From the NCBI RefSeq assembly GCF_003313395.1, contig NZ_QNFZ01000148.1:1-39757 (forward strand): a stretch of 39,757 nucleotides of DNA. The letters run 5' to 3'. Below the pieces are notes generated by a model that saw only the letters and a list, made by a program, of their open reading frames with translations, made no database searches and was not told the DNA's origin. Shown here piece after piece: positions 1-39,757 of this stretch. This DNA is from Nonomuraea lactucae (GTDB lineage: Bacteria > Actinomycetota > Actinomycetes > Streptosporangiales > Streptosporangiaceae). A program made the translations under genes and the position numbers. The stretch's first letter is position 1, and each line of letters begins with the position of its first letter.

Positions 1-981
1 CCGTGGCTGGCGCGCCTGCCCAGGCCGCGGTGGCTGCCGGGCGCCGGGGCCGCGCTGGTGCTCCTCGTCATGGCCGGGCTGGCCGTACGGCCGTGGCTCC
101 AGACGGTGCGCCGTACGGCGACGACGCCCGCCGACCGGCTGACCGCGAGGTTCATCGAGGACACCCAGCGGGCCAACGGCCTGCCCGTCGACGGGAGCCG
201 GCTCTACTTCGAGCAGTCGCTGCACTGGGTCGCCTGGTACGTCGGCGTGCCGGTGCTCGTGCTGGCCACGCTCGCCGCGGCCGTGCTGGCGCGCAGGCTG
301 CTGGAGGGCCGGTCGTCCGAGTGGCTTGCCCCGCTGGCCGTGATCGGCTGGACCACGGTGACCACGCTGCTGCGGCCGGAGATCACGCCCGACCACCCGT
401 GGGCGGCCCGCCGCCTGGTGCCCGTCGTGATCCCCGGGATGATCCTGCTCGCGGTGTGGGGGCTGGATTGGCTGCTCGGCAGGCTGCGCGGGCGAGGTTA
501 CGGGCCGCGCGCCCTGCGCCGGGCGGCCGTGGTGGGGGCGGCGCTCGTGCTCGTGCCACCGGTCGTGACCTCGATCGGCACGGGGTTCACCCCTGTCGGG
601 CGCGGCGAGCGGGCGGCCGTGGCGGCCATGTGCGCGCGGATACCGGCCGGCGCCTCGGTGCTCCTCGTCGAGCGGGTCACCGGCGAGCGGTTCACGCAGC
701 TCGTACGCGGTGTGTGCGGCGTCCCGGCGGCCCAGGCGCGCCGTGGGGGAGGCGGGAGCGACACGATGCCACCGGAGAAAGAAGTGCGCCGGCTCGTCGG
801 GCGGATCAGGGCAGCCGGCCGGGTGCCGGTCGTGCTGGCCGCAGAGCCCGCCCAGGTGGCTCCCTACGGCCCGCCGGTCCAGGTGATGGCGCTGGTCACG
901 AGGCAGGACGAGCGCTCGCTGACCGGGCCGCCCGACGGCACGTGGTCGCTGCGGATCAACGTCTGGATGGCCGTCGCCTGA
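1..981 (+). CDS. Integral membrane protein, GT-C-like (3' part, cut by left edge)
   Basis: The reading frame is open from base 1 with no start in view, so the N-terminal part lies outside the window. At least five hydrophobic segments can be seen (about residues 18-35, 77-98, 108-122, 139-160 and 173-190 of the visible part), followed by a hydrophilic C-terminal region of about 130 residues. The segment around residues 128-160, with a His-Pro-Trp-Ala-Ala-Arg-Arg stretch followed by a Pro-rich hydrophobic helix, resembles actinobacterial GT-C (PMT/ArnT-like) membrane glycosyltransferases, but the catalytic first loop is not visible. It precedes a run of glycosyltransferase genes, which suits a role in envelope glycan assembly. 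The coding call is firm; the family call is tentative. Confidence 0.75.
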   Translation, partial: PWLARLPRPRWLPGAGAALVLLVMAGLAVRPWLQTVRRTATTPADRLTARFIEDTQRANGLPVDGSRLYFEQSLHWVAWYVGVPVLVLATLAAAVLARRLLEGRSSEWLAPLAVIGWTTVTTLLRPEITPDHPWAARRLVPVVIPGMILLAVWGLDWLLGRLRGRGYGPRALRRAAVVGAALVLVPPVVTSIGTGFTPVGRGERAAVAAMCARIPAGASVLLVERVTGERFTQLVRGVCGVPAAQARRGGGGSDTMPPEKEVRRLVGRIRAAGRVPVVLAAEPAQVAPYGPPVQVMALVTRQDERSLTGPPDGTWSLRINVWMAVA

Positions 982-1061
982 CCTCGCACCGCGCTCGATC
1001 GCGCGCTGTGCGTGCCCGATGTGGATCCGGCCTGCTGCGGGGCAGAGTACCCTCGACGCAC

Positions 1062-1991
1062 GTGAGCACGCCTGAGATCCCCGAGAGTGGAACCGCCGTG
1101 GAACAAGCGCCATACGTCACGATCGTCCTGCCCTGCTACAACGAGCAGGACCACGTCATCGACGAGGTCGAGCGCATCACCGCGGCGATGGACTCGAGCG
1201 GCTACACCTACGAGCTGGTCGCCGTCGACGACTGCTCGACCGACGAGACGCTGATGAGGCTGCAGGAGGCCGCGCCCAAGTTCCCGCACCTGCGCATCCG
1301 CGCCTTCCACCGCAACGGCGGGTCCGGCACCGTGCGCCGGATCGGCACCCAGGAGGCCAAGGGCGAGATCGTCGTCTGGACCGACGCCGACATGACCTAC
1401 CCCAACGAGCGCATCCCCGAGCTGGTCCAGATCCTGGAGAAGGATCCGACCGTCGACCAGGTGGTCGGCGCGCGCACCAGCGAGGAGGGCTCGCACAAGC
1501 TGCTGCGCGTCCCGGCCAAGTGGGTGATCCGCAAGGTGGCCGAGAAGCTGGCCGGGCAGAAGATCCCCGACCTCAACTCCGGGCTGAGGGCGTTCCGCAG
1601 GTCGGTGGCCAGGCCCTACCTGCGGCTGCTGCCGCCCGGGTTCTCGTGCGTGACGACGATCACCCTGTCGTTCCTGTCCAACCAGCACGACGTCTACTAC
1701 CTGCCGATCGAGTACGCCAAGCGGGCCGGCAAGTCGAAGTTCAGCTTCGTCTCCGACGCCTACCGCTACATCCTGCAGGTGCTGCGGATGATCATGTACT
1801 TCAATCCGCTCAAGGTGCTCATGCCGCCCGCGCTCTGGCTGGTGGCGATCGGCGTCGTCAAGGGCGTCTGGGACATGTTCCAGCACCCGTTCTACTTCCC
1901 GGCCAACACCGTCATGATCTTCCTGTCGGGGTTGCTGATCGGCTCGGTGGCGCTGCTGGCCGACCTGATCGTGCGGTCGCGGGGGGACTAG
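1062..1991 (+). CDS. Family 2 glycosyltransferase (polyprenyl-phosphate sugar transferase-like)
   Basis: The 309-residue protein opens with a GT-A fold: the PCYNE motif near residue 28, VDDCSTDET near residue 56 (nucleotide binding) and a WTDADMTYP metal-binding DXD-type motif near residue 107. The C-terminal 70 residues contain two hydrophobic segments, as in membrane-bound dolichyl/polyprenyl-phosphate mannosyl or glucosyl transferases. It probably transfers a sugar from a nucleotide sugar to a polyprenyl phosphate at the inner face of the membrane. The GTG at 1062 is chosen because it lies just before the conserved region; the frame is open much further upstream, but that part reads as a shadow of the preceding gene. 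The next glycosyltransferase starts one base after its stop, so the two are very likely co-transcribed. Confidence 0.9.
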   Translation: MSTPEIPESGTAVEQAPYVTIVLPCYNEQDHVIDEVERITAAMDSSGYTYELVAVDDCSTDETLMRLQEAAPKFPHLRIRAFHRNGGSGTVRRIGTQEAKGEIVVWTDADMTYPNERIPELVQILEKDPTVDQVVGARTSEEGSHKLLRVPAKWVIRKVAEKLAGQKIPDLNSGLRAFRRSVARPYLRLLPPGFSCVTTITLSFLSNQHDVYYLPIEYAKRAGKSKFSFVSDAYRYILQVLRMIMYFNPLKVLMPPALWLVAIGVVKGVWDMFQHPFYFPANTVMIFLSGLLIGSVALLADLIVRSRGD

Positions 1992-1992
1992 C

Positions 1993-3054
1993 GTGCGCGT
2001 CGCCGTCATCGGCCCGGCCCATCCGTACAAGGGGGGCGGGGCGCAGCACACCACCGAGCTCGCGCACCGGCTGGCCGCGCTCGGCCACGACGTGGTGATC
2101 GAGTCGTGGCGGGCGCAATATCCCTCGTTCCTCTACCCGGGGCAGCAGACGATCTCCGAACCCGAGGGCACGCCCTACCCGCGGACCGAGCGCAGGCTCG
2201 ACTGGCGCCGCCCCGACGGCTGGCTCGCCGCGGGCCGGCGGCTCCGGACCGCCGACCTGGTGGTCCTGGCCGTGCTGAGCCCGGTGCAGGTGCCCGCCTA
2301 CCTGGGCATCCTGTACGGCCTGCGCCGCCGGGCCAGGGCGGTCGCCCTGTGCCACAACGTGCTGCCCCACGAGCGCAAGCCGTACGACGAGCCGCTGATG
2401 AAGGCCCTGCTCGGGCGGGTCGACGGCGTGCTGGCCCACTCCGAGCAGCAGGCGGGGCTGGCCCGGTCGCTGACCGGCGGGCCGGTGGCCGTGGCGGGGC
2501 TGCCGCCGCACCTGCCCTCCACGCGCGCCGAGCGGTCCGCCACCGTGCACCGCAGGCTGCTCTTCTTCGGCATCGTCCGCCCCTACAAGGGGCTCGACGT
2601 GCTGCTGCGCGCGCTGCCCGAAGGGGTGTCGCTCACCGTGGCGGGCGAGTTCTGGGGCGGGCTCGACGGCACGAGGGCGCTGGTGGACGAGCTGGGCATC
2701 GCCGACCGGGTCGAGCTGCGGCCCGGCTACGTACCCGCCGAGGAGGTGGCCGGGCTGTTCGCCCGGGCCGACGCGCTCGTGCTGCCCTACCGCGACGCCA
2801 CCGCCAGCCAGAACGTCTGGCTCGGTCACGAGCACGGTGTGCCGGTCATCGCCACCCGTGTGGGCGCGCTCGCCGAGCACGTCACCGACGGGGTGGACGG
2901 GCTGCTGGTCGAGCCCGGCGACGTCGAGGCGCTCAACCAGGCGATCACGCGTTTCTACGCCTCGGGGGAGCCCGAGAGGTTGCGGTCGGGCGTCAAGGCG
3001 GTCGACCCGGACCCCTTCTGGTCGGCGTACACGGGCACGCTGCTGGCCCTCTGA
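1993..3054 (+). CDS. Family 4 glycosyltransferase (GT-B)
   Basis: This is a 353-residue GT-B enzyme. The N-terminal domain starts with a Rossmann strand and the glycine-rich loop PYKGGGAQH (residues 11-19), then a helix typical of GT4 acceptor domains. The C-terminal domain begins near residue 190 with the FFGIVRPYKGLDVLL segment and contains a nucleotide-sugar binding region near residues 275-300. There the usual E-x7-E glutamates are not obvious: the sequence reads LGHEHGVPVIAT. The GTG start lies one base after the upstream GT2 stop and is preceded by a G-run, pointing to translational coupling. The last 100 bases overlap a convergent gene. The donor sugar cannot be told from sequence. Confidence 0.9.
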   Translation: MRVAVIGPAHPYKGGGAQHTTELAHRLAALGHDVVIESWRAQYPSFLYPGQQTISEPEGTPYPRTERRLDWRRPDGWLAAGRRLRTADLVVLAVLSPVQVPAYLGILYGLRRRARAVALCHNVLPHERKPYDEPLMKALLGRVDGVLAHSEQQAGLARSLTGGPVAVAGLPPHLPSTRAERSATVHRRLLFFGIVRPYKGLDVLLRALPEGVSLTVAGEFWGGLDGTRALVDELGIADRVELRPGYVPAEEVAGLFARADALVLPYRDATASQNVWLGHEHGVPVIATRVGALAEHVTDGVDGLLVEPGDVEALNQAITRFYASGEPERLRSGVKAVDPDPFWSAYTGTLLAL

Positions 3055-3917
3055 CGGCCCAGCAGGAACGCGACGCCCGCCGCGCCCAGGTCGGCCAGCG
3101 TGAACACCAGCCGCGAGACCACCGCCACGGCGAGCGCCGCTCCGGTGCCGCCGAGGAGCGGCGCGAGCACCAGCACCATCGCCCCCTCCCGGACGCCCAC
3201 GCCGGCCGGGACGACGAAGGTGAGCAGCCCGGTCGCCCAGGCGAAGGCGTACGCGCCGGTCGCCACCACGTAGAGGTCCCACCGGCCCGAGAGCAGCCAG
3301 GTGTGCACGCCGTACACGAACCAGCCGAGCGCCGTCCACGCGGTGGCGACCAGCACCGTGCGGCCGGGCAGCACGCTCTCCAGCGGCTCCTTGCGCGCCA
3401 GGCGCAGCGCCAGGTTGAGCCCCCAGGTGAGCACCCGGGGATGCAGGCACACGACGATCACCGGGACGAGCAGCAGCAGGTACCAGGCCTGGCGGACCGC
3501 CTGCTGGGTGGCCAGCGTCGCGGCGGCGATGGCCAGCGCCACCCCCAGGTTGATCACCAGGGACAGCGAGATGCACGCGAACGTGCGCCGCGGCGGGCTC
3601 CCGTGGTCGCGCCCGAGCTCCATCATCGCCGCGTACGCCCAGACCGAGCCCGGGATGTACTTGCCGAGCTGCCCCACGAACATGATGCGCCCGGCCACCC
3701 GCATCGGCAGCGGCGAGCCGAGCCCGGCGAGCACGTGCCGCCACGCCACCAGCATGCAGAACTGGCCCAGCAGCACCACGGCGAACGCGCCCGGCACCGC
3801 CCACGGCGACAGGCCGGCGACGGCGGCCGTGGTCTCGTGCCAGTTGGAGGCGAGGCCGTACCCCAGGAATCCGAGCGCGACCAGCGCGAGCAGGACGCGC
3901 AGCAGGCGGCGGAGCAT
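2955..3917 (-). CDS. Flippase-like membrane protein (UPF0104 / LPG synthase TM domain)
   Basis: The protein has 320 residues and about eight hydrophobic helices. It shows hallmark segments of the lysylphosphatidylglycerol-synthetase transmembrane/UPF0104 family: a G-K-Y-I-P-G-S-V-W motif near residue 90 and a VPAGVGVREGAM motif near residue 240. Members without the synthetase domain are usually treated as lipid-linked substrate flippases or uncharacterised envelope proteins. It starts at an ATG facing away from the methyltransferase at 4015, leaving a divergent promoter region of about 97 bp. The tail after residue 290 is hydrophilic and runs 100 bp into the 3' end of the convergent glycosyltransferase gene. 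A close relative of the same family lies at 4830-5759. Confidence 0.88.
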   Translation of the reverse strand: MLRRLLRVLLALVALGFLGYGLASNWHETTAAVAGLSPWAVPGAFAVVLLGQFCMLVAWRHVLAGLGSPLPMRVAGRIMFVGQLGKYIPGSVWAYAAMMELGRDHGSPPRRTFACISLSLVINLGVALAIAAATLATQQAVRQAWYLLLLVPVIVVCLHPRVLTWGLNLALRLARKEPLESVLPGRTVLVATAWTALGWFVYGVHTWLLSGRWDLYVVATGAYAFAWATGLLTFVVPAGVGVREGAMVLVLAPLLGGTGAALAVAVVSRLVFTLADLGAAGVAFLLGRQRASSVPVYADQKGSGSTALTPDRNLSGSPEA

Positions 3918-4014
3918 TCGCCAAGGCTACGCGTGATCGTAACCGGCTGGTAGGGGCATCGCCGAACGCGGTTCCGGAGAAGTCGCGGCGCGAGCGCGGG
4001 TACTGTAGGGCGGC

Positions 4015-4833
4015 GTGGGTACGGAACGGGTCGCGCAGCTCGAATACTCCGAGTTCCAGTCGGCCATGCTCGACGAGGCCAAACGCAGGCGCAAGGCCGC
4101 CAAGATCATCGCGGTGCTGGAGCACTTCCAGGGGCCGCTCCAGGGGCTGACCGTCGGCGACGTGGGCTGCTCGGCCGGGTTCATCGCCGACGAGCTGGCC
4201 GGGGCCGGGGCCGCGCACACGCTGGGCGTCGACATCGACGTGCCCGGGCTGCGCAGGGCGGCCGACCGGTTCGGCGGGCGGGTGGCGTTCGTCTGCGGCG
4301 ACGGCACCGCGCTGCCGTTCCCCGACGGGTCGGTGGACGTGCTGGTGTTCAACCACATCTACGAGCACGTCGTCGATCCCGACGCCGTGGTGGCCGAGAT
4401 GCGCCGGGTGCTGTCCGACGGCGGCGTGCTCTATCTCGGGCTGGGCAACCGGCTGGGCGTCATTGAGCCCCACTACAAGCTGCCGTTCCTGTCCTACCTG
4501 CCGCCCGCGCCGGCCGACCGCTACGTGCGCGCCTTCGGCCGGGCCGACCACTACTACGAGCGCTTCCGCACCCGGCGGGGGCTGCGCCGGATGCTGCGCG
4601 CCTTCCACGTGTGGGACTACACGATCCCGGTGCTCGCCACGCCCGAGCGCTTCGCCGGCTCGGAGCTCTTCCCCGGCGCGCTCGGGCGGCTGCTGCGAGC
4701 CGCGCTGGCCCGCACGCCCCTCGCCGCGCTGCGGCTGCTGCTGCCGCTCGTGCCCACCTATATCTGGGTGGCGACCAAGACCCCGCGGCGCCCGGCCGGC
4801 GCCGCGCTCCCGCGACCTCCCCAGCCGCTGTGA
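4015..4833 (+). CDS. Class I SAM-dependent methyltransferase
   Basis: The 272-residue protein carries a Rossmann-type SAM domain: motif I is G-D-V-G-C-S-A-G starting at about residue 48, followed by the acidic strand end VDID near residue 76, and DGTALPF near residue 99. The pattern fits the Methyltransf_11/UbiE-like group. A C-terminal region rich in aromatic and basic residues, with a hydrophobic end, might bind a lipid-linked substrate. The GTG start is taken because upstream sequence has no further plausible start. The stop overlaps the GTG of the downstream flippase-like gene by four bases, so it likely acts on the glycan or lipid handled by this cluster. The substrate is unknown. Confidence 0.88.
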   Translation: MGTERVAQLEYSEFQSAMLDEAKRRRKAAKIIAVLEHFQGPLQGLTVGDVGCSAGFIADELAGAGAAHTLGVDIDVPGLRRAADRFGGRVAFVCGDGTALPFPDGSVDVLVFNHIYEHVVDPDAVVAEMRRVLSDGGVLYLGLGNRLGVIEPHYKLPFLSYLPPAPADRYVRAFGRADHYYERFRTRRGLRRMLRAFHVWDYTIPVLATPERFAGSELFPGALGRLLRAALARTPLAALRLLLPLVPTYIWVATKTPRRPAGAALPRPPQPL

Positions 4834-5759
4834 CGGCGAGCGGATCGCGGATGGCCGGGGAAGTCGCGGGTGACGCCTCCCCCACGCGCCGGGGCTGGGG
4901 CGCGCGCCGGCTGCTGCGGCTCGGGTTCCTGCTGGTCGCGCTGGGGTTCGGGACGTGGGCCGTGGCCCGGCAGTGGAACGACGTGGTGGCCGGGTTCGCC
5001 CGGCTGAGCCCTCGGATGCTCGCCGGGTCGCTGGTGGCCGTGGTCGCCGCCCTGCTCGGCGCCATGCTCACCTGGCGCACGCTGCTGGCCGACCTCGGCT
5101 CGCCGCTGCCGTTCCGCCCCGCCACCAGGGTGTTCTTCGTAGGCCAGCTCGGCAAGTACATCCCCGGCGCCGTGTGGCCGGTGATCGCCCAGATGGAGAT
5201 GGGCCGCGACCTGGGCGTGCCGAGGTCGCGCAGCGCCGCCGCGTTCTTCCTGATGATGCCCATCCAGCTCGCCACCGGCCTGCTCGTCACCCTGGTCACG
5301 CTCGGCTGGGACCGGTACGGCGGGCTGCTGCTGCTCGTCCCGCCGCTCCTGGTGCTCCTGGAGCCCAAGGTGATCAACGGCCTGATCGGCTTCGGCCTGC
5401 GCAGGCTCGGGCGGGAGCCGCTGGAGCGCCCCCTCACCCGGCGCGGCATGCTGACCGCGCTCGGCTGGGCGCTGGCGGGCTGGACCTGCTACGGCCTTCA
5501 CCTGTACTTCTTCATCCCCCAGGCCGGCATGCTCTTCGCCCTCGGGGCGTTCGCGCTGTCGTGGTGCCTGGGCATCCTGACCTTCGTCGTCCCCGCCGGA
5601 GCGGGCGTGCGCGAGGCCGCCATGGTGGCCGTGCTGGCGCCGGTGCTCGACAGCGGGGCGGCCATCGCGGTGGCTCTCTGCTCCCGCTTCGTCATCATCC
5701 TGGGCGACCTCATCTGCGCTGGTTTGGCGGGAATCGCGGCTCGGCGCAGTGGTGTGTGA
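4830..5759 (+). CDS. Flippase-like membrane protein (UPF0104), second copy
   Basis: This polytopic protein of about 309 residues is related to the minus-strand gene at 2955-3917. It has the same GKYIPGAVWP motif in the first third and a VPAGAGVREAAMVAVLAP motif near the C-terminus. The start at 4830 is a GTG overlapping the methyltransferase stop as GTGA, a common coupling arrangement in actinomycetes; an in-frame ATG at 4851 is an alternative. Having two homologues on either side of one methyltransferase suggests they move related lipid-linked intermediates, or that the pair arose by local duplication followed by inversion. No catalytic LPG synthase domain is present. Confidence 0.87.
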   Translation: MTASGSRMAGEVAGDASPTRRGWGARRLLRLGFLLVALGFGTWAVARQWNDVVAGFARLSPRMLAGSLVAVVAALLGAMLTWRTLLADLGSPLPFRPATRVFFVGQLGKYIPGAVWPVIAQMEMGRDLGVPRSRSAAAFFLMMPIQLATGLLVTLVTLGWDRYGGLLLLVPPLLVLLEPKVINGLIGFGLRRLGREPLERPLTRRGMLTALGWALAGWTCYGLHLYFFIPQAGMLFALGAFALSWCLGILTFVVPAGAGVREAAMVAVLAPVLDSGAAIAVALCSRFVIILGDLICAGLAGIAARRSGV

Positions 5760-5827
5760 CTTGAGCCACGATTTGGGGGAGGCTGGTCATAAGCTGAACA
5801 CGGAGGGGGACGTCAGGATCCCGCGAT

Positions 5828-5847
5828 GATCTTGAGGGGAGAAGATC
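5828..5847 (+). promoter_or_regulatory. Hairpin presenting the ribosome binding site in its loop
   Basis: GATCTT at 5828-5833 pairs perfectly with AAGATC at 5842-5847. The eight-base loop GAGGGGAG is the Shine-Dalgarno sequence of the ATG at 5854. The stem is only six base pairs, so the structure may simply expose the site or may modulate initiation. It is a direct sequence observation; any function is inferred. Confidence 0.4.
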
Positions 5848-5853
5848 TTCGTA

Positions 5854-6972
5854 ATGCCTCGAGTGCTCGTCGACGCGGCGGCGGTCCCCGCGGACCGTGG
5901 CGCCTTGATCAGGTACGTGGACGGGCTGGTAGCCGGGCTCGACGGGTCGGGGGCTGACCTGATAGTGGTCTGCCAGCGGGCCGACGCGGGCAGATACCGG
6001 CGGCTGGCCCCTTCGGCCGATGTCATCCCGGGCCCGGTCTCGCTCACCCACCGGGCCGCCAGGCTCGCCTGGGAACAGACCGGCCTGCCCCTGCTCGCCC
6101 GCCAGGCCGGCGCGCAGGTGATCCATGCCCCCTACTACTCGATCCCGCTCCGCGCCGGGATGCCGGTGGTCGTGACGGTCCACGACGTCACCTGGTTCAC
6201 CGAGCCGGAGCAGCACAGCGCGGCCAGGGCCTCGTTCTTCCGCTCGGCCACCCGCACCGCCGTGCGCCACGCCGCCCGGGTCATCGTGCCCTCCAAGGCG
6301 ACCCGCGACGAGCTGGTGCGCGTGCTCGCCGCCGACCCGACCCGCATCGACGTCGCCTACCACGGCGTCGACCAGGAGCTGTTCCACCCACCCAGCGAGG
6401 AGGAGCGGCGGCGGGCGGCCGAGAGGTGCGGCCTGCACGGCCAGCCGTACGTGGCCTTCCTGGGCGCCCTGGAGCCCCGCAAGAACGTGCCCAACCTGAT
6501 CCGCGGCTTCGCCGCGGCGGTCAAGAACCTCGACGACCCGCCCGCGCTGGTCATCGGCGGCGGCGTGCACGAGGACGACGTCGACGCCGCCTGCCGCGAG
6601 GTGGAGGCCACGGTCAAGGTGGTGCGCCCCGGCTTCCTGGGCGTGCCCGGCCTGCCCGGCTTCCTCGGCGGGGCGCTCGTGGTGGCCTTCCCGTCGCTCG
6701 GTGAGGGATTCGGGCTGCCGGTGCTGGAGTCCATGGCCTGCGGCGCGCCGGTGCTGACCACGCACCGCACGTCGCTGCCCGAGGTGGGAGGCGACGCCGT
6801 CGCCTACACCGAGCCCGACGCCGACAGCATCGCGCAGGCGCTCGGCCAGCTCCTCGCCTCCCCCGAGAGGCGGCGCCGGCTCCGGGAGGCCGGGTTGGCC
6901 AGGGCGCGCGAGTTCACCTGGAAGGCGTCGGCCGAGGCACATCTCAGCTCTTATCAACGTGCCGCGGAATAG
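5854..6972 (+). CDS. Family 4 glycosyltransferase (mannosyltransferase-like)
   Basis: This is a 372-residue GT-B enzyme. The linker into the C-terminal domain carries FLGALEPRKNVPNLI near residues 205-220. The donor site reads SLGEGFGLPVLESMACGAP near residues 284-302 and includes the full E-x7-E pair that defines GT4 retaining transferases. The N-terminal half has HAPYYSIPL and a VHDVTWF segment common in mannosyltransferases of this clade. The ATG at 5854 has a strong upstream ribosome binding site. It is followed after 17 bases by a ManC-like nucleotidyltransferase gene, so a GDP-mannose donor is plausible but not shown by sequence alone. Confidence 0.92.
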   Translation: MPRVLVDAAAVPADRGALIRYVDGLVAGLDGSGADLIVVCQRADAGRYRRLAPSADVIPGPVSLTHRAARLAWEQTGLPLLARQAGAQVIHAPYYSIPLRAGMPVVVTVHDVTWFTEPEQHSAARASFFRSATRTAVRHAARVIVPSKATRDELVRVLAADPTRIDVAYHGVDQELFHPPSEEERRRAAERCGLHGQPYVAFLGALEPRKNVPNLIRGFAAAVKNLDDPPALVIGGGVHEDDVDAACREVEATVKVVRPGFLGVPGLPGFLGGALVVAFPSLGEGFGLPVLESMACGAPVLTTHRTSLPEVGGDAVAYTEPDADSIAQALGQLLASPERRRRLREAGLARAREFTWKASAEAHLSSYQRAAE

Positions 6973-6989
6973 TTGGATAACCTCGCTGA

Positions 6990-8084
6990 GTGATGGAGAG
7001 CTCTTTGCCAGGTCTCGAGGCGATCCTTCTGGTCGGCGGGCAGGGCACCCGCCTGCGCCCGCTGACGCTCGGCACGCCCAAGCCGCTGCTGCCGACCGCC
7101 GGCGTGCCGTTCCTGGCCCACCAGCTGGCCCGTGCCCACTCGTTCGGAGTGCGCAGGATCGTCTTCGCCACGTCGTACAAGGCGGCGATGTTCGAGCCCG
7201 CCTTCGGTGACGGGTCGGCGTTCGGCCTCTCGCTGGAGTACATGACGGAGGAGACGCCGCTCGGCACCGGCGGGGCCATCCGCAACGCCGCCGAGGCCCT
7301 CACCGCAGCTCCCTCCGACCCGGTGCTCGTCCTCAACGGCGACATCCTCTCCGGCCACGACATCGGCGACCAGGTGCGCACCCACATCGCCAGGGGCGCC
7401 GCTGTAACGCTCCATCTGACGGAGGTCGACGACCCGACCCGCTTCGGCTGCGTCCCGACCGACGGCGACGGGCGCGTCACCGCCTTCCTGGAGAAGACCC
7501 CCAACCCGGTGACCAACCGGATCAACGCCGGTTGCTACGTCTTCACCCGGTCGGTCATCGACCGGATCCCGCGCGGCGAGGTCGTCTCGGTGGAGCGGGA
7601 GACCTTCCCGGGGCTCATCGAGTCGGGCGAGCTGGTCCTCGGGTACGCCGACCGCACCTACTGGCTCGACGTCGGCACCCCTTCGGCGTTCGTCCGGGGT
7701 TCGCGCGACCTGGTCCTCGGCCGCCTGGCCTCCCCGGCGCTGCCCGGCCCGGCGGGCGAATACCTCGCGCTCGACGGCTCCGACGTCTCGCCCGAGGCCA
7801 AGGTCAACGGCGGTTCCGCGGTGGGCGCCGGCGCGGTCGTCGAGGCGGGCGCGGTCGTCTCAGGCAGCGTGCTGAGCGACGGGTGCGTGGTCTGCTCGGA
7901 GGCGACGGTGGTCGACTCGGTGATCGGGCGCGGCGCCCGGGTCTGCTCGGGCACGGTGGTGCGCGACGCGGTGATCGGCGACGGGGCGGTGGTGGGGCCG
8001 GGCAACGAGCTGCAGGCGGGCGTACGGGTGTGGCCGGGCGTCGAGCTCCCCGAACGCGCCGTCCGCTACTCGAGCGACCTCTGA
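6990..8084 (+). CDS. Sugar-1-phosphate nucleotidyltransferase (mannose-1-phosphate guanylyltransferase-like)
   Basis: The 364-residue protein has an N-terminal nucleotidyltransferase domain with the signature GGQGTRLRPLT (from residue 16) and the downstream KPLLP lysine region, then VLNGDIL near residue 112. From about residue 255 it turns into a left-handed beta-helix with many hexapeptide-type repeats rich in V, G and A. This architecture matches GDP-mannose pyrophosphorylases and related enzymes, which make GDP-mannose from mannose-1-phosphate and GTP. The phosphomannomutase and SIS isomerase encoded at 28447-31093 would supply its substrate. Starts at GTG 6990, ATG 6993 or TTG 7005 are all possible; TTG 7005 has the best-placed GGAGAG. 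A glucose-1-phosphate substrate cannot be excluded. Confidence 0.88.
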   Translation: MMESSLPGLEAILLVGGQGTRLRPLTLGTPKPLLPTAGVPFLAHQLARAHSFGVRRIVFATSYKAAMFEPAFGDGSAFGLSLEYMTEETPLGTGGAIRNAAEALTAAPSDPVLVLNGDILSGHDIGDQVRTHIARGAAVTLHLTEVDDPTRFGCVPTDGDGRVTAFLEKTPNPVTNRINAGCYVFTRSVIDRIPRGEVVSVERETFPGLIESGELVLGYADRTYWLDVGTPSAFVRGSRDLVLGRLASPALPGPAGEYLALDGSDVSPEAKVNGGSAVGAGAVVEAGAVVSGSVLSDGCVVCSEATVVDSVIGRGARVCSGTVVRDAVIGDGAVVGPGNELQAGVRVWPGVELPERAVRYSSDL

Positions 8085-8266
8085 CGCGCACCGGCGCGCC
8101 GGTCCCTTCACTCATTGACCCGCGCTCGACATGGTTCGAGCTATCAGACCTCTGTCAGACCTTCGTCGCCGCGGTGCTCCGCTGCTCCCGCCAGTCAGTG
8201 CGGGACGGCCGACGCGCCGGTGAGATGCGCTGGCCATCCCAGGCAGTGACGGCCGACGGTGTCGAT
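8085..8266. other. Intergenic region with hairpins and an 11-bp-phased direct repeat
   Basis: No gene is seen here. There is a 14-base perfect palindrome, ACCGGCGCGCCGGT, at 8090-8103 just after the nucleotidyltransferase stop, and a six-bp stem GCTCGA/TCGAGC at 8124-8141; either could end transcription weakly. TCAGACCT is repeated at 8144-8151 and 8155-8162, an 11-bp phase. This segment marks the left border of the accessory island. Confidence 0.4.
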
Positions 8267-8638
8267 TCAGATGGCGCGGACCGTCCAGAGCTGCTTCCTG
8301 TCACGTGGATCGCACGGTAGCGGCCAGGTTGTCCGGGCACCCGCTCCGTCCTTGGCGTCGCCCGACGCGAGGCACTTACCGGTGAAGCCGTTCTTGATCA
8401 ATGTGCCCCCCGGGTGTTTCACGTGGACCCACTGCTGGCGGAGGTATGGGTGGTTCGACCCCGGCCCGTCCTTTTTCAGGCAAGGCTCAGTTCGGATGCC
8501 GCCCACGTCCATGAGGCAGCGTCCGGTCTCCTCTCCCACTTGGCGGCGGCGTGGGCTGTGCCCGGCACGGTGGCGGCACCGGCGGTCGCCATACCGACGA
8601 CCAAGGCGACGCGCGCGGTGCTCCGCTTCCAGCTTCAC
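8267..8638 (-). pseudogene. Secreted ricin-type lectin-domain protein, frameshifted remnant
   Basis: The reading frame ending at 8267 encodes a short beta-trefoil-like segment of about 80 residues with two QxW-type motifs (QQW and QLW) and the G-R-C-L and G-K-C-L repeats typical of ricin B lectin subdomains. The start of this frame (MKL...) does not continue as a signal peptide. In the next frame, between about 8630 and 8535, there is a clear Sec-type signal peptide: Lys/Arg, then ARVALVVGMATAGAATV, then an AHAAA cleavage region. The protein therefore needs one frameshift near 8630 and a compensating one near 8540. It is either a decayed gene or two sequencing errors. Its length is also less than one full trefoil, favouring decay. 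Confidence 0.5.
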
Positions 8639-8880
8639 ATTCGATGTCTCCTACTCGGTTCCTCATCGGATGTCCGCGACGCCCGCCGCGCCCGGTCCGG
8701 CCGAGGTCTGCCCGGGGCGCCTCCGCCGGTGGTATCCCAGCATGCCGTGTGTCGCGATCGTCGCCATCCTGCGGCGCCGCACTGTCCACCTGACACCCCC
8801 AGCGACTGTCCAATCGTTATCGCCCCCTGTACGGCGCCGACCGGCCGACCGGCCTCCAGCACCACCGCCGACGTGACCGT
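8639..8880. other. Intergenic stretch without a recognised gene
   Basis: I see no convincing coding sequence on either strand. AGGAG-like sequence at about 8646-8652 (minus strand) suits a former ribosome binding site of the lectin remnant. The stretch ends at the abrupt start of the repeat copy at 8881. Confidence 0.35.
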
Positions 8881-9142
8881 GTCACAGAGGCATGGCATGG
8901 ACTCGGCGGGAGGAGGTCATCTTTACTTGGATGGGGGCAGGCAAGCCCCACCAGTCCGGTTTCGGCCTTAGCGTGACGGCAGAAGGTCAGCGGGTCTGGC
9001 TCGGCGATCCTGACGGGCCGAGTTGGCGACCGCCGACGTAGCACGAACTTTGCGCCAGCAGTACCACCTCACCCCAGAGGTGCTGCGGTGGGTGGCACCT
9101 GTCGCAATCGAGGTCGCACGATGCGAGGCAGGCTGGATGGCC
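8881..9142 (+). pseudogene. Deleted second copy of the tgmB-tgmC cassette (fossil)
   Basis: Bases 8881-8909 match 11593-11621 inside tgmB with one mismatch. At 8909-8911 the match switches to 13256-13258 near the end of tgmC and continues to 9050 (equivalent to 13397) with one mismatch, including the tgmC stop codon. After an 84-base gap relative to the intact copy (13398-13481 absent), 9051-9142 matches 13482-13573 with two mismatches. The remnant thus encodes only the last 40 or so residues of TgmC behind a few residues of TgmB. Two G residues shared at the junction suggest deletion through microhomology. The near-identity implies a recent duplication or strong relatedness of two imported cassettes. 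Confidence 0.85.
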
Positions 9143-9212
9143 ACACCAGTGGGCGCATCTGCGGGGCTCCCGGGATTCGGCCATCGCTATGACTCCTCGC
9201 CGAGAGCGCTGA

Positions 9213-9614
9213 TCATGCGAGGCCCTGGTGCGCGGAGATCAGCACTGCGACCCGCGCGGGTCGGTTCTCGGGGACCATCTCGACGCGGTCGGGTAGTTCC
9301 TGGTTGTCCTGGTCTGTACGGGGCAACTCGACCCGATAGACGCCGGACCTGGGCGCGACACTGACTGTGGCCACCCGCCACCCACCGTCCACGTAGACGA
9401 TCAGACGCGGAGTGTCCGCATCGTCGGGGATGTGGCAGGCCGTCTCGCCCGGGACGTGTGAGATCAGTTGCGCATTGACGCCGATGGTTCGCAGTAGAGG
9501 GATAACCTTGTTCAACGCAGCGAAATGCCGTTTGTAGGAGTCTCTGCACGACGGTGAGCAGATGCCGCAACTCCTCGCATTTGATGCCCTGGTCTGGCCT
9601 GTTTGCCCCGCCAT
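9213..9614 (-). CDS. Hypothetical protein, divergent from the XRE regulator
   Basis: This frame encodes 133 residues and I do not recognise the family. The central and C-terminal part (about residues 35-125) reads like a folded small domain: alternating hydrophobic strands such as RLIVYVDGGWRVATVSV and GVYRVELP, and a conserved-looking PDDADTPR stretch. The N-terminal 20 residues look less natural, so the true start may be internal, and no strong ribosome binding site precedes the ATG at 9614. It points away from the regulator gene at 9846. Whether it is a live gene or the end of a broken one is uncertain. Confidence 0.42.
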   Translation of the reverse strand: MAGQTGQTRASNARSCGICSPSCRDSYKRHFAALNKVIPLLRTIGVNAQLISHVPGETACHIPDDADTPRLIVYVDGGWRVATVSVAPRSGVYRVELPRTDQDNQELPDRVEMVPENRPARVAVLISAHQGLA

Positions 9615-9845
9615 GTTCTATCACCAGCCGTTCATGTTTGGCTCACGGTGGCATTGTCATCAATCGAACTCGTGGTGCTGTTCTGTCGTGGTGAGTGCAT
9701 TAACTTGTTCCCCGACAGTTATTCCAAGAGTGGCCCTGAGCAGCTAATTTTGGGGCGTGAGTCACGCAACAGCGTCACACAATCCTGTTGTGGCGGCTGT
9801 TGTCGCGGACCGCTACTGCTGTTGTTCGCAGCTGAACGGAGCAAG

Positions 9846-10670
9846 ATGCCAGCCGAACCCGAGCTAGTTCCACCTACGGCCCCAGATGTCGCCTTTGGTG
9901 CCGAACTGCGGAAACTTCGCAATCTTCAAGGATGGTCGCAAGACGCCTTCGGGAAGAGAGTCGGCTACTCGGGGACCATGATCGGCTTCATCGAACGAGC
10001 ACAACGGCCGACACCGGAAGCGTTCGTCACGCGAGCAGAGGAGGTTCTAGGGCTCAGCGGGGAGCTGGTGAAGCTCTGGGAACGGATCGACCCAAGGGCG
10101 GCTCCGCCCTGGTTCAGGCAGTGGCCGAAGATCGAGTCGGCCGCCCGCCTGATACGGAGCTGGGAGCCTCTCCTCGTTCCGGGCTTGCTGCAGTCGGCGG
10201 ACTACGCTCGGGCAGTCCTACGCGGCGTCCCCGGTGCGACAGAAGAGGAAGTCGAAGAGGCACTTGCAGCCCGACTGCAGCGGCAAACGATCTTCAATCG
10301 GGCGTCGCCCCCCATCATCGCGGCCGTGCTGGATGAAGGAGTCCTATACCGCCCCATCGGCGGCAAGCAGGTCATGCGACAACAGCTACAACGGTTGTTG
10401 CTGCTCATGGACAATCCAAGGATCACCATACAAGTCGTCCCGCTTGAGGCCGGCGTGACCACTGGTCTCCTCGGAGGCTTCGCCATCGCGCAGCTTTCCG
10501 AAGCCAAGGACTGGGCCTACCTGGAGTCCGCCAGCGATGGCCAAGTAACCGATCGCGTTGACGAGGTTCAGGACATTAGCCTGAGATACGACACGATCCG
10601 TGCATGGGCACACCCCCTGTATGTCACCAAGGGCCTGATCAGCGAGGCGATGGAGAGGTATGAGCAATGA
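9846..10670 (+). CDS. XRE-family helix-turn-helix regulator with DUF5753 domain
   Basis: The 274-residue protein has an N-terminal HTH at about residues 18-75 (LRKLRNLQGWSQDAFGKRVGYSGTMI...) and a C-terminal DUF5753 region from about residue 90 onward, with the typical FRQWPKIESAARLIRSWEPLLVPGLLQ segment and the final ISLRYD-x-IRAWA motif. Such proteins are abundant in Streptomyces and relatives and are usually paired with a DUF397 gene. The ATG at 9846 is chosen because GGAG lies seven bases upstream and it starts just before the HTH; the longer frame back to 9603 is Cys-rich nonsense. The stop overlaps the DUF397 start by four bases. It is a likely regulator of the downstream RiPP genes. 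Confidence 0.93.
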   Translation: MPAEPELVPPTAPDVAFGAELRKLRNLQGWSQDAFGKRVGYSGTMIGFIERAQRPTPEAFVTRAEEVLGLSGELVKLWERIDPRAAPPWFRQWPKIESAARLIRSWEPLLVPGLLQSADYARAVLRGVPGATEEEVEEALAARLQRQTIFNRASPPIIAAVLDEGVLYRPIGGKQVMRQQLQRLLLLMDNPRITIQVVPLEAGVTTGLLGGFAIAQLSEAKDWAYLESASDGQVTDRVDEVQDISLRYDTIRAWAHPLYVTKGLISEAMERYEQ

Positions 10671-10885
10671 GTGATGATCTGTCCGAGGAGCTGGCTCACG
10701 CCGAGTGGCGCAAGGCCAAGGCCTCGGGCGCAAACAACGGCAACTGCCTGGAAGTTGCGCCCCTCTCTGGCGGGCGTGTCGCCATCCGAGACACAGAGGC
10801 ACTCGATCAGGGTCCGTTTGTCGTCAGAGATGCCGTTTGGGGTGCTTTCCTCGACGGTGCCAAGAAGGGCGAATTCGACTTCTAG
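10667..10885 (+). CDS. DUF397 protein
   Basis: This 72-residue protein has the family pattern: an N-terminal WRKAKASG segment (usually W-x-K-S-S-x-S), then N-x-x-N-C-L-E-V-A, and a C-terminal IRDTEALDQGPFVV strand pair followed by W-x-x-F-L. It overlaps the DUF5753 regulator by ATGA and forms the common two-gene unit in which the DUF397 partner is thought to modulate the regulator. A strong intrinsic terminator follows three bases after the stop, so this pair is a separate transcript from the RiPP genes. Confidence 0.93.
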   Translation: MSDDLSEELAHAEWRKAKASGANNGNCLEVAPLSGGRVAIRDTEALDQGPFVVRDAVWGAFLDGAKKGEFDF

Positions 10886-10887
10886 CC

Positions 10888-10920
10888 ACAAAGGCCCCCA
10901 GGATTCGCTGGGGGCTTTGT
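10888..10920 (+). terminator. Intrinsic terminator after the regulator pair
   Basis: ACAAAGGCCCCCAG (10888-10901) pairs with CTGGGGGCTTTGT (10908-10920) with a single bulge and a six-base loop, followed by a T-rich tail TTTGTC. It separates the regulator pair from the RiPP operon. Confidence 0.85.
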
Positions 10921-10953
10921 GTTTGTCTCGCGCGTCCTTGTTTGTGGTTGTCA

Positions 10954-10980
10954 GAACAAGCCCAACTTCTGGTCTTGTTC
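10954..10980 (+). promoter_or_regulatory. Inverted repeat, candidate operator of the RiPP operon
   Basis: GAACAAG at 10954-10960 and CTTGTTC at 10974-10980 are perfect inverted copies whose centres lie 20 bp apart, about two helical turns. They lie between the terminator of the regulator pair and the precursor gene, where the tgm promoter must be. The adjacent XRE protein is the obvious candidate ligand; that is inference. Confidence 0.45.
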
Positions 10981-11036
10981 AGGACCCAGCATCTAGCTTC
11001 AGGTGAGGATCTGTCTCTTCATCTGGAGGTCTCACC

Positions 11037-11285
11037 ATGCCGAACGGTCAGACGACTGCGCGCCGCCCTTGGGGCCTGACACGAGCCACCAGGCTCCACG
11101 CACCGGCCCCCAAGCCATACGCCACTGTCCTGCTCGACGACGCCACCCAGGTCACGCAGTTCTTCGACGACAAGCAGAGGGTGCTGGACATGAGCACGTT
11201 CCAGACGGTGACCCTGTCGAGGCCGCATGACGGTGCGGCGAACGCACCCCAGTCGGCGGATGACTCCAACACCGACCAGAAGTAG
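11037..11285 (+). CDS. tgmA: Putative ATP-grasp-modified RiPP precursor
   Basis: This 82-residue peptide has the layout of the TIGR04186-type precursors. The N-terminal leader carries R-P-W-G-L-T-R (residues 10-16), then a Y-A-T-V-L-L-D-D strand-like segment (28-35), a T-x-F-F-D-D region, and a hydrophilic C-terminus rich in Ser, Thr, Asn, Asp and Gln. Such peptides are substrates of ATP-grasp enzymes that join side-chain carboxylates to hydroxyl or amine side chains. An Asp65-Gly66 pair sits in the presumed core and could be the site for a PIMT-like methyltransferase. GGAGG lies nine bases ahead of the ATG. The ligase gene starts inside its 3' end, so all three genes are coupled. The exact core and cleavage site are not visible. 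Confidence 0.85.
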   Translation: MPNGQTTARRPWGLTRATRLHAPAPKPYATVLLDDATQVTQFFDDKQRVLDMSTFQTVTLSRPHDGAANAPQSADDSNTDQK

Positions 11286-12264
11286 CAGATTGCAGTCCCC
11301 GCGGAGCACCGTCCTAGTGATCACCTCGGTGGAGGACGTAACCGCCAACCTGGTGGTCATGGCGCTTAACGAGCATCGAGGCGTGCAGGTGGCGCGCATA
11401 GATCCTGCGGATATCGGTGATGCGCTGGTGTTTGGCACACACATGGGCGCGGGGCTCGGCCGGTGGTCAGGTCGGCTCCGCACGCCGAGCCGTGACGTAG
11501 CACTGGATCAGGTCGGGGCGGTGTACTACCGCCGCCCCACGCCATTCTCTACCCGGTTCGCTCACCTGCCTGAGAGGGAACGTGAGTTCGCTGTCACGGA
11601 GGCATGGCATGGACTCGGCGGTGTCCTCTACAACCTGCACGGCACCGCGTACGTCAATCATCCCGCCGCGATCACCCGGGCCGACTTCAAGCCTGCGCAG
11701 CTCCAGATGGCAGCCCAGCTCGGGATGACCGTCCCGCGGACTCTGATCACCAACGACGTGTCGCAGGCACGTGAGTTCGCTGCTGACGGCCCGATCATCT
11801 ACAAGTCGTTCAGAGGGGTGCCACCTGCTCCGGATGGTCGGGTCACGGCGATTTGGACGCAGTCTGTCGCCGAGCACGAGCTTGATGACTCGATCTCGGT
11901 GACCGCGCACATGTTCCAGACGGAGGTGTGCAAGGAGGCGGACGCCAGGGTGACCGTGATCGGTCGACGGGTGTTCGCGTACCGGATCACGTCACCCGAT
12001 GGCGCGCTGGACTGGCGCCAAGGCGACTGGGATGCGCTGGTTCACGAGCCGATCGACGTACCCCGGCTGATCGAGGGAGCTCTACACGCCTACCTCGACA
12101 GCTTCGGCTTGGTCTTCGGCTGCTTCGACTTCGCGATCGAGGCAGAGACCGGACGATGGGTCTTCATCGAATGCAACCCCAACGGGCAGTGGGCTTGGCT
12201 GCCTGGGGCCAGTGAGATGGCTCAAGCCTTCGCTGACGAGATCCTGGAAGGATGGTGGCCGTGA
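11260..12264 (+). CDS. tgmB: ATP-grasp RiPP maturase (graspetide-type ligase)
   Basis: The protein has about 334 residues with an ATP-grasp fold: an N-terminal Rossmann-like domain (VLVITSVEDVTANLVVMALN), a central ATP-binding lysine region (I-Y-K-S-F-R-G with Lys182), and the metal-binding F-I-E-C-N-P-N-G-Q-W segment with Glu304 and Asn306. This fits TIGR04187-type peptide maturases, which activate acidic side chains of the precursor as acyl phosphates and form ester or amide crosslinks. The ATG at 11260 is preferred; the GTG/ATG frame is open from 11227 and TTG 11290 is also possible. It overlaps tgmA by 26 bp and tgmC by about 4 bp. A 29-bp piece of a second copy survives at 8881-8909. Confidence 0.9.
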   Translation: MTPTPTRSSRLQSPRSTVLVITSVEDVTANLVVMALNEHRGVQVARIDPADIGDALVFGTHMGAGLGRWSGRLRTPSRDVALDQVGAVYYRRPTPFSTRFAHLPEREREFAVTEAWHGLGGVLYNLHGTAYVNHPAAITRADFKPAQLQMAAQLGMTVPRTLITNDVSQAREFAADGPIIYKSFRGVPPAPDGRVTAIWTQSVAEHELDDSISVTAHMFQTEVCKEADARVTVIGRRVFAYRITSPDGALDWRQGDWDALVHEPIDVPRLIEGALHAYLDSFGLVFGCFDFAIEAETGRWVFIECNPNGQWAWLPGASEMAQAFADEILEGWWP

Positions 12265-13388
12265 CCACGATGGCCGCACAGCTCCGCCAAGCACTGGCGG
12301 AGAGCGTCAAGTCCCCCGATTGGCACGATGCGTTGCAGGCGGTGCCACGCGCAGACTTCCTGGGAGACGCCGTCTACAGACACGACCCGGATCGCGGCTG
12401 GGTGCCCACGCATCGCACGGAGATGAGCCCCGAAGAGTGGCTCACCCTGGCGTACACGGATGAGACATGGGTTACCCAGATCGACGGTGTGATGGCGGAA
12501 GACGCGATCGAGCCCGTCACGATCCTGCGGCCTACGTCATCATCCACGCAACCGAGCCTGGTCGTGCGGATGCTCGAAGCCGCGGGCATCCGCGAAGATC
12601 AGACAGTCCTGGAGATAGGCACGGGTACCGGCTACTCCACGGCGCTGATGTCCCACCGCCTGGGCGAGGACGCCGTCACGTCGATCGAGTATGACCCCGT
12701 GATCGCGACTCGGGCGAAGCGCGCCATCAACGGAGCAGGCTACGCACCCACGCTGATCGAGGGCGATGGACTGGACGGGTATGAGGGCGGCGCTCCCTAC
12801 GATCGACTGATCGCCACGTGCGCGGTGCGAACCATCCCTCTGCCCTGGCTGCGGCAGGTCAAGGAAGAAGGAACCATCACGGCGCCCATGTTGGGTTGGC
12901 TGGGCGGAGTCGCGTTCGCGCATCTCCGAGTCAGTATGGACGGCACGGCAAGTGGCCGATTCCTCGCGGATGACGTCTATTTCATGCCGGCGCGGGCGCA
13001 CGCCGCGCCTCCGCGCCCTACCTTGTGGATGGGCGTCGGCGAAGTCAGTCGCAGTGAGCTCGACCCGGCGATCCTGAAGGACGACACAGCGCTTTTCGTG
13101 GCTCAACTCGCCATCCCGCAGGCTCACCATGGTTGGGCTGAGGACACCCTCACCCTTCACGATGTGAGTTCTGGCTCTCAGGCCGACATCAGCCCATCAC
13201 CTGGCGGCGGCTGGGTGGTCCACCAGCATGGGCCACACCGCCTGTGGGACATGGTGGAGGAGGTCATCTTTACTTGGATGGGGGCAGGCAAGCCCCACCA
13301 GTCCGGTTTCGGCCTTAGCGTGACGGCAGAAGGTCAGCGGGTCTGGCTCGGCGATCCTGACGGGCCGAGTTGGCGACTGCCGACGTAG
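12261..13388 (+). CDS. tgmC: PIMT-like methyltransferase of the ATP-grasp RiPP system
   Basis: The 375-residue protein has an N-terminal helical part, an S-S-S-T-Q-P-S segment before the SAM fold, motif I E-I-G-T-G-T-G-Y-S-T from Glu118, and a long C-terminal extension ending in GFGLSV...VWLGDPDGPSW. This matches TIGR04188-type methyltransferases, homologues of protein L-isoaspartate O-methyltransferase. In studied relatives they methylate an Asp carboxylate of the crosslinked peptide, leading to an aspartimide. GTG 12261 is chosen because GGAAGG lies nine bases upstream and it overlaps the tgmB stop as GTGA; in-frame ATGs at 12252 and 12270 are alternatives. The last 131 bases are duplicated at 8911-9041. 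Confidence 0.9.
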   Translation: MTTMAAQLRQALAESVKSPDWHDALQAVPRADFLGDAVYRHDPDRGWVPTHRTEMSPEEWLTLAYTDETWVTQIDGVMAEDAIEPVTILRPTSSSTQPSLVVRMLEAAGIREDQTVLEIGTGTGYSTALMSHRLGEDAVTSIEYDPVIATRAKRAINGAGYAPTLIEGDGLDGYEGGAPYDRLIATCAVRTIPLPWLRQVKEEGTITAPMLGWLGGVAFAHLRVSMDGTASGRFLADDVYFMPARAHAAPPRPTLWMGVGEVSRSELDPAILKDDTALFVAQLAIPQAHHGWAEDTLTLHDVSSGSQADISPSPGGGWVVHQHGPHRLWDMVEEVIFTWMGAGKPHQSGFGLSVTAEGQRVWLGDPDGPSWRLPT

Positions 13389-13573
13389 CACGAACTTCAA
13401 ATCGAACTACTGGTGGCGGTTGCGACCGGCGGCCGGTCTGTGCCCGCCGTGGGAATGTCGTGCCATGGGGCCGGTCGATACTGCGCCAGCAGCACCACCT
13501 CACCCCAGAGGTGCTGCGGTGGGTGGCACCTGTCGCAATCGAGGTCGCGCGATGCGAGGCAGGCTGGATGGCC
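13258..13573 (+). repeat. Direct repeat, intact copy (partner of 8911-9142)
   Basis: This stretch covers the last 131 bases of tgmC plus 185 bases of downstream DNA. The partner copy upstream lacks 13398-13481. Together the copies flank about 4.3 kb holding the hypothetical gene, the regulator pair and the three tgm genes. Recombination between them would remove the whole module. Confidence 0.9.
13397..13573 (-). pseudogene. Possible 3' remnant of a minus-strand gene with a Cys-rich segment
   Basis: On the minus strand a frame ending at 13397 reads with good protein-like composition: G-H-P-A-C-L-A, then D-L-D-C-D-R-C-H-P-P-Q-H-L-W-G-E-V-V-L-L-A, and a Pro/Thr-rich tail. No start or ribosome binding site is seen, and the similarity between the two repeat copies begins abruptly at the Gly-His-Pro codons. 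The copy at 9051-9142 keeps the Cys-rich part but has lost the tail through the 84-bp deletion. I do not recognise a family. It may be the broken end of a gene that once lay downstream of tgmC. Confidence 0.25.
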
Positions 13574-13609
13574 TCGAATGCCTCCACGCGGAGGAAGCTG
13601 GGGTGTGTG

Positions 13610-14533
13610 TCAGCGCGGTACGTCGAACAGGTCCGCGTGGTCGCGGGCCCACTCGGCGAAGGGTGTCGGCTCGATGCCCCAGCTCTTGTGAACGTCATGA
13701 GGGCTGGGCGCGCCGTAGCCGACCTGGTTGGCCCATTCCTGGCTGTGTGCGACACCCGGGGCCATGCCGTCCCGGAGGGCGTCGGCGATCGTCAAAGGCC
13801 GATAGGTGATGCGGGTGTTGGTGACCTCACCGATGACGGCGGCGATGTCCGTGATGCGCACCTCGTCGGCGATGAGTTCGATGAGCTGCCGGTTGAAGCG
13901 GTCCGGTTCGTGCAGGGCGGCCACGGCGTACCGGGCGATGTCCACCACACTGACCAGCTGAAGCGGCACATCGGGGGAGTGGACGGAGTCGAGACGGCCC
14001 TCGGACCCCCACGGGAACATGCGGTGGGCCTTGGGCGGCAGGAAGTTCTCCATCAGGGCCACCGGCTGCAGGACGACCCACCTGCGCAATGCCGACTTGC
14101 GCAGGCGGGCCTCGATCCGCAGGCGGGCGGCGGCGTACTCGTTGGCGTGGTAACCGGTGCCGTAGTCGCGGGTGACGAGGTGGCGTTCGAGGCCGGCGAC
14201 CGTGGTCTGCACGAACATCTCCACGTCGGCTCGTTCGGCGCTCTCGATGAGGCGCGTGCCGAGCTCGGCCTTGTCGAGTTCGTTGCCGGGCGCGCCGACC
14301 GGGACGGCGAAGACGGCGGTCACGCCCTGCATGGCCCTGTCGACGGCCTCGGGGTCGGCGAGGTCGCCCTGGATGTAGGTGGCGCCGAACTGGGCCAGGT
14401 ACTGGGCGCGAGGAGAGTCGGGTGCGACGGCGTCCATCGCGCGGACGGAGTAGCCGGCGTCACTCAGGTGACGGACGGCGCTGGCGCCTTGGTCGCCGGC
14501 GGCGCCGGTCACGAGGACGGTGGTGTGGGGCAT
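13610..14533 (-). CDS. NmrA-like NAD(P)-binding protein (atypical SDR)
   Basis: The 307-residue protein begins with a Rossmann fold: VLVTGAAGDQG with the G-x-x-G-x-x-G triad at residues 10, 13 and 16. It then shows GDLADPEAVDRAMQGV, with the DL(A)D signature near residue 56, and the FVQTTVAG...EYAAARLRIE segment where a catalytic Tyr-x3-Lys is absent, as in NmrA/HSCARG-type proteins. These sense NAD(P) or act as quinone or azo-type reductases. The ATG at 14533 is chosen because AAGGA precedes it by nine bases; the longer frame to 14629 has no support. It lies next to the F420-type oxidoreductase stub and the TetR gene, which may control it. Confidence 0.88.
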   Translation of the reverse strand: MPHTTVLVTGAAGDQGASAVRHLSDAGYSVRAMDAVAPDSPRAQYLAQFGATYIQGDLADPEAVDRAMQGVTAVFAVPVGAPGNELDKAELGTRLIESAERADVEMFVQTTVAGLERHLVTRDYGTGYHANEYAAARLRIEARLRKSALRRWVVLQPVALMENFLPPKAHRMFPWGSEGRLDSVHSPDVPLQLVSVVDIARYAVAALHEPDRFNRQLIELIADEVRITDIAAVIGEVTNTRITYRPLTIADALRDGMAPGVAHSQEWANQVGYGAPSPHDVHKSWGIEPTPFAEWARDHADLFDVPR

Positions 14534-14609
14534 GATGTGTCCTTCGATCGCTGGGACAGGTACGGCCGGACGTCCGGGGGAAGACCGGAAGCGGCGGCGC
14601 GGGACAGAC

Positions 14610-14768
14610 TCAGCCCGAGGCCAGGGCATTTCGGTGTCGTGCAGCGGGTCGCCGGAGCTGGTCGATCAGGGCGGAAGGCACTCGCCTTCGCCTGCGGCTC
14701 GTCGCCGGCCATCGGTAGGAGAGCTTGGTGCCGATGCTGCCGCTGCCGATGAAACCGAGTGTTGCCAT
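14610..14768 (-). pseudogene. Truncated start of an F420-dependent NADP oxidoreductase-like gene
   Basis: An ATG at 14768 with AGGAG upstream begins a frame whose first 16 residues read M-A-T-L-G-F-I-G-S-G-S-I-G-T-K-L. This is the classic N-terminal G-x-G-x-x-G dinucleotide loop of the PF03807-type F420/NADP oxidoreductases. After that the sequence becomes Arg-rich and unlike the family, and the frame ends at 14610 after about 52 codons instead of about 200. It looks like the 5' stub of a gene whose body was lost by deletion. The cut lies 77 bp from the start of the NmrA-like gene. Confidence 0.45.
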
Positions 14769-14867
14769 GAAAGGGGGTCTCCTCGATCTGATGCGCACGT
14801 GGCTCGCTGGTGGTTCTGTCTGAAGGCAGGGCTCAAGCAGGCGCAGGGATGCCTCTGCACCGCCTAA

Positions 14868-14883
14868 CCGGAGCAAGCGCTCC
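14868..14883 (+). promoter_or_regulatory. Operator-like repeat 1 upstream of tetR
   Basis: CCGGAGCAAGCGCTCC contains the inverted arms GGAGC and GCTCC. It is repeated almost exactly 33 bp downstream. It lies in the divergent region between the oxidoreductase stub and the TetR gene and is a likely TetR binding site. Confidence 0.6.
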
Positions 14884-14900
14884 TCTTTAAGGTAGCACAA

Positions 14901-14916
14901 CCGGAGCAAGTGCTCC
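14901..14916 (+). promoter_or_regulatory. Operator-like repeat 2 upstream of tetR
   Basis: CCGGAGCAAGTGCTCC differs from the first copy at one base and keeps the GGAGC/GCTCC arms. The 33-bp spacing is about three helical turns, so two TetR dimers could bind on the same face of the DNA. Confidence 0.6.
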
Positions 14917-14948
14917 GCAAAAGTGCGGATCGCGGTATCCTGAATGCC

Positions 14949-15629
14949 GTGCCCCTCGCCGACCAGCCAACGCCAACGCCCGCGCCCGCGCAGCCCGCCA
15001 AGCGCGCCCGCCGAGCGGACGCCGAACGCAACCGCGACGCGATCATCGAGGCGGCCGGCGCCGTCTTCGCCGAGCAGGGCGGCACCGTCGACGTCCGTGA
15101 GATCGCCCGGCGCAGCGGCGTCGGCATGGGCACGCTCTACCGGCACTTCCCCACCAAGGACCACCTGCTCGCCACCGTCCTGGAGCAGGAGTTCACCTCC
15201 TGGCTCACCGCCGCCCACCAGACGGCGACCGCCACCGAAGACCCCTGGCAGGCCTTGACCGGCTTCTTCGAGCAGACCCTCACCCACCTGGCCCGCAACC
15301 GCGCCCTCGTCGAGAGCTACGCCGCCACCGGCGGCCCCACCCACGAATGCGCCCGGCACCGCGACTCCGTCTTCGACGACCTGCGCACCCGCTGCCTGAA
15401 CGCCGGTCTCCTGCGCCCCGACGTCTCCACCGCCGACCTGGTCCTGCTCATCACGTCCCTGAGCCGGGCGATCCAGGCGACCGGCGACAGCCATCCCGGC
15501 CAGTGGCGCCGCCTCCTGCGCATCTCCCTCGACGGACTCAGCAGCCGCAACACCGAACCGCTGCCCGAGCCCGCACCCAACGCGGACCCAGGACGAAGGT
15601 GGCGCGCGGCTCCTGGGCGGCTCGGCTGA
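14949..15629 (+). CDS. TetR/AcrR family transcriptional regulator
   Basis: The protein has about 226 residues. After a Pro/Ala-rich start, the N-terminal DNA-binding domain runs from R-D-A-I-I-E-A-A-G-A-V-F-A-E-Q-G through V-D-V-R-E-I-A-R-R-S-G-V-G-M-G-T-L-Y-R-H-F, the standard TetR helix-turn-helix ending in the Y-R-H-F-P-T-K-D motif. The C-terminal ligand domain resembles the SbtR/TetR_C group. GTG 14949 is preferred; GTG 14910 is in frame but would place the second operator-like repeat inside the gene. It probably represses itself and the divergent oxidoreductase region. Confidence 0.9.
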   Translation: MPLADQPTPTPAPAQPAKRARRADAERNRDAIIEAAGAVFAEQGGTVDVREIARRSGVGMGTLYRHFPTKDHLLATVLEQEFTSWLTAAHQTATATEDPWQALTGFFEQTLTHLARNRALVESYAATGGPTHECARHRDSVFDDLRTRCLNAGLLRPDVSTADLVLLITSLSRAIQATGDSHPGQWRRLLRISLDGLSSRNTEPLPEPAPNADPGRRWRAAPGRLG

Positions 15630-15694
15630 CGGATGGTAATTCGCCCCTGCGCCGGTTGCGCGCCGCCGGTGACCTCACCGCCGACTCAGCGACA

Positions 15695-15717
15695 GCGCGG
15701 GCGCGTCACGCCCGCGC
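15695..15717 (+). terminator. Hairpin after tetR
   Basis: GCGCGGGCG (15695-15703) and CGCCCGCGC (15709-15717) form a perfect nine-bp stem with a five-base loop, with no T-run. It lies 66 bp after the TetR stop and is a plausible terminator in high-GC DNA. Confidence 0.5.
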
Positions 15718-15820
15718 GGCCCGGCGCCCGACGAACTGAAGGGCCTTCGTGGGAGCTGCCCGCCCGTACGCGGTACCGGTGACCGTGGAAAGCGCTGGGA
15801 AGGGGCAGACTGGTCGCGTG

Positions 15821-16714
15821 ATGGAGCGCAGGTGGGTGCCCGGCGGGCCGCTGGATGTGGGGCTCGCGTTGAGCCCGCACCGGCGCGGCACCGGAGACCC
15901 CGCCTGGCGCAAGACGCTCGACGGGGCCGTGTGGCGTACGTCCAGGACTCCTGACGGGCCCGGCACGCTCCGCGTGAGCGTGAAGGACGGCGGGGTGCTG
16001 GGCCGGGCGTGGGGGCCGGGGGCCGGGTGGCTGCTGGAGATGCTTCCGGCGATGCTCGGGGCGGATGACGACGTGTCGGGGTTCGCGGTCAGGCACGAGG
16101 TGCTGGCCGACGCGGCCCGCCGGTACGCGGGGCTGCGGATCGGCCGGACGGCGCGCGTCATGGAGGCTCTCGTCCCGGCCGTGCTCGAACAGAAGGTGGT
16201 CGGCCGCGAGGCGTGGCGGGCGTGGCGGTGGCTGCTGCACAGGTACGGCGAGCCCGCGCCGGGCCCCGCGCCGGAGGGTATGCGGGTCGTGCCCGAGGCC
16301 GTGGTGTGGCGGCAGATCCCCTCGTGGCACTGGCACCGCTCGGGCGCCGAGGCCGTACGCGCCAGGACGATCGCCACGGCCGCGTGGCACGCCGAGAAGC
16401 TGGAGGCGGCGGCCACGAGCGAGGAGCTCGACCGGCTGCTGCGGGCGCTGCCGGGGGTGGGGGTGTGGACGTCGGCCGAGGTCCGGCAGCGGGTCCTCGG
16501 CGACCCCGACGCCGTCAGCGTGGGCGACTTCCACCTCGCCAAGATCGTCGGGTACGCGCTCACTGGGCGGAAGACGGACGACCCGGGGATGATGAGGCTG
16601 CTGGAGCCCTACAAGGGGCACCGGCACCGGGCCACGGTCCTCATCACCCTCACCGGGCTGCGCCCGCCCGCGCGCGGCCCGAGGATGCCCGCGCGTGACT
16701 ACCGATCCTTCTGA
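15821..16714 (+). CDS. DNA-3-methyladenine glycosylase II family (AlkA-like, HhH-GPD)
   Basis: The protein of about 297 residues has a helix-hairpin-helix signature [12 protein letters not shown] followed by the conserved G-D-F-H-L segment with the likely catalytic Asp236. This pattern belongs to HhH-GPD glycosylases that remove alkylated purines in base excision repair. The N-terminal part ([25 protein letters not shown]) matches the actinobacterial clade with its strand-rich first domain. The frame is open from 15749; ATG 15821 or the adjacent GTG 15818 fit the usual start of this clade and lie after a G-rich ribosome binding site. A hairpin follows directly after the stop. Confidence 0.88.
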
Positions 16715-16734
16715 GCCGGGGTGCTTTGCCCGGC
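16715..16734 (+). terminator. Hairpin directly after the AlkA-like gene
   Basis: GCCGGG (16715-16720) pairs with CCCGGC (16729-16734) around an eight-base loop. It begins at the base after the stop codon and lies 45 bp ahead of fbiC. Confidence 0.45.
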
Positions 16735-16779
16735 CCCTGGGTGCGGGGCGCGAACTCAGCTGGTCGTAATGTGCCCTTT

Positions 16780-19413
16780 ATGAGTCTTGTCAGTGATTCC
16801 GCGCTCCGCCGCGCGCTCGCCCGCGCCCGTGACGGGAAGGCCCTCGACGTCACCGAGGCGACGGTGCTGCTGCACGCCCGCGGCGCGCACCTGGACATGC
16901 TCCTCGAACACGCCTCCCGGGTGCGGGACGCCGGGCTCGCGGCGGTCGGCCGGGAGGGGATCATCACCTACAGCCGCAAGGTCTTCATCCCGCTGACCAG
17001 GCTCTGCCGCGACAAATGCGGCTACTGCACCTTCGCGACCGCGCCCCACAAGCTTCCCGCGGCGTTCCTGAGCCCGGACGAGGTGATGGAGATCGCCAGG
17101 CAGGGCGCGGCGATGGGGTGCAAGGAGGCGCTGTTCACGCTGGGGGACCGGCCCGAGGACCGGTGGCGGCAGGCGCGGGAGTGGCTGGACGCGCACGGTT
17201 ACGACGACACGCTCTCGTACGTGCGGGCGATGGCCATCAGGGTGCTGGAGGAGACCGGGCTGCTGCCCCACCTCAACCCCGGCGTGCTGAGCTGGCGTGA
17301 CCTGCAGCGGCTCAAGCCCGTGGCGCCGTCGATGGGCATGATGCTGGAGACGACGTCGCGGCGGCTGTTCGAGGAGAAGGGGCAGCCGCACCACGGCTCG
17401 CCGGACAAGGATCCGGCCGTGCGGCTGCGCGTGCTGGAGGACGCGGGGCGCTCCAACGTGCCGTTCACGACCGGGATGCTCATCGGGATCGGTGAGACCG
17501 TCGAGGAACGGGCCGATTCGATCTTCGCGATGCGGCGGGTGGCGCGCGAGTACGGCGGCATCCAGGAGGTCATCGTCCAGAACTTCCGCGCCAAGCCCGA
17601 CACCGCAATGCGCGGCCTGCCGGACGCGGACCTGCAGGAGCTGGCCGCCACGATCGCCGTGGCCCGGCTGGTGATGGGCCCCCGGGTGCGTCTCCAGGCC
17701 CCGCCCAACCTGGTCGACTCCGAGTACGAGCTGATGATCCGTGCCGGGATCGACGACTGGGGCGGCGTGTCACCACTGACCCCCGACCACGTCAACCCCG
17801 AACGCCCGTGGCCGCAGATCGACGACCTGGCCGCCCGGACGGCCGAGGCGGGCTTCCGGCTGCGCGAGCGCCTGACCATCTACCCCGAGTACGTGCTGGC
17901 CGGTGAGCCCTGGCTGGATCCCCGGCTGTTCGCCCACGTTCAGGCGCTGGCCGACCCCGAGACCGGCCTGGCCAGGGAGGACGCGGTGCTCCAGGGGATG
18001 CCGTGGCAGGAGCCGGACGGCGGGTTCGCCGCGTCGGGCCGGGTGGACCTGCACGTCGAGGTGGACACGTCGGGCCGGACGAAGGACCGCCGCGACGACT
18101 TCGACAACGTCTACGGGGACTGGGACGCCCTGCGCGACCGCCTCACCCCCATGGGCGGCGCGAGCGCCGCGGATGGGGGCGTGAGCGCCGCGGATGGGAC
18201 GGCGGCCGGCGCGAGTGCCGGGAGCGGGACGGCGGCTGGGAGCACGCCCGGTGAGGTGCGGCAGGCGCTCAGGCGGGCCGCGAGCGACCCGGCCGGGCTC
18301 ACCGAGGACGAGGCGGTGGCGCTGCTGTCGGCCGACGGCGAGGCGCTGGAGGAGCTGGCCGCCATCGCCGACGACCTTCGCCGCCAGGCCGCCGGCGACG
18401 ACGTCACCTACGTGGTCAACCGGAACATCAACTTCACCAACGTCTGCTACACCGGCTGCCGCTTCTGCGCGTTCGCCCAGCGCAGGACGGACGCCGATGC
18501 CTACACCCTGAGCCTGGAACAGGTGGCCGACCGGGCCGAGGAGGCGTGGCTGGCGGGCGCCACCGAGGTGTGCATGCAGGGCGGCATCCACCCCGACCTG
18601 CCCGGTACGGCCTACTTCGACCTGGCCAGGGCGGTCAAGGCCAGGACCCCCGGCATGCACGTGCACGCCTTCTCCCCGATGGAGGTGGTCAACGGCGCCA
18701 GCCGTACCGACCTGTCGATCGAGGAGTGGCTGCGCGCGGCGAAGGAGGCCGGCGTCGACTCGCTGCCGGGGACGGCGGCGGAGATCCTCGACGACGACGT
18801 GCGCTGGGTGCTCACCAAAGGCAAGCTGCCGACCCGCGAGTGGATCGAGGTCGTCACCACGGCCCACCGGGTGGGCATCCCGACCACGGCCACGATGATG
18901 TACGGCCACGTGGACAACCACCTCCACTGGGTCAGGCACATCAAGCTGATCAGGCGGCTGCAGGAGGAGAGCGGCGGGTTCTCGGAGTTCGTCCTGCTGC
19001 CGTTCGTGCACACCAGCGCGCCGATCTACCTCGCGGGCATCGCCCGGCCCGGCCCCACCGCGCGGGAGAACCGGGCCGTGCACGCGGTGGCCAGGATCCT
19101 GCTGCACGGCGCGATCCGGAACATCCAGTGCTCCTGGGTCAAGCTCCAGGACGACCTGTGCCGCCAGGTGCTCACCGGCGGGGTGAACGACCTGGGCGGC
19201 ACGCTCATGGAGGAGACGATCAGCCGGATGGCGGGGTCGGAGAACGGCTCGTACAAGACGATCAGCGAGCTGCGTTCGATGGCGGGAGTCACGGGCAGGC
19301 CGGTCAGGCAGCGCACCACAGAGTACGGCCGGCCGAGCGAGGAGCGCCTGGCCGCCTCGCGGACGAGCGACGGTGTCTGCCAGAGCGTGCGACGGGTCCT
19401 GCCGATGGCGTAG
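16780..19413 (+). CDS. fbiC: FO synthase (fused CofG/CofH radical SAM enzyme)
   Basis: The 877-residue bifunctional enzyme makes FO (7,8-didemethyl-8-hydroxy-5-deazariboflavin), the chromophore of coenzyme F420, from tyrosine and 5-amino-6-ribitylaminouracil. Two radical SAM halves are visible, each with a CxxxCxxC cluster site: Cys76, Cys80 and Cys83 in the CofG half and Cys556, Cys560 and Cys563 in the CofH half. They are joined by a linker that includes an Ala/Gly/Ser/Asp-rich low-complexity segment at about residues 459-490, encoded by small DNA repeats. The ATG at 16780 is chosen because it begins the conserved region. The other F420 genes lie 3-8 kb downstream on the opposite strand. 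Confidence 0.97.
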
Positions 19414-19494
19414 GTATAACATGTTCTAGCGGACACTTGCTTCTGGTACGGGAGGCACTGGGAGAATCGTCACTCCCCTGCAGAGAGGTTCACC

Positions 19495-21246
19495 GTGCGG
19501 TTGGGTCGACACCGCGCCGCGTTAAGCCCTGAGCTGCGGCGCAGGAAGGCACTCCAGCGAGGCATGCTGGCCGGCGTCGCGACCGTGGTCCTCGTGGCGG
19601 CCACGCTCGTCGTGCTCTTCGGAGGCGGTGGTGCGCTGTGCTCCACGCGAGAGCCTGTTCTGGTCAACGTGGCCGCCGCGGTCGACGTGGCGCCCGTCGC
19701 CATGGAGGCGGCAGCCCGCTTCAACGAGACGCGCACCTCCAGCGGTGGCCGGTGCGTGCTCGTACAGGTCACCGAACAGCCGCCCGCCACCGTGCTGCGC
19801 ACGCTGATCGGCGACCGGGCGGGCGTGCTGCGTGAGCGGCCCGACGGCTGGATCGCCGACTCCTCGGCCTGGATCCGGCTGGCCCGCAAGCAGGGCGCGA
19901 GCGCGCTGCCCGCGGGCGAGAGCGTGGTGGCCACCTCGCCGCTGGTGTTCGCCACCCGGTCCTCGCTGGCGCAGCGCTTCTCCGTCGGCAAGACCGAGAT
20001 GAACTGGCGCATGGTCTTCCCCGCGACCGTGCGCGGCCGGCTGACGCCCACCGACGACGAGCCGGACATCGTACGCGTGCCCGACCCGTCGCTGGCCGGC
20101 GCGGGCATCGCGACGGTCGCCGCCGCCAGGGACGTGGTGGGCACCGGGCCGGAGGCGGACAAGGCGCTGACCGCGTTCGTCCGCTGGGCGCAGGCGGGCT
20201 CGGCCCCCGACTACCGCACCATGCTGGCGGCCGTGGACGACCGCGCGTTCTGGCAGCGGCCGGTCGTCATCGTGCCCGAGCAGTCGGTGTGGAGCCACAG
20301 CAGGCAGCCGTCGCCCGACCCGGTCGTCGCGCTGCACCCGCGCGAGGGCACGATCAACCTCGACTACCCGTACGTGGTCACCGCCACCGACCCGGACGTG
20401 GCCGAGGCCTCGACCGTCTTCGCCGAGTGGCTGCGCGGCCAGGAGGCGCAGGAGTTGGTACGGCGGGCGGGATTCAGGTCCGGCGACGGCATGCTGCCAC
20501 CCATCTCGCCCGGGCCTGAGATCCCGGCCGAGGCGCCGAGGACGCGGCCGTCGGTGACGCCGGAGGACATCGACGAGGCGTTGCAGGCGTGGAGCAGGCT
20601 CGCGCCGCCCACGAACATCCTGGTGCTGGCCGACGTGTCCAGGCACATGGCCGAACGGCTCAAGGGCGGCGGCACCCGGGTGGGCGTCGCGCTGCAGGCG
20701 GCCAAGATCGGGCTCCGGCTCTTCCCTGAGTCGACGCACATGGGCCTGTGGGAGTTCGCCCAGTCGATAGGCGGCATCAGGGACTACCGGGAACGGGTGG
20801 GCCTCGGCCCGATCAACAGGCCGGAGACCGGCCAGGTCGTCCGGCGCGGCGTGCTCGACCAGCTGACCAGCTCGATCACCGCGCGCCCCGACCTGGACAG
20901 CTCGCTCCACGACGCGATACTCAGCGGCTTCCGCGAGGTCGGCGGGGAGTACCGCGAGGAGATGAACAACACCCTCCTGGTGATCACCGCGGGCAAGGAC
21001 GACGGCCGGGGCGCGAAGCTCCAGCAGCTTCTCGACGTGCTCAAGAAGGAGTGGGACCCGGACAGGCCCGTCCAGATCGTCATCATCGCGTTCGGCGACG
21101 GCGTCGACCGTGACGGTCTCGCCAGGATCACCACGGCCACGAACGGCTCCCTGCACGTCGCCCAGCAGCCTGACGAGATCATCGACGTCTTCCTCGCCGC
21201 CCTGGCGCGCCGGCTCTGCCACCCCACCTGCAAGCCGACGGCGTAA
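19495..21246 (+). CDS. Secreted or membrane-anchored solute-binding / VWA-domain protein
   Basis: The 583-residue protein has a basic N-terminus and one hydrophobic segment (residues 24-44), either an anchor or a signal. Residues about 55-345 resemble a periplasmic binding protein fold of the substrate-binding type found in actinobacterial VWA proteins. Residues about 375-570 form a von Willebrand factor A domain: NILVLADVSRHM at the MIDAS position, then a LLVITAGKDD strand. The MIDAS reads D380-V-S382-R-H384, so the usual last Ser of DxSxS is His, and metal binding may be weakened. The GTG start follows a GAGAGG site. A terminator begins in the last codon. The function is unknown; it acts outside the cytoplasm. 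Confidence 0.85.
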   Translation: MRLGRHRAALSPELRRRKALQRGMLAGVATVVLVAATLVVLFGGGGALCSTREPVLVNVAAAVDVAPVAMEAAARFNETRTSSGGRCVLVQVTEQPPATVLRTLIGDRAGVLRERPDGWIADSSAWIRLARKQGASALPAGESVVATSPLVFATRSSLAQRFSVGKTEMNWRMVFPATVRGRLTPTDDEPDIVRVPDPSLAGAGIATVAAARDVVGTGPEADKALTAFVRWAQAGSAPDYRTMLAAVDDRAFWQRPVVIVPEQSVWSHSRQPSPDPVVALHPREGTINLDYPYVVTATDPDVAEASTVFAEWLRGQEAQELVRRAGFRSGDGMLPPISPGPEIPAEAPRTRPSVTPEDIDEALQAWSRLAPPTNILVLADVSRHMAERLKGGGTRVGVALQAAKIGLRLFPESTHMGLWEFAQSIGGIRDYRERVGLGPINRPETGQVVRRGVLDQLTSSITARPDLDSSLHDAILSGFREVGGEYREEMNNTLLVITAGKDDGRGAKLQQLLDVLKKEWDPDRPVQIVIIAFGDGVDRDGLARITTATNGSLHVAQQPDEIIDVFLAALARRLCHPTCKPTA

Positions 21247-21269
21247 GGGGAGCCCGCGTCCCCTTACGC
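21241..21269 (+). terminator. Perfect hairpin overlapping the stop of the VWA gene
   Basis: GCGTAAGGGGA (21241-21251) and TCCCCTTACGC (21259-21269) form an 11-bp perfect stem with a seven-base loop. The left arm contains the last sense codon and the TAA stop, so termination is placed immediately at the gene end. Confidence 0.75.
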
Positions 21270-21360
21270 CGCCACGAGCCGATCGATCAGTCCGGCACGG
21301 TCCCGGTCGGCGGCTCGGTCCTCGTCAACGGCCGTGGGCCGGTGACCTGGTGGACGCGCG

Positions 21361-22065
21361 TCAGACGCGGGCCCAGAGTGCCGGGACGTTCGGGGGTTCC
21401 CAGCCGGTGATCGCGGTGTGCGCCTGGACGCACCGGTAGGTCGCGCCGCCGTAGGTCACCGTCGATCCGACGCTGTAGGCGGTGCCCGCCTGCCAGGTGC
21501 CGCCGGGGTTCGGGGGAGGAGTGGGGTTCGGAGGCGGGGTCGGGTCGCCGCCACCGCCGCCGATCTGCAGGTCGATGCAGGCGTAGAAGGCGTTGGCCGT
21601 GTCCGCGATGTTCCAGATCGCCAGGACCTTCTGCCTGCCGGAGAACCCGGAGAGGTTCACGGTGTGGGAGACGTTCGGGGGTGGCTGGACCCCTCCGCCG
21701 CTGAACGAGGCCAGCCTGGTGCCGCCGATGTAGTACTCGTAGTCGCTGGTGGCGTGCCGGGCGGTGAACGTCCAGTTGAAGGTCACCGAGGTGCCGACCG
21801 ACGTGACGGGCCAGGGCTTGCTCTCGTCGCTGAGCTGGGCGAAGCGGGCGAGGTTGGCGTGGCAGCTGCGCAGGCCCTTGGGCCCTTCCACGCTCTGCGG
21901 CTCGTAGATGATCTCGCCGCAGTTGGGCACCTGGCCGCGGGCGCAGAACGCCTGGCGGCTGGGTGGCGAGTTGACGTAGCCGTGGGCCTGCGCCGGCTGC
22001 GCGACGAACATCGTGGCAGCGATGGCGATCACTGCCGTGGCGAGTAACGTGAGCGTCCTTCGCAT
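21361..22065 (-). CDS. AA10 lytic polysaccharide monooxygenase with C-terminal chitin-binding domain
   Basis: The 234-residue protein starts with a 27-residue signal peptide ending QPAQA, so His28 becomes the mature N-terminus. His28 and His104 (in T-A-R-H-A-T) form the expected copper histidine brace. The AA10 catalytic domain runs to about residue 170 with three Cys near its start. A Pro/Asn-rich linker (PPPNPTPPPNP) follows, then a CBM5/12-like domain (WQAGTAYSVGSTVTYGGATYRC...). Such enzymes cleave chitin oxidatively outside the cell. The ATG has AAAGGAG upstream and a palindromic operator candidate about 40 bp away, fitting carbohydrate-responsive control. Confidence 0.95.
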   Translation of the reverse strand: MRRTLTLLATAVIAIAATMFVAQPAQAHGYVNSPPSRQAFCARGQVPNCGEIIYEPQSVEGPKGLRSCHANLARFAQLSDESKPWPVTSVGTSVTFNWTFTARHATSDYEYYIGGTRLASFSGGGVQPPPNVSHTVNLSGFSGRQKVLAIWNIADTANAFYACIDLQIGGGGGDPTPPPNPTPPPNPGGTWQAGTAYSVGSTVTYGGATYRCVQAHTAITGWEPPNVPALWARV

Positions 22066-22104
22066 GAAAGTTGCTCCTTTACCTGGGGGGTGCTTCAAAT
22101 GTAA

Positions 22105-22117
22105 AGGAAACTTTCCT
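22105..22117. promoter_or_regulatory. Palindrome upstream of the LPMO gene, candidate operator
   Basis: AGGAAA-C-TTTCCT is a perfect 13-base palindrome, 39 bp ahead of the LPMO start. Its core GAAACTTTC resembles operators of LacI-type repressors that control polysaccharide degradation genes in actinomycetes. The assignment is by resemblance only. Confidence 0.5.
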
Positions 22118-22172
22118 AAGGGTAAATGGGCACTGACACACCGTGTCAGGCCGCCGGCCTGCGATGATCGGC

Positions 22173-23447
22173 TCAGCGCGGCACGATGAAGTCGCCGGGA
22201 TCGCGCGGGGGCCGCTCGCGCGGCGGGGCGGCGGCGTGGCCGACCGCCACGCAGCCCATCGGGTCCCACGACTCGGGCAGGTCGAGCACCTCGCGCACCA
22301 CCGGCCGGCAGAACATCGTGGACGACACCCACGCCGACCCGAGCCCTTCGACGGCCAGCTGGATCAGGAAGTTCTCGACGCCCGCGCCGGTCGCGACCAC
22401 GAACATCTCCCGCTCGGCGGCGTTGCGCCGCGCGTCGCGGTAGGTGTGGGAGCCCTCCATCACCAGGCACGGCACCACCAGGTAGGGGGCGTTGCGGAGC
22501 ACGTCGCCGCGCCTGACCCGCTTGGCGATCGACTGCTCGGTGAAGCCGTCGCCGCGCAGGTCGGCGATCCACGCCTCGCGCATGGCGTCGAGCAGCTTGA
22601 GCCGGGCGCCGGCAGACTCCACCAGGACGAAGCGCCACGGCGTCGTGTGGTGGGGCGCGGGGGCCGCGATGCCCGCCGCGACCGCCCGCCGTACCGCGTC
22701 GGGGTCGACCGGCTCGGCGGAGAACTCGCGGATCGTCCGGCGGGCGAACACCACGTCGCGCGCGCCGTAGCGGAACAGGTCCTCGTCGGCCGGCCGGATC
22801 AGCGGCCGGACCCCCGGGCCGTCGTCGTCGGTGACCAGGTGGGCCAGGCCCCGCACCACCGCGACCGGAACGCCCGCGAGCTTGCCCTTGACCAACTCGG
22901 CCGCGGCGGCGATCTCGTCGGCCAGGGCGGTCACGGTGGCGTTGAGGGGGTTGCCGTGGGTGTCGGTGGCGCCGCGGAGATCTTCGAGTGGCACCACGCC
23001 CGCGGCGCCGATGGCCACGTCGGTGAGGCCGTGCCGCCAGGGACGGCCGAAGGTGTCGGAGAGGATCACGCCGACCCGGGGGGCGAGCGCGGCCCGGATC
23101 CGCCGGGCGGAGGCGTCGGGGTCCTCCGGCAGCAGCAGGACGGTGCCGGCCTCGGTGTTGGAGGCGTCGACCCCGGCCGCCGCCATCACGAACCCGTGGC
23201 GCGTCTGGGAGATCACGGTGTCGCCCCGCCGGGCGACCACCCTGGTGGTCTCGTCCTCGATCGCCGCCACGCGGTCGGGCGCCCGGCGCACCCGCCCCTC
23301 CGCCTTACTGACGATCTTGGAGGTGATGACGACGATGTCGCCGTCACGCAGCCCGGCGTCCTGGAGCAGGGCCGCGACGTCGTCACCGGGGCGCACCTCC
23401 CCGATGCCGGTGACGGGGAGGATCTCGATCGCCGTACGGCCGCTCAT
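22173..23447 (-). CDS. fbiB: Coenzyme F420:L-glutamate ligase with C-terminal nitroreductase-like domain
   Basis: The 424-residue protein has two domains. Residues 1 to about 230 are CofE-like (I-L-P-V-T-G-I-G-E near the start, then [17 protein letters not shown] and S-D-T-F-G-R-P-W-R), the part that adds glutamates to F420-0. Residues about 245-424 form an FMN nitroreductase-like fold (R-R-T-I-R-E-F, then [10 protein letters not shown]), which in mycobacterial FbiB reduces dehydro-F420-0. The ATG overlaps the fbiA stop by four bases (ATGA), so the two are one operon. Length and domain order match the actinobacterial type. Confidence 0.96.
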
Positions 23448-24382
23448 CGGGCCAGCTCCAGAGCGAGGTCGAGGGCGGTGCGGGCGATGTCGGCCGTCGC
23501 GTCGGCGTCGTGCATGAGGATCGGGCGCGCGACCACCTCGACTCCCTCCAGCCGGACTTCCGCGTCCTCGGGGGCCACCAGCCAGCCGTCGATCAGCTCG
23601 GAGCCGTAGAGGTCGAGCACCGCCTGCGCGGAGGTCTCCACGCCGACGGCCGTGAGGCAGGCGTCGGCCATCCCCCGCACGGGGGCGCCGCCGATGATGG
23701 GGGAGACGCCCACGACCGTCTTGGGCAGCAGCGCCTCGCGGATGCCGGGCACCTGGAGGATCGTGCCGATGCTCACCACCGGGTTGGACGGCGGCAGGAT
23801 CACCGCGTCGGCCTCCTCGATGGCCTCCAGGACGCCCGGAGCGGGTCTCGCGGTGTCGGCGCCGACCAGGGCGATCGACTCGGCGGGCACCGAGGCGCGC
23901 AGCCGTACCCACCACTCCTGGAAGTGGATCGCCCGCCTGCCCCTGTCGTCGTCGATCACCACATGGGTCTCGCAGCGGTCGTCGCTCATGGGCAGCAGGC
24001 GCACGCCGGGCTGCCAGCGAGCGCACAGCGCCTCGGTGATCTGTGACAGCGGGTAGCCCGCCTCCAGCATCTGGGAGCGGACGATGTGGGTGGCGAAGTC
24101 GCGGTCGCCCAGCCCGAACCACTGCGGCTCCATCCCGTACGCCGCCAGCTCCTCCTTGACGACGTGGGACTCCTTGGCCCGGCCCCAGCCCTGCTCCTCG
24201 TCGATGCCGCCGCCCAGTGTGTACATGACCGTGTCGAGGTCGGGGCAGACCCGCAGGCCGAACAGGGTGATGTCGTCGCCCGTGTTGCCGATCACGGTGA
24301 TCCGGGCGTCGGGGGCGGTCGCGCGCAGGCCGCGCAGGAAGCGGGCGCCGCCGATGCCGCCGGCGAGGGACACGATGTGCAT
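23444..24382 (-). CDS. fbiA: 2-phospho-L-lactate/phosphoenolpyruvate transferase
   Basis: The 312-residue CofD-family enzyme transfers the phospho-lactate or phosphoenolpyruvate moiety from the activated guanosine diphosphate donor to FO, giving (dehydro-)F420-0. The glycine-rich start [14 protein letters not shown] and the segments V-I-G-N-T-G-D-D near residue 33 and P-S-N-P-V-V-S-I-G near residue 200 are family hallmarks. The ATG at 24382 gives the canonical N-terminus M-H-I-V-S-L-A-G-G. It is transcribed divergently from the repeat-tailed membrane protein at 24564, with a shared upstream region of about 180 bp. Confidence 0.96.
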
Positions 24383-24530
24383 GTGGCCCAGTCTTCCACC
24401 GGCCTCCGACAGACCTTCCTGGGGAGCCCCATTGCCCGGAAATTTCGGAGATTGAGGATTAAAGCATGTGCATTTGGGGAAAGAGAGGTGTTTGTGACTC
24501 GTGCCGCTGGGGGCGGTCATGTGGCAAACT

Positions 24531-24556
24531 CCCATCGGGCCAAAGGGTTCGATGGG
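24531..24556 (+). promoter_or_regulatory. Stem-loop covering part of the ribosome binding site
   Basis: CCCATCG at 24531-24537 pairs with CGATGGG at 24550-24556 over a 12-base loop. The right arm overlaps the G-run used as ribosome binding site for the GTG at 24564, so folding could reduce translation. Confidence 0.35.
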
Positions 24557-24563
24557 GGTAGTC

Positions 24564-26810
24564 GTGAACAAACTTGACGTCGACCGGTTGAAGCAGCCGG
24601 CCGCCTGGCTGATGCTCGCCGTGGGCGGGCTGAACGTGCTGCTGGCGGTGGGCAGGGTGCTGATCGGCTCGTCGAGCCCGTTCGGCGGCGATTCCCTCGC
24701 GGAACGGGCCTTGGCCAATTTCTCCAGCCTGACCAGCCCCGTCACCGTGGCGCTGCTCCTGGGCGCCGTGCTGCTGACCACCAAGGTCGGCAAGCCGTCA
24801 TCCCAGGCCAAGCCGATCACGATGGGCGCCGTGGGCGCGCTCGGTCTCGCCACGCTCTTCGGAGGGCTGTCGCTGCTGCTCGGCCTCTTCTCCGGCGGCG
24901 GTGCCCGGCCGACGGTGGAGTTCCTGGTCGTTGGCGTGCCCCTGCTCGGGCTGACCGCCGTCGGGCTGGTCTACCTGCTGCCTCAGGTGCTGCCGGCGCG
25001 GCCCTCCCAGGCGCCCTCTCAGGCGCCCTCTCAGGGGCAGGCGTACGGCCCGCCCGCCACGCAGCCCGCCCCGTACGGCCAACTGCCCGAGTACGGCCAG
25101 CAGTCCGGCTATGGCCAGCAGCCCGAATACGGCCAGCAGCCCGAATACGGTCAGCAGCCGGGGTACGGTCAGCAGCCGGGCAATGTCCAGCAGTCGGGGT
25201 ACGGTCAGCAGCCGCCGAGTCAGGGCCCGGTGCCGTTCGGCCAGCAGCCCGACTACGGCCAGCCCGTCGAGGGGCAGCAGCCCGGCCTCGCCGCCCACCC
25301 CGACGGCACCCCGTACGGTCCTCAGGACCCCTACCAGCAGCCCCAGCCCCAGTCGCAGCCCCAGCGTCCGGCGCCGCAGCCTCGCGCCGCGCTCCCGGCC
25401 GCCCCGGCGGACAGCAGGACGGACCCGGGATACGGCGAGCCCGCCCTCCCGCCCTTCGCCCAGCAAGACCCGTCCTTCCCGCAGCCCGACCAGCAGGGTT
25501 TCGGGCAGACGGATCCCACTCAGGCGTTCCCGGCTCAGAACGACCAGCCCGCCTACGGCCGGCCCGCTCCCGTCCAAGCCGCCACCTACACGCCCTCGGA
25601 GACCCGGCCCGACAGCGGTTACCAGCCGCTGCCGGACTACCAGCCCGCGCCCGACAGCGGTTACCAGCCGCTGCCGGACTACCAGCCCGCGCCGTACGTT
25701 CCCGCGGACAGTCAGCCGAGCGTCTACGGCCAGCCGTCCCCCTACGCCCCGGCGGAGTCCCAGCCCAACCTCTACACCCCGGCCGACTCCCAGCCCGGCC
25801 TCTACACCCCGGCCGACACCAACCCCAGTGCTTACGCGGCCTCGGCAGATTCGCAGGCGAACCCCTACGCCCCGGCGTCCGGCCCCCAGCCCACCCCTTA
25901 CGCGCCGCCGGCCTCCCAGCCCACTCCCTTCGCCCCGGCCGAGAGCTCCTACACCCCCTCCCAGGACAGCAGCCTCTCCACCCCCTCCCAGGGCGGCAGT
26001 CCGTACGCGCCGTCGCTGGACGGCAGCTCCTACACGTCTCAGGACAGCAGCCCCTACGTCCCGCCGATCGTGCAGCCGAACGCCTTCGACACCCCCGCCG
26101 CCCCGGCCTACACGCCCGGCGAGACCGCCCCCAGCGTGCCGTACCCCCAGCCGGAGCAGCAGGGCGGCCAGCCCTTCACCGGCTTCTCGGGCCGCGAGTA
26201 CGCCGCACCCGCCTTCCAGGAGCCCGACCCGCCGGTGGACCCGCGCTCCCAGCAGTTGCACGACGCCTACCAGCAGGCCGAGACCTACCAGCACGCGGCC
26301 TCGGGCGCGTACCAGGACCTCCGGGTGCCCGACTACTCGAGCCAGCCGCAGGCCAGGCCATGGGACGACCCGTTCGGCCACCCGCAGCAGAGCCCGATGC
26401 AGCAGAGCCCGATCCAGCCCCTGGAGCAGGAGCAGGGAGGCGCTCAGGGAGGCGCACACCGGGCGGTGGACAACCGGCGGACCGGCGCGCAGCAGCAGGT
26501 TCACCAGCAGTACGCCCAGCCGGGCCCGTCACCGTCCCAGTACGGCGGCCAGCAGTACGAGCCCCAGCCGGCCCACTACGAGCCGCAGCCCTACCAGCCG
26601 CAGCCCGAGTCGCAGCCGCACCCGCAGCCGCAGTCCCAGCAGGGGCAGTCCCACCGCCAGCCCCAGCAGGGATGGGAGCCCGGCGCGGAGTCCACGGCCA
26701 GGCTCGACCAGGCGTCCTACGGCGGCGACGCGCTGGGGGAGCAGCGCCCTAGCGGGGACGACCCGATCGACCCCACCGCCATATACACCCCCAATGAGCC
26801 ACGCAGGTAA
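24564..26810 (+). CDS. Four-helix membrane protein with a long Tyr/Gln/Pro repeat tail
   Basis: The protein has about 748 residues. The N-terminal 140 hold four hydrophobic segments (about 13-32, 52-70, 79-105 and 112-135). The remaining 600 residues are low complexity: Y-G-Q-Q-P repeats near residues 175-225, a perfectly duplicated 14-residue unit near residue 350, Y-A-P/Y-T-P units with Ser and Ala, and a final P-Q-P-Q-rich stretch. The tail is almost free of Lys, Cys and long hydrophobic runs and should be disordered. GTG 24564 is chosen because a G-run lies six bases upstream; ATG 24552 is in frame. I do not recognise a named family; similar short membrane heads with such tails occur in actinobacteria near fbiA. 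Confidence 0.85.
25611..25694 (+). repeat. Perfect 42-bp tandem duplication in the repeat tail
   Basis: Two consecutive 42-bp units starting GACAGCGGTTACC encode the same 14 residues ([14 protein letters not shown]). Identity appears complete, suggesting a recent slippage or unequal exchange that kept the reading frame. Confidence 0.85.
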
Positions 26811-27130
26811 CGGACCGGCAAAGCGCTGCTAGAGAGAAGGTGGGCCACGGGCGGGCGTCTATACCGCCCTGGTACGGTTCCGACCGCTGACATCGTTGAA
26901 CACGCCAGGTCAACGCCATGGATCCCGTGGCAGCGGGTCAGGCGCGAACATCACATGCCGAGCGCACCGGGGCGAGAGCTGGTCTTTCCCCGGATACCGG
27001 CATGCCGCTTGACGCCACATGCAACACGCGCGTGTAATTACAACCATGTTGTTACGCCTTCCCGTGGGTGGGTAATAAGGAAGGCGTCCATGGGGGGCTC
27101 CATTGCGGGCGGGCGGCAGGGAGGTGTGCA
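26811..27130. other. Long leader / promoter region of whiB
   Basis: No gene is visible in these 320 bases. A stem GGGCGG/CCGCCC at 26849-26869 may terminate the preceding gene. A perfect palindrome TGTAATTACA lies at 27033-27042, about 90 bp before the whiB start, in the least GC-rich part, where a promoter would be expected. Long upstream regions are usual for developmental whiB genes. Confidence 0.5.
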
Positions 27131-27391
27131 GTGACCGATCTGGTCATCGCACAGGATCAGCTTGACGCTGAAGAACTCGGATGGCAGGAACGCGCCCTGT
27201 GCGCGCAGACTGATCCGGAGGCGTTCTTCCCGGAAAAGGGCGGCTCCACCCGAGAGGCCAAGAAGGTCTGCCGATCGTGCGAAGTCCGTGCCGAGTGCCT
27301 TGAATACGCACTCGAACACGATGAGCGGTTCGGCATCTGGGGTGGGTTGTCCGAGCGGGAGCGCAGACGGATCAAGCGCCAGGCCGTCTAG
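27131..27391 (+). CDS. whiB: WhiB family [4Fe-4S] developmental regulator
   Basis: The 86-residue protein has the four cluster cysteines Cys24, Cys47, Cys50 and Cys56, the G-I-W-G-G turn at residues 68-72 and a basic C-terminus R-R-R-I-K-R. The segment W-Q-E-R-A-L-C-A-Q-T-D-P-E-A-F-F-P-E-K-G-G-S matches Streptomyces WhiB and mycobacterial WhiB2/WhmD rather than other Wbl classes. These act with WhiA to switch on septation genes. GTG 27131 lies seven bases after GGGAGG. The gene sits beside fbiA/fbiB and the mannose genes, as in mycobacteria. A strong terminator follows. Confidence 0.95.
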   Translation: MTDLVIAQDQLDAEELGWQERALCAQTDPEAFFPEKGGSTREAKKVCRSCEVRAECLEYALEHDERFGIWGGLSERERRRIKRQAV

Positions 27392-27409
27392 GAATATAGG
27401 AACACGAGG

Positions 27410-27445
27410 CGAAGGGGTCACGCGGTCCGCCGCGTGGCCCCTTCG
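27410..27445. terminator. Terminator between whiB and the convergent zincin-like gene
   Basis: CGAAGGGG (27410-27417) pairs with CCCCTTCG (27438-27445), and inside it CACGCGG pairs with CCGCGTG, giving about 15 bp of stem with a small mismatch. It can serve whiB and, in reverse, the gene ending at 27461. Confidence 0.8.
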
Positions 27446-27460
27446 AACGTGCGCGCCCCT

Positions 27461-27901
27461 CTAGCGGCGGTCGTCGTAGCCGGGGTCGACGGCCTCGGGT
27501 GAGAGGCCGAGCAATGTCGCCACCTGCTCCACCACCGTGTCGTGGACCAGCGCCCCCAGCGTGTCGCGGTCGCGGGCGCGGGCTTCGAGCGGACGCCGGT
27601 AGAGCACGATCGCGGCCGGATCGGCCCCCTTGGCGGCCTGCGCCCGGCCCAGTGGGATGGGGTCGGGGCCGAGGCCCGGCCCGTCGTCGAGCTCGCTCAG
27701 CGGCGGCACGTCCTCGACCGCGAACTCCACCGCCGACAGCTGCCTGCCCCACTGGGGCCGGAGCCGGTCGACCGCGTCGAGCACCAGGTCGTCGAACCGC
27801 TCGCCGCGCGAGCGCGCGATGGGAACGTGGGACGGCGCCAGCGGGCCGCGCAGCCCGCGACCGTGACGATCACGCCGCCGTGGGCCCCGCTTCTGATTCA
27901 C
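27461..27901 (-). CDS. Zincin-like metallopeptidase family protein lacking HExxH
   Basis: The 146-residue protein has a basic N-terminus (R-R-R-D-R-H) and then a domain like PF06262: F-D-D-L-V-L-D-A-V-D-R-L near residue 36, V-E-F-A-V-E-D-V-P near residue 58, I-V-L-Y-R-R-P-L-E near residue 98 and a final helix. Where the family has H-E-x-x-H this protein reads V-H-D-T-V-V-E-Q-V-A, so the zinc site appears lost. This seems common to the actinobacterial copy beside whiB. GTG 27901 starts the frame. It may be a structural rather than catalytic protein. It faces away from the DUF3499 gene, with a promoter region of about 135 bp. Confidence 0.85.
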   Translation of the reverse strand: MNQKRGPRRRDRHGRGLRGPLAPSHVPIARSRGERFDDLVLDAVDRLRPQWGRQLSAVEFAVEDVPPLSELDDGPGLGPDPIPLGRAQAAKGADPAAIVLYRRPLEARARDRDTLGALVHDTVVEQVATLLGLSPEAVDPGYDDRR

Positions 27902-28036
27902 ACGGCAAGTCTAAAGGGAGACGCCATCGGTGCATGTGGGTCCAAAGCCTGCGACAGGTGTCCGAATTGTGGCGACACGCTCGTTAAGAGCGCTCAGATA
28001 GTGGCGCCCCGCACTCTTACCAGATACGGTCCCTCC

Positions 28037-28405
28037 GTGAGCCCCGTCCGCCGCTGTTCCCGCACCGCTTGCAGCCAGCCTGCCGTCTTCACGCTCACGT
28101 ACGTATACGCCGATTCGACCGCGGTTCTCGGCCCCCTGGCGACGTACGCGGAGCCACACTGTTACGACCTGTGCGCCGAACACGCCGAGCGGCTGACCGC
28201 TCCCCGCGGCTGGGAGGTGGTGCGCCTGCCCACGGATGGCGGCTCACCGAGCTCCGACGACCTGGAGGCGCTGGCCAACGCCGTCAGGGAGGCCGCCAGG
28301 CCCACCCCGTCCGGCGGGGGCGAGCCGGTCGGTCAGGGGGTCGAGGTCGGACGCCGGGGACACCTGCGGGTTCTCCGTTCCGCCCAGCAACATCGCGACC
28401 GGTAG
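28037..28405 (+). CDS. DUF3499 family protein
   Basis: The 122-residue protein has the family start R-R-C-S-R-T-A-C, then T-L-T-Y-V-Y-A-D-S-T-A-V-L-G-P-L-A, then C-Y-D-L-C-A-E-H-A-E-R. Cys7, Cys12 and the C-x3-C-x2-H region could form a small zinc ribbon. The C-terminal 40 residues are variable and Gly-rich. The family is conserved next to whiB and phosphomannomutase in actinobacteria and has no assigned function that I know. GTG 28037 is the only start that fits the conserved N-terminus. The phosphomannomutase gene follows after 41 bp. Confidence 0.93.
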   Translation: MSPVRRCSRTACSQPAVFTLTYVYADSTAVLGPLATYAEPHCYDLCAEHAERLTAPRGWEVVRLPTDGGSPSSDDLEALANAVREAARPTPSGGGEPVGQGVEVGRRGHLRVLRSAQQHRDR

Positions 28406-28446
28406 GCTCGTTCCAGAACCGTAGACCACCTAGGGGCGGAGCTGGA

Positions 28447-29826
28447 GTGGGCGACCTCGCCAAGATCTTCAAGGCTTACGACGTTCGCGGAGTGGTGCCT
28501 GACGAGCTCGACGAGCCGACCGCCGAAGCGGTAGGGGCCGCCTTCGTGGAGGTGACCGGGGCCGCGGCGGTCGTGATCGCGCACGACATGCGCGAGTCCT
28601 CGGTGCCGCTGGCGGCGGCGTTCGTCCGCGGCGCGCGCTCGCGCGGCGCCGACGTGGTGCACGCCGGGCTGGGCTCCACCGATCTGCTCTACTACGCCAG
28701 CGGCAGCCTCGGCCTGCCCGGGGTGATGTTCACCGCCAGCCACAACCCCGCCCGCTACAACGGCATGAAGATGTGCCGCGCGGGCGCGGTGCCGATCAGC
28801 GGCGACACGGGCCTCACCCGGATCCGCGACCGCGCGGCCGAACTGCTCGGCACGGCATCCACGCCGACCGGTTCGCCCGGTGTGACTTCCGCGCCGCTCG
28901 GGTCGCTCGTCGAGCGCGACCTGCTTCCCGGCTACGGTGATCACCTGCGCACGCTGGTCGACCTGTCCGGCATCCGGCCGCTCAAGGTGGCCGTCGACGC
29001 GGGCAACGGCATGGGCGGCCTCACGGTGCCCGCCGTGTTCGAGGGTCTGCCGATCGAGGTGACCCCCCTCTACTTCGAGCTCGACGGCTCGTTCCCCAAC
29101 CACGAGGCCAACCCGCTGGAGCCGGCCAACCTGCGCGACCTGCAGCGCGCCGTCCTCGGCGGCGGCGCCGACCTCGGCCTGGCCTTCGACGGCGACGCCG
29201 ACCGCTGCTGGGTGATCGACGAGCGGGGCGAGTCGGTCTCGCCGTCGGCGATCACCGCGCTGGTGGCCGTGCGAGAGCTGGCCAAACACCCGGGCGCGAC
29301 GATCATCCACAACCTGATCACGTCGCGGGGCGTGCCCGAGATCGTCCGCGAGCACGGCGGCGCACCGGTGCGCACGCGCGTCGGCCACTCGTTCATCAAG
29401 GCCGAGATGGCCCGCACGGGCGCGGTCTTCGGCGGCGAGCACTCGGCCCACTACTACTTCCGCGACTTCTGGTTCGCCGACTCGGGCATGCTGGCGGCGA
29501 TGCACGTGCTGGCCGCCCTCGGCGAGCAGGAGCGACCGCTGTCGGAGGTGGTGGGCGCCTACTCCCGCTACCACGCCTCGGGTGAGATCAACAGCACGGT
29601 GGACGACCAGGACAAGACCCTGCTGCGGGTGCGGGACGCGTTCGGCGCCAGGGGCACGCTCGACGAGCTCGACGGGCTGACCGTGAGCGCCCCCGGCTGG
29701 TGGTTCAACCTGCGCGCGTCCAACACCGAGCCGCTGCTCAGGCTGAACGCCGAGGCGGCCGACGAGACCACGATGAAGGCGATCACGGACGAGGTCCTCG
29801 CCGTCGTTAGAAGGGTGTCAGTGTGA
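28447..29826 (+). CDS. manB: Phosphomannomutase / phosphoglucomutase
   Basis: The 459-residue alpha-D-phosphohexomutase interconverts mannose-6-phosphate and mannose-1-phosphate. The phosphoserine loop T-A-S-H-N-P with Ser98 and the metal loop D-G-D-A-D-R with Asp248, Asp250 and Asp252 are intact, and the sugar-binding G-E-H-S-A-H and phosphate-binding R-A-S-N-T-E-P motifs follow. GTG 28447 is preceded by GGCGGAG. It overlaps the Trm112-like gene by GTGA. Its product would feed the nucleotidyltransferase encoded at 6990 and so the envelope glycosyltransferases. Confidence 0.95.
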
Positions 29827-29990
29827 AGATCGACGACTGGCTGCTTGAGATCCTGGCCTGCCCGGCGTGCAAGTCGCCGCTGCGCGTGCCCGGCGAGGCC
29901 GAGGAGCTGGCCTGCACCGGCTGCGGCCTGATCTATCCGGTCAGGGACGACATCCCCGTTCTGCTCGTGGACGAGGCCAGGAAGCCGTGA
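29823..29990 (+). CDS. Trm112-like zinc ribbon protein
   Basis: The 55-residue protein reads [15 protein letters not shown], then [20 protein letters not shown]. It has two CxxC pairs (Cys13/Cys16 and Cys31/Cys34) that bind zinc, followed by the conserved Y-P-V-R-x-x-I-P motif. Trm112 proteins partner methyltransferases in eukaryotes; the bacterial role is unclear. It overlaps the preceding gene by GTGA at 29823 and the next by GTGA at 29987, so all three are translationally coupled. Confidence 0.93.
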
Positions 29991-31093
29991 TCTGGGAGCC
30001 CGAGAGGCTCGACGACCAGCAACACCTGTCCGAGGGTGATCCGGGCGGCATGCTGCTCGCGGTCGCCGCGTCCGCCGCGCAGGTGCGCACCGGTCACCGC
30101 ACCGCCGTCGAGGCGGGCGTGGAGCGCCTGGCCGAGTGGGGCCGCCCGCGCTCGGTCGTGGTCACCGGCATGGGCGGGTCGGCCATCGCGGGCGACATGC
30201 TGGCCGCGGTCTGCGGCAACGGGGTGCCGCTGCCTCTCATGACCGTCCGCTCCCACCGGCTGCCCGGCTGGGTCGGCGCGGCCGACCTCGTCATCGCGGT
30301 GTCCTGTTCGGGCCGCACGGAGGAGACGCTGTCGGCGGCCACGGAGGCCGTACGGCGCGGCTGCGCGCTGCTCGCGGTGGGCAGCCCCGGCTCGCCGCTG
30401 GAGTCGCTGGCCAGGCAGGCGTCCGCGATCTACGTGCCCGTGCCGGCGAGCGGGCAGCCCCGCGCCAACGTCTGGCTGCTGACGATCCCGCTCATCGTGG
30501 CCGCCGCCTCGCTCGGTCTGACCCGGGCCGACCAGGCGCTGTTCGAGAGCGTGGCCGGCGTGCTGGAGGACATCGCCCACCGGTGCCGGCCGTCCAGCGA
30601 GTCGTTCGTCAACCCCGGCAAGGCGCTGGCCACGGAGCTGGCCGAGAGCCTCCCGATGATCTGGGGCTCGTCGCCCCTCGCCGCCGTCGCCGGTTACCGG
30701 CTGGCCTGCCAGCTCAACGAGAACGCGAAGTACCCGGCCGTCTTCGGCGAGCTGCCCGAGGCCGACCACAACCAGGTGGTCGCCTTCGACGGGCCGTTCG
30801 CGCGGCGCGACATCTTCGCCGACACCCCGGCGCGCACGCTCAGGCTCGTGATGCTGCGCGACACCGACGAGCACCCTCAGGTGGCGCGGCGCCGAGAGGC
30901 GTCCGAACGGATCGCGCAGGACCGTGACGTGCCGGTCACCGAGCTCGCGGCCGAGGGCGAGCACCCGCTGGAGCGGCTCGCCTCGCTGGTCGGGCTGGGT
31001 GACTACGCCAGCACCTATCTGGCTCTCGGTTACGGCGTGGACCCGACCCCGGTGACGGCCATCGCGGAGTTGAAGGCCAGGATTTCGCAATAG
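29987..31093 (+). CDS. SIS-domain sugar phosphate isomerase (phosphomannose/phosphoglucose isomerase-like)
   Basis: The 368-residue protein has two SIS subdomains: [14 protein letters not shown] near residue 57 and [10 protein letters not shown] near residue 105 for sugar-phosphate binding, plus a C-terminal half with N-E-N-A-K-Y-P and E-A-D-H-N-Q-V. This matches bifunctional phosphoglucose/phosphomannose isomerases, which make mannose-6-phosphate from fructose-6-phosphate. The position directly after phosphomannomutase and Trm112 supports a mannose supply role. Actinobacterial relatives are sometimes called TobH-like, and their activity is less certain. Confidence 0.87.
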
Positions 31094-31139
31094 GATCCCG
31101 TTCTGGGTCTTATATGCCAGCTAGGAGTGGAGACGACCG

Positions 31140-32063
31140 GTGAGCGCGAGCGGCGGTACCAAGGCAATCATCGCGGCCCTGTTGGCCAATCTGTCCATCG
31201 CCGCCGCCAAGTTCGTGGCCGCGTTCTTCACCGGGTCGTCCTCGATGCTGGCGGAGGGCATCCACTCCGTGGCCGACTCGGGCAACCAGTTGCTGCTGCT
31301 GATCGGTGGCAAGCGGGCACAGCGGGGGAGCACCCGCGAGCACCCGTTCGGCTACGGGCGTGAGCGCTACTTCTACGCCTTCGTGGTGGCCGTGGTGCTG
31401 TTCACGATCGGCGCGGTGTTCTCGATCTACGAAGGCGTCCACAAGCTCTCCTCCGACGAGGGGGTGGAGTCGCCCATCTGGGCGTTCGCGGTGCTGATCT
31501 TCGCGATCATCGCCGAGGCGTTCTCGTTCCGTACGGCGATCAAGGAGTCCAACTCGGTGCGCGGCTCGCAGTCGTGGGTCGCGTTCGTGCGCCGGGCCAA
31601 GTCGCCCGAGCTGCCCGTCATCCTGCTGGAGGACCTGGGGGCACTGCTCGGCCTGATCTTCGCGCTGTTCGGCGTCACGATGGCGGTCGTCACCGGCGAC
31701 CCCGTGTGGGACGCCATCGGCACGCTCATGATCGGTGTGCTGCTCGCGGTGATCGCGATCATCCTGGCGATCGAGACCAAGTCGCTGCTGCTCGGCGAGA
31801 GCGCCACGCCGGAGATGGAGCGGAAGATCTGTGCGGCGCTGGAGAGCTCCGACGAGGTGGAGCGCGTGATCCACATGCGCACGCTGCACCTCGGGCCGGA
31901 GGAGCTGCTCGTCGCCGCCAAGATCGCGGTAGCCCACGACGACACGGCCGCCGAGGTGGCCAGGGGGATCGATCAGGCCGAGCGCCTCATCCGCGAGGCC
32001 GTGCCGATCGCCCGCGTCATCTACCTGGAGCCCGACCTCGACCGCTCCCGCACCAACGCCTGA
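31140..32063 (+). CDS. Cation diffusion facilitator family transporter
   Basis: The 307-residue protein has six predicted helices and a cytoplasmic C-terminal domain from about residue 215. The first metal site H42-S-V-A-D46 is intact. In the second site the usual H-x3-D reads I-L-L-E164-D165, as in the ZnT9-like subgroup, so metal choice may differ from classic zinc exporters. P-F-G-Y-G-R-E-R-Y near residue 70 is a family motif. GTG 31140 has AGGAG about 15 bases upstream, in a 46-bp gap after the isomerase gene. Confidence 0.92.
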   Translation: MSASGGTKAIIAALLANLSIAAAKFVAAFFTGSSSMLAEGIHSVADSGNQLLLLIGGKRAQRGSTREHPFGYGRERYFYAFVVAVVLFTIGAVFSIYEGVHKLSSDEGVESPIWAFAVLIFAIIAEAFSFRTAIKESNSVRGSQSWVAFVRRAKSPELPVILLEDLGALLGLIFALFGVTMAVVTGDPVWDAIGTLMIGVLLAVIAIILAIETKSLLLGESATPEMERKICAALESSDEVERVIHMRTLHLGPEELLVAAKIAVAHDDTAAEVARGIDQAERLIREAVPIARVIYLEPDLDRSRTNA

Positions 32064-32085
32064 GTCCCGTCCCTGGCCGCCCCGG

Positions 32086-32577
32086 TCACTCGTGGCCGGT
32101 GACGCAGGATCTCCCCGCGTCCGTCTGGTCGAACAGGCACCTGCCGTCCTTCTCCAGCACGATGACCTTCTTCACGGTGCCGAACTGCTTCAGCGTGGTG
32201 CTGATCATGTTCAGCACGCGGGCGTCGCCGCCCACGCCGGTGCCCTGGACGGTGCGGCAGAAGCGCAGCGTGGCGGTGCCGTTCTTGATCCTGATGGTGA
32301 AGTCGGCACCGCAGGCGGACCTGCCGCGAAGCCGGCCTGTCAGCTCGGAGTGCAGGCCCCTGGCCCGCTCGGCCGTGGTCGGGCCCGCGATCAGCTGCTG
32401 GACGGCGAACCTGGCGACGCCCCGGTGAGGCACCTTCCTGGTCACCGGCACCAGCTTGCCGGGAATGTCGAACCCCTTGGAGAAGTACACCTTCACCGTG
32501 CCCGCTGCCTGGGCGGGGGCGCCGGCCGCCTGCGCCGGGGAGAGCGCGAGCACGGAGGCCACCAACAGCTCTTTCAT
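32086..32577 (-). CDS. Secreted GerMN-domain protein
   Basis: The 163-residue protein starts with a short signal peptide (M-K-E-L-L-V-A-S-V-L-A-L-S-P-A-Q-A). The rest is a GerMN fold: V-K-V-Y-F-S-K-G, then V-P-V-T-R-K-V-P, A-V-Q-Q-L-I-A-G-P-T-T-A-E-R, and a final V-K-K-V-I-V-L strand with F-D. The family includes germination and sporulation proteins (GerM) and actinobacterial lipoproteins such as LpqB. Four Cys residues near the C-terminal half suggest disulfides. It overlaps the MerR gene by four bases (ATGA), an unusual partner. Confidence 0.85.
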   Translation of the reverse strand: MKELLVASVLALSPAQAAGAPAQAAGTVKVYFSKGFDIPGKLVPVTRKVPHRGVARFAVQQLIAGPTTAERARGLHSELTGRLRGRSACGADFTIRIKNGTATLRFCRTVQGTGVGGDARVLNMISTTLKQFGTVKKVIVLEKDGRCLFDQTDAGRSCVTGHE

Positions 32578-32987
32578 GCCTTCTTGGACGTCCGGCCAGG
32601 GGCGGAGGTTCGACGGTCGGGGGCGGGGCTTCCAGGGCCGGAGGCGGGGGCGGAGCCGGGGGCCCGGAGGAGCCGTAGCGCCTTCTCCTTCTCGAAGTCG
32701 AGCGCCCGGCGCGGCACCTGGATGCGCCCGATCCGTACGCCCAGCTCGCGCACGGCCGCGGCGACGGCCGGCTCGCTCAGCACGCGCAGCGCGAACGCCA
32801 GCGCCGCGGGGGAGACGTCGAACCTCTTCTCCAGGTCCACCCCCTGGGCGACGGCCGCCAGTTCGTCGGGGCCGAAGCGCCGGTGCGCGCCTTGCTCCCG
32901 GACCGGCGGGAGGAGCCCAAGGGCCTCCCGGTATCGGAGCATTCGGGGGGACATGCCCAGCCGCTGTGCGGCCTCCGTGATGCGCAT
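32574..32987 (-). CDS. MerR-family regulator
   Basis: The 137-residue protein begins with the winged HTH M-R-I-T-E-A-A-Q-R-L-G-M-S-P-R-M-L-R-Y-R-E-A-L-G-L-L-P-P and the R-R-F-G-P-D-E-L wing. Residues 60-105 look like a short helical dimerisation region, and the last 30 are a Pro/Ser/Gly-rich tail ending in Lys-Lys-Ala. It has no obvious metal-binding Cys. A tandem CATTCTTA repeat (plus strand) at 32985-33000 overlaps the start, perhaps an autoregulatory element. The gene is coupled to the downstream GerMN gene. Confidence 0.88.
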   Translation of the reverse strand: MRITEAAQRLGMSPRMLRYREALGLLPPVREQGAHRRFGPDELAAVAQGVDLEKRFDVSPAALAFALRVLSEPAVAAAVRELGVRIGRIQVPRRALDFEKEKALRLLRAPGSAPASGPGSPAPDRRTSAPGRTSKKA

Positions 32988-33000
32988 TCTTACATTCTTA
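32985..33000. repeat. Tandem 8-bp repeat at the MerR start
   Basis: CATTCTTA occurs twice in tandem at 32985-32992 and 32993-33000; its minus-strand reading TAAGAATG ends with the MerR ATG. It could be part of a promoter or operator for a near-leaderless transcript. Confidence 0.4.
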
Positions 33001-33087
33001 CGTCAGGAATGGCCGCTGATGGGTGCATCCTCGTCGGGACGGCGCCTAAACTCGTCGGCGACAACGTCGTGATGCGAGGGGAACAGA

Positions 33088-34515
33088 ATGGACTTCAAGG
33101 TCGCAGACCTTTCACTTGCCGACTTCGGCCGCAAGGAGATCCGGCTCGCCGAGCACGAGATGCCCGGCCTCATGGCGATCCGAAAGGAATACGCGGCCGC
33201 CCAGCCCCTTCGTGGCGCGAAGATCATGGGCTCCCTGCACATGACCATCCAGACCGCCGTCCTCATCGAGACGCTCGTCGCGCTCGGCGCCGAGGTCCGC
33301 TGGGTGAGCTGCAACATCTTCTCCACCCAGGACCACGCCGCCGCCGCGGCCGTCGTCGGCCCCGACGGCACCGTGGACGACCCCAAGGGCGTGCCCGTCT
33401 TCGCCTGGAAGGGCGAGACCCTCGAGGAATACTGGTGGTGCACCGAGCAGGCGCTCAGCTGGCCCGGCGGTGACGGTCCCAACATGATCCTCGACGACGG
33501 CGGCGACGCCACGCTCCTCGTCCACAAGGGCGCCGAGTACGAGAAGGCCGAGGCCGTCCCCGCCGCCTCCGCCGACGACCCGGAGGAGTGGCACGTCATC
33601 ATCGACCTGCTCACCCGTACCGTCGGCGACGACAAGCGGTGGACCAGGATCGCCGAGAGCATCAAGGGCGTCACCGAGGAGACCACCACCGGCGTGCACC
33701 GCCTCTACGAGATGCACAAGAACGGCCAGCTGGCGTTCCCGGCGATCAACGTCAACGACTCGGTCACCAAGTCCAAGTTCGACAACAAGTACGGCTGCCG
33801 CCACTCGGTCATCGACGGCCTCAACCGCGCCACCGACGTGCTGATCGGCGGCAAGGTGGCCGTGATCTGCGGCTACGGCGACGTCGGCAAGGGCTGCGCC
33901 GACGCGCTGCGCGGCCAGGGCGCCCGCGTCATCGTGACCGAGATCGACCCGATCTGCGCGCTCCAGGCCGCCATGGACGGCTTCCAGGTCACCACGCTCG
34001 ACGAGGTCGTCGGCATCGCCGACATCTTCGTCACCGCCACGGGCAACTTCAACATCATCACCGCCGAGCACATGGCGCGGATGAAGCACCAGGCGATCGT
34101 CTCCAACATCGGCCACTTCGACAACGAGATCGACATGGCCGGCCTGGCCAAGCTGCCCGGCGTCGTGAAGCGCACCATCAAGCCGCAGGTGGACGAGTGG
34201 GTGTTCCCCGACGGCCACTCGATCATCGTCCTCGCCGAGGGCCGCCTGATGAACCTCGGCTGCGCCACCGGTCACCCGAGCTTCGTGATGTCCAACTCGT
34301 TCACCAACCAGGTGATCGCGCAGATCGAGCTCTTCACCAAGACGGCCGAATACCCGATCGGCGTCTACACGCTGCCCAAGCACCTGGACGAGAAGGTCGC
34401 CCGGCTCCACCTCGACGCCCTCGGTGTCAAGCTCACCGAGCTCACCAAGGAGCAGGCCGCCTACATCGGCGTCCACGTCGAGGGCCCGTACAAGTCCGAC
34501 CACTACCGCTACTGA
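33088..34515 (+). CDS. ahcY: Adenosylhomocysteinase (long bacterial type)
   Basis: The 475-residue NAD-dependent enzyme hydrolyses S-adenosylhomocysteine to adenosine and homocysteine. The NAD loop G-Y-G-D-V-G-K-G starts at residue 262. The catalytic set corresponding to human Lys186, Asp190, Asn191 and Cys195 is Lys228, Asp232, Asn233 and Cys237, with N-I-G-H-F-D-N-E for the active-site His. The 40-residue insert typical of long bacterial forms and the C-terminal K-S-D-H-Y-R-Y, which completes the NAD site of a neighbouring subunit, are present. ATG 33088 follows GAGGGGA. It is followed by a strong hairpin and then a shorter paralogue. Confidence 0.98.
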
Positions 34516-34526
34516 TCTCTTCCGGT

Positions 34527-34556
34527 CCGGAGGGGCGTCCTCGTGCGCCCCTCCGG
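34527..34556 (+). terminator. Strong hairpin between the two SAH hydrolase genes
   Basis: CCGGAGGGGCG (34527-34537) and CGCCCCTCCGG (34546-34556) form a perfect 11-bp stem with an eight-base loop. It lies 11 bp after the ahcY stop and 20 bp ahead of the paralogue start, so it may attenuate read-through. Confidence 0.75.
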
Positions 34557-34576
34557 CCGGCCGGCGAGGAGAGTGG

Positions 34577-35812
34577 ATGGATCTCGCGGAGAGCGGGGAG
34601 CGGCACATCAGCTGGGCCGCCCGATCGATGCCGGTGCTGACGGCGATCGGTGAGCGGTTCGCCGTCGAGCGGCCGCTCGACGGGCTGCGGATCGCCGCCT
34701 GCCTGCACGTCACCGCCGAGACCGCCGTGCTCATGGGGGCGCTCAAGGCGGGCGGCGCCGAGATCGCGCTGGCCGCGTCCAACCCGCTGTCCACGCAGGA
34801 CGACGTGGCCGAGGCGCTGCGGGGCTACGGAGTCGCCGTGCACGCGCGCGCCGGCGTCGACCGCGCCGCCTACTACCGGCACATCCACCAGGCGCTCGAC
34901 CTGGGGCCCGATCTCGTCCTCGACGACGGGTGCGACCTGGTCAACACCCTGCACACCGAGCGCACCGACCTGCTCGAAGGCGTCTCGGGAGGGTGCGAGG
35001 AGACCACCACGGGGATCATCAGGCTGCGGCAGATGGCCGCGGAGAAGGCTCTGCGGTTCCCCGTCGTGGCCGTGAACGACACCCGGACGAAGCGGATGTT
35101 CGACAACCGGTACGGCACCGGGCAGTCGACGCTCGACGGCATCATGCGGGCCACCAACACCATGCTGGCCGGACGGACCGTGGTGGTGGCCGGGTTCGGG
35201 TTCTGCGGGCGGGGCGTGGCCGAACGGGCCAAGGGCCTCGGCGCGCGGGTCGTGGTGACCGAGATCGACGCGGTCAAGGCGCTCGACGCGACCCTGCAGG
35301 GCTACGAGGTGCGCCCGATGGCCGAGGCGGCCACGACGGGCGACCTGTTCATCACCGTGACGGGCAACCGCGACGTGATCAGGGCCGAGCACCTGGCCGC
35401 CATGAAGGACGGCGCGATCCTGGCCAACGCCGGGCACTTCGACGTGGAGATCGACGTTCGCGCGCTGGACGACCTGGCCGCCGAGGTCCATCGCGGCGTC
35501 CGGCCCAGCACCGACGAGTACGTCCTGGCCGACGGCCGCCGCCTGCTGCTGCTCGCCGAGGGCCGCCTGGTCAACCTCACCGCCGCCGAGGGCCATCCGG
35601 CCGCCGTCATGGACATGTCGTTCTCCGCCCAGGCCCTCGCGGTCGCCTGGCTCGCACGCGAACGCCTGGAGCTCGCGCCGGGCGTGTACGACGTGCCGGA
35701 GCAGATCGACCAGGAGGTGGCCCGGCTCAAGCTGGCCGCCACGGGCATCGGCATCGACGCGCTCACCACGGACCAGGAGGCGTACCTCCACTCCTGGCGG
35801 GTCGGCTCCTGA
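34577..35812 (+). CDS. Short archaeal/Thermotoga-type SAH hydrolase paralogue
   Basis: The 411-residue protein is clearly homologous to the preceding AhcY but of a different clade: it lacks the 40-residue insert and the C-terminal K-x-D-H-Y-R-Y. Lys172, Asp176 and Asn177 are kept, but the Cys of the Y-G-C motif is Thr181 (Y-G-T-G-Q-S), as in thermophile and archaeal enzymes. The NAD loop reads G-F-G-F-C-G-R-G and the active-site His lies in N-A-G-H-F-D-V-E. Some relatives hydrolyse S-inosylhomocysteine. ATG 34577 follows AGGAG. It could be a specialised or backup hydrolase; the substrate is unproven. Confidence 0.9.
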   Translation: MDLAESGERHISWAARSMPVLTAIGERFAVERPLDGLRIAACLHVTAETAVLMGALKAGGAEIALAASNPLSTQDDVAEALRGYGVAVHARAGVDRAAYYRHIHQALDLGPDLVLDDGCDLVNTLHTERTDLLEGVSGGCEETTTGIIRLRQMAAEKALRFPVVAVNDTRTKRMFDNRYGTGQSTLDGIMRATNTMLAGRTVVVAGFGFCGRGVAERAKGLGARVVVTEIDAVKALDATLQGYEVRPMAEAATTGDLFITVTGNRDVIRAEHLAAMKDGAILANAGHFDVEIDVRALDDLAAEVHRGVRPSTDEYVLADGRRLLLLAEGRLVNLTAAEGHPAAVMDMSFSAQALAVAWLARERLELAPGVYDVPEQIDQEVARLKLAATGIGIDALTTDQEAYLHSWRVGS

Positions 35813-35835
35813 TCCTGGCCGCACCCGCCGGAGCG

Positions 35836-36468
35836 TCAGAGGAGGCGGGACATGCGGCGGATCTCGGTGGCCTGGCTGACCGAGATGTCCTCAGCGATCT
35901 CCTGGACCCGGAGGTGGGACCCCTTGGTCAGCACCTCTGCCGACATCGTGATGGCGCCCCGGTGGTGCGCCGTCATCAGCCGCACGAAGAGCCGGTCGAA
36001 CTCGGCCCCGGTGGCCGCCTTGAGGGCGGTGAGCTGCTCGGGCGTCGCCATCCCCGGCATGCCCTCGTGGGCGGCGTGATGGTCGGGGACCTGCTGGCCC
36101 TGGGCCTTCAGCCAGTCCGTCATCATGGCGATCTCCGGCCCCTGGACGTCGTTGATCCTGGAGGCCAGCCGCTTGACACCGTCGCTTGACGCGCGGGAGG
36201 CGGCCAGCAGGCTCATGTCCAGGGCCTGCCGGTGGTGGACGATCATGTCCCGCATGTAGCGGACGTCCGCCGCGTTGGCCACCTCGGGCGGCACGGCGGT
36301 CGCTGCCTCGCTCGGGCTGAGCGTCCTGGCCTCCTCGCCCGGCCGGCCGGGAGCGATGACGGGCGCCGTTTCGGAGGCCGTGGGGGCGGCGACGGGCGTG
36401 GCACCGCCCGTGCAAGCGCCGGCCAGGAGCAGAAAGGCGCAGGCGCCGATGGTAAGTGCGCTGCGCAC
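35836..36468 (-). CDS. DUF305 lipoprotein
   Basis: The 210-residue protein has a lipoprotein signal with the lipobox L-A-G-A-C19, then a Thr/Pro/Ala-rich linker. The DUF305 domain shows its two hallmark helices: Y-M-R-D-M-I-V-H-H-R-Q-A-L-D-M and F-V-R-L-M-T-A-H-H-R-G-A-I-T-M. The paired His residues may bind metal, and such proteins are often found with copper systems. A Met/His-rich loop (H-H-A-A-H-E-G-M-P-G-M) lies between the helices. GTG 36468 is preferred because AAGGAGG lies five bases ahead. It is convergent with the SAH hydrolase paralogue. Confidence 0.92.
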   Translation of the reverse strand: MRSALTIGACAFLLLAGACTGGATPVAAPTASETAPVIAPGRPGEEARTLSPSEAATAVPPEVANAADVRYMRDMIVHHRQALDMSLLAASRASSDGVKRLASRINDVQGPEIAMMTDWLKAQGQQVPDHHAAHEGMPGMATPEQLTALKAATGAEFDRLFVRLMTAHHRGAITMSAEVLTKGSHLRVQEIAEDISVSQATEIRRMSRLL

Positions 36469-36640
36469 CCGACCTCCTTGACTGCATGAGTCGCGAGGTT
36501 GCACTTTAGACGATCAGGTGAGGTCCAGTAAATACGGCATGTCAGTAAAATTCTTGACAGAATGATCGCTTGGCGGCGAGTGGTACGCGGAGGGATTATT
36601 TGGGCATTTATCTCACCTTTAGGACCGAGAGGAGCCGCGA

Positions 36641-38032
36641 GTGTTGACCTTGCGAAGGAGCCTGGTCGGCGCCGGGGCCGCCGTCATCTTACTGCTGACG
36701 GCCATGCCCGCATCGGCTGCCGACATCCCTCCGCCAGACACCGTGGTGACCAGCCCGAACGTGTCCCACGTGCTCAACATTCCGAAGCCGGCGCCCATCG
36801 CCGGGACCATCAACACCGACATCGCCTTCCAGGGCGACTACGCCTACGTCGGCAACTACGGCGGTTTCTCGATCTACGACATCCGCCACCCGAAGCAGGC
36901 CAAGCCGGTCAGCTCGGTCGTCTGCCCGGGCGGCCAGATGGACGTCAGCGTCTACGGCAACCTGCTCTTCACCGCTGTCGACAGCTCCCGCAGCGACGAC
37001 TCCTGCAACAGCACGGGGCTGCCCGCGAGCAACAAGCAGGCGTGGGAGGGCGTCCGGATCTTCGACATCAGCGACAAGGCGGCGCCCAAGTACATCAAGT
37101 CGGTCGAGACCAACTGCGGCTCGCACACCCTGACCCTGGTGCCCGGCAAGGGGCTGGACCGGCTCAGGAACCTCTACGTGTACGTGTCGTCGTATTCGCC
37201 GGCTGCGAACTTCCCCGACTGCCAGCCGCCGCACGACAAGATCTCCATCATCAAGGTGCCGCTCCGCAACCCGACCGCCGCGGCCGTCGCGGCGACCCCG
37301 GTCGTCTTCCCCGACGGCGGCAACGAGACCCAGCCCGGCCTGCTGGTGCCGACCAGCGGCTGCCACGACATCACCGCCTACGCCGAGAAGAACATCGCGG
37401 CCGGCGCGTGCATGGGTGACGGCGTGCTGTTCGACATCTCCGACCGGCTGAACCCGAAGGTCACGGCCCGGATCACCGACCCGAACTTCGCCTTCTGGCA
37501 CTCGGCCACGTTCAGCAACAACGCCAGGAAGGTCGTCTTCACCGACGAGCTCGGCGGCGGCGGCGCGGCCACCTGCAACGAGGCGACGGGGCCGAACCGG
37601 GGCGCCGACGCGATCTACGACATCGACCACGGCCGGCTCGTGTTCAAGAGCTACTTCAAGATCTCCCGCCACCAGGCCGACAGCGAGAACTGCGTCGCGC
37701 ACAACGGCTCGCTGATCCCGGTCAAGGGCAAGGACATCATGGTCCAGGCGTGGTACATGGGCGGCGTCTCGTTCTGGGACTTCACCGACTCCGCCAACCC
37801 GAGGGAGATCGGCTACTTCGAGCGCGGTCCGCGGGCCGACGGCCAGGGCGGCGGCGTGTGGTCGGCGTACTACTACAACGGCCACGTCTACGCGGCCGAC
37901 TTCCACCAGGGCCTCGACGTCCTCAAGATCAACGATCCGCTCACCGACGGCGCCGCGCGCGTGCGCAGCGACCGGCTGAACGTCCAGACCCAGGAGCGCT
38001 ACCGCGGGTGGGGCTGGGGTCACGACGACTGA
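36641..38032 (+). CDS. Secreted LVIVD-repeat beta-propeller-like protein, copy 1
   Basis: The 463-residue protein has a signal peptide of about 27 residues ending M-P-A-S-A. Repeated blade-like units end in short strands such as F-S-I-Y-D-I-R, V-R-I-F-D-I-S-D, V-L-F-D-I-S-D and V-S-F-W-D-F-T-D, the LVIVD pattern. Eight Cys residues (one near V-V-C-P-G-G, then D-S-C, T-N-C, P-D-C, S-G-C, G-A-C, A-T-C and E-N-C) are all kept in the copy downstream and probably form disulfides. The GTG start follows GAGGAG. The function is unknown; it is extracellular. The first copy ends in a Trp/Gly/His-rich tail absent from the second. Confidence 0.88.
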   Translation: MLTLRRSLVGAGAAVILLLTAMPASAADIPPPDTVVTSPNVSHVLNIPKPAPIAGTINTDIAFQGDYAYVGNYGGFSIYDIRHPKQAKPVSSVVCPGGQMDVSVYGNLLFTAVDSSRSDDSCNSTGLPASNKQAWEGVRIFDISDKAAPKYIKSVETNCGSHTLTLVPGKGLDRLRNLYVYVSSYSPAANFPDCQPPHDKISIIKVPLRNPTAAAVAATPVVFPDGGNETQPGLLVPTSGCHDITAYAEKNIAAGACMGDGVLFDISDRLNPKVTARITDPNFAFWHSATFSNNARKVVFTDELGGGGAATCNEATGPNRGADAIYDIDHGRLVFKSYFKISRHQADSENCVAHNGSLIPVKGKDIMVQAWYMGGVSFWDFTDSANPREIGYFERGPRADGQGGGVWSAYYYNGHVYAADFHQGLDVLKINDPLTDGAARVRSDRLNVQTQERYRGWGWGHDD

Positions 38033-38047
38033 CGGACCCGCTTGACG

Positions 38048-38080
38048 AGTACGGCGGAGCCCGACCGGCTCCGCCGTACT
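38048..38080 (+). terminator. Terminator between the two LVIVD genes
   Basis: AGTACGGCGGAGCC (38048-38061) and GGCTCCGCCGTACT (38067-38080) form a perfect 14-bp stem with a five-base loop, directly after the first copy. The second copy probably has its own promoter. Confidence 0.85.
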
Positions 38081-38155
38081 GCCTTCTGCGCTGAAAGGGA
38101 GAAATTTCCTGTCATAGTTGGGCTCCTGGTTCCATTCCCTAGCAGGAGGTCCTCT

Positions 38156-39499
38156 GTGGCGTCCAGAATCGGCCGTGTCCTGGCGTTGATGGGGGCCGTC
38201 TTAGCCCTCGCGGCGTCCCCCGCCTTGGCGGCGGACGACGGCAAGACGAGCCCCAACGTCAAGCGCATTGCCAACGTCCCCAAGAAGGCGCCGTTCGACG
38301 CCGGTGACGCGTACGGCACAGACCTGGCGTTCCAGGGCGACTACGCCTACCAGGGCAACTACTACGGCTTCACCGTCTACGACATCAAGAACCCGGCCAA
38401 GCCCGCGGTGGTGAGCCGCGTCTCCTGCCCCGGCGCGCAGAACGACGTCTCGGTCCGCGGCAACCTGCTCTTCCTCTCCGTGGACGAACCGCTCCGGAAC
38501 GACTCCTGCAAGGGCGAGACCGGCTCCGAGGCGTCCGCGTCCTCGTGGGAGGGCATCCGGATCTTCGACATCAGCGACAAGGCGCGGCCGAAGTACATCA
38601 AGGCCGTCAAGACCGCCTGTGGCTCGCACACGCACACGCTCGTGCCGGACAAGGCGGGCAAGGCGGTCTACCTGTACGTGTCGTCGTACGGGCCGGAGGC
38701 CAAGTTCCCCGGCTGCAAGCCCCCGCACGACCGGATCTCCATCGTCAAGGTGCCCCTGGACAGGCCGACCGCGGCCAAGGTGGTCGCCACGCCGGTGCTC
38801 TTCCCCGAGGGCGGCAACGAGACGCAGGAGGGGCTGCTCCTGCCGACCAGTGGCTGCCACGACATCACGGTCTTCCCCAAGAAGAACCTCGCGGCGGGCG
38901 CCTGCATGGGTGACGGCGTGCTCATGGACATCTCCGACCGCGAGCGCCCCAAGGTGACGGCCACCGTCACCGACGAGAACTTCGCCTTCTGGCACTCGGC
39001 GACGTTCAACAACACCGGAAACAAGATCGTCTTCACCGACGAGCTCGGCGGCGGCCTCGGCGCGACCTGCACCAAGGCGGTCAGCCCGGAGCGCGGCGCG
39101 AACGCCGTCTACGACATCGAGGGTGGCCAGCTCGTCAGGAAGAGCTACTACAAGATCCCGCGCGTCCAGACGACCTCCGAGAACTGCGTGGCCCACAACG
39201 GCTCGCTGATCCCGGTCAAGGGCAGGGACATCATGGTCCAGGCGTGGTACCAGGGCGGCGTGTCGATCTGGGACTTCACCGACTCGGCCCAGCCCACGGA
39301 GATCGGCTACTTCGACCGCGGCCCGCTCCGTCCGGCGGACCTCGGCGGCTCCTGGTCGGCGTACTACTACAACGGCCACATCTACAGCAGTGACATCCAG
39401 AAGGGCCTGGACGTGCTGCGCATCTCCGACAAGCGCACCGCCCCCGCGGCCAAGGTACGGCTGAAGGTGCTGAACGCCCAGACCCAGAACGCGTTCTGA
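38156..39499 (+). CDS. Secreted LVIVD-repeat beta-propeller-like protein, copy 2
   Basis: The 447-residue paralogue of the preceding gene has the same blade order, long identical runs (for example T-S-G-C-H-D-I-T and A-G-A-C-M-G-D-G) and all eight cysteines conserved. The signal peptide is about 25 residues, ending S-P-A-L-A. GTG 38156 is chosen because AGGAGG precedes it by seven bases and the signal peptide begins there; the longer frame to 38042 would cover the terminator. It lacks the Trp/Gly/His-rich tail of copy 1. A tandem duplication followed by divergence is the simplest explanation. Confidence 0.9.
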   Translation: MASRIGRVLALMGAVLALAASPALAADDGKTSPNVKRIANVPKKAPFDAGDAYGTDLAFQGDYAYQGNYYGFTVYDIKNPAKPAVVSRVSCPGAQNDVSVRGNLLFLSVDEPLRNDSCKGETGSEASASSWEGIRIFDISDKARPKYIKAVKTACGSHTHTLVPDKAGKAVYLYVSSYGPEAKFPGCKPPHDRISIVKVPLDRPTAAKVVATPVLFPEGGNETQEGLLLPTSGCHDITVFPKKNLAAGACMGDGVLMDISDRERPKVTATVTDENFAFWHSATFNNTGNKIVFTDELGGGLGATCTKAVSPERGANAVYDIEGGQLVRKSYYKIPRVQTTSENCVAHNGSLIPVKGRDIMVQAWYQGGVSIWDFTDSAQPTEIGYFDRGPLRPADLGGSWSAYYYNGHIYSSDIQKGLDVLRISDKRTAPAAKVRLKVLNAQTQNAF

Positions 39500-39518
39500 C
39501 GGGGCCCGCCCCGCTCTC

Positions 39519-39550
39519 GACGGCAGCTCCCTCACGCGGGGGCTGCCGTC
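39519..39550. terminator. Hairpin between convergent genes
   Basis: GACGGCAGC (39519-39527) and GCTGCCGTC (39542-39550) form a perfect nine-bp stem with a 14-base loop. It can serve both the LVIVD gene and the minus-strand gene ending at 39590. Confidence 0.65.
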
Positions 39551-39589
39551 GCCCTGTCCCGGCGGAGTCGCCCTGTCCCGGCGGACGGG

Positions 39590-39757
39590 TCAGGCCGGAG
39601 GCGCGAAACCGCCAGGGGTCGTCCGTGGCGCCTCCTGCGCCGCCGGTTGGGGGGAGAGCGCTGGAGGCGGTGGCGCGGGGTAGGCGGAAGGCCCTGGAGG
39701 GGGCGGTGCCGGGTGGGCGTGGGGTGCGGGCGACGGTGCCGCGGGGTGGGCGTGGGG
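39590..39757 (-). CDS. Pro/Ala-rich C-terminus of a gene entering from the right edge (partial)
   Basis: On the minus strand the frame is open from the window edge to a TGA at 39590-39592. It encodes about 55 residues, rich in Pro, Ala, His and Gly (units such as P-H-A-H-P-A and Y-P-A-P-P-P-P), ending G-G-F-A-P-P-A. This resembles the disordered tails of actinobacterial membrane or serine/threonine kinase-type proteins, but the folded part is outside the window and no function can be given. Confidence 0.6.
   Translation of the reverse strand, partial: PHAHPAAPSPAPHAHPAPPPPGPSAYPAPPPPALSPQPAAQEAPRTTPGGFAPPA

Follow-up and report, generated by a model that had tools for sequence, protein, structure and literature searches.

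Genes of the biosynthetic operon

The stretch of DNA analysed here (39,757 nucleotides, in the following the window) is one contig of the 8.67 Mb draft genome of a Nonomuraea, a soil actinomycete. Five genes follow each other on the + strand, namely an XRE-DUF5753 gene and a DUF397 gene and then, after a terminator-like hairpin, genes encoding a precursor peptide, an ATP-grasp enzyme and a PIMT-like methyltransferase. The three biosynthetic genes are found where the preliminary description had placed them. The precursor (11037 to 11285), for which homologous ORFs exist, has 82 residues, with a leader carrying an RPWGL motif and a core of about the last 30 residues; the gene of the ATP-grasp graspetide synthetase ends at 12264, and the PIMT-like Asp O-methyltransferase, of 378 residues and with an extra C-terminal domain, is encoded from 12252 to 13388.

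These genes had been said to overlap one another, which is true of the ATP-grasp and methyltransferase genes (13 nt) and probably not of the precursor and ATP-grasp genes, as TTG 11290, just past the precursor stop, is the most likely start of the ligase, giving a protein of 324 residues (11290 to 12264, + strand). A frame from 11227 (345 residues), overlapping the precursor, was rejected as over-long by synteny with relatives, in which a start lies a few nucleotides past the precursor stop: in 44 of the 57 relatives examined there is no in-frame ligase start upstream of that stop, and the ligase ATG (position 6977) of the nearest operon, from Nonomuraea glycinis (NZ_BMNK01000001, locus L051), aligns with TTG 11290. 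Since an overlapping start is also possible in the window and in 13 relatives, the assigned start is a synteny-based one.

Upstream of the precursor a conserved -10-like element, TAGCTT (10994 to 10999, + strand), may be part of its promoter; in each of the five loci linked to an XRE gene that were compared, one of them the window, a TA[GT]C[GT]T hexamer stands at a similar place. The 16 window ORFs scanned, all within the first 31 kb, gave no match to a peptidase or membrane transporter family.

The regulator pair upstream

The identity proposed for the two regulators was confirmed by Pfam. The first (9846 to 10670, + strand) has an XRE domain of the HTH_31 type (PF13560, 46.5 bits) and a DUF5753 domain (PF19054, 163.5 bits); an ORF from TTG 9603 was discarded as over-long, while the ATG at 9846 fits the relatives, two of which (L165 and L166) align from residue one of an XRE query begun at 9849. 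The gene of the small DUF397 protein (10667 to 10885, + strand; PF04149, 54.8 bits) overlaps it by 4 nt. Between the regulator and biosynthetic units, the hairpin (10887 to 10921, + strand) was recognised by eye, as was a hairpin at the same place in L164, L165 and L166. A candidate operator had also been suggested, presumably the palindrome GAACAAG-N13-CTTGTTC at 10954 to 10980 (no strand assigned). This palindrome exists and occurs once in the window; we rejected it as an operator because, when the intergenic region was shuffled 2000 times by a first-order Markov model, 190 shuffles held a perfect repeat with 7-bp arms, and because a looser form of the palindrome was present in none of seven related loci.

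How far the pair belongs to the operon was evaluated on 80 named loci, 73 of which extend 3.5 kb or more upstream of the ligase. Twelve of the 73 have a DUF397 gene in the 2.5 kb upstream, 8 of these on the same strand, and 6 of 74 have one over the same distance downstream; XRE homologues, counted on either strand, were present within 3.5 kb upstream in 30/73 and in an equal stretch downstream in 8/74. In 12 loci that we hand-picked for comparison, the pair was directly upstream in L164, L165, L166 and L169 (the last with a gapped XRE match), on the opposite strand in L167, present without a ligase in L161, L162 and L163, and not found in L168, L170, L171 and L172, where L172 gave weak, short XRE matches only. 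The expression "own regulator pair" is right in that a pair does lie upstream and overstated in the rest, as a hairpin stands between, the pair was not found at the closest operon (L051/L170) and it also occurs without a graspetide operon. Since the hairpin separates it and the nearest operon was not found to have it, the pair is better considered a neighbour than a fixed part of the cluster.

It is possible, though we hold it to be the less likely case, that the pair is a toxin-antitoxin module, as was formerly suggested for pairs of this kind (PMC10364602), or an unrelated regulator lying upstream by chance. The hairpin, the closest operon, the locus L161 with its pair and no graspetide ligase, and the low frequency of DUF397 genes upstream all agree with this explanation. 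Against it, XRE homologues are commoner upstream than downstream, the pair is directly upstream in four of the picked loci (one with the gapped XRE), 14 DUF397 proteins of S. coelicolor showed no toxicity according to the same source (PMC10364602), and it has been published that DUF397/DUF5753 genes may co-occur with graspetide groups 11 and 13 (PMC13097080). As described for a comparable pair, WhiJ9 binds upstream of iosA and activates it; iosA goes up when the DUF397 protein BldB is lost, and BldB forms hetero-oligomers with BldB9 (PMC10294661). By this analogy, regulation of the operon by the XRE/DUF397 pair is plausible, and the pair would be a possible handle to switch on a silent cluster.

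Family assignment, precursor core and methyltransferase partner

In a profile search all three biosynthetic proteins score above the NCBIfam curated cut-offs of the families suggested for them: the precursor reaches 34.5 bits with TIGR04186 (cut-off 25), the ATP-grasp enzyme 369.4 bits with TIGR04187 (cut-off 350), by which its similarity to peptide-modifying ATP-grasp enzymes is established, and the PIMT-like protein 395.3 bits with TIGR04188 (cut-off 380). Pfam also supports the PIMT, and the precursor is below the threshold of the Pfam model PF14408 (19.3 vs 25).

Both enzymes gave confident AlphaFold models with the expected folds. The ligase model, built from a 39-row alignment (pLDDT 90.9), matches the solved graspetide ligases AMdnB, PruB, MdnC and CdnC with TM-scores of 0.66-0.89, and the columns F279-D280 and ECNPNGQW (294-301) are invariant in the 39 ligases. 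The methyltransferase model, from a 48-row alignment (pLDDT 92.7), matches PIMTs, the best being the C-terminally extended enzyme of T. maritima (1dl5), over 374 columns, an enzyme named in a review as having the same C-terminal extension (PMC13001092). Its motifs are GTGTG at residues 123-127, the three SAM-motif glycines being kept in all 48 rows, and WxxxGxP at 342-348, which the review considers typical of RiPP PIMTs (PMC13001092); over the 48 homologues, Pro of the latter is found in 48, Gly in 45 and Trp in 28, with Tyr instead of Trp in 15.

The cluster had been described as of graspetide/imiditide type. The first half of this name holds and the second does not, since a full-length ATP-grasp gene is present: as the sources describe them, imiditides (type I pamtides) have no ATP-grasp enzyme, and the combination of ATP-grasp and PIMT defines the graspimiditides, or group 13 (PMC13001092, PMC10787088). 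Here, instead of a PIMT and a precursor without a primary ATP-grasp, we found a graspetide-type ATP-grasp with a TIGR04186-type precursor upstream, an adjoining PIMT homologue with an extra C-terminal domain and WxxxGxP, and a loop Asp flanked by Ser/Thr donors before it and Asp acceptors after it. The cluster is thus very probably a biosynthetic operon for a group 13 graspetide (graspimiditide), with the ester and aspartimide chemistry set out below. The class is already known (over 1300 group 13 clusters have been reported and four products characterised), and the genes and likely chemistry are as the preliminary description supposed, while its more special claims, of overlap, dedicated regulators and an operator, are weakened. 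The cluster itself is not described in the literature searched on graspetides with Nonomuraea or DUF397, which consisted of main texts, mostly open-access ones.

The intact-looking frames might instead be what remains of an operon that the genus is losing, the cluster being a decaying, non-producing one. At 8880 to 9142 (+ strand) DNA identity reveals the remnant of a second copy, a 263-nt chimera in which 30 nt of the ATP-grasp gene are joined to the 3' end of the PIMT gene and its downstream region (8880-8909 corresponds to 11592-11621, 29/30; 8909-9050 to 13256-13397, 99.3%; 9051-9142 to 13482-13573, 97.8%). Elsewhere in the genus the PIMT is broken and precursor and ATP-grasp are not detectable (L163), the ATP-grasp consists of its first 113 residues only (L166), or the PIMT is in separate pieces (L040, L046). 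However, the three window genes are full length with no stops, and so are those of the closest operon, at 84% DNA identity, which makes decay of this cluster improbable. Its expression cannot be assumed, because L163 and L166, loci of the same genus, have decayed.

Homologues of the precursor were found as 71 ORF matches, 61 of them distinct, window included. A common register was obtained by anchoring on Asp-Gly 60 of the 61 distinct cores, L003 being left out as it has no Asp-Gly; the conservation of Asp-Gly is circular in this register, since the cores are anchored on it, and was counted in a larger set, where 84 of 87 distinct cores have Asp-Gly in the corresponding stretch. By offset from the loop Asp, Ser/Thr is present in 48 of the 60 anchored cores at -4, 53 at -6, 50 at -8, 43 at -11 and 47 at -14, and Asp/Glu in 56 at +10, 50 at +11, 50 at +15 and 43 at +19. 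The window core has donors at -4, -6, -8 and -11 and acceptors at +10, +11 and +15; it ends at +17, slightly shorter than most relatives, and so is without Asp(+19). From this conservation we predict Thr57, Thr59 and Ser61 (-8, -6 and -4 from Asp65; 11205 to 11219) as ester donors, with Thr54 (-11) as a possible fourth, Asp65-Gly66 (11229 to 11234) as the aspartimide site and Asp75, Asp76 and Asp80 (+10, +11 and +15; 11259 to 11276) as ester acceptors, all on the + strand.

The core had been called unrecognised. Relatives are nevertheless identifiable: SRPHDG is common to six distinct cores of the genus, of which three end in TDQK without Asp(+19) (window, L051, L008/L171) and three keep Asp(+19) (L099, L101, L108). 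Among the loci compared, a defined core subfamily within one genus is in this way added to a known class. A search of the PDB with the precursor gave nothing relevant. We also considered whether loss of Asp(+19) is paired with loss of Thr(-11), which is not the case, as the window, L006 and L008 all retain Thr(-11); of these three, the window and L006 have no Ser/Thr at -14, and L008 has one. Over 29 core representatives, uncorrected for relatedness, donor and acceptor counts have a Spearman correlation of 0.42 (p 0.023), to which we give no weight alone, and Ser/Thr count and tail length one of 0.33 (p 0.084).

The link between ligase and methyltransferase was surveyed in 346 genomes of the order, scoring up to six ATP-grasp and up to five PIMT candidates in each. 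Scores above the TIGR04187 cut-off were obtained for at least 108 ATP-grasps from 88 genomes, two of these ATP-grasps having an internal stop. For 80 of the 108 there is a TIGR04188 match within 600 nt among the matches listed, and tblastn of the other 28 gave a same-strand PIMT match within 2.5 kb downstream for 26, two of them partial at contig ends. A PIMT therefore adjoins 106 of the 108 listed ligases above the cut-off, and the two without one are both from N. cavernae. One of these loci (L208, equal to L052 and L168) has lost, together with the PIMT, Thr(-8), Asp(+15) and the loop Asp, in whose place it has Gly. These losses fit methylation at Asp65 and an ester between Thr57 and Asp80; being one clean event they support both assignments as a natural experiment would, and are no statistical proof. 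The other (L204, equal to L003 and L120) is neutral, since Asp-Lys still stands before its acceptors. In L166 Asp-Gly is kept, the PIMT is absent and the ligase is truncated.

Absence of the PIMT and lack of Asp-Gly are associated by Fisher's test (p 0.006, 79 loci; 74 PIMT loci with and 2 without Asp-Gly, 1 locus without PIMT with and 2 without it), a value to be read knowing that the rows are related and that both N. cavernae exceptions are of one species. The 79 loci are 88 minus 9 with an unrecognised precursor, with 15 ATP-grasp loci of another class (<35% identity, no PIMT) left out, and loci with identical ligase stretches were merged in the core comparison. Not all PIMT-linked cores use Asp-Gly, since by eye we found Asp-Ala in L009, Asp-Ser in L229, Asp-Arg in L210, Asp-Asn in L213 and Asp-Met in L202; L115 has a PIMT and a precursor frame without Asp-Gly. 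That the enzyme is a general isoaspartate repair enzyme not acting on the peptide, as its superfamily fold could suggest, is hardly credible given its place beside 106 of the 108 listed ligases, its TIGR04188 score, its extra domain with WxxxGxP and the one N. cavernae locus from which PIMT and loop Asp are both missing.

Proposed product and comparison with known systems

A graspetide with an aspartimide at Asp65 is the best reading of the cluster, and the crosslinking and aspartimide formation proposed earlier for Asp65-Gly66 are supported by family membership, the modelled folds, the conservation of Asp-Gly in the loop and a single natural case of coupled loss. For leader binding, exact pairings, ester number, order of steps and product we infer the following from published relatives. 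The ATP-grasp enzyme would bind the leader and phosphorylate Asp side chains of the precursor tail, which Ser/Thr hydroxyls would attack to form nested omega-esters from the loop outwards. On the register and the one natural double loss, the most likely pairs are predicted to be Ser61-Asp75, Thr59-Asp76 and Thr57-Asp80; a fourth ester, from Thr54 to the C-terminal carboxylate of Lys82, could be added to these three by analogy with SsfA. The PIMT-like enzyme would then methylate the loop residue Asp65 of the crosslinked hairpin, and the methyl ester would collapse onto the Gly66 nitrogen to give an aspartimide that can be hydrolysed to isoAsp, as in SsfA; a protease would remove the leader. The product is probably a ladder-like hairpin with a reactive ring at one aspartate. 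A more elaborate scheme seems to us very improbable, namely that in the genus subfamily the Lys82 carboxylate has taken the place of the lost last stem Asp, by an end-on closure with Thr54, and that the capped aspartimide hairpin is the ligand sensed by XRE-DUF5753/DUF397 in a self-signalling loop.

Imiditides, or type I pamtides, share with the window a PIMT-like enzyme of the same wider clade; they differ, as reported, in having no ATP-grasp and a Gly-, Pro- and Asp-rich precursor some 45 residues long (PMC10787088). The order of an XRE gene followed by a DUF397 gene is that of Scr1/Scr2 and WhiJ9/BldB9, pairs of a type described as regulating antibiotic production and development (PMC10364602, PMC10294661, PMC6262351), whereas the window pair is placed before a graspetide operon. 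The N. glycinis operon has the same TDQK tail and protein identities of 72.6% for the precursor, 80% for the ATP-grasp and 83% for the PIMT; unlike in the window, an HTH/TPR protein is encoded upstream and the XRE/DUF397 pair was not found.

Fuscimiditide, amycolimiditide, albusimiditide and SsfA(BM) come, like the product predicted for the window, from operons that combine a precursor gene with genes for an ATP-grasp and for a PIMT carrying the C-terminal domain. The four characterised graspimiditides are described as stem-loops of Thr-Asp esters with methylation of the Asp of the loop Asp-Gly (PMC13001092), and the window has the same arrangement of donors before and acceptors after that loop; its core differs from theirs in the form SRPHDG-x7-ADDS and in the Gln-Lys end. 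Fuscimiditide has two nested Thr-Asp pairs (PMC12291112), amycolimiditide four esters, formed first near the loop and then further down the stem (PMC13003496), and SsfA, with its Asp81-Gly82, five esters and just four Asp in the last 12 residues, its authors having inferred that the fifth acceptor is the C-terminus (PMC10787088). For the window, because there are three tail Asp, three or four esters are predicted.

Operon remnant and repeated DNA

A chimeric remnant of the graspetide operon, with 97-99% identity to the intact one (11037-13388), lies at 8880-9142 of the window. It consists of a 30-nt piece of the ATP-grasp gene joined to the 3' end of the PIMT gene and the DNA downstream of it, and 84 nt are absent compared with the right, intact copy. 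The remnant points to a duplication of recent date and to deletions after it. At 8200-8877, on the reverse strand, there is a small ORF with a weak, sub-threshold match to ricin-type lectins; the DNA around it recurs in several pieces (69-90% identity) at 284-3751 of C834, another contig of the same genome.

Putative site upstream of the XRE gene

The window carries a ATTCCAAGAATGC-like element at 9720-9733, ahead of the XRE gene, which is possibly an autoregulatory site. Comparing related loci by eye, we saw a similar form in L163, L164, L165 and L166 and a loose form in L162; the element was not seen in L161.

Operon variants in related loci

At L163 (contig G013:C79) a broken PIMT directly follows XRE/DUF397, and a search of the locus for precursor and ATP-grasp matches found none. 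L162 possesses, at 7380-8640, an imiditide-like pair, namely a short Gly/Lys/Pro-rich precursor frame with a PIMT homologue (35% identical) after it. Upstream of this pair, at a distance of about 2 kb, stands an XRE/DUF397 pair that is a relative of the one in the window.

Concerning the core, the residues listed as following the target Asp in the review PMC13001092 (section 9) do not include Ala. In three N. endophytica loci (L009, L085, L146) Asp-Ala replaces Asp-Gly with the register unchanged, and a PIMT is present.
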